Source: Monoplex corrugatus | Lineage: Eukaryota > Mollusca > Gastropoda > Littorinimorpha > Ranellidae | Length of the DNA: 64,000 bases | Assembly: GCA_030674185.1 (NCBI GenBank) | Contig: JAPXFY010000013.1 | Location: 47,444,464 to 47,508,463, forward strand | Reading direction: 5' to 3' | In this document: positions 1-64,000 of the stretch, piece by piece | How the letters are laid out: each line of letters opens with the position of its first letter | How positions within the stretch are numbered: the stretch's first letter is position 1 | Program-made: the position numbers and the translations under genes | Notes under the pieces: model-generated | Told to the model about the DNA's origin: nothing | What the model saw: only the letters and a program-made list of their open reading frames with translations | Database searches by the model: none

Positions 1-363
1 GACAAATACAATCTGCTGAAAGCAAAATGATAATGCATGCAAACAAAATTAAAGAATGTTTCAAACTACTACATAAGGTTGGGATGTAACTGGAAAAATA
101 GGCCACATTACCTAAGATGAAAAATGGCATAAAAAATCACATACAATACTACTTCCAAAGCAAAGTTTACATGAAACAGGAGAAAAAGTGTGGTTTATAA
201 ATTCTTAACTAATACCTGAAAGCATGCAAAAACAAATTCAAATATATCAAACATACAATAAAACTCTGTAGTAAATAATATCAAATAAGGTAACAATAAC
301 AGCAACAAAACCCAAAGGAACAACAACAACAAAGTTATGAAAAAAAACACACAAAAAACTTAC
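1..363. other. AT-rich non-coding sequence
   Basis: No coding potential, repeat or RNA signal is visible beyond short A-rich runs. It lies on the downstream (minus-strand 3') side of the candidate exon at 364-452. Confidence 0.5.
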
Positions 364-452
364 AGGTTTGTTAACAAATTCAGCACATACAAGGCCATAT
401 GATCTGTCAAACAGGTGAAAGCATCCCATGGCCTTTTCATTCATCCGAGTAC
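364..452 (-). CDS. Candidate orphan internal exon, unknown gene
   Basis: On the minus strand an 89-bp segment is bounded by an AG acceptor-like dinucleotide (453-454) and a strong GTAAGT donor (363-358). Only one frame is open across it. It reads TRMNEKAMGCFHLFDRSYGL and continues to VNKP, a mixed-composition peptide unlike the surrounding AT-rich sequence. The upstream pyrimidine tract is weak. I do not recognise the protein. It is on the same strand as CSNK1G but does not resemble the known CK1 gamma tail, so if real it more likely belongs to another gene to the left. The evidence is only the open frame and the donor. Confidence 0.2.
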
Positions 453-1404
453 CTTAGCACACTTTTGATCAAAACTGAGTCACAAAGTTTATTTCTACTT
501 TAATTACTTTCTAAACAAAAAGTAGTAATTTCAGCTTTCTACTCGAATTCTGATTCATTTATTAAAGATTTGCACATCATGACTGCAAGGACTGCAGGAC
601 TGTACTGGGCAAGGCAGCACTGATGGAAAATGCATATCAATGCATGGATGGTTTTAATTAATGGGGTATTTCGGACTACAAGTGTTGGTATTGTTGGTTT
701 TAACAACATAACGAGTAGATTTTGGACTGGAATATATTGTTGGTTTTAACAACATTACGAGTAGATTTTGGACTGGAATATATTATCTGTATTACTATTA
801 GTATTGGTGTGGGTTTTTTTGTTTTTGTTTTGTTTTATACCTTTGTTGCTCCATTTTTGCACCCTCTCATGTGTCATTCAAGATCCCTAACCCAAACTCA
901 TGTCAGCTCTCAAACACACTCTCTAACCCAACCCACTGAATCCCAGCCCCCAACACCAAAACTGGCATGCACACTGCCCATCTTAATTAATGTTTCCATC
1001 ATGCTGGTGGTGTCAGTTTAGTTTCACAAGTCCCTTGCCCTCTCCGTTTCCATTTCAGGACCTTGCTAGCACATTAAGTTTTGTACTGTCTCAGAAGTCT
1101 GCACTATAAATGCTGGCAGATTAGGTTGGTGCGCATATGGAAATGAGTGCAAAGACTCCCAATTCCAAACTCCACTGAAATTGCGGTAAACGTTACTGTA
1201 AATACAGCAGGGCATAAAGGCCCATAAATTCAGACAATTTTTCATACTGCTACAATAAGAATGGGGATGACAGTGATGATCTTGTGGAGTTTCATTTAAA
1301 ACTAAGACTGTGTGACAGAGCTGTACTCTCCATCTATTTTCATAATATACCCACCAGATATTGACACCTACATTGTGGTCAGGAAATTTCACCGACACCT
1401 TTAA
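453..1404. other. Non-coding flank left of the retrotransposon tandem
   Basis: No gene is recognised. It contains a short direct duplication (691-783) and otherwise mixed AT-rich sequence. The last bases form the left flank of the truncated retrotransposon copy that starts at 1405. Confidence 0.5.
691..783 (+). repeat. Two-copy direct repeat, 46-bp period
   Basis: The unit beginning TTGTTGGTTTTAACAACAT occurs at 691 and again at 737, with one visible mismatch (ATAACG versus ATTACG). This is a simple local tandem duplication. Confidence 0.8.
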
Positions 1405-2579
1405 TGAAGCTACCTCTCAAATCCATAGTGGAGGAATACAAAGTTGGAAAAGCAAGACTGTTGAGCATGCTGGAGGAATCGGAAGACAATATCGTGAGAT
1501 CAGTTCATCCAAAGCTGAGAACTGGCAGAAAGTGGAAAGTCCAAGAGGCTGTAAACAATGCCAAGAGAAACCTCAGCATCAAAGAAATAATTGGACACAC
1601 GCAAACCAACAGACAGGGACTGGGAGCAACAAAAATGCAGTGGTGGTCCAAAGCCAAAGGGAAGGAAAAAAGAGACATGATCATACAGGAGTTGAAGGAA
1701 GAAGAAGATGTCAAAAGAGTGCAGAAGGCAGTCCAGCAAGGTCAACAGGGGCAATGGACAACATGGGACAGTGCACTCCAAAGAAGTCTCAGCTGGAACG
1801 ATATGTGGCACATGGCTCCTCTAAGGATAAGCTTCCTCCTCAGATCTGTATATGACCTGCTCCCCTCGAATGCAAACTTAGTGAAATGGGGGAAAGCAGA
1901 CGACCCAGCATGTCCGCTCTGTCAGAAGAAACAAACAGTGGAACATGTCCTAAGCTCTTGCAAAGTAGCGCTAGCCCAAGGAAGGTATACATGGAGGCAC
2001 AACCAAGTTCTGAAAGTGATCACAGATGTGGTTAGCGAAAAAACCATGACCCCAAACGCACCAATTGCTATGACAACGTTCTACAAAGCAGGAGGGAAAC
2101 AGGTCTGGCCCGAAAGTGCTATGACAACCAGCACATTGCCAAAGGGTCTTCTGGATGGAGCAGTCGACTGGGAGTGTACAGCAGACCTCCCAGAGTGGAG
2201 AAATTACCCAGATGTCATCAGCAAGACAGGCATGAGACCAGACATCGCTCTCCACTCTGACTCCTCGAAACAAGTGATTCTGATAGAACTCACTGTGCCA
2301 TACGAAAGCAGAATGGAAGAAGCACATATCTACAAGACCGAAAAATACGCCGGTCTTGCCAGCACCCTGAAGAAAGCAGGTCTGCGGGTCAAAATCTTCG
2401 CCATAGAGGTCGGGGCAAGAGGGTTTGTGGGCACCTCCGCTTATGATCTCATGAAACAACTCGCCATTTCTGGGAAGAAGAGGACTAGAGCCCTTAAAGC
2501 GATGGCAGAGGCAGCAGAAAGGAGCTCAAGCTGGATCTGGGCAAGGAGGAACGAAAAAAGTGAACTTCATAAGGATTAA
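1404..2579 (+). pseudogene. C-terminal fragment of retrotransposon ORF, open, with junction-made ATG
   Basis: The open frame of 391 codons equals the last part of the full ORF at 3088-6336. In the full copy the codon at the 5' junction is CTG (Leu). Here the flanking A at 1404 turns it into ATG, so the fragment has an in-frame start. It would encode the CCHC knuckle (CPLC...HVLSSC) and the RLE domain (RPD...ELTVP) without the reverse transcriptase. There is no sign of a promoter of its own. I treat it as a truncated element gene that has not yet decayed, not as a functional host gene. Confidence 0.85.
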
Positions 2580-2598
2580 ATTCCCTACAGATGATGTG

Positions 2599-2678
2599 TG
2601 CCCCGTTAGCACATTGGTAAAACCGCGTACCGCAGTTCTGAAGCGCAGAATCGCCCAGGTTCGATCCCCGGCGTGGGA
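2599..2678 (+). other. tRNA-like module in retrotransposon 3' tail (copy 1)
   Basis: Starting 19 bp after the ORF stop there is a tRNA-like segment. An A-box-like TAGCACATTGG lies at 2607-2617 and a B-box GGTTCGATCCC at 2658-2668. The ends TGCCCCG and CGTGGGA could pair as an acceptor stem at 5 of 7 positions. A T arm CCAGG-TTCGATC-CCCGG has one mismatch, and an anticodon-arm-like GTTCT/AGAAT stem has a 7-nt loop. The loop lacks the usual U33 and there is no normal D stem, so it is not a working tRNA. It resembles the tRNA-derived head of a SINE, with a possible internal Pol III promoter. Confidence 0.7.
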
Positions 2679-2716
2679 AAATTTTAAAAATAAAAAATAA
2701 GACAACAGCAGAAGGG

Positions 2717-2740
2717 CATCCAGGAGTCATGACCTGGATG
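2717..2740 (+). other. 3'-tail hairpin of the retrotransposon (copy 1)
   Basis: CATCCAGG (2717-2724) and CCTGGATG (2733-2740) form a perfect 8-bp stem with an 8-nt loop. The same hairpin is at 6474-6497 in the full copy. A GGCCC/GGGCC pair flanks the next segment. Structured 3' UTRs are typical recognition sites for the reverse transcriptase of R2-type elements; that role here is inferred. Confidence 0.6.
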
Positions 2741-2852
2741 TGGCCCGGCCCCCCGAGAGTGTAAGGAATTCAGGGCCGAAACACTTGTCTAAAGGGGGTT
2801 ACTTCTCTGAAGACCTTCTGTTGTCTAGCTCTCCCTAGAGTTTCTTTCTACC

Positions 2853-3087
2853 TGCACATGGTCAGTCCATTGACTTCCGGGAATAGTTCGGAGGACATTC
2901 GGGAAAGACCGAAGGACACTGGGAAAGACTAGATCTGCGGGCTTTGTGGGTTGGCTTCCCACCTTGCCTTTGATAACATGCCACGAGTTTTTCAAATGAA
3001 AGATGCTCCCAGGATTCACCGAAAGGGGGAGAGAATGATGAATCCATCGGCACTGACTCCATCACGACTGGAAACGCACAACGGACC
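2853..3087 (+). other. 5' UTR of the full-length retrotransposon
   Basis: This segment precedes the first ATG. The ORF frame stays open upstream of that ATG to position 2977, just after in-frame TGA and TAA (2971-2976). Translation could therefore begin at a non-AUG codon up to 37 codons earlier. An overlapping short ORF starts at ATG 3034 and ends at the TGA spanning 3088-3090, overlapping the main ATG. R2-type elements often have a self-cleaving ribozyme at the 5' end; I could not confirm such a fold here. Confidence 0.6.
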
Positions 3088-6000
3088 ATGATTAATGACC
3101 AGTTGGAATTTCCGTGTGCGTGTGGAAGGAGATTCACCACCAAACGCGGCATGAAGATCCACAGGACAAAAATGGGCTGTTTGAAGACACATACGAACCA
3201 GCAGCAGCGCACTGCGATAGCAGGTGAGACGTTGGATGACCAAGGCCAGGAATTAAACCATAGTGCCAAGGACATCCACGCTGACGGTTCTGATGCGGAT
3301 TTTGCACAAGCTCTTAACGCCAAACGTGGAAAACTCAATTTGCCGCCTGCCGGTGCAAAAGAACAATGGGAGAAATTAGATGAGGAACTTGTCCTTAAGC
3401 TGAATGCGCTAATAGGGAACAGTACGCTGGAACACAAACTTGACACATACGGAGACATCATATACTCTATCTGCAGGGACACTTATGGAGTGAAGCAGCC
3501 AAAGACAAAAACGCCTCCCCAGAAATCCAGAAGACAGCAACAGATGGAGAGCATCCGGAGGGAGAAAAGGAAGCTTAAAAAGCGAATGAAAACTGCCTCA
3601 GAATTCGAGAAGCAAGGGCTCCTGGAACTCTGGAAAGATCTGAAGGCCAAACACAATGCTCTCAGCAAAGTGGAATCAGCAAGGCGAAGAAAGAGCAAAA
3701 AGAAGAAGACTCAAGATCGTTTCTTCAAAGATCCCTTTGACTTTTCAAGAAAGCTGTTTGAACAACCCAAATCAGGGACTCTCACAGTGGGCAAGGAAAC
3801 CCTAGAGCAGCATCTCAGGGAAACATATTCCGATTCTCAGCGCGAGGCACCACTTGAAATCCAGAATCTGGTTTGGCCTGCAGCGCCAGAAGGAAAATTC
3901 AATAACAAACCACCAACACTGGATGAAGTGAAGAACGTAGTAAAGAAAGCCAGAGCCAAGTCAGCACCTGGACCAAACGGAATACCATACCTGCTCTACA
4001 AGAAATGCCCAAAAGTGCTCGAGTGGCTCCACAAGATGATTCGATCAGCATGGAGGAACCAGAAGATCAGCGACCAATGGATGAGAGCTGAAGGAGTGTA
4101 CATTCCGAAGGAGCAGAACTCCAGCAGCATCAATCAGTTCAGGCCAATATCACTTCTGAACGTCGAGGGGAAAATCTTCTTCTCTGTTATGGCAGCAAGA
4201 TTGACAAAATACCTGACTGAAAACAAGTATCTGGATATGTCAGTCCAAAAGGGAGGCATACCAGGAATGCCTGGATGCTTGGAACATGCCACGTTGATTT
4301 GGGATGCCATCCAAAAAGCAAGAACAGAGAAGAGAAACATTGACGTAGTTTGGCTTGATCTGGCGAATGCATATGGATCAGTTCCACACGATATGATCCA
4401 GCTGGCTCTTGAAATGTATCACATCCCAGAAAACATCCGAACAATGCTGAGGAAGTATTTCCAAGGGTTCTCAATGCGGTTCTCTACCAAAGAATACACC
4501 ACGGACTGGATAGACCTAGAGGTGGGCATTGCAATGGGCTGTGCAATCTCTCCCATACTGTTCGTGTTGGCAATGGAAGTCATCTTGAAAGCTGCAATGA
4601 AGAGTTCAGGTCCAGTGAATCTGGGAGATGGATACCAGATGCCTCCTCTGAAAGCTTTCATGGATGACACAACAGTCTTGTCCACGGATGAGGAAGAGAC
4701 ACACCAAATCTTAAAGCAGCTGGATGAGCTGGTGGCCTCTTCAAGAATGAGGTTCAAACCTAAGAAATCCCGAAGTCTCTCACTGCGAAAAGGAAAAGTG
4801 GCAGATTCAGTCAAATTCATGGTAGCCAACCAAGCCATCCCCACTGTCACAGAAGAGCCAGTAAAAAGTCTCGGAAGATGGTATGATGACTCCCTGAAAG
4901 ACACAAAAAGGGGATGTGAAACCAAGCAAACAGCAGAAGAAGGCCTGAAGAAAATAGATAACTGCGGACTGCCAGGCAAATACAAAGTCTGGTGTCTACA
5001 GTTCATGCTGATACCAAAGCTGCTGTGGCCACTGCTAATCTATGACATTTGCACCAGCACAGTCGAAGCAATGGAAGCCAAAATCAACAAATACACAAGA
5101 AAATGGCTCGGTGTCCCACCTGGTCTCACTGATGTTGCATTCTACTGTCGTCAAGCAATGCTGAAGCTACCTCTCAAATCCATAGTGGAGGAATACAAAG
5201 TTGGAAAAGCAAGACTGTTGAGCATGCTGGAGGAATCGGAAGACAATATCGTGAGATCAGTTCATCCAAAGCTGAGAACTGGCAGAAAGTGGAAAGTCCA
5301 AGAGGCTGTAAACAATGCCAAGAGAAACCTCAGCATCAAAGAAATAATTGGACACACGCAAACCAACAGACAGGGACTGGGAGCAACAAAAATGCAGTGG
5401 TGGTCCAAAGCCAAAGGGAAGGAAAAAAGAGACATGATCATACAGGAGTTGAAGGAAGAAGAAGATGTCAAAAGAGTGCAGAAGGCAGTCCAGCAAGGTC
5501 AACAGGGGCAATGGACAACATGGGACAGTGCACTCCAAAGAAGTCTCAGCTGGAACGATATGTGGCACATGGCTCCTCTAAGGATAAGCTTCCTCCTCAG
5601 ATCTGTATATGACCTGCTCCCCTCGAATGCAAACTTAGTGAAATGGGGGAAAGCAGACGACCCAGCATGTCCGCTCTGTCAGAAGAAACAAACAGTGGAA
5701 CATGTCCTAAGCTCTTGCAAAGTAGCGCTAGCCCAAGGAAGGTATACATGGAGGCACAACCAAGTTCTGAAAGTGATCACAGATGTGGTTAGCGAAAAAA
5801 CCATGACCCCAAACGCACCAATTGCTATGACAACGTTCTACAAAGCAGGAGGGAAACAGGTCTGGCCCGAAAGTGCTATGACAACCAGCACATTGCCAAA
5901 GGGTCTTCTGGATGGAGCAGTCGACTGGGAGTGTACAGCAGACCTCCCAGAGTGGAGAAATTACCCAGATGTCATCAGCAAGACAGGCATGAGACCAGAC

Positions 6001-6336
6001 ATCGCTCTCCACTCTGACTCCTCGAAACAAGTGATTCTGATAGAACTCACTGTGCCATACGAAAGCAGAATGGAAGAAGCACATATCTACAAGACCGAAA
6101 AATACGCCGGTCTTGCCAGCACCCTGAAGAAAGCAGGTCTGCGGGTCAAAATCTTCGCCATAGAGGTCGGGGCAAGAGGGTTTGTGGGCACCTCCGCTTA
6201 TGATCTCATGAAACAACTCGCCATTTCTGGGAAGAAGAGGACTAGAGCCCTTAAAGCGATGGCAGAGGCAGCAGAAAGGAGCTCAAGCTGGATCTGGGCA
6301 AGGAGGAACGAAAAAAGTGAACTTCATAAGGATTAA
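3088..6336 (+). CDS. Retrotransposon polyprotein: zinc finger, reverse transcriptase, RLE endonuclease
   Basis: The protein is 1082 residues and intact. Residues 8-31 form a CCHC finger (C10, C12, H25, C31), the usual DNA-binding N-terminus of this group. A basic Lys/Arg-rich linker follows. The reverse transcriptase starts near SAPGPNGIPY (292-301). Catalytic Asp424 lies in LDLANAYGS, and the active-site pair Asp526-Asp527 lies in FMDD (524-527), with GIAMGCAISPILF before it. The knuckle C861-x2-C864-x7-H872-x4-C877 precedes the restriction-like endonuclease with RPD (969-971) and ELTVP (986-990). In the family this protein binds its RNA, nicks the target and primes cDNA synthesis on it. All catalytic residues I can check are present, so the copy may be active. 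The start at 3088 is the first ATG; an upstream non-AUG start is possible. Confidence 0.93.
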   Translation: MINDQLEFPCACGRRFTTKRGMKIHRTKMGCLKTHTNQQQRTAIAGETLDDQGQELNHSAKDIHADGSDADFAQALNAKRGKLNLPPAGAKEQWEKLDEELVLKLNALIGNSTLEHKLDTYGDIIYSICRDTYGVKQPKTKTPPQKSRRQQQMESIRREKRKLKKRMKTASEFEKQGLLELWKDLKAKHNALSKVESARRRKSKKKKTQDRFFKDPFDFSRKLFEQPKSGTLTVGKETLEQHLRETYSDSQREAPLEIQNLVWPAAPEGKFNNKPPTLDEVKNVVKKARAKSAPGPNGIPYLLYKKCPKVLEWLHKMIRSAWRNQKISDQWMRAEGVYIPKEQNSSSINQFRPISLLNVEGKIFFSVMAARLTKYLTENKYLDMSVQKGGIPGMPGCLEHATLIWDAIQKARTEKRNIDVVWLDLANAYGSVPHDMIQLALEMYHIPENIRTMLRKYFQGFSMRFSTKEYTTDWIDLEVGIAMGCAISPILFVLAMEVILKAAMKSSGPVNLGDGYQMPPLKAFMDDTTVLSTDEEETHQILKQLDELVASSRMRFKPKKSRSLSLRKGKVADSVKFMVANQAIPTVTEEPVKSLGRWYDDSLKDTKRGCETKQTAEEGLKKIDNCGLPGKYKVWCLQFMLIPKLLWPLLIYDICTSTVEAMEAKINKYTRKWLGVPPGLTDVAFYCRQAMLKLPLKSIVEEYKVGKARLLSMLEESEDNIVRSVHPKLRTGRKWKVQEAVNNAKRNLSIKEIIGHTQTNRQGLGATKMQWWSKAKGKEKRDMIIQELKEEEDVKRVQKAVQQGQQGQWTTWDSALQRSLSWNDMWHMAPLRISFLLRSVYDLLPSNANLVKWGKADDPACPLCQKKQTVEHVLSSCKVALAQGRYTWRHNQVLKVITDVVSEKTMTPNAPIAMTTFYKAGGKQVWPESAMTTSTLPKGLLDGAVDWECTADLPEWRNYPDVISKTGMRPDIALHSDSSKQVILIELTVPYESRMEEAHIYKTEKYAGLASTLKKAGLRVKIFAIEVGARGFVGTSAYDLMKQLAISGKKRTRALKAMAEAAERSSSWIWARRNEKSELHKD

Positions 6337-6355
6337 ATTCCCTACAGATGATGTG

Positions 6356-6435
6356 TGCCCCGTTAGCACATTGGTAAAACCGCGTACCGCAGTTCTGAAG
6401 CGCAGAATCGCCCAGGTTCGATCCCCGGCGTGGGA
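6356..6435 (+). other. tRNA-like module in retrotransposon 3' tail (copy 2)
   Basis: This is identical to the module at 2599-2678. The B-box GGTTCGATCCC is at 6415-6425 and the A-box-like TAGCACATTGG at 6364-6374. It follows the ORF stop by 19 bp and is followed by an A-rich spacer (AAAATTTTAAAAATAAAAAA) and the hairpin tail. Presence in both copies shows that it is part of the element, not a chance insertion into one copy. Confidence 0.7.
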
Positions 6436-6609
6436 AAATTTTAAAAATAAAAAATAAGACAACAGCAGAAGGGCATCCAGGAGTCATGACCTGGATGTGG
6501 CCCGGCCCCCCGAGAGTGTAAGGAATTCAGGGCCGAAACACTTGTCTAAAGGGGGTTACTTCTCTGAAGACCTTCTGTTGTCTAGCTCTCCCTAGAGTTT
6601 CTTTCTACC

Positions 6610-9417
6610 ATATTCAAGAAATGAATGAGATTCAGAACTGTGGTCCTAGTCTTCCTAACAAGCCTACAGCATGATAAACTCTGGGTAGAGCCAGTGGGAG
6701 CTGAAAAATTCATGCTATTGTTTTGGACTGACAGGGGTTCATATCTTAGTAATTATCTACCATCTCTCTATATGTCGTCCATTTTGTTAACCATTTTGAC
6801 ATGTTGGCTGGTTCCGTTATTGTCTCTATTCATTTCAAGAGCTCTCCGGAGTTAATCCCATAACCTGGCTAGTATGCAAGGTGAATGCACAGTCTATGTC
6901 ATTTGCTATGATAAATTTCAATCTACTGAATATGACACTTGTGTCACAGCACATATGGAATCATCTGCTCATTCATCAAGGCATTTTTTTAAGGAGAAAA
7001 TAAAAGTGCAACTTGCTAACAGCGTGTATCAAAGATTTAGAAACAGTCATCAATGGGCATTTCTCATTCTTTTGTACTTTATTCCTTCTATCTAAATATT
7101 CCTTCTATCTCAGGTGTGTGTGCAAGTTGCAAGTAACAAATTTTATGTAAAATGTACACATTTACAACAACACAATTATGTACTTACATTCAAGTAAAAG
7201 ATCAATAAGTTTTAAAAAAATGTAAAACATGATGGTTCTATAAATGTTTCAAAACCAATCCACATAACAGAAAAAAACAACAACCGATTTTAAAATACAA
7301 CGCACAGCTGTTCCAAACGTTTTGTGAAATTTGAGTCAATAATAGAATGTATACAAAAAGTTACAACACGACACTTACTATATGCTGTGGGCACTCCAAT
7401 AGAAAGCAAATATAATAATATGAAATCAGTGATCACAGTACTTTTATCGACAGACCAATTCTGAAAAAAAGTGATTTTCACATATAAATTCCCATTCAGC
7501 AGGTACACTTACCATATCCAACGTTGTACAAACTAAACAGGAATTTACATGAAAAACTTCCTTCATCACAGCATTTTGACCTACGGACCAATTCTTAAAA
7601 TGTCTTTTTTTATTCAATTAAGAACAGACCAATTCATAAAATGTTTTTTTATCAGTTAAAGAACAATTCTTAATGACATTTTTTGAATCAACAAGACCAA
7701 TTCTTATACAAACAATAACACCCCTTCCCCATCCCAGTTTTTAATAAAAATGCAACATTTCAACTGCAATATATTAATGCAACAAAGCGATATCTTTACA
7801 TAATGAAGAAATTATATTTCCCATTAAATGTTCACATCCTAATGTTAACTTCATCTTCATATGTTCCTGGATCATGATGTGGGTTGGTGGGGCACAACAA
7901 ATGAATTCTTGATAATTTTTTCCATCTCCGTGTTTTTTGCAACCCCTATCAACTTCCAAAATTCTACACATTATCAAAGAAATGAAAGAAGTGGATGATA
8001 GATGATTTCCTAACAAATTTCTCCACCTATCTGTGTTCTTCATAAAAAGCTCTATCCATTTTCCAAACTGTACACAAATAACCAATAAATGAAATAAACA
8101 AAACTCCCAGAACAGGACTCCTTGCATCTCCTGTCCTTTCCCCTGCCAACGTAAGAGGAAGGCATCCAAAGCTTCTAGCAACTACTGTATTCACAGGCAG
8201 AAGAACTTAAATACTGTGATATTATAAGTGCTGATCTTTCAGAAAGCATTAGCTACACAAAGCTGGAAATCCATATACACACCGTAGCAGAATAGCAATA
8301 ATACAACATGTATCCTGTATTATCTAAATTAATCTATAATCATAAATCAACACGAAGCCTCATAACTGGTTTTATTTTATTTCATTTCCTGTGCCATGCT
8401 GCTACTGCTCACCTCCTTTTTTAATAGACAGATAAGCCCTCAATAGTTGTTAGGAATGACTGGTATAGAGGCAGAGCTTCCCTCCTTCTAATCTGCCTGC
8501 ACAAGTGCGCATAGGGCAAATCACGCCTGAGGAACTCTGTATGTGCATGCTGAATCCATCCACCAAGTTGTGAATGAGTAATTAGTTGACTTCAGGATTT
8601 GGAAGGGTGGGAGTGGGGGTTAAAGCAGCAAGGGACACAAGTGGAACCAATCCTAAGAGAACCTGATGCAAGAATACATAGTATCTACTACCTCACCCTC
8701 CGAACAATCTAGTTTACAGTTATGAGACTTCCTGGACTCTCTTTTCTTATGTCTTACATCCTGGACTTTTTTCCTTGTCTTACAGGACCTTGATTTTTTT
8801 TTTACATCTTACCAGCCAACAACATCAAGGTTTTTAGGGCACTGTTAGGAAACAATCTGTGCACTGAATAACATTTTGGTCTGTGCACAATCTTTACAAT
8901 CCCACCACCTTACAGCTATTCTGTATTATGCATACAGATTTCCAGCTTGAAACAAGCACGCAACTCCGCTAAGAAGATGACAAACATCAACATGAAATGA
9001 AAACATAACATGGGAAAGGGTGAAGGCAAAGAGACAGAAGATGATATTCAGACAGAAGAAAACAGTGATGGACAGATTAAGTAAAAGCAAGGTGATGATG
9101 TGCAGAGAACACTGATGGGAGAATGATGAAGGTTAAGCTGGAAAATGAGGATGTGGGGAGGACACAGAAAGGAATTAAAAATGCTTGAAGAGGGGGAAAA
9201 GTGATGCAACAATTCGCCACTTCCCATTTCGCTACATGCCATTAATTCCACATTTATCAGTCGAGTAAGCACGTCTGGATTTTAGTGTCAGTTTGTCATA
9301 TCCGTCAGTTATCATTTTCAAGGACTTTGTAGACTTCATAACTTTCCCAAGATCTTGCCTGTGTGTACAGTTTATGCATGAATGCATTTGTGCATGGTGT
9401 GTGAGTGTGTACGCGCA

Positions 9418-9420
<3 letters not shown>
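6610..9420. other. Non-coding, AT-rich
   Basis: No gene, RNA or recognisable mobile element is visible on either strand. Open frames here are short and of low-complexity or biased composition. It may be part of a 3' intron or 3' flank of CSNK1G, since the C-terminal exons of that gene have not been found. Confidence 0.5.
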
Positions 9421-9472
<52 letters not shown>

Positions 9473-9500
9473 CGTTTGTGTATGTATGTGTGTGTGTGTG

Positions 9501-9560
<60 letters not shown>

Positions 9561-9635
9561 TGTGTGTGTGTACATGAGTGTGTGTGTGTGTGTGTACATG
9601 TGAGTGTGTGTGTGTGCATGCGTGCATGCATGTAA
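9421..9635. repeat. Compound microsatellite (AG)n then (GT)n
   Basis: About 50 bp of (GA)n is followed by interrupted (GT)n with TATG and TACATG interruptions. Long open frames of alternating Cys-Val, His-Thr or Ser-Leu across it are artefacts of the repeat. Confidence 0.95.
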
Positions 9636-10085
9636 TCACGCATCTTTAAAGTTTCAACTTTGAAAATAAATGTCATGTAACCTTTCAACACATACTCTTT
9701 GATGAATGTATACGTAGCAAATTGGGACATTAGTAACGGTGCATTTTCATCATTATGGTAAAATGGGAAATAGCATATCTGGAAATGGCAAAATGGGAAG
9801 CGAAGAATGCGAATGTCAGCAGGACGTAAGCAGGGGTGCGGGAGGCTGGGGACGGGTGAAGGAGGCAATCCCTACCTGTACAGAACCCCCATGTCTATCT
9901 GTGGCTAGGTTAGCCCCAAGATAGGGATTGTGACGTGGCTGCTCGCCCCACGCGTGACCCCTTTGTACCCCCGTCTGAAAGGCAAAGTGGTCTGGTTATG
10001 GACAGGAGGGGACCACACGCGCACACACACACAGAGCAATACAAGTGGTTGGGGGGAGGAGAAAGAGACAGATAATTGCACACCC

Positions 10086-10109
10086 ACACACATATACACA
10101 CACACTACT

Positions 10110-10184
<75 letters not shown>
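10086..10184. repeat. (AC)n microsatellite
   Basis: An interrupted AC run, longest at about 10114-10184. Confidence 0.95.
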
Positions 10185-10186
<2 letters not shown>

Positions 10187-10486
10187 TTTTGTATTTGTAT
10201 TTTTACAATTTCTTTTTCGGTTACAATAAATCAATGTAAAATTCTAGCTGCTCTCTCGACAAGGACCATACTGCCATCTTTTCTTCTTTCGTTTATGTTT
10301 TTCTCCCGTCTCATGTACTTTTGTTTACCTGTGATATAGTACGAAAACTGATTTTGCTATTGGCAACTCTTCTGGTTCTTCCACATGTGCTGAGAGTGCA
10401 ATGCGCAAGGGATCTTAGTTTATTATCTCTTATGAAAATACAAAATACAGTTTTTCATCTTATACAAAAATACAAAAGACCGACAC

Positions 10487-10640
10487 CATCACCACCACTT
10501 ATAGTGGTTGGGGGGGAGGGGGGAGAATCCATGTCCACTCTGTGATTCAAACGCTGGACCTCAACTGTCCTAGGCTGGTGTGTGGGGTTTGGAATCTGGA
10601 ATTTGTTTTTCTTCTTTGGTTTGCTATTTACACAGTCACC
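10487..10640. repeat. Dispersed SINE-like fragment with G-rich block
   Basis: The block CACCACTTATAGTGG, then a G-rich run, then GTCCTAGG-type sequence recurs at 37692-37815 (CACCACTTAAAGTGG, poly-G, GTCCTAGG). The minus strand reads a B-box-like GTTTGAATC. I infer an old SINE family; the boundaries are soft. Confidence 0.45.
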
Positions 10641-10644
10641 ATCA

Positions 10645-11922
10645 GTTTCCAATAACCTTGTCTATTCCCTTCAGTCTGCTTACCGTTCTGGACATAGTAC
10701 CGAAACTGCTCTTCTCAAAATCTGCAACGACTTACTGACTACTCTCGACTCTAACAACGTATCACTTTTGACTCTCTTGGACCTATCTGCTGCCTTTGAC
10801 ACTATTGACCACTCTATCCTTCTCTCCCGTCTACATCACTCTTTTGGGCTCCATGATACTGTCTTGAACTGGTTTCATTCTTACATCACCAATCGTCTGC
10901 AAGTAGTTTCTGTCAATGGTCTTTCTTCTAATCCTTCCTGTCTGACTTACGGAGTGCCACAAGGATCTGTTCTGGGCCCCCTACTTTTCATTCTCTACAC
11001 CTACCCTGTCTCCTCTATTGTCCAAGAACACCTGCTTCAGCATCATTCTTTCTCGGATGACAATCAGCTGTATGTCTCTGGGCCTCTCCCTGACCTTCCC
11101 ATCATGATCCAGAAAACCCAATCTTGTGTAGCTGACCTGAAGGATTGGATGACTGAAAACAAACTGAAATTAAATGAAGAGAAATCCGAATTGATCTTGA
11201 TCACCCCACCCAAACTCCAAAATCACCCCTCTCTTCCAACCTCTGTCACACTTGTTGACTCATCTATCCCTCTCTCCCATTTTGCCCGTAACCTTGGTGT
11301 AGCTCTTGATCAAACCCTGTCCTTCCGCCAGCATGTGAGCAACGTCTGTCGGACTTGTTTTCTTGAACTCCGCCGAATTGCTTCTATCCGCCACCTCCTC
11401 TCAGAAGACACGACAAAGGCTCTTGTCTGTGCATTTGTTCTATCCCGTCTCGATTACTGTAATGCTCTTTTTTCTGGTTCCCCCTCTCATCTCATTAACA
11501 AACTTCAGAAAGTTCAAAATCATGCTGCCCGTCTCATCTTCCGCTCTTCAAAATTTAACCATGTTACGCCATTGCTCTGTTCTCTCCACTGGCTCCCTGT
11601 TCAGCAAAGAATATCCTACAAGATTGCCTGCCTCTGCTTCAAATCTATTGAGTCTTCCTGTCCTGAGTATCTCACCCATCTGTTACATCTCTACACGCCA
11701 TCTCGAGCTTTGCGGTCCTCATCTGATACCCGTCTCTATAGTATCCCTATAGTCCGCACTAAAAGGTTTGGGCAGCGTTCTTTTTCCTATCAAGCTCCAA
11801 CCATCTGGAATCAGTTACCTCGCTCTCTTAGATACTCACCCTCTCTGTCCACATTCAAACGCTCCCTCAAAACTTACCTGTTTCCCAAAACTGGTAATCT
11901 CTGCCCCCTTCCCCCCATGTAA
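10645..11922 (+). pseudogene. LINE reverse transcriptase, 5'-truncated but open
   Basis: An open frame runs to the TAA at 11920-11922. Similarity starts near YSLQSAYRSGHSTETALL, the standard opening of this RT family. Then come LDLSAAFDTIDHS (catalytic Asp), YGVPQGSVLGPLLF and the active site FSDD in place of the usual YADD/FADD, with both Asp kept. The C-terminal part (LDYCNALFSGSP, QNHAARLIF, TPLLCSLHWLPVQQRI) is typical of L2/Jockey-like elements. The upstream end of the frame (from 10582) reads through unrelated flank. It cannot transpose alone because the APE endonuclease is absent. Confidence 0.88.
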
Positions 11923-11981
11923 TGTAATGGTGACATTATAGTGTCTTAGTGTCAATGTGTCATTGTATTTGCATGTCATGC

Positions 11982-12013
<32 letters not shown>

Positions 12014-12145
12014 TGTGTGTGTGTGGGTGCTTCTGTGGGTGTGTGTGCTTGTGATTCTGGTTATATGTTTTGCCATTGTAAACGCCTAGGGCATTAATTT
12101 GATTAGGCGTACTAAATGTTCATAATAATAATAATAATAATAATA
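10645..12145 (+). mobile_element. 5'-truncated LINE (L2/CR1/Jockey group)
   Basis: The element contains the RT-to-end part of a LINE ORF, then a GT-rich 3' UTR, a 6-bp hairpin (CGCCTA 12083-12088 with TAGGCG 12104-12109) and an ATA/TAA repeat tail (12122-12145). A hairpin plus a short tandem repeat at the 3' end is a hallmark of L2/CR1-like LINEs. The endonuclease region is missing at the 5' side. Upstream of about 10645 the sequence is unrelated. Confidence 0.85.
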
Positions 12146-13755
12146 GTGATGAATGTGGCTTATTTTTTTCCAACTAGTGTTGACTGCCCTGTTGAGTCAC
12201 AGGACCCTGCTGCTCATAAATGGGTACATGCCATTCTCATCTAAATTAATATAAATGACCATGTAGAAATTTATGTTATACTACATGATACCATGCTTTG
12301 ACAGAAGGCACCAGCAGGTATCTCCTGACTTCAGCCCATGGAGTTTGTTCAAAAGGGTTCATCACGTTCTGATAATTCCATACTTGCTCTACCTGTATCT
12401 GCCAGCAATTATCTGGTAGACTCTAAGCCTACTCAGAACCCTTTCAAGAAGGGAATGGGACCAATCAAATACAGACACCAACAAAATGACTGGAGAATTA
12501 AAATGAGCAACAAACCAGCCAACTTTTATACTGCGAGACGGAACTGAACTTCATACATGGAATCTTGATCCACAGCTCTATCAAAAGAGCCAGCCGGCCC
12601 ATAGGTAAGTGCTTTTTATCACTGGGCCACCACTGCACCTATACACACACACACACCTACACACACACACACCTACGCACACATACAACACACACAGAAC
12701 TGGAGGTAGATGTTGAAAGGGTGGTGGGGACAAAGATGAAATAGGGTATTAAAACAGTGCAAACCTACAAAACAGAAACACACTACGGCTACATTCTGAA
12801 AGAAAGTAACTCAGTTATGAGGAGAAAAAAATCATATTAAACAAGATTTTTTTTAATACAAAACCAACCCACAGATTAACATAGAGGGGAAGACAAAGAC
12901 TGTTTGAATGAGTGACTATAAATACAGAGCGTGTACGAGTGTGTGTAAACATGCGCGTGTGTGTGTGTGCATGTGACCACACACATGTGTGTAAGGCAGG
13001 TGTCTTGAGTATGGAGGCCAAGAATACAATATGCGAATTAATGCACAAATGTAGATGCATGTGATTCCCTTACACTTTTCTTGCTCACTTCTAATGTTGA
13101 ACTTGAGACCAATAATTTTAACTCTATAAAGTAAAACTGCCCATTCCTAAATTCCAATATGACCTAGCATACGTCTAACATTTTCCAATGATGATGTCTC
13201 CTATATTCATGAGGTTTTTCACCTGAATGTTCAGTTAATTTCCCACTGATTGGTCTCCACATCATCTCCTCCAGGTGCTTTCCAAATTAATTCTACATCA
13301 AAACATCTTGCACCAAACCAATGTCAAGACTTCACCCAATTTTGAATATCTTCTCTGTGTGTGGCATTCCCTATTCCAAATTTCCCCCAAAACATACAGT
13401 ATCCCTGTTCTAAACCGCCATGTGTGGCACCATACTAAGTGTAGTGTCATCTTCCCACGCTAGCTCACTCAGCTGAACGCACTACAGAAGTCAACTACCA
13501 TGACAACAATTCATGCGGACGAACTGAATACAAAAAAATAATTGTATCTGTAATGGAAGAAGGAATGCTTGAAATACTTGAACATTCTGCTAAGATGGAA
13601 ATCAATCTAATGACTTTAAATATCTCTAAGAAATATACTAGCACAATACTTTTACTAAGCATGCCTTGGGTCACTTAGCATTTTTCACTAAATACCATGT
13701 ATGTGCTGTCTATCCTACTTCTTCCTAACTATGAACTTTTTTTACCTTGCCTCTG
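12146..13755. other. Non-coding with short repeats
   Basis: No gene is seen. It holds a possible minus-strand tRNA-derived SINE near 12535-12640, scattered ACAC blocks at 12643-12695 and a small GT/CA cluster near 12930-12990. Confidence 0.5.
12535..12640 (-). repeat. Possible tRNA-derived SINE fragment
   Basis: The minus strand reads TGGTGGCCCAGTGATAAAAA (A-box-like), then TGGCTCTTTTGATAGAGC and GAAGTTCAGTTCC (B-box-like). The spacing is longer than in a normal tRNA, so this is a decayed or composite SINE head rather than a tRNA gene. Confidence 0.35.
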
Positions 13756-13756
13756 A

Positions 13757-13883
<127 letters not shown>

Positions 13884-14235
13884 TGAATATGCATGTTTGT
13901 GCAAGTCTAGAAGCGTGTTATGTGCATATATGTGTACGATAGGAGTATGGACACTGTTTTCAGAGAAAGGTGTTATTGTTAGGAGTTTGATTTATAAGAC
14001 CACATTTCAGACGGCTCTCAATCACTGACAGTCAGATACAGATGAAAACAGAGTATGGTAACAACAAAAGTCTATCAGAGATACACAGCATAATACAGTT
14101 GTGAAACCCAGTTATGTGGAAGGGTCACACAGAGAACATGTGCAAGTGAACCACAACATAATACCACTTACAATGCCCCATCTCAAAAGCCACTCAAACT
14201 CAAAATGAAAGACCACATCAAACAATACACATTTT

Positions 14236-14562
14236 GCATACACCCTCTAAACAGGCACTTCAACTTCAGAGAAAAGGCACTAGAAAAAAAACCCATCTCA
14301 AAGACACCACACTTTACGTACACACATACTTCCTCTCAAAAAGCACTTCAAGCTTTAAAAAAACACAAAAAAAACCCATCTCAAAGACACCACACTTTAC
14401 GTACACACATGCTTCCTCTCAAAAAGCACTTCAGCTTTAAAAAAAATAAAAAAACCCATCGCAAAGACACCACACTTTACGTACACACATACTTCCTCTC
14501 AAAATGCACTTCAAGCTTTAAAAAAAACCCAAAAAAACCCCAACTCAAACAAAACAAATAAA
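14236..14562. repeat. Minisatellite, period about 82 bp, three to four copies
   Basis: The segment CCCATCTCAAAGACACCACA recurs near 14291, 14375 and 14456 (GCAAAG in the last), followed each time by CTTCCTCTCAAAAAGCACTT-type sequence. A more diverged unit precedes it from about 14236. Unit lengths differ by a few bases because of A-runs. Confidence 0.85.
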
Positions 14563-14839
14563 TGGCAGCCCCTGAATTTCATGCTGACATTTGTCAGCTT
14601 TCTGTCGCATAAACTGTTCTCGGAAAGTTCCATAAAGATAGTATGGTTATGCTGCAGTTCACTTGCACAGTTCTAACAAGCTGCTATCTTTCTACAACAT
14701 CCCCTATGTCTCTTTCCATAACATGTTTTGTTATACAAAGAATAGGATTCACCATTGTCACAATATCAACTATATGAATATGAGTATGCTTGAATGATAT
14801 AAGGCTTTTGAACTTCAAAAGATAGTGCTTCCCTCCAGC

Positions 14840-14842
<3 letters not shown>

Positions 14843-14928
<86 letters not shown>

Positions 14929-14986
14929 GTGTTGTGTTGTGTTGTGTTGTGTTGTGTTGTGTGTGTGGTGTGGTGTGGTGTGGTGT

Positions 14987-15024
<38 letters not shown>

Positions 15025-15028
15025 TGTT
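14843..15028. repeat. (GT)n with TGTTG and GGTGT pentamer blocks
   Basis: A long GT run passes into about six GTTGT pentamers, then about five GGTGT pentamers, then back to GT. The pattern suggests slippage expansion of two point-mutated units. Confidence 0.95.
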
Positions 15029-15555
15029 TAAATCCAAGAAAATAGCTGTTAGAAGTAATAATGAATGAACGTTTTTCTTCTGTAATCCTCTTTACTTGCT
15101 TTGCGCATCCTTTTTCATTTCTTCAAAAACGTTACACTTTTTCTTTTTTCATCTTCCCTAAAAACATTCCTCCTGAAAAATAAGACGTCAGCAATTCAGC
15201 AAATTTGGAAAATAAGATTGCTTGCTTCTTTTATGGAACATTAAATCAGCAATACTATTATAAAATCTCATAAGTTGTTTTTCAAATAATGAACAGGGAA
15301 AATTAATTTGCCTAATTTGATTTTGCGCTGATTACAAAACTATCAATACACGGAGTTTAACCTCTCTTTATTTCAAGTTTTATATGTTTGCTTGTTTGTT
15401 TTTCCTTCTGGTACAGCTTGTACAATAATATACTCGTAGAAATGTCAGCAGAAGAGCACAGGGAATACTGGAGAAAGATTTCAGCATTTCAGTTACTGCC
15501 AAACCAGGGGAAAACTATCCCAACAGTCCCATTAAAATTGCACGCCAACACTCAC

Positions 15556-15645
15556 CCTGGGCTGAGCTGGATGTCTGTCGCGGTTGGAGACTCCAGAGTC
15601 TCTCTGGGGCGAAACTGCATCTTGCACAACTGAAACTGGTGTTGA
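15556..15645 (-). CDS. CSNK1G: Casein kinase I gamma, exon H (start of C-terminal tail)
   Basis: This 90-bp minus-strand exon is flanked by TTTTTTTCAG and by the donor GTGAGT. It encodes 30 codons in phase 0: STPVSVVQDAVSP, then QRDSG, SNRDRHP and AQPR. It aligns with the tail of vertebrate CK1 gamma just after the kinase domain (a TPV motif, then a basic HRD-type stretch). It joins exon G, whose last codons are GRQV. The splice sites, phase and similarity agree. The exon is separated from exon G by a 6.0-kb intron filled largely by a 54-bp minisatellite. Further C-terminal exons, including the expected cysteine-rich lipidation tail, were not found in the 15.5 kb to the left. Confidence 0.82.
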
Positions 15646-15739
15646 CTGAAAAAAACAAATACGCTAGAGCTCCAACGGTCAAGCAAAAACAAAACAAACA
15701 AAAAAACAAAACAAAAAAAGTATAAATATGAAGATACTT

Positions 15740-18350
15740 AGCCACCTAAATAATCTGTCTGTGACTGACATTTTTTGTGTATTATCACCTCCTATTCAAT
15801 CACCTAAATAATCTATGACTGACAGTTTTTGTGTACTATCATCTCCTATTATATCACCTAAATACTCTGTGACTGACAGTTTTTGTGTACTATCACCTCC
15901 TATTACATCACCTAAATAATCTGTAACTGACATTTTTTGTGTACTATCACCTCCTATTACATCACCTAAATAATCTATGACTGACAGGTTTTGTGTACTA
16001 TCATCTCCTATTACATCACCTAAATACTCTGTGACTGACAGTTTTTGTGTACTATCACCTCCTATTACATCACCTAAATAATCTGTAACTGACAGTTTTT
16101 GTGTAATATCACCAGCTATTCAATCGCCTAAATGATCTGTGACTGACAGTTTTTGTGTACTATCACCTCCTATTACATCACCTAAATAATCTAAGACTGA
16201 CAGGTTTTGTGTACTATCACCTCCTATTACATCACCTAAATACTCTGTGACTGACAGTTTTTGTGTACTATCACCTCCTATTACATCACCTAAATACTCT
16301 GTGACTGACAGGTTTTGTGTACTATCACCTCCTATTACATCACCTAAATAATCTGTGACTGACAGTTTTTGTGTACTATCACCTCCTATTACATCACCTA
16401 AATAATCTGTGACTGACAGTTTTTGTGTACTATCACCTCCTATTACATCACCTAAATACTCTGTGACTGACAGGTTTTGTGTACTATCACCTCCTATTAC
16501 ATCACCTAAATAATCTGTGACTGACAGTTTTTGTGTACTATCACCTCCTATTACATCACCTAAATAATCTGTGACTGACAGGTTTTGTGTACTATCACCT
16601 CCTATTACATCACCTAAATACTCTGTGACTGACAGGTTTTGTGTGCTATCACCTCCTATTACATCACCTAAATACTCTGTGACTGACAGGTTTTGTGTAC
16701 TATCACCTCCTATTACATCACCTAAATAATCTATGACTGACAGTTTTTGTGTACTATCATCTCCTATTACATCACCTAAATACTCTGTGACTGACAGTTT
16801 TTGTGTACTATCACCTCCTATTACATCACCTAAATAATCTGTAACTGACATTTTTTGTGTACTATCACCTCCTATTACATCACCTAAATAATCTATGACT
16901 GACAGGTTTTGTGTACTATCATCTCCTATTACATCACCTAAATACTCTGTGACTGACAGTTTTTGTGTACTATCACCTCCTATTACATCACCTAAATAAT
17001 CTGTAAATGACAGTTTTTGTGTAATATCACCAGCTATTCAATCGCCTAAATGATCTGTGACTGACAGTTTTTGTGTACTATCACCTCCTATTACATCACC
17101 TAAATAATCTATGACTGACAGGTTTTGTGTACTATCACCTCCTATTACATCACCTAAATACTCTGTGACTGACAGTTTTTGTGTACTATCACCTCCTATT
17201 ACATCACCTAAATACTCTGTGACTGACAGGTTTTGTGTACTATCACCTCCTATTACATCACCTAAATACTCTGTGACTGACAGTTTTTGTGTACTATCAC
17301 CTCCTATTACATCACCTAAATAATCTGTGACTGACAGTTTTTGTGTACTATCACCTCCTATTACATCACCTAAATACTCTGTGACTGACAGGTTTTGTGT
17401 ACTATCCCTCCTATTACATCACCTAAATAATCTGTGACTGACAGTTTTTGTGTACTATCACCTCCTATTACATCACCTAAATAATCTGTGACTGACAGGT
17501 TTTGCGTACTATCATCTCCTATTACATCACCTAAATACTCTGTGACTGACAGGTTTTGTGTACTATCATCTCCTATTACATCACCTAAATACTCTGTGAC
17601 TGACAGGTTTTGTGTACTATCATCTCCTATTACATCACCTAAATAATCTCTGACTGACAGGTTTTGTGTACTATCATCTCCTATTACATCACCAAAATAC
17701 TCTGTGACTGACAGGTTTTGTGTGCTATCACCAGGTATTCAATCACCTAAATAATCTGTGACTGACAGTTTTTGTGTACTATCACCTCCTATTACATCAC
17801 CTAAATAATCTGTGACTGACAGTTTTTGTGTACTATCACCTCCTATTACATCACCTAAATATTCTGTGACTGACAGGTTTTGTGTACTATCACCTCCTAT
17901 TACATCACCTAAATAATCTGTGACTGACAGTTTTTGTGTACTATCACCTCCTATTACATCACCTAAATAATCTGTGACTGACAGGTTTTGTGTACTATCA
18001 CCTCCTATTACATCACCTAAATATTCTGTGACTGACAGTTTTTGTGTACTATCACCTCCTATTACATCACCTAAATAATCTGTGACTGACAGGTTTTGTG
18101 TACTATCACCTTCTATTACATCACCTAAATAATCTATGACTGACAGTTTTTGTGTACTATCACCTCCTATTACATCACCTAAATATTCTGTGACTGACAG
18201 GTTTTGTGTACTATCACCTCCTATTACATCACCTAAATATTCTGTGACTGACAGGTTTTGTGTACTATCACCTCCTATTACATCACCTAAATATTCTGTG
18301 ACTGACAGGTTTTGTGTACTATCACCTCCTATTACATCACCTAAATAATC
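15740..18350. repeat. 54-bp minisatellite array, main block
   Basis: About 48 head-to-tail copies of a 54-bp unit, TCTGTGACTGACAGTTTTTG followed by TGTACTATCACCTCCTATTA and CATCACCTAAATAA. Variable positions include G/T after ACAG, ATAATC versus ATACTC, and CACCTCC versus CATCTCC. Because 54 is a multiple of 3, every unit repeats the same reading frame. The minus strand reads SVTDYLGDVIGGDSTQKL per unit and stays open from 16851 to 16120. Segments near 15810-16150 and 16728-17068 share the same rare variants at a 918-bp (17-unit) offset, indicating a higher-order duplication. A 1-bp deletion near 17406 breaks the frame. Confidence 0.97.
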
Positions 18351-18974
18351 TTGTGTACTATCACCTCCTATTCAATCACCTAAATAATCTATGACTGACA
18401 GTTTTGGTGTGCTATCACCTCCTATTACATCACCTAAATAATCTTGTGTACTATCACCTCCTATTCAATCACCTAAATAATCTGTGACTGACAGGTTTTG
18501 AGTGCTATCACCTAAATAATCTGTGACTGACAGGTTTTGAGTACTATCACTTTTTCAATCACCTAAATAATCTTGTGTACTATCACCTCCTATTCAATCA
18601 CCTAAATAATCTGTGACTGACAGGTTTTGAGTACTATCATCTTTTCATTCACCTAAATAATCTTGTGTACTATCACCTCCTATTCAATCACCTAAATAAT
18701 CTATGACTGACAGTTTTGGTGTGCTATCACCTCCTATTACATCACCTAAATAATCTTGTGTACTATCACCTCCTATTCAATCACCTAAATAATCTGTGAC
18801 TGACAGGTTTTGAGTGCTATCACCTAAATAATCTGTGACTGACAGGTTTTGAGTACTATCACTTTTTCAATCACCTAAATAATCTTGTGTACTATCACCT
18901 CCTATTCAATCACCTAAATAATCTGTGACTGACAGGTTTTGAGTACTATCATCTTTTCATTCACCTAAATAATC
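18351..18974. repeat. Higher-order repeat, two 312-bp units of deleted monomers
   Basis: From 18351 the array changes to a mix of shortened monomers (for example a 39-bp unit TCTTGTGTACTATCACCTCC ending CACCTAAATAA) and variants with GGTTTTGAGT. The block 18351-18662 is repeated at 18663-18974 at an exact 312-bp offset. Confidence 0.9.
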
Positions 18975-19345
18975 TTGTGTACTATCACCTCCTATTCAAT
19001 CACTTAAATAATCTGTGACTGACAGGTTTTGAGTACTATCACCTTTTCATTCACCTAAATAATCTTGTGTACTATCACCTCCTATTCAATCACCTAAATA
19101 ATCTTGTGTACTATCACCTCCTATTCAATCACCTAAATAATCTTGTGTACTATCACCTCCTATTCAATCACCTAAATAATCTTGTGTACTATCACCTCCT
19201 ATTCAATCACCTAAATAATCTGTGACTGACAAGTTTTGAGTACTATCACCTTTTCAATCACCTAAATAATCTTGTGTACTATCACCTCCAACTCAACAAC
19301 CTAAACAATCTGTGACTGACAGTTTTTGAGTACTGATAACAATTC
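18975..19345. repeat. Decaying end of the minisatellite array
   Basis: Short 39-bp monomers repeat four or more times near 19060-19210, then degenerate copies with substitutions (CTCCAACTCAACAACC) lead out of the array. Confidence 0.9.
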
Positions 19346-19389
19346 AATCCTTTCAGGGATCAAACATCCATTAGCTTCCTGCATTAGGA

Positions 19390-19905
19390 GCCACAAAAGT
19401 GAAGCAAAATGTAATCTTTTATTCCCTCACCCTTTGCATTACCTGTAGGCCCTAACCCTTTCATTCCCTCACCTTATCAGACATCAACTTGCATTATCAG
19501 CTGTAAAAGCAAAGCAAAATGTAACCCTTTCATTCCCTCACCAATCCACCAAATTCCTGCATTTTTAGTCACAAAAGGAAAGCAAAATGTAACCCTTTCA
19601 TTCCCTCACCAATCCACCAAATTCCTGCATTTTTAGTCACAAAAGGAAAGCAAAATGTAACCCTTTCATTCCCTCACCAATCCACCAAATTCCTGCATTT
19701 TCAGTCACAAAAGGAAAGCAAAATGTAACCCTTTCATTCCCTGACTCTATCCATAACTTCCCTGCATTAGCAGCCGTAAAATATGACTCTATCCATAACT
19801 TCCCTGCATTAGCAGCCGTAAAAGCAAAGCAAAATCTGACCTTCCATTCCCTCACTCATCTTTCAGCTCCGTGTATTATGAGCCGTTAAAGCAACCCTTC
19901 CCTCA
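19390..19905. repeat. 68-bp tandem repeat related to the TTAA palindromic MITEs
   Basis: The unit AGTCACAAAAGGAAAGCAAA followed by ATGTAACCCTTTCATTCCCT and CACCAATCCACCAAATTCCT recurs near 19567, 19635 and 19703, with diverged copies on both sides. AACCCTTT-CCCTCACC-TCCACC-TTCCTGCA matches one arm of the palindromic MITEs at 36168 and 49233. It therefore appears to be a half-element that was amplified in tandem. Confidence 0.75.
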
Positions 19906-21655
19906 CCCTTTACACCAGCTTCCTGCAACAATCTGCAGTAGACCCAAAACGAAATATAATAACATTTTCCTCATCAGCCAAGCAGTTACTGAGTTAGTGA
20001 TGAGGTGTTAAAGGCCTCGATTTCTCTCAAGATAAAACATTCTCAAAGCAGTGCTCATCTCCTCTCCCCTGATGCTTTATCTTATCAATCTCTACAGAAA
20101 GGAACAGAACCCATTTTCAGCTGGGTGGACTTGGGATGAGGTGGTTGTTTGCAAGCCACAGTACGAATCTAGTCACTTATCTATCTGATAACTGTTCTTG
20201 ATCATCTTCACCTTGTTTTCAGAAGCCCATATACTCTATTTCCCCACATTATGCTTGTACCGATGACATTTCAACCCATCACAAATCTCTTCAATCTTTG
20301 ATTTCCTAACCCTACCACCAGCTGTGGAAGCCGGTGGATAGGGTAAGGGAGTCATGACAGCCTCCTGCTATTCCAATATTCTAAGCACACACACAGAAAC
20401 ACACAATCATCACAAACCATCTATTTTATCAGGTTCGCAAAAGTTGTACCCTATCCTGCCACACTTGCACACAAAGACACTGCCAATCCTGTTAAACTTC
20501 CAGTTCGGGTATTCTATCTTAGAATTCCTCAAGAACACATACTTTTTCCAACTCTTTCTAAAATACTTCTGATATCCACAAAAGAGGCAAATCAATCTGC
20601 CTGCAGTTATGTTTGACATGGACAGGATTTTTCAGCTGGGAGAGGGGGTCACGAACAAAAGTTTTCTGCATGAAATTCAGCTCTACCTATAAACAGCATA
20701 TCCCCGCCCCCTCCCCATTCCTATATTTTTGATTAACTGTAAACATAGGTTTCTCTTCAGAATTCGCCCTGGAACAACTTTTTTGTTGCCATGGGATCTA
20801 TATAACATGTACTACGCTCATGCAGCAAACAGGGCCTTCATTTATTGTTTCATTTAAAAAAGACTATCACCCACTCAAGGTCTAGCAGTTTAGAAAGAAA
20901 AATCTGACCAGTAGGTATCAATCCTTTACATTTTCAGACCCCCTGCTTCCTAAGAAAGTGTTTTTAAAACTATTTTTTATGTTTAAAGCTCAGATGATCG
21001 CACAGACTTTTCAGGGCTATAACCATCTCAAATACAGAATACCTCATTGGCCCGACCAAAAATAGAATACCTCATTGGCCCGACCAAAAAACAAACAAAC
21101 AAACAAACAAATCGGAAAGAAAATAAAGTACACATATCAATGCATTCGTTTATATAATCTATGGCTAAGCCTTGGCATTGGCCATTCCACTGAATTTATC
21201 ACCATGGGAGCTAAAAAATAAACCAACCTGAATACAAATACTTAACATAACTTAGTAAGTTCATTAAAAAACAAGTATATAAACTGACCTAAATTACCTA
21301 AAAACTGTTTCTGCACATCACATTTACTCAGAACCAAAAATGCAATTTACACATTACTCAATTATCAATCTTCATAGAAAGTACATAGTCTTTATAGAAT
21401 ACATACAGGTAAATGGACCAGAAAGGCAGGAAATGATACAGAGATGACAGAAAGCAAAGGAGCAAGACAAAAACAATGAGTAAGACAGAAAAGAAGAAAT
21501 ATCTAGCCCAGAATTTCCAGAAAGTGGGACACTACTGATACTGAAAGAGCCCCCAGCATCCCCACAGGAGATACTGGGCCATACATCCAAACTGATAAGT
21601 CTTTGTGCAAGAACTAGAACCTAATACACAAGAATCAGACAGAAGAGGCACTCAC

Positions 21656-21804
21656 CACCTGTCTGCCCACCCAGTCAAAGTGCCAGTCACACTCGTAGTT
21701 CATTTTGTCCATCAGATCCGTGAACAGTTTGCGAAGATACTCATAGTCTGGCGTCTCGAAAAAGTCCAACCTCCGTACATATCTCAGGTATGTCGCCAGC
21801 TCCT
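21656..21804 (-). CDS. CSNK1G: Casein kinase I gamma, exon G (end of kinase domain)
   Basis: This 149-bp exon completes a split Glu codon and then encodes [46 protein letters not shown]. It corresponds to the last helices of the CK1 kinase fold. The acceptor is CAACAG. The donor could be CAG-GTGGTG (exon end 21659) or GTG-GTGAGT (exon end 21656). I prefer the latter, which fits the donor consensus better and gives the same length as vertebrate CK1 gamma when joined to exon H. Confidence 0.93.
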
Positions 21805-23123
21805 CTGTTGAAAAAGTTGACAGTTCAATTTTTACAGAATTCTTTCAACTATTTAGGTAGACTTCCTGGATTAGCAGAAAATATTCATTTCACCCTCAAA
21901 ATAACAGAATGTAGTATGAACTGCAACTAAATAACCAACATAAAATTACATAATTTTCTTGCCATCTCCAAGCATACTTCCTCACTGAGCAAAAATAAAC
22001 CACAGGTCATATTTGTACCCAAGCAAAAATAAAAGGCAGATCTTATCATGCCATAACCTGAATATATTGTATAATTCAAGATGCAACTGTGCCAAAGAAG
22101 AGGTACAATTCATGATATGATTGTGCCAAAGAAGAACCACTATTATATTAGATATCAGTGATACTATTACTTGAATCTGTTAAAATTTGACAGTATGTCA
22201 TGCACATCTAGATGTTTCCACAACTATTCATTAAATTTTGCAAGTTATGTTTTCTATGTCCCGAATATGGTCTAGATGAATATTCTTTCCTACAACAAAA
22301 AACATTACCAATCGTTCAAAAATAATTGCTGCGATCAACGACTGAACTGCTCATAAAAAACAACTGCTGCAAAAACAAAAGGTGGATAGTGGCACACTAA
22401 CTAATAGAAAACAAAGAAGAAGACAACACACAGAGGTTAATCTGACATCCCTTCAATTAAGATGATGGCCAGATAATGAATGGCTTACAGCCAGGACTGC
22501 TGATAGGATGATTGAAGGTGTGAGGCCTAGAGGCATATCACACAAATTTAACCAGACAGAGGGAGCTGCTGGCTAGGTAGCACTCAGTCCAATTCAGTCT
22601 CGCATGATGTTAAATCATTGATCACAGCATCATTAAATCTGTCACATATTCCGTGGCAGTTCATGCACTGATCTCACAGTGATCTCAATTTTTGCTTCAT
22701 CTTCTGCTACCATGCTTGAGGTAAATTCAAAGTGGGTCTTTGATATCAGTGGTTCATGGGAGCTTCTTCTGAAGGATCACAGAGATGATCTCTCTTCCAG
22801 AGATCTCTCACTTGGTCTAGTTCTGAGACAGCAATCACTGTCATTAAATGGGGTTTTGTAGGCAGAGTACTTAGTAAGCTGGAGCAGAAACAGGCACTGT
22901 TAATTACTGAAGTGACCTGGCAGCTGTGCAGGTCTCCTCTGGTGGGTTGCCACAAGGAGACTTGACACTGCTGACTCTCATGGACTTCCTAGCACTGGTA
23001 TTTTGAATGAAAGAACTTGGGTTGGTGGTGTGCTGAGAAGCCATAATGAACAACATGGAATCATTGCCACTGAAATGTCACAAAAGATAGAGCAGGAGAA
23101 AAAACATTCACACAGTCACTGAC
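21805..23123 (-). other. CSNK1G: CSNK1G intron F-G
   Basis: A 1319-bp intron. No repeat of note or other gene is seen. Confidence 0.85.
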
Positions 23124-23294
23124 CTGGAAAGTTCTCGCAAAGTACTTCGATGGGTGTTGCTCTCTTTGTGTCCCCGATTTTCTGATACCTCTCCTTCAGT
23201 GTGTCTGCCTTGAGGCCCTGCCATGGCAGACTTCCCCGCAGGAAGTACATAAACATGTGACCCAGGGCTTCAAGATCGTCTCGTCTACTTTGCT
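23124..23294 (-). CDS. CSNK1G: Casein kinase I gamma, exon F
   Basis: This 171-bp exon has the acceptor TTACCAG and the donor GTCAGT. It encodes (E)[40 protein letters not shown] and [16 protein letters not shown]. The block is nearly identical to vertebrate CK1 gamma and includes the gamma-type [19 protein letters not shown] stretch that separates gamma from alpha and delta/epsilon isoforms. Split Glu codons occur at both ends, in phase with exons E and G. Confidence 0.96.
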
Positions 23295-23789
23295 CTGGTA
23301 AAAATATACATAGCATAAATTCAGTAACAGCATATATATGAAACTGAACATAAATCAGAATGTATTAATAACAGCATATATAAAACTGAAATTACATCAG
23401 ATTGCAAATAACACAAATGAAACAGAAATTAAATACTCTGATTGACAGCGCCGATGTCAATGAACTGATAACAAACACCAAAAAGAAATCAAATTTAAAT
23501 AAAAACAAGCAAAAAAAGAAACCCTGCAAGTCCAACCTGCAAAAACAGATGTCAATGTTTGATTGCAAAAGTTCACTCTGCTCTGAGAATAACTATCCTG
23601 TAGTCTTTGCTTTGACTGCAAACATCCATTTTGAGAAAAACTAATTTGAAGTCTATATTTAAAATCTCTGGACTGCTACAACCTGTCCACTCCCTGATGT
23701 TTCCCAGGTAGTTTTTGCTCCTAGTCTTCCCCTTCCTCTTTTACCCTCAACTTATCCCTGGATGACATCTTTCATAAGAGGGCATTTTT

Positions 23790-24830
23790 TGTTTCTATGC
23801 ACATAGCCAAAGGTCTTTTTTTTTCTTAAGGAAGACCTGTACAAGTTCTCTCCGGGTTTTCAGCTCATCATGTATGCTCTTGTCGCTTCTCTTGTCTTTC
23901 CAGCTCACTCTTAAGAGTTGTCTACAGAACCACATTTCTGCTGAATCTATTGTCTTTATGTCTTTTTGAGAGTCCATCCTTTGGCTCTGTTACGTCATGA
24001 TGGTCCCAAACAGACATCTCATTATTCCCATTTTTAGTTCTGTGTCTATCATTTTGTCTTTCCAGATGTTTGTGAGGTCTATCATCCATTTCTTTGCTTT
24101 GCCGGTTGTGGCGTTGATGTTGGTAGAACACTCTGCATCGGTGGATTTGATCAATCCTAAACATTTGAATTGAGCCACTTCTTCTGCTTTACCTTAACCT
24201 AAGTAGATGGTTTTGGCTGGATAAGAGCCAATATGTAAAATTTTGGTTTTCTTGGCATTCAGTTGAAAGTTTTTCTCTTCCATTACCTTATTCATGACAT
24301 TTATTATGGATGATGCCTTCTCTTTGCACAAAGTGCTGTCTCATCAGCGTACCTGAGGTCTGAGATTTTTCTGCCTCCCACTTTTAAGCAGTATTCTTCC
24401 AAGTTGGAATTCCTCATAACCTGTTCCGTATACGTATTGAACAAATGTGGTGACAGGAAATCCTTGGGGCACACTTTTCTTGATGTTAAATGGTTCAGTA
24501 TGTTTGTCGTTCCATCTGATTCTGACACCAATTTTTGTAGAGAGATTTTATGACAGCAACAAGGTGTGCTGGAAAGCCCATTGTTTGATGGCTGACACTG
24601 TCAAAAGTCTTGCTGAAGTCAATGAAAATGATGTACCTCTCCTTATGAGTCTCTCTATCCATGGGTACCTGTAGGGTGCAAAGCATGTCTCTGTTCCTCT
24701 TCCAGGTCTAAAACCTGCTTGTTCTTCCGCTAGCTCAGCTCCAATCTCTGCCTCAAGTCTGTTTAAAATAATGTGTAACAGCACTTTACTTATATCATAC
24801 CCAGACAAACAGTCTGACCTGGCAACATCT
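23790..24830 (-). pseudogene. Decayed RTE/BovB-like LINE reverse transcriptase
   Basis: Broken minus-strand frames show, in order, NRLEAEIGAELAEEQAGFRP (24.75 kb), YIIFIDFSKTFDSVSH (24.64 kb), the remnant active site ISDLRYADETALCA with YADE for YADD (24.35 kb), and the RTE-type C-terminal pieces FKCLGLIKSTDAECSTNIN and AEMWFCRQLLRVSWKDKRSD (23.9-24.2 kb). Several frameshifts separate them, and one catalytic Asp is lost. It is an old insertion in a CSNK1G intron, in sense orientation. Confidence 0.85.
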
Positions 24831-24949
24831 GTCTCTCAGCCAAAACTGAAACTAAAGCCAAGTTACAGAACACTGTTGCAAAATGAAGAGTGAAATGGAC
24901 TACTGACTGGTCAGCTCAAACCCCAATCAGTCAAAAGATTTGTGAGATT

Positions 24950-25215
24950 TTTCGGCCTTGACTAGCTCCTACACACCGATGAGTATGCTTGTTCGTTGTT
25001 AAGACTGGGGCCACACAGTCACGTCTCATTCTCTTTAAAATACATCATTAAGAATATTGTTCAAGTTTCCTGAGCAACACTGCTGGTGTCTGTATCATTT
25101 GGGCCTGGTTGACACCACAGTATACATCATCATTATAAAAGCAAGTGTAAAGTACAGCCCTGTCACTAGACTCAATCTGAAATGAAATTCCAGAGCATCA
25201 TCACTATCAATCCCT
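24950..25215 (+). repeat. Dispersed SINE-like repeat, copy 1
   Basis: Shares blocks with 38570-38850: GACTGGGGCCACACAG, GTCTCATTC, then CTGGTTGACACCA. Order and spacing are similar in both places. The family is not recognised. Confidence 0.45.
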
Positions 25216-25568
25216 TCTCATCCATTATAGCATTGTAGAAAAATTACCCCAGATATTGTGGCCCTTGATGTCATGCTCTCATGATGACTTCACTTTCAGT
25301 GGGCTTCGAGATGTGTTGCAAATCCAAGATAAGCAGCATAGGAGTAATGATACAGGACAATTGCAGAAAGGTTGGCAGCAAAAATCAAAACAACACAAAA
25401 GATATAGAAAATTACATACACCACTTGAAAATGGTATACACACTAGATATATCACCTGACTGAATAAACATATCTAACTCAAAATCCTTCCACATGTGTT
25501 GCTGGTCATATGCTACGAAGTGTAAAAATATTACAATACACTTTCAAAAAATTTTCAACACAACTCAC

Positions 25569-25803
25569 CTTTCCCTAAATGTGTGTTGATGCTCATGTAC
25601 CGTGCAGTGCCTGTGAGACTCTTGTGTTCCCGGTATGGTATGTGTTTGTGAGTTTCAGGGTCGATATATTCTTTGGCCAGCCCAAAGTCAATGACATGGA
25701 TGATATGGGGCTTTTTGGCTGATTGTCGTCCGATAAGGAAATTCTCTGGCTTCACATCTCGGTAGATGAGGTGCTTGGAGTGAACGTATTCCATCCGCGT
25801 CAA
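25569..25803 (-). CDS. CSNK1G: Casein kinase I gamma, exon E (catalytic loop and DFG)
   Basis: This 235-bp exon is flanked by TTGTTTCAG and GTGAGT. It encodes [20 protein letters not shown] and NFLIGRQ, the catalytic loop with Asp of YRD. Next come [11 protein letters not shown] with the Mg-binding DFG, then [20 protein letters not shown] and THLGK. SIN in place of APE is the CK1 family signature. All catalytic residues visible are intact. Confidence 0.97.
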
Positions 25804-26194
25804 CTGAAACAACCCAAGAGGATGAAAGGCTCATTACGATAAATAAACTACAAAACACTCATGACTGCAAGAAAGTTCAAAACTGCAGTCAAAACATTAA
25901 CAAACAATATGCATACATGTAAGCACACACATGCGCATTTGCCCTTACACACATACATACACATCATCATCTTCCCAAAACATAACACACCAAAATACTA
26001 ACAGTAATAACGTTTTGTTTGTTCAATGTATGGGAGTTGCAAACTGCTGTGGATCAGACTTTTTAGAGGATGTATTTGCTTTGGCTTGCTTCCTTGTTTA
26101 TTATGAGCCCATTACATTTGTGAAAGTCTGTGCCCATGTATATCAAAACTAACATATCAAACTTATTACATCTACAAGCATATATCAAACATCT

Positions 26195-26378
26195 AGCCCA
26201 ACTTCCCCCATCCTATCCACCAAATGCAAACATAAACTCCCTTACCCTATCCACTAGCTTCCTGCAGGTAACTAGTGGATAGTGTAAGGAAATCAAAGGG
26301 GTTAAGTTTTTTTGTTCCGCGAGCATGATTGGAAATGCAGGGTGCTGGTGGACAGGATATGGGAGTCGAAAGGGTTAA
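26195..26378. mobile_element. Palindromic TTAA-type MITE (piggyBac-like ends), left end decayed
   Basis: The right end reads GGGAGTCGAAAGGGTTAA, matching the ends at 36356 and 49424. An inner palindrome is centred at 26264/26265 on CCTGCAGG, with arms ACCCTATCCACTAGCTTCCTG and its near reverse complement. The left terminal repeat is degraded. Confidence 0.7.
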
Positions 26379-26613
26379 TTGTTTTTCTGAAAGGACACAC
26401 ACACACACACACACAAACTGGCTCAGTCTTTTTCTTTCTTACACAATGACACAAAATTCATATCTTAGATACTTAGTATTTAAAAATTTCTTTAAAAAAC
26501 AAACAAAATGCAAGAAATACACAATTCATATCTAAGCTACTTACGACTTAAAAAACTCTTTCAAGGAAATAAAAAAAAATCTCTCTCAAGGACACAAAAT
26601 CCTTTCTCTTTTA

Positions 26614-26616
<3 letters not shown>

Positions 26617-26667
<51 letters not shown>
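26617..26667. repeat. (AC)n microsatellite
   Basis: About 25 uninterrupted AC units. Confidence 0.95.
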
Positions 26668-26669
<2 letters not shown>

Positions 26670-26782
26670 TTTCTCTTGCACATCTTATATCAACCTCCCC
26701 TTCTTTCTATTATTTCTCTCACTTCAACTTTCCCTCAACAATCAATGAAACATGACATTCTGCTCTAGATGACCACCACAAA

Positions 26783-27464
26783 TTAACTCTTTCACCGCCA
26801 AGTTTCCCCCAAAACGGCACTCCTCAGTGCCAAGTATATTTTGGGCATTGAATTTTGCAGCGCAGTGTGCATTTTTAAAAGCTTATATCGCAAAGACTAT
26901 TAGAGATTTTCACTTACTTTTTTTTTGCTGTGTAAAGGGCAGATGTTGTGTAAATTACATATGAATGCTTGCTTATGTTTATGTTCTTGATTGATTATTC
27001 CACAGATAATCTTATTATAAAGAAAAACAAACAATTGTTTTTCATACTTTTTATTAGTTGTACTACTGACTTTATTTCGTGAGTGGCGCACCAGGTATCA
27101 TTATAATGAATGAGGAAAAGCAATGGAAAATCTACACACAAAGTCAGCTGTCTGCTTATTCTACTCGGAGTGGTAGACAATGCGTGTCGATTTGCAGCCA
27201 TTTTGGAGAAAACGCTTCGGAGAAAACGTGACATAAATTCCGACAGTTAACAAAGCCACACCTCAGCCTTAGTACTGAAAAATTAGGTCGCTGGGTAAAG
27301 TTTAAAAATAGCACAGTCACCTGCATTCACCAGTGGAGCTGACGGAAGCTTTGTACCCACGTGAAAAGTTATCGTTTAGCATGACCCCTCCAAGTCGCAC
27401 AAATGTGACCATGGCGGTCATACAGGAAGTCGCTTGATTGCGACCATGGCGGGAAAAGAGTTAA
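26783..27464. mobile_element. TTAA-flanked element with 18-bp inverted ends (piggyBac-like MITE)
   Basis: The left end TTAACTCTTTCACCGCCA and the reverse complement of the right end, TTAACTCTTTTCCCGCCA, match at 16 of 18 positions. TTAA at both ends and a pyrimidine-rich CYCTTT start fit piggyBac-type elements, which duplicate TTAA. No transposase ORF is present inside. GACCATGGCGG also occurs twice near the right end. Confidence 0.65.
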
Positions 27465-27924
27465 TAAGCAAAAAAAAGGTCCAGCCATTCTAACAATCTC
27501 GCTTTTTCTTTAAAATCAGCACTAAAAATCCACATTTTGTACTTCTTAAGGTCATTGTGACCTTGAAGAAGCTTCCACTCAGATTAAAACCTGAGCAGAT
27601 CTAGGGCAATGGTAAGACCAGATTTTGAATGCAGTATGATGCTCCCGAGAAAGCGCTATTCATACACTTTCCTCAAATAGGCACTATTTTGGTCTGTGTG
27701 ACCTTGACCTTGGCGTTACACCCACTAAACTTATATTTTCGACACTACACAATCTATAGTTTTTATCCAAATCTGGTAAACAACCATCCAGAAAATAAGA
27801 AAATCTTGCTATCACTTTTTTGTCAAAGACAGGCAGACATCTCCCTCAGTCAATATGAAACAATCTCCGTTTTTCGGTTTTGATTGGAAAAAAAAGGGGG
27901 GATGGGGAGGCTAAGCAAACTTAC

Positions 27925-28073
27925 CAGTTGCACAGCAATCATGAGAACAGTCTTGAGAGAGAATTTGCGTTCACAGAGATCAAACAGGTCCTCGAGACTG
28001 GGGCCCAGCAGTTCCAGAACCAGAGCATTGTACTTCCCGCACGGCCCGAAATAGTACACCTGTGGTATGCCCT
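27925..28073 (-). CDS. CSNK1G: Casein kinase I gamma, exon D
   Basis: This 149-bp exon has the acceptor TATGTTGCAG and the donor GTAAGT. It encodes (E)[40 protein letters not shown] and TVLMIAVQL, the hinge and alpha-D/E region. It is nearly identical to vertebrate CK1 gamma. It is preceded by the largest intron of the gene. Confidence 0.97.
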
Positions 28074-28618
28074 CTGCAACATATAATGATGACGAAAATG
28101 ACAAATCTGACAATAATTTACTATAAATGAAACAAATGAATTCAGACAAAAGAAGAGGAGGTACGAATAAGGTGAACAACCCCCCCCCAAAAAAATAAAA
28201 CAACAACCAAAAAACAAAAACAAAACAGACAACAACAACAAAATCAGTCAATTAATCAACCAACCAAAAAAAAAAAAAAAAAGCAAAAAAAAACTGACCA
28301 ACATGGATCATTTCTCCTTCCTCCAATTGTCACAGGCAGATAACATGTAAAAATTATCTCATGACCAGTAGGTTGATAAGAATAAGAGCAACAAAAGCAG
28401 TAACAACACTCTTCTATGTTGCTACTTTACCTTTCTCAGGTCAGCTACACATTCACAGGTTTGATCAAGTCTGGTGAGTCTACAGACCTTGTTCAAGAAG
28501 AACAAAACAAAAACACTGTTTTGATTTACTTAACCAGTTATGACTTTAAAACCTGCTAAACAAACATACATATGTGCATGCATGCACACATATGCATGCA
28601 CGCACATACATGCATGAT

Positions 28619-28796
28619 TGCACGCGCGCGCGCGCACGCACACGCACACACCACACACAAAAACACACACAATAGAACATACCTCTGAATACAATCTGGA
28701 CTGTTCAAGCATACGCAGATTTACACAGACACACACACACACAGACACACACACACGTGCATGCGCACACCGACACACAATGACACACACACACAA
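28619..28796. repeat. Mixed CG/CA repeat cluster
   Basis: A CGCGCGCG run at 28623-28634 is followed by CACACA blocks in two groups. Potentially Z-DNA forming. Confidence 0.8.
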
Positions 28797-31715
28797 CTAA
28801 ATAAATGAATAAATTTCATTAAAAAATCTTTTTAATCTACACACAGGAAAACATTAAATATGTAAGCTTAACAAACAAATAAAACAATAATAACAATGAT
28901 AATGTTTTTATAAAAACCTGTCACACTCTCTCCATATGATATATCTTTTTTTTTTTAGACAATCCATTATACTAGGTGACTGTCTCTGAAGTTGTACCCT
29001 CAACATAAGTAAATAAAGCCCTTAATAATACTATCATGCACACTGGAACCATACAATCATCTGAAAACTTCTCTCATGCATACTGAAACCACTCATCCCC
29101 TGAAAACTTCTCTACCATACATAACAGGATCTCCATCCCCCTCCCTATCCTCCCCAAGCAACCTCCTCCCACCAAGTTTGTAAAACAGTGAAGTGCAAGA
29201 AAATGCACTCAAGCCTGGCAAGTGTCATTCACCCCACCACCACCAGAACAGATAACCTGCCCTACTGTCGTTTGTTGGCTACCCATTGTCTGTTCACACT
29301 GCACAAACCACAAAAATTTCAGGTGGAGATGGTATTCAGGACAAAAACATGTACTGTCAGACATGACTATGTCCTGAACTCTGTCAGTGTTTACCTGATC
29401 ATTTGCTGCTTTTGGCATTCTTATGCGTTGCTCCTCAGGAAAGCCTCAACTCCCAAATGACTTTCACTGAACCATTTCGCACCTGTTGAATAGGAAGGTG
29501 CATCCTCTCTGTGCACCTTCACCAATTCATCAAAGGTCTATAAACTCTATTACTCTGGCTTTTTTCTGGCAAAATGACATGATGGCACTACATACTGAGT
29601 TATCCTTTTTTCCTTCCAGAAATTGGGGGTATAACTATAACGTAATAAAACCTTATGATATCATATCAAACATTACGCCAATGCTCATATTTTTATGCAG
29701 CCTTTCGAGATGCACATACATATGTGTGCCAAATTTCTTTCTTGTAATTGAAATTCTTGGTGAGGCTGAGGGCTTTGGGGACATCTCTAGTATAAATCAT
29801 TTGTGTTGGTGTGGTATTTAAGTTAACTTGTCTTTCTCTTCACTCCTTGTGTTCTAATATTAACTTACTGCGGACTTATTCTGAAACATAGAAAAACAGT
29901 GTATTACACAAGTGCTGGATTCTGAGTATACTTACAATAGCAAACTCTTTGAGTTTAAAAGCTATTAGTATCCATTATTTCTCAATCCAGCCCATGTTTG
30001 TCTTGTTATTTTGCTTTACCAGTCTTCTGACCTATACATGAATAGCACTTGACAGTCCTTCTTTGAAATGTTGTTCTAAGAATGTTGAGACACTGGAGGT
30101 GTACAGATACTGGAGGTGTACAGTGGAGGAAGTTCTTTGTTAAGTTTTCAAGGACACCAGTGACAAAGAGCCCAAAGATTCTGATCTTAACCTCTGTGAT
30201 GATTTTGAGGAAGAGATCAACAATGAATAGATTGGTAATAATATGTTGCGAGTGTTTGTTTACAAATGTACAACTTTTACTATGACCGTCACTTCGTTGG
30301 TATAGTGCCAGAAATTATTACTAACCCCAAGCTTAATTATATCCCCTTTCAATGGTCCCTTTTAGCCTCTGGCAGCAGCGTACTGAATAACTGAAGTAAT
30401 TCAGCAAAATTAAATTAAAGTCACTGACTGACAGCCAGGCCTGTTAAATGAAATACAATCTGAACCAAAACACCAAAGTCAGTTCTCCTACCACAAAGCT
30501 AGGCAGGAAATAGGGGGAGGTAAAGACCTTTGAGGCAGGTGCTTACACAGCTGAAAAGGAGAAACAGTTCATCATCAGAGGTGGAGGGGCAGGAAATGAG
30601 ATGGAAAGGGGAGGGAGAGTAAGGGAGATGGAGTAATTTTTGACTGTCTGAGAAAGATGTTTCATCTAATCTTTATGGATGTGTTAATTTAATCGTGTAG
30701 TCCAATGTCAATTTTCTCATATTTTTGATAGATAAAGTTGTCCTCATCTTTAAACTCAGCGAGGCAGACAGAGCAAGAGAGAGCACAGGACATACAGAGA
30801 GGGAAGGAGAAAAGTCTAAGGTGGGATGGTGAAAGGTCTAAACAGAGGAAACTGGGACAGAGGGAGGGAGGATGTTGGGAGGGAGACGGTGAGATTCAAA
30901 GAGTGTCTTCCGATATCTTTTTTCTTTCCCAATTTCTTCGTCACCTCAGTGGCACTGATCCCATATTTCAGCTCCTCCAACATACCGTGAACTCCAAGTT
31001 CATACAGTTGCCAGTGTCAGAAGGCCCCGGGAGCAAGAGATGTCAAACTGTCACATGGCCACCCACCAAAGATGACCATCCACTACTGATGGGTCGCTTC
31101 AATGGAGCTCAATAGTGCCTGTTCTGACTAAACTTACTAAGGATACTTACTACCTAATAAGCCTGCTACTACCAACAGCAATTACTCAGTCGCTAAGCTA
31201 GACCAAGTGAGAAACCCCCTTGGTAACTATGACTGCAGCTGAAAATCCCAACTTGACTTTAACTGGGGCATGAATGCCGTAGTGGAAACTGAAACTGAGG
31301 TCACCACAAGTTCAGGGCTTGAACGGCTGCCAAATCTGGGACAATCTTCATGGCTATTGCTATGACGTCTGATGATCCATGATAATTCATGATAATGGGG
31401 ATGATTATCATGAGGCTATTGAGTCCCATTTAGGATGGAGATCTGCGTGACAATAATAATATCATGACAATGGGCGTGATGATCATGTTATGGAGTTTTA
31501 GCTGGGACTCATTGACCATTTCATAGGGCTGTACTCTATGCTTACATTCATAATAATTTTAATTAATAGTCCTGGATTCAGCCAGGCCAAAGAGATACAG
31601 ATACTGCAGAGCTGGTCATCCATAAAGTGGGTAAAATACCACTGCTCAACTGTGAGGCCCAAATACATATATTATCTATTTATTATTTTTCTTTTTTTTC
31701 TTTCTTTTTTTTTAG

Positions 31716-31830
31716 ATGGGGGGGGGGGGGGGGAGGACTGATGAGGACTGGAATCCACAACCTGCTAGCAAGTCAGTAGTCTGTTGTACAAATCGCTTTG
31801 CCACCGTGACTGGTTTCAAAGAGATTTCGG
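31716..31830. repeat. Poly-G plus SINE-like fragment
   Basis: An 18-base G run is followed by GACTGGAATCCACAACCTGC and CAGTAGTCTGTTGTACAAAT, resembling the minus-strand tRNA-like heads seen elsewhere (tRNA-like box B complement GGAATCC). Low-grade similarity only. Confidence 0.3.
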
Positions 31831-32458
31831 GACAGACAGAGAAGGCAAACCACAGAGATTTGAGAGTGAAAACTGAGTAGGAAGAGGGTGGAGTGAGAGA
31901 GAGAGACAGAGAGAGAGATGGGGAAAGGGACAGAGAATGGAGAGGGAGTGGAATAAATGGAGAAAGTCTAGACAGAAGGCAGAGGTTGTTGGTTGTACGG
32001 AGGGTGGGAGGGTTGAATTCTTCTCTATACAGTGAAGTAGACCTGAAGCTGATTAGCGACCACTCATCCATATAGCTAACCCTTCAAAGCCCTGTAATCA
32101 GTTAGCCCTACTGCAGTCTACTGTTCTCACATAACAACGTATACCTGCACGCTCTGTGCAAGTACATGTATACTAGCACACACACTCACACAAACACACA
32201 CTCGTAATACACGAAGATTCTCCCTCCCCATTCTTCTCTTTCTTTCTCTTGTTTGTGTTGAACTGAAGGTGTACATGCACGCGCACGCGTGCGCCGCAAC
32301 ACACACACACACACAAATTTCACCTGTTTTCTCCTGCTCATAACTTAAGTCTAAAATCTCTCATGCAAGTATGCAAGTACACAGATACACACACCAAAAG
32401 TCTCTCTCTCTCTTTTACACAAACACACGAAAAGCATGCGCACTCGAGTGTATATATG

Positions 32459-32459
<1 letters not shown>

Positions 32460-32498
<39 letters not shown>

Positions 32499-32752
32499 CA
32501 GAGGACAGTGACAAGCCACTTGTGATGCAAGCAAGTGAACTATTCAACCAGAATCTTTGCCCTCTACAACCCTGCAAAGAATGCTTCACAGAAACTGTTT
32601 CACTTTATATCATTGTGGATCTGTGCATGAGTGTGTATGTGTGTAATCATGTGTGTAAATAGCGTTTTGCATGTGTGTCATTGCATGTTTGGTTTTGTGT
32701 GAAAATGTGAGCATGTATGGATGTGTGCGTGTTGTGTTGTTTGATGTGGGGT

Positions 32753-32851
<99 letters not shown>

Positions 32852-32877
32852 GTGTGTGTGTGTGTGTGTGTGTGCAT
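32460..32877. repeat. (AC)n and (GT)n microsatellite pair
   Basis: An AC run at 32460-32496 and a long interrupted GT run at 32755-32875. The two are opposite in orientation and about 260 bp apart. Confidence 0.9.
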
Positions 32878-33944
32878 GCGCGCACAAGCATGTGCGCACA
32901 TGCACATACATCCTGCATGCATAGAGACATTTTTCTTCGTGTTCTGATTCTTTTTTGTTGAAAGCACATATGAGCTTTAGTTTGCCTGCACTATGCAGGT
33001 GGTATGCTGGTGCACAGTCTGCATAATCTTAAATCTATCTATGGTAGGTGTGCAGGTAAGGGGTTTTCATATCTCCACGAGCCACCAGACTCTGACATGT
33101 CTTACATGATCTTCAACATGCCTACTTGATTGTTCGGCATACCTATACACACAAAAGGAACTTAGGCAGTAACATGTCTGCACACAAATTGGGAGATTGG
33201 AAAAAGCTCCACCCCTCACACACACCCATACCTCCCCCCTCTCCCCCATTCTAGACAGTAAGTACTGAAGAGGGATCAAGGGCAGGCCTTATTGAACCAG
33301 CTGGTGTGTAGGTGTTGTTCATTCTTTGTGCATAAGTGGGCTGTAGTATTTTGTTTTAACACAAACATTCAGATGGTACGATTTTCAACTTTTCACAGCA
33401 TCAGTCATACTAAATATACATAATGTGAAGATATGGTACTGTGAGACTGCAGAATGGATATGTCTGGAATTACGATTGGATGAACGATGGATGAACGGGA
33501 GGGGGAGGCGGCTGCAGAATGGCTACATCTGCAATTTGGGATGGTGGTGTGGGTAGTCAGGAGTAGATGACTACATTCCAGGATCAACATAAAGTTACGT
33601 CATGTCACATCAAGATCATATCTCAATGACAGTGCACTCATCATTTGTTCTCATTCTTCTCTGTCCAAGACTTGACAGCACTGTCTCTTTCACAGACTTT
33701 GTTGTCACTCTGTTTGCTTGACACAGTAAGGCCAAGTCCTGTGTTTATGCACTAAGCATTCTTTTTTTGTGTGTGTTCAAGACACAGGCTCTCTTTTTCA
33801 ATGTGAGCACTACTTTGAACGATGAGCATTTTTTTCATTCTGTTGTTACTTTTAGATTATATTAACATCCTAGTGTAGAGTTGCAATAAGGGAGTCTTGT
33901 ACTTGTAGTTGCTTGTGTCCTCTAAACAACCATTGTCTTCTTTC

Positions 33945-34440
33945 TTCCTATGTTTGAGCAATGACATTTTCTTTCCTCTTCCATGTTTGAGCAATGACCA
34001 TTTTCTTCTTATTTGTTCTATGTTTGAGCAGTGAGCATTTCCCTTTTATTTGTTCTGTGTTTGAGCGGTCAGCATTTCCTTTTTTGCTCTGATTGAGCAG
34101 TGAGCATTTCCTTCTCATTTGTTCTATTTGAGCAGTGAGCATTTCCTTCCTATTTCTTTTATATTTGAGAAATGAACATTTTCTTCTTCTTTCGTTTGCC
34201 CTTACATGCCTGGGGCACATCCTGCATTAAATATGGATGCTTTTTATTTCAAAGTTTGAATGAGGAGCATTTTCCACTTAATTCTTCTGTGCTTGAGCAA
34301 TAACTAATAAGCATTCTTCTCATGCCTTCTGTCTGAACAAGAAGCATTCTTCTTATTTCTTCTGTATCAGAGCAACAATATTTCTTCTTTGAGCAATAAA
34401 CATTCTTCTGATTTGCATTCATCTGCGTTTTAGTAACAAG
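33945..34440. repeat. Degenerate minisatellite, unit about 35-40 bp
   Basis: The phrase TTTGAGCAGTGAGCATTTCC with a T/C-rich spacer (CTTCTTATTTGTTCTATG) recurs at least eight times with drift. Minus-strand open frames rich in Lys, Arg and Gln are a by-product. Confidence 0.8.
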
Positions 34441-36167
34441 CACTCTTCTTCTGTAAACTCTTTTATGGTTGTATGCACTATGTTCATGCTGTGTATGGGA
34501 GCTCAGTTTCTCGTTTCATTTAAAACTTCCAGCACTCAGACCAACACTAAAGGTCCAATGGAGGCAGGAAGAAAAGCCCACGTCAAACTGGGATACTAGC
34601 TTCAGGATCTCTCACTTTTCTGGCTTCCCAGGAGGGCGATTTATCTAAAGGGCCACCACTCCACTAATAAGCATTCACCTTTGGTACTGCTGCTTTCCCA
34701 GTTCAGGACAGTCTAACTTCCCACAGACATGTATATATAGACTGGACACTAGCTCTGTTGCATTCTCACTGTAACATAAATTGCTTAGCTCAGCCAATTG
34801 GCTAGTGAACACACTGAGCTAAATAATGCTACTGGATCACTCAACTAGTTGTAACAATTCAATTTTGTGTAAAATTTATGTTAAATTACAGGAATGAAAG
34901 ATAAACAATCAACTTGAAAACCATTTTCAATGGAAGAAATAAAGATAAAAAATGTGCAAATCCGAGCAGAAAAGAGACTTGAAATAAAGGCTCCCATTTC
35001 AGTCTATGATACACAAACAGGAAGAAACTACCACCACATAATTACACATTATTAATCAAGCAACATTCTTAATTTAACTCAGTGTTATTTTGTGGTACAA
35101 AGGCATCAACCTGACAAAACAAGAAGGAATGGATACAGAAGCTATCAGTATCATAACTCAAAATGTTTTTTGTTTTTTTTTGGGTTGCCAATCTAGTTAC
35201 TATAAGTATAAACATATTATTATCTGTGAACTTCCAAGCCCGAAATTGTTTTTTACCTAACAGCTGGCTTTCAGAACCACTACTTCCAACTTTTGAACAA
35301 AACAAAGAATGGGAAAGGCCAAATGCCCTAACACAAGACAACGGGAATCCTGACAATTCTGCATGCATGCATGTTAGACCTGTATGGCTACAATTTATTT
35401 TCACAACATTGTAAAAAGGGCATACATCCATTCCTTCACTTCACAAATCCCTCATCAAAATATACACATTATTAAATGCAATTCTGGGAGTCTAGGTTTT
35501 TCTTCTTCGTCTGTTCCTCGCCCTTCCCCCTTCTTCAGTGGGGGATTACACAGTATTGTAACTGCAAAGAGCTGAGTGTATGACCAACTCTACTTTAACA
35601 TTTACATAAGTAGGCCTACTGCATATGCATTTAGATAATCCACTGTAACTGCCTAGGCTAAGAGTAAGACAAAAGCTACTATAGCATACCCTTCCTATTT
35701 TTATAACTACTGCATACATGTATTTGATGTAATATGCTGTATGAGAACAATAACTTTTAGAACTATGACCAGTGTTACTATTCACTTCCATCTTAAAGCA
35801 CCTCACACAAGCATATTCTGTATAAGAAATATTCTTGTGGCCTAAAGCTAAGATCAACACTTTAAGTATAATCAGTGCAACCTTCTTTTAGTGTTGAATA
35901 AGCATATTTCATATCTAAACAGAAAAGCAACATCACAGCTGCCTACAGCTCAGGTTAACTAACTTCTTTTTATAAAATTATAATATGTATATCTCTGTCC
36001 ACTTGTTTACTCTTGGGTGTTGCAAGGAAAAAGAGCTGGCAGTGAGCCATGAGCTGGAAGGCCTGAAGAGAAGAAAAGCTGTGTGATGTGGTTTCCTTCA
36101 CACTAATGATCTAAGTGTTCTTTAGTCTGATTGGATGTCAAATCCTTTAATTCTGAACTGATGAACA

Positions 36168-36356
36168 TTAACCCTTTGACTCCCACATCCTATCAACCAA
36201 CTGCAAAAATGTAACCCTTTGACTCTTTGACCCTATCCACCAGCTTCCTGCAGGAAGTTGGTGGATAGAGTGAGGAAGTCAAGGGGTTAAGTCTTTGCTT
36301 TGCTTGCCTGTGTATGCAGGATGCTGGTGGACAGGGTGTGGGAGTCAAAGGGTTGA
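36168..36356. mobile_element. Palindromic TTAA-type MITE (piggyBac-like), 189 bp
   Basis: The left end is TTAACCCTTTGACTCCCAC and the right end is GGGAGTCAAAGGGTTGA (TTAA mutated to TTGA). A nested inner palindrome is centred at 36250/36251 on CCTGCAGG and itself ends in AACCCTTTGAC and AAGTCAAGGGGTTAA. It has the same plan as the copies at 26.3 and 49.3 kb. Confidence 0.8.
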
Positions 36357-36414
36357 CAGGGACTGACACTGCTCGGAGTGCTCTCACAATTTCACGTCTA
36401 AAATCAATTTCAAG

Positions 36415-36625
36415 TCTGTTGGCTCAGTGTTTTGAGCACCTTGCTCACAAAACAGGGTTCTTGGGTTCAACTCTCTGGCTGGACAGTCTTTTTTAGGCTT
36501 AGTCAGCTCATTTGATTAAAGCACTGTGCTGATAACACATCTTTAACGCAGTCTGGCTGGTTCTTTATCAATTGATAGAGTTATGGACCCAAGATCTCAA
36601 GTCTCCAGTTCAATCCCACCAGCAA
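36415..36625 (+). repeat. tRNA-derived SINE-like region, two tRNA-like heads
   Basis: The first head has TGGCTCAGTGTTTTGAGC (A-box region of a tRNA) and GGGTTCAACTC (B-box-like) at the normal distance (36419-36473). A second segment has TGATAGAGTTATGGACC and CCAGTTCAATCCCACC (to about 36617). Neither folds as a clean tRNA. Confidence 0.5.
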
Positions 36626-37149
36626 CACAATCAGCTTGTGCACTGCTCTAACCATTCTGATGGTATCAGTATTTCACAGTTCCTCAAGGAATCTGTAAAA
36701 TAACTGCTGGCAGATATGGGTGGACTGCAAATACAACTGTCCCCGTGTGGCGAATCCCTCTTGAACGAACTCCAGACTCCAGACTAAAACATGCACAACT
36801 AGGTGGGCTAATGTCAGAGGTTAAGTACAGTCTGGGTGGAGCTAAGATCAGGGTGCATGCTTCTTCATACTCGTAACAGCTGGCTTTCCAACTTCCTTCT
36901 GACTGACAAAATGCCCACTGTTCTGTCTGTGTGTACATGTGTGCTGGCGCGCACACGCCTGTACAAATATTGAAGCCCTCTAATGCTACCAACTGCTCCT
37001 GTGCATGCCTCTATCAGTCTATGCTATTACTAGGGACAGCAAGTCTTGTCAAGAGCCCTTGACATTTTTACTACTGCTGATCTCTGAAAAACTGGGTAAC
37101 TCTCAAATGTTCCTGTGTGTGGTGGTCAGGGTGTCGGAGGGTTCCGGTG

Positions 37150-37152
<3 letters not shown>

Positions 37153-37202
<50 letters not shown>

Positions 37203-37302
37203 GATGGAGAGAGTGAGAGTGAGTGAGAGAGAGAGAGAGTGTATGTGTGTGTGTGTATGTGTGTGTGTGTGCGTGCGTGCGTGTGCGCGCGCACGCGTGC
37301 AA
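37153..37302. repeat. Compound (AG)n-(GT)n microsatellite
   Basis: GA units at 37153-37200, mixed GAGT, then GT/GC units with CGCGCG near 37285. Confidence 0.95.
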
Positions 37303-37689
37303 ATGTGTGTGCCTGCATGCATGCACATATGTACAGAATGTAACCATTTCTGTGTATGTATATGAGCAAGCCAACACACGCAAGCATGCATCACATCAGA
37401 AAATCTATCAAAAGCCCTTAGTGCTTATGATTACTCAATCATGTGAGTTATGTTTAATCTTATTTCTTTTCTTGCCACAACAGATTTACAGACTGTAATT
37501 CAGGCTGTGCTCCTGTTTATATTCTGTATATATGTAATCTCTATTAAAACTATAAAATATTATTTTTAATTTTTACACCATTTTGCCAAGGACAACACCT
37601 TTGTTACTGTGGATCTTTATCTGTGCTGACAGCATGCTGAACATGGGACCTCATTTTATGTTTATCCAAAAACTGGCGAAGAATAGCAA

Positions 37690-37815
37690 TTACACCACCA
37701 CTTAAAGTGGGGGGGGGGGGGGGGGGGTTGGATCCAATCCAATCCATGCTGCAAATCCATTTTTTTTATGTCCTAGGTATGTGCTTTTATCCACTAGGTT
37801 ACTGCTGTATCGAAG
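37690..37815. repeat. SINE-like fragment with poly-G, related to 10487-10640
   Basis: CACCACTTAAAGTGG is followed by a 16-base G run, a short ATCCA direct repeat and GTCCTAGG. The order matches the copy at 10.5 kb. Confidence 0.45.
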
Positions 37816-38504
37816 TTTTCTTTTTATTGCATGCATCTGTACAATCCTTTTAATCTTCAAGCGTCACTTTGTTTTTCTTCAAGTGCAATCACTGCTTCAT
37901 ATTGTATGATACATTCCACCACTCTGAACATGACTGATGACTTTGACATTTTGCATACATTATGTATTGAATAAATCAAAGATGGAAGCCCTGCCAGTAA
38001 GACCGACATTATCTACTTTAGCTTTTGAGACACCATCAGAAATGTCCGATGATCCAGCATACACACACGTTTTTTTTTTTATCATTTTATGAGTTATCAC
38101 TACCACCATGATCTCCTACATCCATAAAGGTCATTAACTGGTTTATTATCTCCAATGTTTGCTTCAGTTTACAAGACAAGTCATGATTACACTAACTGCA
38201 CAGTTGACAAGACAATTCATGACTACTCTAACAGCACACTATCTCCTCAATGAAAGTAAGATCTCTAACGAAACAACTGATAGTATTCTGAGTGAAGTAT
38301 AAATAAAAGGAAAAAAAAAAAAGGAAAAAAAGAAAAAGTACCGGTACGCCCAATTTATGAGGAAAAAGTTTTAAAAGTTAAATAATAAAAACGAATCAAA
38401 CAATAGAAAACCCGCAAAGCAATAAATGTAAGCCATTTTTTCCCTTGAAATCCCAGTGATTTATATTTCAAATGGGGGGGTAACTTTTAATACAACATGC
38501 CATG

Positions 38505-38850
38505 GTAGTGTTAGCACAACGAATATGACTAGAACATGAGGTTTAATCCATCAGTGCCTCAACTTATGTGCACATTGTAGGATTTTTCAAGTTCCAACCA
38601 GCTTCTACCCAGAGCCAAGTGTGCAACGGGTGCACTGGGAAGACTGGGACCACACAGCTTAGTCTCATCCATTTCACAACTGTATCATTGAGGGCATTAC
38701 TCTAATCTTTTGAAAAGCACCACAGTTGTTATATCTTGTGATTCTGGTTGACACCAGGACAAATCGCGCAGTCTCAATCCTGGATGGGACTCCACAGCAC
38801 CCTAGTTATCATTCTCATCATGCCATCATCATCAGATTTGTAAAAACCGT
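38505..38850 (+). repeat. tRNA-headed SINE-like repeat, copy 2
   Basis: A possible tRNA-derived head (GTAGTGTTAGCACAACGAA and GAGGTTTAATCC) at 38505-38560 is followed by the block shared with 24950-25215 (GACTGGGACCACACAG, GTCTCATCC, CTGGTTGACACCA). This suggests one SINE family with a conserved body. Confidence 0.5.
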
Positions 38851-40111
38851 GCCAACTTCTGTGGTCATTACTGTGGTATAGAAAATGGGACACAACAACA
38901 ACAAAAGTTGAGCACAAAGGAAATTTCCTTTAAGGGAAACCACAGAAATAAAGACTTAATATATCCTCTGACTAGTATATATGTTTGAACTGATCAAAAT
39001 CACCAAAAATTTGCATGTTGTGTTACTTTTAGCATTCCTAATACTTGCAAAATAAATTATATATATGCCTCAATGTATACAGAGTTATCTGCCTAGACCT
39101 AAGAACAGAGAAGAACTTCACACTAACAACATCCAAGCTTGTCATATTAATAGTCAAGGTGAAAATGTCAAACACATCTGCATGCCAAGAAAGTGGACAG
39201 ACTACCTCGGAACTATTTAGGGTGGACACTGGCAATGTTACAGCACACAGCAGACATGTATCCACCCTGTCAGGCAAGTACAAATGGGGTCATTTGATCA
39301 CCTTGCCTGATAATGCTAGTTGTTCACGCATGCACGCAGACCAACTTCCCCCTCGACAACTTCTAGGAAAACGCCACAACCACCACACACAGACAGGCAG
39401 GCAGATTGCGAGGCAACACAACTGGGTGAGGTTGTGGCTGGATGGGAATGTCGAAAATGTCAACTTGGAATTTAACCATGGATTTAATTATACAACTTCA
39501 GAAGATCAGATTTTGATGCTTCTGATCTTCTCCTTGCTAGTCTTGTGACAAGGGCACCATGGAAGACATCATTAAAAGAAAGTCAAATAAAAACCGAACC
39601 TTACTCTTTCATCAAACAAGAGAACACTAAGTGGAAAAGCAAACACAGCAATTCTCTTAGCTGTGTGGTTAACATTACAAATTAATAATCACTCAGACTA
39701 GTCAAAGGCTGTTCCCGTTTTTTTTTCCATTTTAATCAAGTGCCGGCTGGAATAAGTTTGCATTGTGCTAACTGTGGATTTTGCAACCTGTAAATCAAGA
39801 AAATCAAGGTCAAGGTAGAGCACTCGCTTTCCAATCTAAATGTAAAGGTCAAACCTGCCTTACAACGCTTTATATGAGACCTAGCTATAAATGAGTACCT
39901 GACCCTGTTCAGTGAAGGGAAAGCAGCCAGGCAGTAGTAGCATCTGAGGAGCAAATGTTAATCACAATGAGACAAACTTAAGTGCAAGATAATGCTCTGT
40001 TATTCAGGACGGATGAAAAAACTGTCAGTTCAAAAGTGGATCAAGGGTGGAAATTTGTTCCAATATTCCTGGTCAGCTAGAGTGTCAACCTGCCAGTGCT
40101 TAAACCCCCTC

Positions 40112-40281
<170 letters not shown>

Positions 40282-40915
40282 TATTTTCTTATATAATTCC
40301 CATTAAATATGCAGAATATCAAATATACAGTTAAAAATCCTGCAATTCATGTCAATGTCTGGTGGCTTATGGAAACATGAAAATACCCAGCATGTTCAAC
40401 CATAGAACTAGAAGACGTACACTGTACAGTAATGTAGTGGAATAAGGTCTTTTGGCTTTACAGCTCAAGATCTCCATCCACCACTGAAAAGCCTGATTTC
40501 ATGATACGTAGTGCACAGTGAGTCCAACTGAAGTTGGAGAACAGCACTATGCAATAAAGATCTATAATAACAATAATGTGAGAACAAATATGAAAATGAT
40601 TCTCTTAACAAGTGGGAAAATGTTGGTCAAATATGTGATGAGCTAAATGCCAGTGTCAATTGTACAAGTTCACTCCAGCTACCACTGTGCACATGACATG
40701 ATGAAGACTTCTGGAACTCTACCAACAGAAACAGCCAAAACAAGATGTCCCCTCTGGCAGGATCCATGTTACTGTTCACAAGTGCTATACATTTATGACA
40801 ATATTACGAAGCACTGTTAAATGTTTCAATGAATGATCAAACGAGCATGAAAATTTTACTGAGGCACTGATGAAGAATGGAAATCTACTAAATAAGAGAA
40901 CAAGCAAACAAACAA

Positions 40916-40922
<7 letters not shown>

Positions 40923-40975
<53 letters not shown>

Positions 40976-40977
40976 TT

Positions 40978-41015
<38 letters not shown>

Positions 41016-41018
41016 TAG
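40923..41018. repeat. (GT)n microsatellite
   Basis: A GT run with a GGTGTGTTGGT interruption near 40967-40980. Confidence 0.95.
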
Positions 41019-42489
41019 TGCACCCACATGCAAGAATGCGCAAAATGCATGTGCATAATATGCGTGTATGCATGTGAGTGCATCCACACATGAGTGCAAG
41101 CATGGCACGGCCCATGTTCATAAGCACTTATCCCCAGCCTTGCATATGATTATCAGTGACTTGACTTGGTGAGAGCACATGGTTTTACACTTTGTGCTAA
41201 ATACTCCAGCGTACATACTCACACATAATCACATGCAATGATGCATTCAAGCATAATGGAACATGACTATATCATGAGGATAAGTGTCTAGTAGCTCTGC
41301 GACAGCTGGTATCATGTTTACAAACATTACAGGTAAATGAGGTCAACAGCGACAGATGGTGAGCAATCCTAAGGACACCTTATCACACACATCCCAAGTG
41401 TTTTTCAAGCTCCAATTCTCAAATATGGGACAGTGTTTTACACTATCTGCAGGGTTTTTCAAGCTCCAGTTTTGAAATATGGAACAGTGTTTTACACTGA
41501 CTGGTGAGAAGCTGTCTCTGAATCAGTGAATGTGTATGTGTGGGCAATACATGTCCAAGATTTTTCACATCTATCATCTCTATGCAATTTTACGGTTTAC
41601 CATCTTTGGAGAACATGTTCAGTCCAGCAAGAAGTATCAAACACCAAAAATATTCAAATGCGCATGAATTACTTTTTCAAATACTGAATGAGCATGAATT
41701 ACTTTTTAAATTATACTCATGGTGACAGATTTGTGACTAAAGTTAAATCTGAAAATCTCTTGAGAAAAGACTTCTGTTAAACAGCCATTCAAGTATATAC
41801 CAAATATGGGTCACACATTCAGCATCCAAGTAGGTTTCAAAAATATCAAACGATTTTCACGGTCATTGTGACACAAACTGTGTCAAAGGGATTTAATTGT
41901 ATACCTACTTTAGCTCAAAAGTTGTCTTGTAATTTATTAAGCCCCTCATCCTGGCAGGTACATTCTTCCTGACATTGATGGTTCAACACCACTACTATGA
42001 AAATTCAAGTGAGATCAGTCAATTTTTCAAGCTTACAATCATGCAAAAAGTAAATGAAAGACTCAACTCTTCATCACAAGGGAAGCAATTGCGCTGGGTA
42101 GCTGTCTAACAATTTATATATGAACTGTGCCTCTTCTCTGAATTAGTTTTATTGTCTCCTAAGAGAAAGACTGTGATCAGAATGGCACATCTTTTCGGTT
42201 CCTTCCTTTCTTCTATTTTGTGGCTCCTTCGCGCCCCCCCCCCCCCCCCCCTTACTTTCAACTAACTAGATGTGCTCCAGTAACTAGTACGCCGTGACCT
42301 CTGAAGCAGGAAGGAAAGCCCACTCCCCATCGAAAAGTTTGGAAAACAAAGTGCACATATCCACTCTCTCTGAGGTGGCTAACAGTTTATTATAGCAGAC
42401 GTTATAATACACCAGTGCTCCAGGTCATGGAATCAAGTGACTGCACTTCTGATGCAGTCTTTCTGTCTCCCTCACTTGAAAAATAAATT

Positions 42490-42545
42490 CTTTAAGCCAC
42501 GATAATAAAGCCATTCTATTAAGCCACGATAATAAAGCCATTCTA
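42490..42545. repeat. Two-copy 27-bp direct repeat
   Basis: TTAAGCCACGATAATAAAGC plus CATTCTA is present twice in tandem. Confidence 0.85.
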
Positions 42546-42956
42546 ACAATAACCCTTTTCATACATGACATTCTTGCTTCCACCATAAAATCTAGATTTT
42601 GTTCTTTTCACGGCTGCTTATTTAATACATTAAGTTCTTGGTTTCTACCATAAAATCCAAATGTTGTATTTTCAAGGTTGCTCATTTACTGTGATCTTGA
42701 CAAGCTTCCAATGAAGCAAAATCAGCATGAAGCATGGACAAGTCAAAGCAATGTTATTAGCGTAAACTTCCTGAGAAAATGCTGTTCACACAGGTGCCTC
42801 AAAAAGTACTGATTTTTTAATTTTGCTATTTTTAATCTTGTTCCTGGTCCTTTGAAAAAGAGAAATTTAAACAAACATAGTCTCAAAAACAACAAAACAA
42901 CTAATGCTTTGCAGGAGAATGAAAGAAAACTTAGTACAATGATGTGTTTTTCTCTG

Positions 42957-42962
42957 TGTGTG

Positions 42963-43014
<52 letters not shown>

Positions 43015-43062
43015 TGTGTGTGTGTGTGTGTTGTGTGTGTGTGGTGTGTGCGCGCGCGCGCG
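42957..43062. repeat. (GT)n microsatellite ending in (CG)n
   Basis: A GT run with TTGTG and GGTG interruptions that ends in a 15-bp alternating GC stretch. Confidence 0.95.
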
Positions 43063-43739
43063 CCCTGTGCCTGTGTGTGTATATGCGTGAATACATCTTT
43101 TTACAGGTATGTATGCACATGTCTAATTTAAAAATATTTTGTTTACTATTTTATATATACATAACAGTATATGTATGTATTTGTTTTCAGTTACCCAGGT
43201 AGTTTCTCACTTCCTTGGTTTCCATAACAAATAATACTCTCTTCCTTCCTTCATCCCTCTATACATGCATGCATGAATGTTTTGTTCCTTGTCCGTGCAT
43301 TGCACGTGTGTTTACACGCACATAATTTACAATTAGCTGCATTAAAAAAACATCCAGGTCTCTCTTTTGGAACGGGTTGGATGTTCACACACACTGATGT
43401 GATACACATGCACAGAAACATACGTATGCAAAGGCATGGATGAACACACACACACACACACATGTACACACACACACACACACACACACAACTAGTCTCT
43501 CTTTGAACAAGGGCTGAATGTTCACATATTTATGAACACATTTTATAATTATATAGTACATTTTTCCTCTTTCTCCCTTTCTCTTTACTGTCATTCTGCA
43601 TTCTTTAGATGTTTCCATTCAGTGTGATCCAAGTGCTGTATCACAAAAATCACTGTATCTGTGTGAATAATTAAACAGTTCAAGTGGCGCAAGTTACGAG
43701 TAACTGCATTTCCACACTATCCACTGTCATCTTCTAAGT

Positions 43740-46700
43740 TTCAACTGATAACGGCGGGATTCCTATACAATAAATGTGAGCTGTTGTTCTTTTCAGTTTG
43801 TTTATGGATCTTTGCTTTGTAGTATGCTCAGGAAGAATTCATAGCCTGGATTCATCGAAAACTGCCAGCAGTTATTTGGTAGACTGTTTGTCTGCACAAA
43901 ACCCTATCCACTGTCAAGGTTATGAAATTGGGGAAGGGAAGGGGTCTTATGACTTATGTCACTGAAACAACCAGAATGATCAGAGTATTAATAAAGATAT
44001 CCAACAAACGTGATTCCCATATGGATACTGGTTGGGGTTTGGGTGGGGAGTCAGGGAGGGGAGGCAGGGGGACAGTGAGGGTGAGGGGAAACAGCAGCTG
44101 GTGATGCTGTCAGAATCAGAAAACGGTGGTGTTTGGTGCTGAAGTTGATGATAAGTGGTGAAAATAGTGGTGGTGGTGGTAATGTTCCCCACCCCCTCCA
44201 GGATGTTGCTGACACTTCTGACAATATTGAGCAATAAAGAAAAGGTTGTGTCCCATAACTCTGAACCCCAGGGGAGTGAAGTGGCAGATACCTCAACTTT
44301 TCTCTGGGCCAGCATTATGAGGATGGTGCCTACTTCCTCTCCCTCACTGCTTTACTTTCCCGGGGTCAGGTAGGTAACTACCTACTCATAGCTAGGTGGT
44401 CTCACAGCTAGGGTGGTCTGGACTGGAGACAGCATGCAGTAAGCTTTTCAATGAATCAGGCCAAACTGGGAGCTCTACTTATATGCCAACTATGGATGCC
44501 AAGTGTTGTATCTGTAGTGCACTCAACTAATATTAAACACTTCTAGTATCCCTAACTTACACAAATTTGCTGACAGACTTGGGTGGAATGCATACATGGA
44601 ACAGTCCGAGTGTGATGATTCCCTCTTTAACAGATTTGACTAAAGCGCATATGGAATAGTCCGAGTATGATGACAATTCCCTCTTGAATAATTGCCATAA
44701 ACTGATAAAGTGTTTTAAATTAAGATCATTTACAGTTATCTATGAATACATGGTATAATGGCCCGTTTCCTGTACAACGCAGTGTGCTGTTGTTCTGTTT
44801 GTTCAGTGTGTCGTCGTCGTGGATTCGTGGATGAAAGGAAAGCTGTAAATTCTGCTGTCAAATTACGCAGGAAACGTGACCTGTAGTGCTGCTGGCAGGA
44901 TCAGGGTGTCTACTATCACTCACAACACTGACAACTGATATGGATACAGTTAGGGGATGGGGGTGGGGGTAGTGTCATGGAACAGGGAGTTGAGGTGGGG
45001 TTTGAATTGTTGTGGTGTTGGTGCTGGCAGTTTTTCTTCCCCTTTCATTACCCCTGCACTCTCCAGGGTACTGTTGACACTACTGACAGTGTTGGAGTAA
45101 TAAAATGGGCCACTAAAGATAAAGACTGTCCCATAGCGCTTTTGCGTCAATGGGGGGGGGGGGGGGGGGGGGTGTTAATGTTTTCTTTTCTCAGGCCGTC
45201 AGGGACAGCATTATGAGGGTCAACCATGATTTTTTCAGATCTTATAACAAGATTACTACTACTATAATTATTATTCTTGTTGTTGTTATTATGATTATGA
45301 TTATCATGTTATTATGATTATTATGATTATCATTATTATTATCATTACTATCTCTATTATTGCAAATTGGTCTGTTGCACATCTAAGTTACTGTTCCCAT
45401 CATTCTGGTGTATTAGCTGATAGTGTTTCACAGGGTCTCCCCCCCCCCCCCCCCCCCCCCCCCCATTTCAAGGCTTTGCCAGCACACAAGATTTTGCGCA
45501 GGCTCAGGGAATCTGTCAGATAATCATTGGCAGATTTGGATGGAGCGAATATGGAATTGTCTGCATGCACTGAATCTATCTTGAACAAATTCTAAATTCA
45601 CAATTTATGAATATAATGTATTTATAACAGCCTGTTTCCCGTACAGTGCGGCATGCTTTTGCCGATTTTTCTGTGTATCGGTTTCTGAATGAAAGGAAAA
45701 CTAAATAATTCTTCTGTCAAATTAGACAGTGAATCTAAATGTGACCAGTAGTGTTGCTGGCAGGCTCAGTGTTTGCTGTCACTCACAACACCCACACTTG
45801 ATGCTATGGATCTATATAGGAAGGGGAGGGGAGAGGAGGTGGGAGGAGTCTGGAAGAGAATAGAGGGAATGGGGTACTGGAAACTGACAGGATCGGCCTA
45901 AGACTGTTGTGGTGCTTGTTGCTGACGTTGATGATAAATGGTGGAAGAAGTGGAACTGGTTGGTGGCGAGGAGTCTTTCTTTCCTCTGTTTCACTCCTCT
46001 TCTCTCCAGGACACTGCCCACACTAGTCACTACTGATACAGTGATAGTGTTATGCAATATGATAAAGCCACTAAAGGTTGTCCCAACCCCCCCAAGTCTA
46101 AGGGGAGTGAGATGGCAGGTACCTCAACTTTCCTCACGGCCTGCTCTGAAAGTGGTGCCCAATTCTTCTCCCACACTGCTTTATCTTCCAGTAATCTTGA
46201 CATAATTACTAAATTAGGTATCCAATCAAAGCTTGGGGTGGTCTGGACTACAGGCCACATGTACACTTTCTCTTGTGCCAAACTCAAACCAACGCAATCA
46301 GACTGGAAGGTGGGAACTCTTAACTCGATGACATTCAATCATGGATGCAAAGCGCAGTACAGATCTGTAATGTGCAGAACTAATGACTTTTTAATTCCAC
46401 TCCACTAACTGGCAAAGATCTGTTGGTTACTAGCTGTTCTCACTCACAACACTCACTGTCAATGTCATCTCCTATGAATACAATTAATAACATTTTAACA
46501 GCTTGTTCCCTGTAGCACTGCATATTTTATGCTCTCGCTCTGCTCTGTTCGTTCAGTGTTTGGTAAGTGGTTGAAAGAAAAACTAAATTTAGCTGGAAAC
46601 ATGACCCTCTAGAGGTTCTGCATGACGGGATCAGTAATCACAGGATCATGGTGTTTGCTATCAGGATCATGGTGTTTGCTATCAGTGTTTGCTATCAGTA

Positions 46701-47241
46701 ACCGAGTATCACTCACACACTGATATTGATACAGCTGGAGTGGGGGAGGGGGGGGGGGCACAAGGTAGGGGCTGAGAGTGAGGATCAGGTGAGGTTGAAA
46801 TACGATTACCAGATCTGAATCAAGTTAAATCACTCATTAAATGCCAGCATTCAAGAAAACTAAACCTAGAAACACACAAAAATAGAAAGAGAATGTGCAC
46901 TTAATTCACAAAACAGGACAATTTACGTTTTGCATTTGTAGATGATGCTGGTAATGATGGTGCTGGTTTTTCTCTCCCCTTCCTTATTGCTTTCCTTACC
47001 AGACTACTGCTGACAGTGACAATCAAGATGACTGAATTACATAATCAAAAAAAGGTTATGTGTTAAAAAATTCTGAATGTGTTTACATTTCTAAGCAAAC
47101 ATTTTTCAAAACACACTTTTTGTGATAACTCTTTAACAGATTTGACTGATTCAGTACTGTTTCCATCAATTCATGTTTACAGTACTCAAGTGTTTGTACA
47201 TTTCATGTTCAATGAAGATGTCAACCTTTTGTTTCATTTCT

Positions 47242-47320
<79 letters not shown>

Positions 47321-47720
47321 AATTTTGTTTGCTGGTTGGTTGTATTTTTTGTTATACTTATAGTATGCTAACGTTTTTCTCAGAGGTAACAAATCCTGAA
47401 ATACAGTTTATCATGTCTATTTACAGTTTCAGAATTTTTTTTTTTTAAACCATCAAATTTGCCTAAAACCATTTTATCAGAATTGTTAGTCTGGCACAAT
47501 ACATGAACCATCATATTTAATGAGTCCCGTCGGTTACAGCACCGAGTAGGATAATAAATGGGGTCATGGGTTTGTCCTTCAAGTATTTTCTATCTACAGA
47601 TGGAATTGTGAGTGTGATGAACACCTCTTGAAAAATTCTTAACTCCACTCATAACATAATAATTGATACAACATGTTCCTCTTTCCCATCATTTTATTAC
47701 TATTATCTAACCCCTCTTAT
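43740..47720 (+). repeat. About four diverged tandem units of roughly 0.87-1.0 kb
   Basis: The marker CCTGTTTCCCGTACA and relatives occurs near 43755, 44764, 45630 and 46500. A second marker (CTCCAGGnnnCTGnTGACAC) occurs near 44197, 45062 and 46003, with a weaker match near 47000. The order within each unit is the same: outlet sequence, diverged CAGTGTTTG block, G-rich stretch, GGTGGT/GCTGGT block, CCACTAAAG block, GGCAGATACCTCAAC block. Three units include mononucleotide G or C runs. The unit shows no coding capacity. It looks like an old local segmental tandem duplication. Confidence 0.7.
47246..47317. repeat. (GT)n microsatellite
   Basis: About 36 uninterrupted GT units. Confidence 0.97.
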
Positions 47721-48300
47721 GAGTTGTTGACAGAGCAATAAAAGTAGGTGTGGCAAAACCATGAACAAGGAAGAACTTTTAAAACAAGGAACAAAGAAAG
47801 ACCTGTTTACAAAAAATTTTTTTTAAAAGCTTTTGCGTGATAGCCCAACCCCTTTTACTTTATCTAAAGGACTTCAAGCTCTATATATAGAGTACATTTT
47901 TCTTTTGTTAGAGAGTAAACCCTTTGCTTTAAACCAGCAAGCATGACTAATACTACCATAATAGTAATATCCTGACACGATTCATCGCCTAGAAAGTTGG
48001 ACTGAGATTGACACTTGCGTGTACAAGATGCAGTTGAATGAATTTTTCTCCTGTGTGGTAATTTGTCTGTGGTAAACAAATCCTGCCACTTGCAAGAAAG
48101 TCTTATTTTTCAGGTTCATCTTTGACTAGGTCAGGTGTTCTCAGTTGAAATTTTTTCTTTTGCATTTTGTTTCATGGTGTTTTATGTTGGTCTCCCTTTT
48201 CTTCTTCTTCTCTGTTGCTGCCGTTGTTGTTTTATTGTTGTTGCTGCTGCCGTTGTTGCTGATGTGCTTGTTAGTAATGTTACTGTTCCCGTTGCTGTTG

Positions 48301-48485
48301 CTAACCCTCTGACTCTCAGCCTATTTGCCAACTTCTATTAGCATTATCAGCCATGATAGCAGAGCACAAACTTAACCCTTTCACTCCCCACCCTGTCCAC
48401 CGGCTTCCTTTCCTTCAGATGGATACGGTGAAGAAATGAATGGGTTATGATTTTGCAGCTGGAGCTATCGGAGTCAAAGAGTTAA
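48301..48485. mobile_element. Decayed TTAA-type MITE
   Basis: The left end CTAACCCTCTGACTCTCAG and the right end GGAGTCAAAGAGTTAA match the palindromic family; the inner TTAACCCTTTCACTCCCCAC arm is also present. The right inner arm is eroded. Confidence 0.55.
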
Positions 48486-48604
48486 AACATTTTATACATC
48501 TGAATATTTTCTGCACCTAAGCACAAACAAGCATGATGTACTTGAAAATGTAAGCCTACAGCACTAAGGAACCAGAAAAAACACGAAAGAATACGAACGC
48601 ATAT

Positions 48605-48700
48605 TTAATACAAGACAAGACAGGCGCAAATTTTCGGCCAACTGGCCTTTGTCAAGCGCAAGATTACAAACAAACACCAGATACAAAAATTATGAGAAAA
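48605..48700. repeat. Dispersed element with TTTTCGGC hairpin, copy 1
   Basis: AAATTTTCGGCCAACTGGCC followed by TTTGTCAAG forms a short hairpin (GGCC 48636-48639 with GGCC 48644-48647). The same frame with different stem bases is at 60726-60757. I do not recognise the family. Confidence 0.45.
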
Positions 48701-49232
48701 AGACTGAAACTTCCCTGCTGCTGTGTCCAATGTGAGAAAAGGAATCTATAGCACTCACAAAGTTGTTTCTCTCAAGGAGTACCAGTTTTGAATTAAGTCT
48801 CACCACTCCCTTCTGGCTAGCCTCAGTTTGGTGGGTTTAGAACTATCTTTCACTGATTTCATCTCATGGTACTGGTAGCATTTCAAACATAATTATTACC
48901 TTTTTCTTAGAATGAATCAAGTGTCACATTACACTTGGAACAGGAAGAAAAGAACAGTCACATAAAGCTTATATCTCTTAGTCTTACGAAAGCATGTTGC
49001 AAACATTATTAATTCTATTGTTCTGGTCTTGCACGAACATGCCAGAGTGCAGACGGAACTTTCCATGTTAAAATCTGTTCTAACTTCTGTGAGGGAATGT
49101 TTTCCATGATAATTTAAAAAAAAATTAATCTATGATTTTGCTCTACTTTGTAAAACAACTGTCAACAATTTGCTGTGCAATCTTCAAGATTTTCCACATA
49201 TTTCTTTGCCTACCTTTCAAGCACATGAACAG

Positions 49233-49424
49233 TTAACCCTTTGACTCCCACTCCCTATCCACCAACTGCAAAAACTTAACTCTTTGACACCCTCACCCTA
49301 TCCACCAACTTCCTGCAGGAAGCTGGTGGATAGGGTGAGGGAGTCAAAGGGACAAGTTTTTGCTTTACTAGCATGGCTGACGGTGCAGGATGCTGGTGAA
49401 CAGGTGCGGGAGTCAAATGGTTAA
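49233..49424. mobile_element. Palindromic TTAA-type MITE (piggyBac-like), 192 bp, best preserved
   Basis: It is flanked by TTAA on both sides with terminal repeats CCCTTTGACTCCCAC and the complement of GCGGGAGTCAAATGG. The inner palindrome has 26-bp arms (49290-49315 and 49316-49341) with one mismatch, no loop, and CTGCAG at the centre. There is no coding capacity. Confidence 0.82.
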
Positions 49425-50554
49425 CCAAGCTGGCCTGTCAACAATAAACCACACCCTATAATATCAAAAGAATAAAATACTGACATTTAATCATCAAGGT
49501 GTTAAGTTCAACCTTTCCGTCATCCCTTACTTAGATCAGAAATGCAATTTTCTCAGAAATCTTTCAACCGTTAGAGGAAGCAGTAAAACGATTTTTTTTT
49601 TTTCGCTCTCTTTATTCAGACACTGGAACTGTCCTCTGAAGCCTATGGATTAAATGTCTTCTTTGACACTGTTGTGTTGCAATTTTTCTCTCGCTCTTGA
49701 CAGAGTGGGGGTGCTATAGTAACATATATGTGTGTTCTGTTTGTAGGCAAGTGTGAATGCAGGGTTGGTTTTTGGCTTTTGTTGTTGTTGCTGTTGTCGT
49801 TGTCCTGCTTGCCTGCTTGCCTGCTTTGTGTTTTTTGTTAAGTCGGTCAGCTCATGGATTACATGATTACTTTCCAGGTTTCAGAAATGCACTGCACTCT
49901 TGGTGGTATCTGTCTTGGTGGGAGTCAAAAAAGTCTACAAGAACAGCATGAGGATTGTGACACAGGAGCAGTGAGAAAGATGAGGTAGAAAAAAAGCAAG
50001 TAAATAATAAAAATGAAATGGTCAAAGTTCTGTTGTTGTTTTTTCAAACTGGAACTGTTGTGCTTCTTCGAAAAGCTTGCAGCATACAAAACTTGTTACC
50101 AGGAGCATATCTTGCTACTTTTCCTTTGTTCAAGGACAATTACACCACAGTGACAACAGCTGGCAGGTCTGTTACTCTAACAATTATCTCGAGTTTGAAC
50201 AACATTAGTAGTGAACAGTCCTTATAAATCTGTCCATTTCATTAAAATTTGATACCTTATCAACACTGATTTTGAAAATTCTAATGAAGTAGCCATCAGC
50301 AACATTTAGAAAGGGTCAAGTGAAAAACTGCATGCACCATACACACCTGCACAGACAGATATTTTGTACTGGTATGTCATGCCTTTCACGCGAACTATGT
50401 TATCTACAGATATTCAGAAACACCTTTAGTTGATATCAAATTCCCTGCTTTGATTCGATTAACATTTTCTCTGTCTCTGAGTCTGATCCTCTGTAATTCT
50501 ATTCTGTCTACAATTTAGAAATGTCAAACAGATAGATCTAAAGTAACAGAAATA

Positions 50555-50930
50555 TCAGTACAATAACCGGACCCATTCAAACAAATGCAGCACAATAATC
50601 AGACCCATTTGAAAAACACAGTACAAGAACTGGACTCATTCAAATAAGTATTGACTACATTACAGTACTTGGACCCATTCAAACAAGTACAGTACAATAA
50701 CTAGACCCATTCAAACAAACACAGCACAATAACTGACTGCACATATATGAAAAAAAAAGTGTAAGGACTGGACTCATCTGAACAATGTACATAGACCCAT
50801 TCAAACAAGTCTCGTTCAAACAAGTACAGTATTTTTTTTTTTGATAACTGAACTCACTGAAATGAATACAATACAATAACTGGACCCATTCAGACATGTA
50901 CAGAACACTAACTGGACCCAATTTCTTTGA
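50555..50930. repeat. Degenerate minisatellite, unit about 36 bp
   Basis: AATAACTGGACCCATTCAAA followed by CAAGTACAGTAC recurs about nine times with substitutions and small gaps. Confidence 0.85.
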
Positions 50931-51317
50931 TGTATCAACTTATCAAGTGATGCATTAAATTTGCTCTTGTCTCTGATTTCCTTGCCAACGGTGCACACGT
51001 TCTCTTCCCTCCCCATGCCTTGATCTCAATAAGATATATATGTTGTATTATTTTCTCTGGTTTCCACAGTTAAATAGAAACTTCTAACCCTTCCACCAAA
51101 ACTGTCACAGACAGAGCGAATGGTCACTGATTGGTAAACACTTGATTGTAAAGTGTCGCAATGATTCCCTTCACCGACAGACTTACAGGAAGCAATAGCT
51201 GTCTATCCCTAAACAACCTCGTTTTCACATGAATCATTGAATGCAGACAGACTTGATCATTGCAAATCATTTCACAGATCAAAACGTTTGAAAAAATGAA
51301 ATAAATTATACCCGCAG

Positions 51318-51428
51318 AAGGCTGCAGAATTGTCATTCACCCAATGGACTAGTAGGTTTTTATTCTGACAGGCTGCAGAATTGTCATTCACCCAATGGAC
51401 TAGTACAGTAGTAGGTTTTTATTCTGAC
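51318..51428. repeat. Two-copy direct repeat of about 50-58 bp
   Basis: GGCTGCAGAATTGTCATTCA plus CCCAATGGACTAGTA and GTTTTTATTCTGAC occurs twice, the second copy with an extra CAGTAGTAG. Confidence 0.9.
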
Positions 51429-51546
51429 TTGACTGTCAGATATTTTATAACACGCCTCAGACAACCGAGCGAGTGCATTTCACCAGCCCTGTATATTATA
51501 TCTATACATATAGTGATATACATATAATGATATATATATTTAATGA

Positions 51547-51656
<110 letters not shown>

Positions 51657-52799
51657 ATAATTAAACGAAAACAATAATTGAATAAAGCACTGCACAATCT
51701 AAACTTCTGCAAGATCTCTTTTCATGCTAACCACTGCAATCAGTTTTTAAGGACTCAGAGCCGACTTCACAATGTATTGGGCTGATGTTTCAATTATCAA
51801 TGAAAAGCAAAGTCTAAGGTAGAGAAATTATATATAAATACATAATATGACACGAAAGAATAATGTGTTCCAGCATGTATCTGTATTGATAATATGATTT
51901 AATACAGTAGAAACTGCTGATGCAAAACTCGGCAGAAAAACAAAAAAAGGCACCAAAATTATAATATATATATATATCTATAAGTATAAGTATAAGCGAT
52001 GAAGTAATAGGACTGGCTAAAAAGAGAAGTCAAGCACGTAAAATAATCAAGAAGAATGTAACAAACTGAAACCAGAATACAAACCAAAGTTGTAAGAGAC
52101 AAAAGAGAGTGGCTTGATTAAGTATGTGCTAAAATCTCCAACTGCAATACAGAAAGAAAATCAAAGATGTTCAAACAAATCAGGAAAGCGAAAACAACCC
52201 AAATTTCAGTCACAAAATCGACAGCAAAGATGGTGCCACTCTAACCAAGACAGAAGACATTCTTGCAAGATGGCATGGGTACAGTAAAAACTTATTCAAT
52301 GACACCACAGCAATAAATCCACAAGGTACTCCCCGTCTCACTTTTTCAGCATTGCAAACCTGAACCTGAACCATCAGTCAATTGAAAATTGAAAAATCAT
52401 CAGAACCAGACATCACTCCTGTCAAGACTAGACAATACTCCTGAAGACATGCTCAAAACACTGACCAATCATGAGTTAAAGCATTGCACCACCAATGCTG
52501 TAAGATATTGAGAACATGTGATTGAGCCAAGAGACTGGGAACTGTTCTACAAGAGCAGAAACACCAAACACTCTTAACAATCACAGAACCACTGCTCTCA
52601 TCAGTCATACCAGCAAAATCCTGTTCAATACTGATCATAATAACTCCAAGTGCAAGCACAATCTTGTTTTGGAAATATGAAACTGCAAGGCAAGATTAAA
52701 CTAAAGCACTACATGTGTGAATTCATGAACAAGTGTTTAAAATGTGCATACATGCATGTTTGCTGCATGTGTTTGTGTGTCTTATGTCTAACGACCCAC

Positions 52800-52869
52800 C
52801 TGCTTGGCCCAGCTGCTTGTAGAACCTGTACTCCAGATGTAACTGGGGTGCCCGAGATTTCATAGGCTC
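52800..52869 (-). CDS. CSNK1G: Casein kinase I gamma, exon C
   Basis: This 70-bp exon (acceptor TTGCAG, donor GTGGGT) encodes [20 protein letters not shown] plus GQA and the first base of a Glu codon completed in exon D. This is the alpha-C region of the kinase, with the gamma-type [20 protein letters not shown] sequence. Confidence 0.96.
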
Positions 52870-53369
52870 CTGCAATGCACAACAAAAGTCCTTAAAAACA
52901 CAAGTTTGTGGACGAGTGAAAAAAACTACTAATTCAGTCAGGAAACCTTTTAAACTACACTTTCAGTACAGTGAGAGTTACAGTCAACCAAATCTCCAAT
53001 AAAAATATTATTCATATTACTTCTATATTACTCAAATTACTCACACTACATGTACATTGACGTAACTGTTTTTCAATATCATTGTTTGATTTGGGATGTT
53101 TTGTTTATAAATATAATTCATAAACTATGTAATTTGTCTGTCCATCTGTTTGTTACTTGCTTGCTTCTTTTTTCCTTAAAAATGGTAACTGATAATGATA
53201 TTGATTTTGTTTTAATACAGATGCCAGATGGATCGATTTATCTAGTTGACTATTTTATAAACTTTTTAATTCCACCCAGAAGTAAAAATAATTGTAGAAT
53301 AACAACAATACTGTAAAAACAAATTAAAGCCCCAAGAACAACAACAACAACAAAAAGGGGGAGAGAGAC

Positions 53370-53400
<31 letters not shown>

Positions 53401-53440
53401 CAGAGACAGACAGACTGAGAGTGTAGGAGAGGGATCTCAC
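52870..53440 (-). other. CSNK1G: CSNK1G intron B-C
   Basis: A 571-bp intron. A GA-rich purine stretch (53358-53422) lies close to the 5' splice site of exon B. Confidence 0.85.
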
Positions 53441-53481
53441 CAATTTGATGGCCACATGCTCATTGTTGTACAGGTTCTTGC
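53441..53481 (-). CDS. CSNK1G: Casein kinase I gamma, exon B (41-bp microexon)
   Basis: This very short exon (acceptor TTTATAG, donor GTGAGA) finishes a Gly codon and encodes KNLYNNEHVAIKL. It contains the ATP-binding Lys of VAIK. The phase matches exon A (one base) and exon C (phase 0). The sequence is close to KNLYTNEYVAIKL of vertebrates. Confidence 0.95.
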
Positions 53482-54553
53482 CTATAAACAGAAATAAAAA
53501 AAAGTTAAAAACATGATTAAATTATTAGATTCTTGTCTGGGTCTGTGGAATTGAAAGAGAGATCTATGCAGTATACAATTTTTTTTTTTAACAGACATCA
53601 TCAGTACAGTGTGTATGACCAAGTTTAGCCATGATATCATGTTAAACTGCCAAGATTTTACATACAGAGGAATTATCTAGAATGTTTGCAAACTAAAAAT
53701 GCTCGGATACTTAAATCAATCAATGATAGAGATTTTTCAGTTTGTATTTTTCTGCCAAGAAACTGCTGACTTAGCCATCAGTCATCTCAAATCTGTGGCA
53801 AAAAAATCAAAAGTCTGATGCATATTAAATACTGTATAGTCAAATCTCAAACTAAAACTAATAAAAACAAAAAATGCCATTCCTGATTCTACCTAGATGT
53901 AACCAATATCATTCACCTCCCAACATTACCTTTCTACAATACATGTTCTTAAACTCATTCACATTGCATATATATTGCTCAAAACTGCAAACCAAAACAA
54001 GAAAACGCCTCACGGCTCAGGAAAGGAAACTTGAGCCCAGCCCAAATAACCCCAACACTAATAACATTAGCAGTCACAACTTTCTTAACACTTCATCAAC
54101 TTTTGGCAAAGTTGATTCACAATCATCCACCGAGCCAGTGAGTCATGAAGTCTGCAAAGAAAGGTCAATGATTTGACAAACAACAAATATTTCATGAGAC
54201 CATGAACTGTACTGTCTCTACAGAAGATACTACAAATTTATACAATGATAACATTTTAATTCAAAAGTCAAAAAGTTAATTTTGCTATGTAATTTTGCTC
54301 AAAATTCTTTAATAAACTACACCAAAACCTGACTTGTTAAAGTTGTTTGTATCTAATTAAAAAAAAGTTTTTTTGGTTTGTACTCTCAGATTACTCTTTA
54401 ATTTCAGTTAGCCTTTTTTACTTTCTCCCTACAAGAAAGGGAAAAGGAGGCGGATGGGGGAGGGATTCATTCAATGGGTGAGTTGAATTTTTTAGTGCAA
54501 GTTTGTTCACTTTGGGTGTCAGTATAAATGTAAATTGTATACTATGCACACAT

Positions 54554-54556
<3 letters not shown>

Positions 54557-54638
<82 letters not shown>
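54557..54638. repeat. (GT)n microsatellite
   Basis: About 40 uninterrupted GT units. Confidence 0.97.
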
Positions 54639-54640
<2 letters not shown>

Positions 54641-55736
54641 AACTATGGGAGTAGCTAGAGTGCATCATATATTATTATGCAATTGCAAGAAATTAGCAAG
54701 CACAGCTTAAATTGAAAAAGTATGTGTGTACACACCTAAAACTGTCCTTTTTGTTTAGTTATAAAACAAAATAAAAGCAGAAAAAAGATTTTAAAAAACA
54801 CAGCTAATCAGTAACCATCTTCAAAATGAAATAAAATATATACATGTAATATATATGTTACACTTACAGAGACTATCTGAATAAATAACTTTCCTTGAAT
54901 TATGGATAGAAAATTTGACAAAGGTTCAAACAGATTTGACAAAGGTTCAAACAGCATACAAAAATTATCTTTATTACACCATTTTACTATCAGCATAAAC
55001 TTAGCTTGTATTATAATTACAAGCTTTCTGATGATATATGCACACACACACACATGTACTCTTAGAATTAATAATACAAGATTAAACATAAAAATGAAAG
55101 TATTGCTTGACTAGATAAATTGGTAACTTGCATTAAGTACTGATCCCCACATTGAAAACAATCTGTTGAAGAACTTCAGGACAGCAAATATGACTGCATG
55201 CTGGTAATGCTAGCACTTTGACCCCAAATGTGAAGAAGGCTTAAAACTAAGCTTTGCCCACCTTGGTAACCCCCTCTCTTATTGATTACCACTGATCCCA
55301 AAGACCAACAGGCCAAGACACTGCTGTGCAACCACTGCTGTTGTATTCCCCATACAAATATTACATTTCACAATGCACTGAAATTGTGGTGCCAAACCAG
55401 TTCTTCCTCCTTCCAGATCAGCTACTTCAGTTAACTTAATGAATGAAATATTAACAAGTCAGTCACAGAAAATAGTAAGAATAAAACAGCGACTTCATAA
55501 TTTGCTTTCATGAAATTTATGCAGGCTGAGACACAGCACCATGCTGATAGCTGAAGGCAACATGAGCTAGGTTAGGTGTACAACCATTACCAGCACTCTA
55601 CCTGGCAATGTCTACCACTATACCAGCACCACCCAAATGCAAACAATGTCTTAAGCAGCCAAACTGGAGCAACAGTTTTGTGGTAGTCTGTGCATGATAC
55701 AATGTCTTGCATGTGTGCAAGTCTCTCTCTATCCTC

Positions 55737-55739
55737 TGT

Positions 55740-55803
<64 letters not shown>

Positions 55804-55878
55804 TGTGTGTGTGTGTGTGTGTGTGGTGTGTGTGTGAGTGTGAGTGAGTGAGTGAGTGAGTGAGTGAGTGAGTGAGAG

Positions 55879-55972
<94 letters not shown>
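55737..55972. repeat. Compound (GT)n, (GAGT)n, (AG)n microsatellite
   Basis: GT runs, a GAGT tetranucleotide block (about 55846-55875), GT again, then about 23 AG units. Confidence 0.95.
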
Positions 55973-55975
<3 letters not shown>

Positions 55976-57798
55976 CATATGTGAGAGTAAATGTGTGTGT
56001 CTCACACATATAATATACATATATACGTACATCCACCCCCACTTCCTTTTGCAACAGACTGAAAATCTTTATTGCAGGTTTGGAATTGTCATAGAAAATG
56101 AAAACATTACAAAACACCTGACTAGTTTTCTGTACAAAAGCATTTAAAATATGAAGTTGAGCTTCTAAAAAATTCTGTTTGTATGAATGTTGTTTTGCTG
56201 TTTTTATTATCCTCTTTCTGAAGAGCTAAAAAAAAATATGTGAATCCACCACCCCGCGTCTCTTTTACACACACACAACACACACACCACACACTGACAC
56301 ACACACACACACACACTGACACACACGATCAACCATACAAACATAACAGTCAACACACACACAATCAGAAAAAATGTAAGTAAACTCTTTAGTCCTTAAC
56401 ACAGGACAGGACTTCTACCCCTTTCTCTGCCACCACAGCCATCACATCAAACACCTGTGAGGAAGGTGTGATGTGCACACAAGCTTTAAGTATAGTTAAC
56501 ACATGTCTAGACCTCTCCAACCCAACCAGTTCCTCCCCTACCCTTCCAAATCAATCACCAGGCCTAAATGCTAATACTGGGAAATGAAAATTTTGTATTA
56601 TATTTAGATACAGATTGTATGCTGAGATGCTATGTTAACATAACTGAATTTGTTTGCTCAATGGCCCCTTCTTCACTTCTCTTTTAAAATGTTATTCAAG
56701 AAATGACAGCATAAGAAAACATCAAATTGAAACAGTGAAACTGAAAGCAACATTTTTTAAAGTAAGTCTGGAACAGAAGAAATCTGCCTCTCAATAAACT
56801 GTTATACTATGAATATTTGGAAATATTTTGAACACACAGTGGTCTGTCATAATGTTTTGTTTGTTTACAACTTGTTTAATTTCACTGTTTGCTTAGAAGA
56901 TGTAATTACTTAATTATACATGTCTTGTAGAGCGCTATACTCCACTACACCGGACTTACTGCATATTGTTTAGTTACATCAAATTTGTTGTTTGGAGGCT
57001 GGTTAGTCTACCTGTGAATCTGGTTAGTTAGATGTTTTGACTAATAGAACACTGCCAAGTCAGTCTAGAGTAGTTCCAATAATCTGTAATCATAGCCAGA
57101 TTTTTTTTTATAGTTTTTTAAATCCATTCTTAAGTTGTTCTAACAGTCCTTTCTCCTGCTTTTTTTTTATCCTCAGAGTGTAAGTGTGTGTGTAAAAGGA
57201 AGACAGGGAGGGGGGGGGGGTTTGAGGACAGTGGGCTGGCCAAGACGGTGAGATGATACAGTAAACCTGCCTATAATGAATTTCCAACAATAACATACTG
57301 TTATTTTCCCTGCCCATTTTCTTCTTATTCCCTCTTGTATAACAAACAAAATCTACTAGCACGCACAATGAGCTCAGTGAACGAACTAGATTTTTCTGCA
57401 GCTTGTCATATAAAAACTAGGACTCAAGACTGGAACAACTGCTCAGCATTGTACACTGCATGTATACAGCAAAGTGATCAACATACTGTGCCAGATTTCT
57501 TCAAATGCCATCGAAAACTTTGTCAGCCAATGATATAATGCCAGCAGTGAAGTGTGTATAGTGTTTCTTTTTGGATTCTTCAGTGACAGATAGATTACTG
57601 ATAAACATCATGTTAACCTAGGCTCTATACTGGAAATGTTTTAAAAAAACGTCTCAACTTCACCAGCAAGCTAAAACAATCAGCGCTGTATGGGGGCAAT
57701 GTTTTTTTTATAAATTGTAGCTACTATGAACTTCTGCTCTAATAACAAACACACATCCATCTCCCTTGAATGTCATTGTAGGCAGACTCCACTCTGCA

Positions 57799-57822
57799 TG
57801 TGTGTGTGTGTGTGTGTGTGTG

Positions 57823-57864
<42 letters not shown>

Positions 57865-57872
57865 GTGCGTGT
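57799..57872. repeat. (GT)n microsatellite
   Basis: GT units with one TTG interruption and GC-containing units at the right edge. Confidence 0.93.
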
Positions 57873-58527
57873 GCGTACATGTGTGCATGCATGTTTAGGT
57901 TTACCCAGACTCTGCACATATTTTGAATAATATAACATCAACTCACATCACAATAAAGAAAAGCAAGAAAATGAAAGTAGGCCCCTAATCAAAATGTTTT
58001 AACTAGAATGGGTGCAACAAACTGGAAAAAAATGGTAACTATTTATTCATCAAAACAAAACAAAAACACATCAATTTTGGTTTTGAAATAATAAGATTTC
58101 AAAATAGGCTACACTCCAACTATTACTGACCACATGCTTCAGCTTTGCCTAGGTTACTGATCTGGCAAACTTATGGTAGATTGTGCTGCAGTGTGTCTGA
58201 TTGTACTGCAGTGTGTCTGCGGAATGAAAATTCTGCAAATGAAGTCTATTGACATAACTTTAGCAATACTATCTATTAATATTAGTTATCATAACTAAAA
58301 ACATCATACTTGTATTCAAATCCAAACTGTGAACTCTCTCGAAATTCTTCATAAATAGCCACACCTAAGCCTTGGATGTGATTCTCAATCTCAGACCCCC
58401 AAATCGCCAATGACTCACATCAGTTTGTCATACCCACAAAACAATATCCATCCATGCACTGCTCCAATAACAAAGGATCAAAACAACATGCATCTAACAA
58501 CCTGTTACATCAAAGAATCATACGTAC

Positions 58528-58717
58528 CCAGTCGGAGTTCACCAAAATTTCCACAGCCAATCTTTTTCCCCACGCGGAAATTTGGCCCGACCATCAGTAC
58601 TCCAGTGTTAGTGGTGGAACCACCTTGTCTGCTAGCGCTGTGCATGCTGCGGGCACTTGCTTTCCGCCGTGATTGATCTTCGGATTTCTCGTAAGTTTCT
58701 CGTTTTGGTGTACTCAT
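58528..58717 (-). CDS. CSNK1G: Casein kinase I gamma, exon A (N-terminus, glycine loop)
   Basis: Casein kinase I gamma is a membrane-anchored Ser/Thr kinase that acts, among other roles, on Wnt co-receptors and in trafficking. This exon begins at the ATG with A at 58717 and encodes [20 protein letters not shown], a basic Ser-rich tail. It then reads [20 protein letters not shown] and GELRL, with the ATP-binding glycine loop, ending one base into a Gly codon at the donor [33 protein letters not shown] is a hallmark of gamma isoforms. The frame stays open upstream (to about 58804). I chose the Met next to the family-like tail; an upstream exon could add residues (see 58834-58894). Eight exons together give about 365 residues against more than 400 in vertebrates; the missing part is the end of the C-terminal tail. 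Confidence 0.95.
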
Positions 58718-58833
58718 CGGGAAGTCTGATGTCTTTCCCGACAACACACCAACAAAACAAATCCTCAAAAATGCACAAACGATAAAATTCAATAATCTTG
58801 TCATGAAAGAAATGAGATGAAAGCCCAGGTCAC

Positions 58834-58894
58834 CAAGCCCCTTCCAAAGTCCCGTTTTGGTGCTTCAGAGGGGCCTCCTCGTCCATGATACATC
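58834..58894 (-). other. CSNK1G: Possible CSNK1G leader exon
   Basis: The minus strand shows GTCGCCACAG, then 61 bp, then a GTGACC donor-like site. The segment contains ATGTATCATGGACGAGGAGG. If spliced to an AG just before ACATCAGACTTCCCGATG (exon A extended by 15 bp), one frame reads [20 protein letters not shown] and runs in frame into exon A. The other ATG gives a short upstream ORF. It could equally be a non-coding 5' UTR exon. Confidence 0.35.
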
Positions 58895-59584
58895 CTGTGG
58901 CGACAATCAAAAAGTTAATTTTACATCACATTTTGGTAATCCTTCAAATCACAAAGAATAAATAATTTTTTTTGAATATTTTTCAAACGTTTCATACAAT
59001 TTTAACCTGCCTCCTTCAGCACAAACCGAGAGCACAAAACACATACAGCACGTGTATTCTTGCGCTAGCGCAATAATGACTCTGTACGAAAACTAAGAGA
59101 GATAAACATCTTATACATTTGGAGAATAACTTTCTTTGTTTAGTTTCTGATAATTTTATGACAAGATGCAAAACGAATTCATTATGTATCACTGCTTTAT
59201 TTTTCACTGCCGCAACAATTACGCCGGAAAAAGGTAAACAGTCATCCGGCGAACTGCGCAAGTCGGAATTCCCGGTATCCAGGCTGTTGCGTGTCATTAT
59301 TTACTGACAACCAAACTTAAAATAAAGATCAAAAGCATCAGAGATGGTAGTGCACGATTGAATCCACTTGATCTGATAGTTAATAATGTCACTTACCCAA
59401 GAGCAGTTCAAAACAGCTTCTATTCCATCAGCAAAATAAATAGGTCAATATGTCAGCTGATAATTTTGCATACGTTCGTCATTTCCGTATCAACAACTAT
59501 GGCGGATGTTTTCAAATGACCCCCTAAATGGATCAGTGATCATCTAAAATATTCTCACACTATTGAAGCCAGCTTGCACAGAAG
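58895..59584. promoter_or_regulatory. Shared intergenic promoter region of CSNK1G and CEP120
   Basis: The two genes diverge from here: CSNK1G leftward, CEP120 rightward, with their coding starts 868 bp apart. No TATA box is evident at either side. CCGGAAAAAG and GGCGAACTGCGCAAG lie near 59223-59262, and a YY1-like ATGGCGG is at 59499. A bidirectional promoter is inferred from geometry; transcription starts are unknown. Confidence 0.55.
59494..59507 (+). promoter_or_regulatory. YY1-like motif CAACTATGGCGGAT
   Basis: It matches the YY1 core AANATGGCGG at most positions and lies about 86 bp upstream of the CEP120 start, where YY1 sites commonly sit in TATA-less housekeeping promoters. The same ATG opens a six-codon ORF (59499-59519, stop TGA), which would be an upstream ORF if transcription starts before it. 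Confidence 0.5.
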
Positions 59585-59624
59585 ATGGGGGAACGCTTTT
59601 TGGTTGTTATATCTGCTTTAGAAG
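59585..59624 (+). CDS. CEP120: CEP120, exon 1
   Basis: ATG at 59585 opens MGERFLVVISALE plus one base of a Gly codon, followed by GT at 59625. This matches the opening beta strand of the N-terminal C2 domain of CEP120 (vertebrate LLIVVSILEG). Exon 2 begins GT, completing GGT (Gly) and continuing RGFPKR, so phase and sequence agree across the intron. CEP120 is a centriole protein needed for centriole elongation and cilium formation. The donor context (G-GTTGGT) is weak, which is the main doubt. Confidence 0.87.
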
Positions 59625-60042
59625 GTTGGTTTATGACTTATTGATTGGCGGGGATATGCAGAATGCCCAATTTAGTGTTTGGTTTTGTCCGCTTCGGCGT
59701 CGAGCATGTCTGATCTCGTCTGACAGATCAGATGTGAGAAGAAAAAAACTCACGGCTCTTCTTTTGATTTTGTTTAATGGCAACCGGTTTTTTCTGTTTT
59801 TTAACAGTTGCATGAATTAAACACGTTTATGCTGTTTAATTTTGCAATTTGAGATGCTGCAGAGTAAACTGTATTACTGTTTGAAACCACCCGCACCCCA
59901 TCCCCCTCCTCAAAACGCGAAAAATTCAGAAGACCAATACTGAAATAGCGTGGACTTGATGTTGAACTGTTCACATGTACTGTCTGTACTGGCTCCTATA
60001 ATTGATAAGTTTCATGCTGTTGTGCCTCAACTCAGAAAAAGA

Positions 60043-60671
<629 letters not shown>

Positions 60672-60689
60672 AGATGAAGCAGCATGTGA

Positions 60690-60795
60690 ACAAAAAAGAC
60701 AACAAGCCGACGTAAAATTTTTCCCAAATTTTCGGCGGTACACCCGCCTTCCTCAAGGGGACTTTATTCTCTGACTACATTGTGCTAAAACACAT
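60690..60795. repeat. Dispersed element with TTTTCGGC hairpin, copy 2
   Basis: CAAATTTTCGGCGGTACACC then CGCCTTCCTCAAG: stem GGCGG (60734-60738) with CCGCC (60744-60748). It has the same frame as 48630-48656, but stem bases differ on both sides in a compensating way. Confidence 0.45.
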
Positions 60796-61012
60796 ACTGT
60801 GACATAGACTGTAAAAAAGAGAACTATTCACCAAATCTAGAATTCATAAAGAGTTATTCATCAGATACAAAGCGTGCAAAACACTGTCCCAGCCCAAACA
60901 TTCACTACTGTTCATGTTTACCCACATGCACTCGCGCACATACACCAGCTCCCCCCCCCACCCCCATTTTTCCATCCTTCTAAAACACAAACTGTTTCCG
61001 CACACATGCACA

Positions 61013-61143
61013 TGCACACACGCGCGTGCACACACGCACACGCACACACACACAACCACACAACCACACAACCACACACACACACGCACTCACACACACA
61101 CACACACACACATACACACACACACATACACAGTAACACACAC
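61013..61143. repeat. (AC)n repeat with AACC variants
   Basis: An interrupted AC tract with three CACAACCA units near 61050-61075. Confidence 0.93.
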
Positions 61144-61430
61144 TTAAGCACACATCTTACATACATAATTTAAAAACACGTCCACACGTGCACGCAGGCA
61201 CATGAGGGAAAAAAGTAGTAGTAATTAAAACAATGAACGAATGAATAGTAAAATGAATACTTAAAAACACTGAAAACATTGCTAACTATCAAGACTGCCA
61301 CAACATGGCGGTAGGAATACAAGCACCAGTCCACGAGCACCCAGTCCAACGCTGTTATATGGTGTTCATCTGCCATCGTCGACAATGACCATGGCTTCAT
61401 GAAGTTGTATATATTAGTGTGTATATATAT

Positions 61431-62055
61431 CAGGGGTGCAGATCACGTAGAGATGGGGGTAAATCATGTAAGGAAGATGGAAATTACATACAAAAATTAT
61501 GTCAAAAGGGTATGAACACGTAAGACTTTGTCGTCTTGAGGGTATGGTCACGTAAGCATTTTTCCTCTGCCGGTCTCATCAGGTAAAGGTTTTGAGCCGT
61601 GGGGGTATAGACCTATCGCTCCGTTCGCTCGCCTAGCCGCGGCGGGCAAGCTAACGACGCGACCGACATCCTTAGCTTGCCCGCCGCGGCACATGCAGCA
61701 TTGGGGTCGGGCATTACATTAGCGGTAAAAATAGTAACTAGGCTACGTCACACTTTTCTACAACTCTTTGCCTGGGTCAGTGTGGAAACTGGCATGTGTC
61801 ACTATAAAGAGTTGATCTTTATTCTAATTTAATAGAAGGCCATGCTGCTTGCTTTTTTATAATTTAATTTATTTAAACCATTAGGCCAAAAAATCACTTG
61901 GGAAAACAAAATACCGAGTCTTTGCATCATACCCCCAGAAATTTTGGCAAAGGGTATGAAAACCCCCTAAAAAAATTATTGGGGGTATGAAAACCCTCAA
62001 GTTTTTTTAGTGGGGGTATGAAAACCCTTGACTTTTAGAAGGATCTGCACCACTG
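61431..62055. mobile_element. hAT-like MITE, 625 bp
   Basis: The left end CAGGGGTGCAGATC and the reverse complement of the right end, CAGTGGTGCAGATC, match at 13 of 14 positions. CAGNGG termini are typical of hAT elements. Both flanks are (TA)n, so the 8-bp target duplication cannot be read. Inside are a perfect 19-bp inverted repeat (61636-61690) and repeats of GGGTATGAAAACCC. There is no transposase. Confidence 0.7.
61636..61690. other. Perfect 19-bp GC-rich inverted repeat
   Basis: The left arm GCCGCGGCGGGCAAGCTAA (61636-61654) and the right arm (61672-61690) are exact reverse complements around a 17-nt loop. It would fold into a very stable hairpin in otherwise AT-rich DNA. Confidence 0.9.
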
Positions 62056-62077
62056 TATATATATGTATATATATATA

Positions 62078-62079
<2 letters not shown>

Positions 62080-62166
<87 letters not shown>
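62080..62166. repeat. (AC)n microsatellite
   Basis: About 43 uninterrupted AC units, immediately 5' of the acceptor region of CEP120 exon 2 (exon starts 96 bp later). Confidence 0.97.
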
Positions 62167-62169
<3 letters not shown>

Positions 62170-62261
62170 TTTGTATAACATTTTAGAACTTTTAAGAACA
62201 GAATGAGATTCACAAGAGTAAAAACCAGAAATTTATCAGAACACAATCTGTACATGATTAG

Positions 62262-62533
62262 GTCGTGGTTTTCCGAAGAGGAGCCGTCACAAACTTGTGG
62301 CCGAGGCACGCTTCGATGGAGAGCTTTTGGCCACAGACCCAGTGGACCATCTGGATTGCCCAGACTTCACCCAGGAACTGGCATGGGAGCTTGACAAGAA
62401 GGCACTGCAACAACACAGGCTTCAGAGAACATCTATCAAGATCCAGTGCTTTGCGCTGGACACAAATAGTGGGCTGAAAGAGCCCATCGGTTATGTCATC
62501 TTAGATGTTCGATCAGCTGTTCAGAGCAAACAG
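62262..62533 (+). CDS. CEP120: CEP120, exon 2 (N-terminal C2 domain)
   Basis: This 272-bp exon follows GATTAG and is followed by GTAGGT. After completing Gly it encodes [60 protein letters not shown] and [20 protein letters not shown], then [10 protein letters not shown]. It is strongly similar to vertebrate CEP120 residues just after the start (FPKRPKH, ATDPVDH, ELAWE, QHRLQRTPIK, IGYIVLDLR). It ends in phase 0. Exon 3 (the WYQLL region in vertebrates) was not found before the window ends. An open frame that runs past 62533 is intron read-through. Confidence 0.95.
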
Positions 62534-62639
62534 GTAGGTGGTGTAAATCTTATTCATTTATGTCCGTATTCATATTTATATCCTTATGTATTTATTACCT
62601 TATTTACTCATTATGTCAAAGCCTGTGATTAAATTAATA

Positions 62640-63655
62640 TGAACAAATCCAGAACTTGATGATACGTAATAAGCTACACTTGAATGGAAGTAAGACTGAA
62701 GCAGTGCTCATTGGCTCAGAGCACAAGCTTTCCACATGGAAGGTTTGTTCTAACCAACTATGTGACAACATGATTCTAGTTTCTGATCCAGTCAAGAACC
62801 TTGGCATTGATCTTCAACTCTTTATATAGATCCATGTATCACAAATTCATTACCCAAACCTGTCAGTCTTGTTACATGTGCTGTCAACTGTGATGTTTCA
62901 GTTTTGTTTGCCATTATCTTTCAACTTCAGCAGCGTCCAAACTGGTGATTTCTCCTATCTTTTCTTGCATCAATTATCGTAACTCTTTATTAGCTGGCTT
63001 GCCCGCTTCTTTTGTTGTATGTCTCCAGCATATTCAGAATTCCATGGCCCATCTTTTATCTTGTAAGTAGACTGTAGAGGCATGATCATGTTACTCCCTT
63101 GCTTCACTTTCTGAAGTTTCTCCACTGTTTGTCCATTTCTCAAAAAATTTCATACACACTCATAACACAGAGTCAATACATTATGCTACAAGTGTATCAA
63201 TGGTACTGCACCTGTCTTTGTGACCACCTCTAAATGTACACCCATGCCCGACCTCTCCATTCTGCTTCTGATGCTAGTTGTTTACAAATTCCTCGATACA
63301 AATCTGCCACAGTTGATCACTGCTCTTTTTATCATATTATATTAATGTGTCTTGGTCTGTACAATTGCAATGATCTTCTCCCATCTATTTGACAGTCACA
63401 TACGCTCGTCTTCTTTCAAGTCTAGCTTGAAGATAAACCTTTGTGTACAGCAGTGATTACCCCTTCTACATGCCTACTGTTCTGCCTTACTCCCCTCCTG
63501 TCCCCTCTCCCTGGTTTGCATGTTCTTTGTGCCCTGGAGTTTTTAAGTCAATGTTGGGTGATAGCTTTGGCGCATGATGAGAGTGCATGCTTTGGTTTAA
63601 TTGTATCAAGATTTGGCACCTAATAAACATTAAATGTCGTCGTATTGTTATTTTA
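62640..63655 (+). pseudogene. Decayed L2/Jockey-like LINE fragment in CEP120 intron 2
   Basis: Broken plus-strand frames read IRNNKLHLNGSKTEAVLIGS (62.66 kb), SDPVKNLGID (62.79 kb), NYRNSLLAGLPASFV (62.97 kb), LQHIQNSMAHLLSCK (63.03 kb) and the tail piece LQIPRYKSATVDHCSF (63.28 kb). These are the thumb and C-terminal parts of the same broad LINE group as 10645-12145. Many stops and frameshifts are present, and the active site is missing. Confidence 0.75.
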
Positions 63656-63911
63656 AGTTGTCTTTTTTTAAATCAAAACGAAAAAAGCCGAATGCTTTCT
63701 TAGTTATATCATAAAGAATGAATTATTGCCAGTTACAATTTACGTAGTGTGTAGTCTTATTCATGATACTGAATCATTATATATCTGTGTGTTTGTGAGT
63801 GTATGTATTACATGTGTGTGTGCTTTTCTGTGCATTTTTATTATTCTTTGTGTCTGTATGACATATTTCTGTTTGTGTATGTGTGCATGCATACACATAA
63901 ATTTCTTTGTG

Positions 63912-63912
63912 T

Positions 63913-63967
<55 letters not shown>
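63912..63967. repeat. (GT)n microsatellite
   Basis: About 27 GT units near the right edge of the window. Confidence 0.95.
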
Positions 63968-63970
<3 letters not shown>

Positions 63971-64000
63971 GTGCGCACACATATGTATGTATGTATACAT

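Follow-up and report, generated by a model that had tools for sequence, protein, structure and literature searches.

Zebulon of Tetraodon, like the LINE described here, combines a reverse transcriptase (RT) with a C-terminal restriction-like endonuclease (RLE), and Bouneau et al. are said to have proposed in 2003, in Genome Res, that it moves as a partial tandem array. Zebulon is the precedent for this arrangement; its tail is not known to contain a tRNA-like module. Among other elements one Utopia family is occasionally inserted in tandem, and the HERO group contains many non-specific elements, according to PMC4640811. According to PMC11167929, the RT of Penelope-like elements (PLEs) is telomerase-like and is accompanied by a GIY-YIG nuclease and a hammerhead motif. 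TRE5-A, as described in PMC5391098, inserts at tRNA genes by B-box/TFIIIC targeting.

The window, a 64-kb stretch of the 3.02 Gb genome of Monoplex corrugatus in which module and LINE copies were also counted, includes two head-to-tail units of an RLE LINE. Unit coordinates are preceded by u, u1 being window position 2853. The features are as follows.

1405..2852, + strand: upstream unit, 5'-truncated (u2310-3757), including the 3' part of the ORF; 100% identical to 5162-6609
2577-2579, + strand: ORF stop of the upstream unit, read from the sequence
2599..2681, + strand: tRNA-like module, copy 1, from box scores and T-arm match; its part 2601-2669 has 7,007 genome copies
2607..2617, + strand: A-box-like TAGCACATTGG, 8/9 scored positions
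2658..2668, + strand: B-box GGTTCGATCCC, 9/9 scored positions
2682..2685, + strand: TTTT, potential Pol III terminator right behind the module, read from the sequence
2686..2699, + strand: A-rich spacer, within an A-rich stretch from about 2677 to 2699, read from the sequence
2701..2830, + strand: structured 3' tail, copy 1, core GAGTGT...AGGGCCGAAACA; fold z -2.65, core 29/39 identical in the relative L002
2853..6609, + strand: full unit (u1-3757), abutting the upstream tail without a gap; the junction recurs 1,839 times across the genome at <=3 mismatches
2977..6336, + strand: ORF of 1119 aa measured stop to stop, from translation and domain search
6356..6438, + strand: tRNA-like module, copy 2, identical to copy 1
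6458..6587, + strand: structured 3' tail, copy 2, identical to copy 1

Zebulon-like partial-tandem LINEs are characterized by complete units that follow a 5'-truncated copy of themselves, as is seen here. Protein relatives from Branchiostoma and fish show 41-46% identity among the 120 matches listed, and the window protein shares 43% identity with a Tetraodon polyprotein, Q7T1J8 (P0085), which we take to be Zebulon. The order of domains is an N-terminal CCHC-type finger, RT (FMDD), a CCHC knuckle and RLE (RPD..E..KX2KY). Pfam searches identified RVT_1 (E 1.4e-22) and zf-RVT (E 3.2e-7), and in a 20-row alignment the knuckle residues C898, C901, H909 and C914 and the RLE residues R1006, P1007, D1008, E1023, K1039 and Y1043 are invariant, with K1042 nearly so. 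An RT with a zinc knuckle plus the RLE core RPD...E...KX2KY, the KX2KY motif being as in PMC5678591, defines the element as an RLE-type (R2-like) LINE; R2 proteins are also, by sequence, the nearest solved structures. Substitutions at 20 loci (21, 5 and 23 at ORF codon positions 1, 2 and 3) suggest that the ORF is under constraint, while the count of 0 in the module is uninformative because the loci were picked by tail identity. No protein relatives were found in plasmids, phages or viral contigs. When viral contigs were scanned with part of the tail core, 21 loci matched, none with tail context by eye and with no tblastn match better than E 0.24; a longer module pattern had 0 matches. Genome contigs contained no relatives when queried with the single protein and two, L001 and L002, when queried with an alignment. 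L002 is a distant, degraded relative with 41% best-segment identity.

The two window copies are 100% identical across 1448 bp (1405-2852 versus 5162-6609) and very probably represent a single insertion, hence the statement of the earlier note that both carry the module, which is correct, gains no independent support from them; such support comes from the genome-wide counts. Assembly duplication was rejected as their source, as the same junction lies at many places with different flanks. Unit starts number 1,899 genome-wide and intact tail-to-start junctions 1,839 (the latter at <=3 mismatches), independent totals unmatched by place, so that the difference of 60 may conceal real exceptions. All 20 sampled starts have a tail directly upstream, identical over 50 nt in 19 cases and a small variant in 1; this sample was obtained with u1-300 as the only query and comprises 20 of 40 listed matches (824 candidates, 40 scored). 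The junction was also present in 30/30 fetched loci of a second set, for which the query included 8 nt of the junction and which are not all separate, L046 being the window, L047 and L048 one array, and L041, L042 and L060 another. The points at which the upstream copy is truncated range from u1000 to u3464 and, although two are 1 nt apart, differ in all loci with a readable 5' host flank (19/21), and the 16 readable 3' flanks all differ. No clear target-site duplication was found at the loci, where shared flank runs are <=11 nt and either belong to simple repeats or do not coincide with the junction, and the insertions have no evident common target. The flanks of L073 are imperfectly similar. 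On C1, near 13.84 Mb, four modules spaced by about 3.76 kb form an array that includes three exact junctions, and internally deleted derivatives (L041/L042/L060 and L059) are found in head-to-tail arrays with different breakpoints and the module kept. Tandem layout is the rule for complete units genome-wide, which the earlier note had not noticed; within the sampling, the unit 5' end follows the tail of another copy of this LINE, and the truncation point of that copy varies.

These partial tandems fit reverse transcription of an RNA of more than one unit, in a Penelope-like manner. Target-primed reverse transcription would start at the structured tail of such an RNA, itself possibly generated by read-through of an array or from a circle, and the RT would copy one whole unit and halt within the next, leaving a truncated unit followed by a full one. 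That this LINE spreads as a partial tandem, with a captured tRNA-like module in its 3' UTR, is the explanation we consider probable. That none of the sampled 5' ends is free argues against a simple unit-length RNA. The same unit order would result if the RT finished a unit-length RNA, continued by a jump onto another such RNA at its 3' end and stopped inside it; template jumping by the R2 RT in vivo is described in PMC3414825. Such template jumping is nevertheless unlikely, as complete units with u1 beside host DNA should then be numerous, whereas the sample includes 0/20; the 1,839 junctions for 1,899 starts, the uniformity of the junctions (in 19/20 the 50 nt that precede u1 are identical) and the C1 array near 13.84 Mb, with its four modules and three exact junctions, also count against it.

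Of 35 exact starts on C1, 18 are without an exact module upstream; when the comparison is restricted to the 22 starts that carry an exact module themselves, 12 have an exact upstream module and 10 do not. The upstream copy may therefore often be without a module, and mutated modules could also explain the 10/22. A cut at one fixed tail site in about half of the upstream copies may occur, though the 18/35 figure is confounded by module mutations; the 22 starts divide 12 to 10.

The module starts at 2599, 19 nt past the ORF stop, and the starts of its A-box and B-box, scored against the usual box consensus, are 51 nt apart; a second A-box-like site at 2615 has a score equal to that at 2607. A pair of this kind was found in 1/4000 dinucleotide shuffles of 2580-2852 and at a mean of 0.03 in 30 shuffled 64-kb windows (both strands), which together with the 8/9 A-box is consistent with a SINE-type A/B-box promoter sequence. 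The B-box region alone is weaker, a 14-mer at <=3 mismatches having 2 matches against 0.61 expected, and 11/100 shuffles reaching 2. The tRNA-like pairing proposed in the earlier note was borne out in part: the T-arm agrees with a human tRNA-Ala T-arm at 18/19 positions, and the best cloverleaf has 16/21 pairs, a value reached by 47/3000 shuffles in which the B-box was kept. This cloverleaf, whose register starts at 2605 and leaves the A-box at 2607 unused, is beyond chance yet weak; with the A-box start the score is equalled by 75/3000 such shuffles. In the fold check suggested in that note, ARAGORN recognized 0 tRNA genes at default thresholds and made a low-scoring call only when these were relaxed, and Rfam had no tRNA match in 2500-2900 up to E=10. 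The module is not a tRNA gene in the sense of a cloverleaf accepted by a tRNA model.

The module (2601-2669) is found in 7,007 genome places and the ORF end plus module in 6,966, both at <=3 mismatches and with 0 matches for reversed-pattern controls; these too are independent totals, and the difference of 41 may conceal real exceptions. The module is thus a fixed part of the LINE 3' UTR, where it follows the ORF stop and precedes the structured tail, and its occurrence inside an autonomous-looking RLE LINE, as first noticed from the window, extends to thousands of copies. It had been suggested that the LINE gives rise to SINEs, Pol III transcribing module and tail and the product being retrotransposed. 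The tRNA-like head, spacer and LINE tail indeed have the layout of a SINE, and the A/B boxes exceed chance. However, no sizeable population of solo modules is indicated at <=3 mismatches by the near-equal counts, so independent short copies lacking the LINE ORF, the mark of tRNA-derived SINEs, are not seen in any number at that threshold; the window includes no other module copy (blastn; B-box 14-mer). In addition TTTT (2682-2685), directly behind the T-arm, separates module from tail and speaks against a Pol III transcript that extends into the latter. A role as SINE progenitor is therefore very improbable, being largely refuted at <=3 mismatches by the counts and the T-run.

The A-rich spacer and hairpin tail had also been correctly recognized. 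Segment 2698-2830 folds with z -2.65 (1/200 shuffles equally good), while module and tail jointly (2597-2849) give z -1.09, with 30/200 shuffles as good; the tail is likely the element recognized by the RT. Its core is 29/39 identical in L002 (E 7e-5), where a closing helix of other sequence begins 6 nt past the ORF stop, with the whole L002 tail folding no better than shuffled sequence (z -0.18, 76/200 shuffles as good). L002 has no A/B-box pair and no module. A known ribozyme at the junction was rejected: Rfam at gathering score had no match in the whole window, and below threshold 2500-2900 and 2700-3080 had weak matches only, without hammerhead or HDV-type families, RAGATH-25 being among those in the junction region (minus strand, E 6.6-7). 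In L001 and L002 there was no ribozyme match in Rfam up to E=1.

Recurrence of the tail core in L002 without the module makes the module look captured. It may have been the head of a tRNA-derived retroposon taken up into the 3' UTR, and would then be neither part of the ancestral RT-recognition structure nor a SINE progenitor. Against capture, the comparison involves one distant degraded relative, loss of the module in L002 would explain its absence too, and no target-site duplication flanking the module was recognized by eye. The proposal that the RT recognizes an RNA structure to which the module belongs is favored by the closeness of the module to the tail and by its retention in two internally deleted derivatives; it is weakened by L002, which keeps tail core and closing helix without the module, and by the weak tRNA fold, and we consider it quite unlikely. 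Targeting by the tRNA-like structure had been proposed too, and B-box/TFIIIC recruitment of insertions could produce tandems: according to PMC5391098, TRE5-A depends on the B-box and is able to use loci that have A/B boxes but no tRNA gene. The module is nevertheless unneeded for tandems, because L002 (RLE, then tail, then the finger of the next unit, E 1.4e-4) and, by a 119-nt overlap of its ends, L001 are tandem without it; the position of the tail-to-start junction moreover does not shift by a base between the loci inspected. Recruitment by the module is very unlikely.

The module most likely either has no role, hitch-hiking with the LINE, or helps through TFIIIC-type boxes to transcribe the downstream unit from a pseudo-LTR position, since duplication of the tail places it about 250 bp upstream of a complete unit wherever the upstream copy keeps it. 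A promoter role would be suggested by the boxes and their position. It is opposed by TTTT at 2682-2685 and TTTTT at 2988-2992, which should halt Pol III before the ORF, and by the 10/22 C1 starts without an exact upstream module; truncation points within the ORF also place the start of many RNAs well before the tail. A bolder and rather improbable reading has the duplicated tail acting as a pseudo-LTR with TFIIIC-binding boxes, in an autonomous LINE that does not spread as a monomer and relies on the module of the preceding copy for transcription or processing of RNA that is longer than a unit or circular. The module is a candidate promoter in a pseudo-LTR, and its fixation in a LINE suggests that SINE-type heads move into LINEs, against the usual direction. 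With about 1,900 starts and 7,000 modules in one genome, the template origin of partial tandems (read-through, circle or jump) becomes directly testable.

Compared with known systems, the LINE resembles Utopia in having a single ORF that encodes N-terminal fingers, RT, knuckle and RLE, and the non-specific elements of HERO in that its insertions share no evident target; tRNA genes are targets of some NeSL-related families, not parts of them (PMC4640811). In R2 SIDEs, as described in PMC3414825, both ends are kept after internal deletion, as in L041/L042/L060 and L059; the SIDEs keep a 5' ribozyme, whereas Rfam found none here, and the deleted derivatives of the window LINE lie in head-to-tail arrays. 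Its A/B-box head, A-rich stretch and LINE tail are those of tRNA-derived SINEs (SINE2), from which it differs in that the module is practically always attached to a LINE ORF. Tandem and partial-tandem copies of PLEs likewise set a repeated UTR before the ORF as pseudo-LTRs (PMC11167929), but the window LINE has RVT_1, zf-RVT and the RLE core, no Rfam gathering match, no GIY-YIG domain in Pfam and no hammerhead in Rfam, weak junction matches included. The Helenus and Cassandra TRIMs also include a Pol III-type RNA-gene sequence within a repeated terminal region (PMC10886601); they are short non-autonomous LTR elements, while the element described here is a LINE with its own RT. If the pseudo-LTR reading is true, this LINE would be the counterpart of Cassandra and Helenus and would connect the life cycle of LINEs with that of Penelope.

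The window includes a retrotransposon of the restriction-like endonuclease (RLE) type, a LINE with two units arranged head-to-tail. Unit coordinates (u1-u3757) start at window position 2853.

1405-2852: 5′-truncated unit, 100% identical to 5162-6609
2853-6609: full unit
2977-6336: ORF, stop to stop, 1119 aa

The ORF includes the domains RVT_1 and zf-RVT, and among solved structures its protein is best matched by R2 proteins. The nuclease core RPD...E...K...Y, which contains the KX2KY motif described in PMC5678591, is invariant in 20 aligned rows. Of 7,992 candidates scored, 582 were relatives of the protein, and the best 120 of these were listed. By eye, the unit 5′ region (2853-2976) shows GGAAAGAC-like repeats located outside the open frame; some relatives seem to read such a region as an N-terminal protein extension. 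The window also includes a second reverse-transcriptase ORF (10546-11922, RVT_1, 458 aa) and, on the − strand, long open frames at 16120-17037 and 17739-18371 built of a tandem repeat (DYLGDVIGGDSTQ...), which are probably a minisatellite rather than genes.

An earlier note had claimed a tRNA-like Pol III module in the 3′ tail of both copies. Its location was confirmed: the module starts 19 nt past the ORF stop, its A-box at 2607 fits at 8/9 positions and its B-box at 2658 fits perfectly, a pair matched in only 1/4000 shuffles of 2580-2852; a second A-box-like site at 2615 has an equal score. The module folds poorly: the cloverleaf has 16/21 pairs (equalled in 47/3000 shuffles with the B-box fixed) and its register leaves the A-box at 2607 unused, ARAGORN at default settings found 0 tRNA genes, and Rfam gave no tRNA match at E up to 10. 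We read the module as the decayed head of a tRNA-derived SINE, not as a tRNA. No such module in the tail of an autonomous LINE is announced in the titles and abstract openings searched, which included few subscription papers; this is weak evidence of novelty. As a consequence of the following T runs, Pol III should stop ahead of the LINE tail and of the ORF.

2682-2685: TTTT behind the module
2988-2992: TTTTT

Counts over the whole genome (3.018 Gb, 7,621 contigs) were obtained using 69-nt patterns with up to 3 mismatches; reversed-pattern controls gave 0 in every case. The module was found at 7,007 places and the ORF end plus module at 6,966, and therefore the module practically always belongs to the LINE; likewise, 1,899 unit starts against 1,839 tail-to-start junctions indicate that a start practically always follows a tail, these four counts being independent totals whose remainders (41 and 60) could reflect indels, mutations or genuine exceptions.

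The tail (2698-2830) has a good fold (z -2.65; 1/200 shuffles equally good) consisting of a closing helix, a 9-bp hairpin and an inner helix around AGGGCCGAA. Folding the module jointly with the tail gives a less striking result (z -1.09). L002, a LINE relative from a Solemya symbiont assembly contig with 41% identity (best segment) and a broken frame, matches the tail core at 29/39 positions (E 7e-5), and its closing helix, different in sequence, begins 6 nt past the stop. Since its overall fold does not stand out from shuffles (z -0.18, 76/200), the structure common to both rests on core and closing helix. Downstream of the ORF, neither L002 nor another relative, L001, showed an A-/B-box pair (best B-boxes 6/9 and 7/9). 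Because of this and of the position of the L002 helix, the module and A-rich spacer (100-odd nt) appear to have been added between the stop and the tail. The RLE LINE sequences L001 (PIVK01000096.1) and L002 (NZ_MPRK01000146.1) were deposited within bacterial assemblies (MAG or symbiont), probably through contamination by animal host DNA, for L002 judging from the contents.

The junction was present in 30/30 loci fetched using the tail plus 8 nt of the next unit (40 scored matches out of 240 candidates), a query that biases the sample toward it; these loci are not all separate, as L046 is the window, L047/L048 are one array and L041/L042/L060 another. With u1-300 alone (40 scored matches out of 824 candidates), the tail end was directly before u1 in 20/20 starts inspected over 50 nt upstream, 19 exactly and L088 as a small variant; they represent 20/21 matches on contig C2 and 0/19 on C1. 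In L088 the changed sequence lies after the closing helix and before the TTTCTTTCTACC end, and u1 still follows. Exact module copies on C1 occur as pairs and one array, spaced about 3.75 kb. Across 20 longer loci and the window, the upstream copy begins anywhere from u965 to u3464, and truncation points differ in 19/19 loci with a readable 5′ host flank (two are 1 nt apart), the flank being unreadable at L064 (N before the copy) and L065 (edge of the stretch). The readable 3′ flanks (n = 16) are all different, and no clear target duplication was seen in the flanks of these loci. At L073 the two host flanks resemble each other imperfectly for some 30 nt, which could be either a local repeat or a target duplication of some age.

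TPRT of unit-length RNA would be expected to yield complete units that abut host DNA, of which the sample includes 0. Template jumping by the reverse transcriptase, known for R2 in vivo (PMC3414825), could generate the tandem, but it predicts free unit starts too, unless the jump is nearly certain, and the sample has none. A template RNA longer than one unit, whether circular or made by reading through an array, would predict a uniform junction, a scattered upstream end and some multi-unit arrays, as seen. In L001 the ends overlap by 119 nt; together, L002 and L001 suggest that the tandem habit can do without the module.

Within the tandem, the module can stand about 250 bp ahead of a complete unit, as a pseudo-LTR would, and possibly helps in transcription of the LINE. 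In the 17/35 exact C1 starts that have an exact module upstream, the module begins 241-279 nt before u1; the distance thus varies among C1 copies even with module and start both exact. An exact upstream module is missing in 10/22 starts whose own module is exact, for which mutation may account; mutation aside, this counts against a necessary role. Two internally deleted derivatives, in head-to-tail arrays with both ends kept, retain the module with the tail.

L041/L042/L060, contig C18 near 32.459 Mb: u1-643 + u3451-3757, period about 0.95 kb
L059, contig C2397: u1-782 + u3377-3757, period about 1.16 kb

This retention is compatible with function, and also with mere keeping of the 3′ end. Hitch-hiking and promoter help are left side by side as possible readings of the module, neither being preferred.

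Among known elements, Zebulon reportedly moves as a partial tandem. The genomic layout described for Penelope-like elements (PMC11167929) is the same as that of this LINE. The help with transcription that the LINE module may give matches a proposal made for Cassandra and Helenus (PMC10886601).
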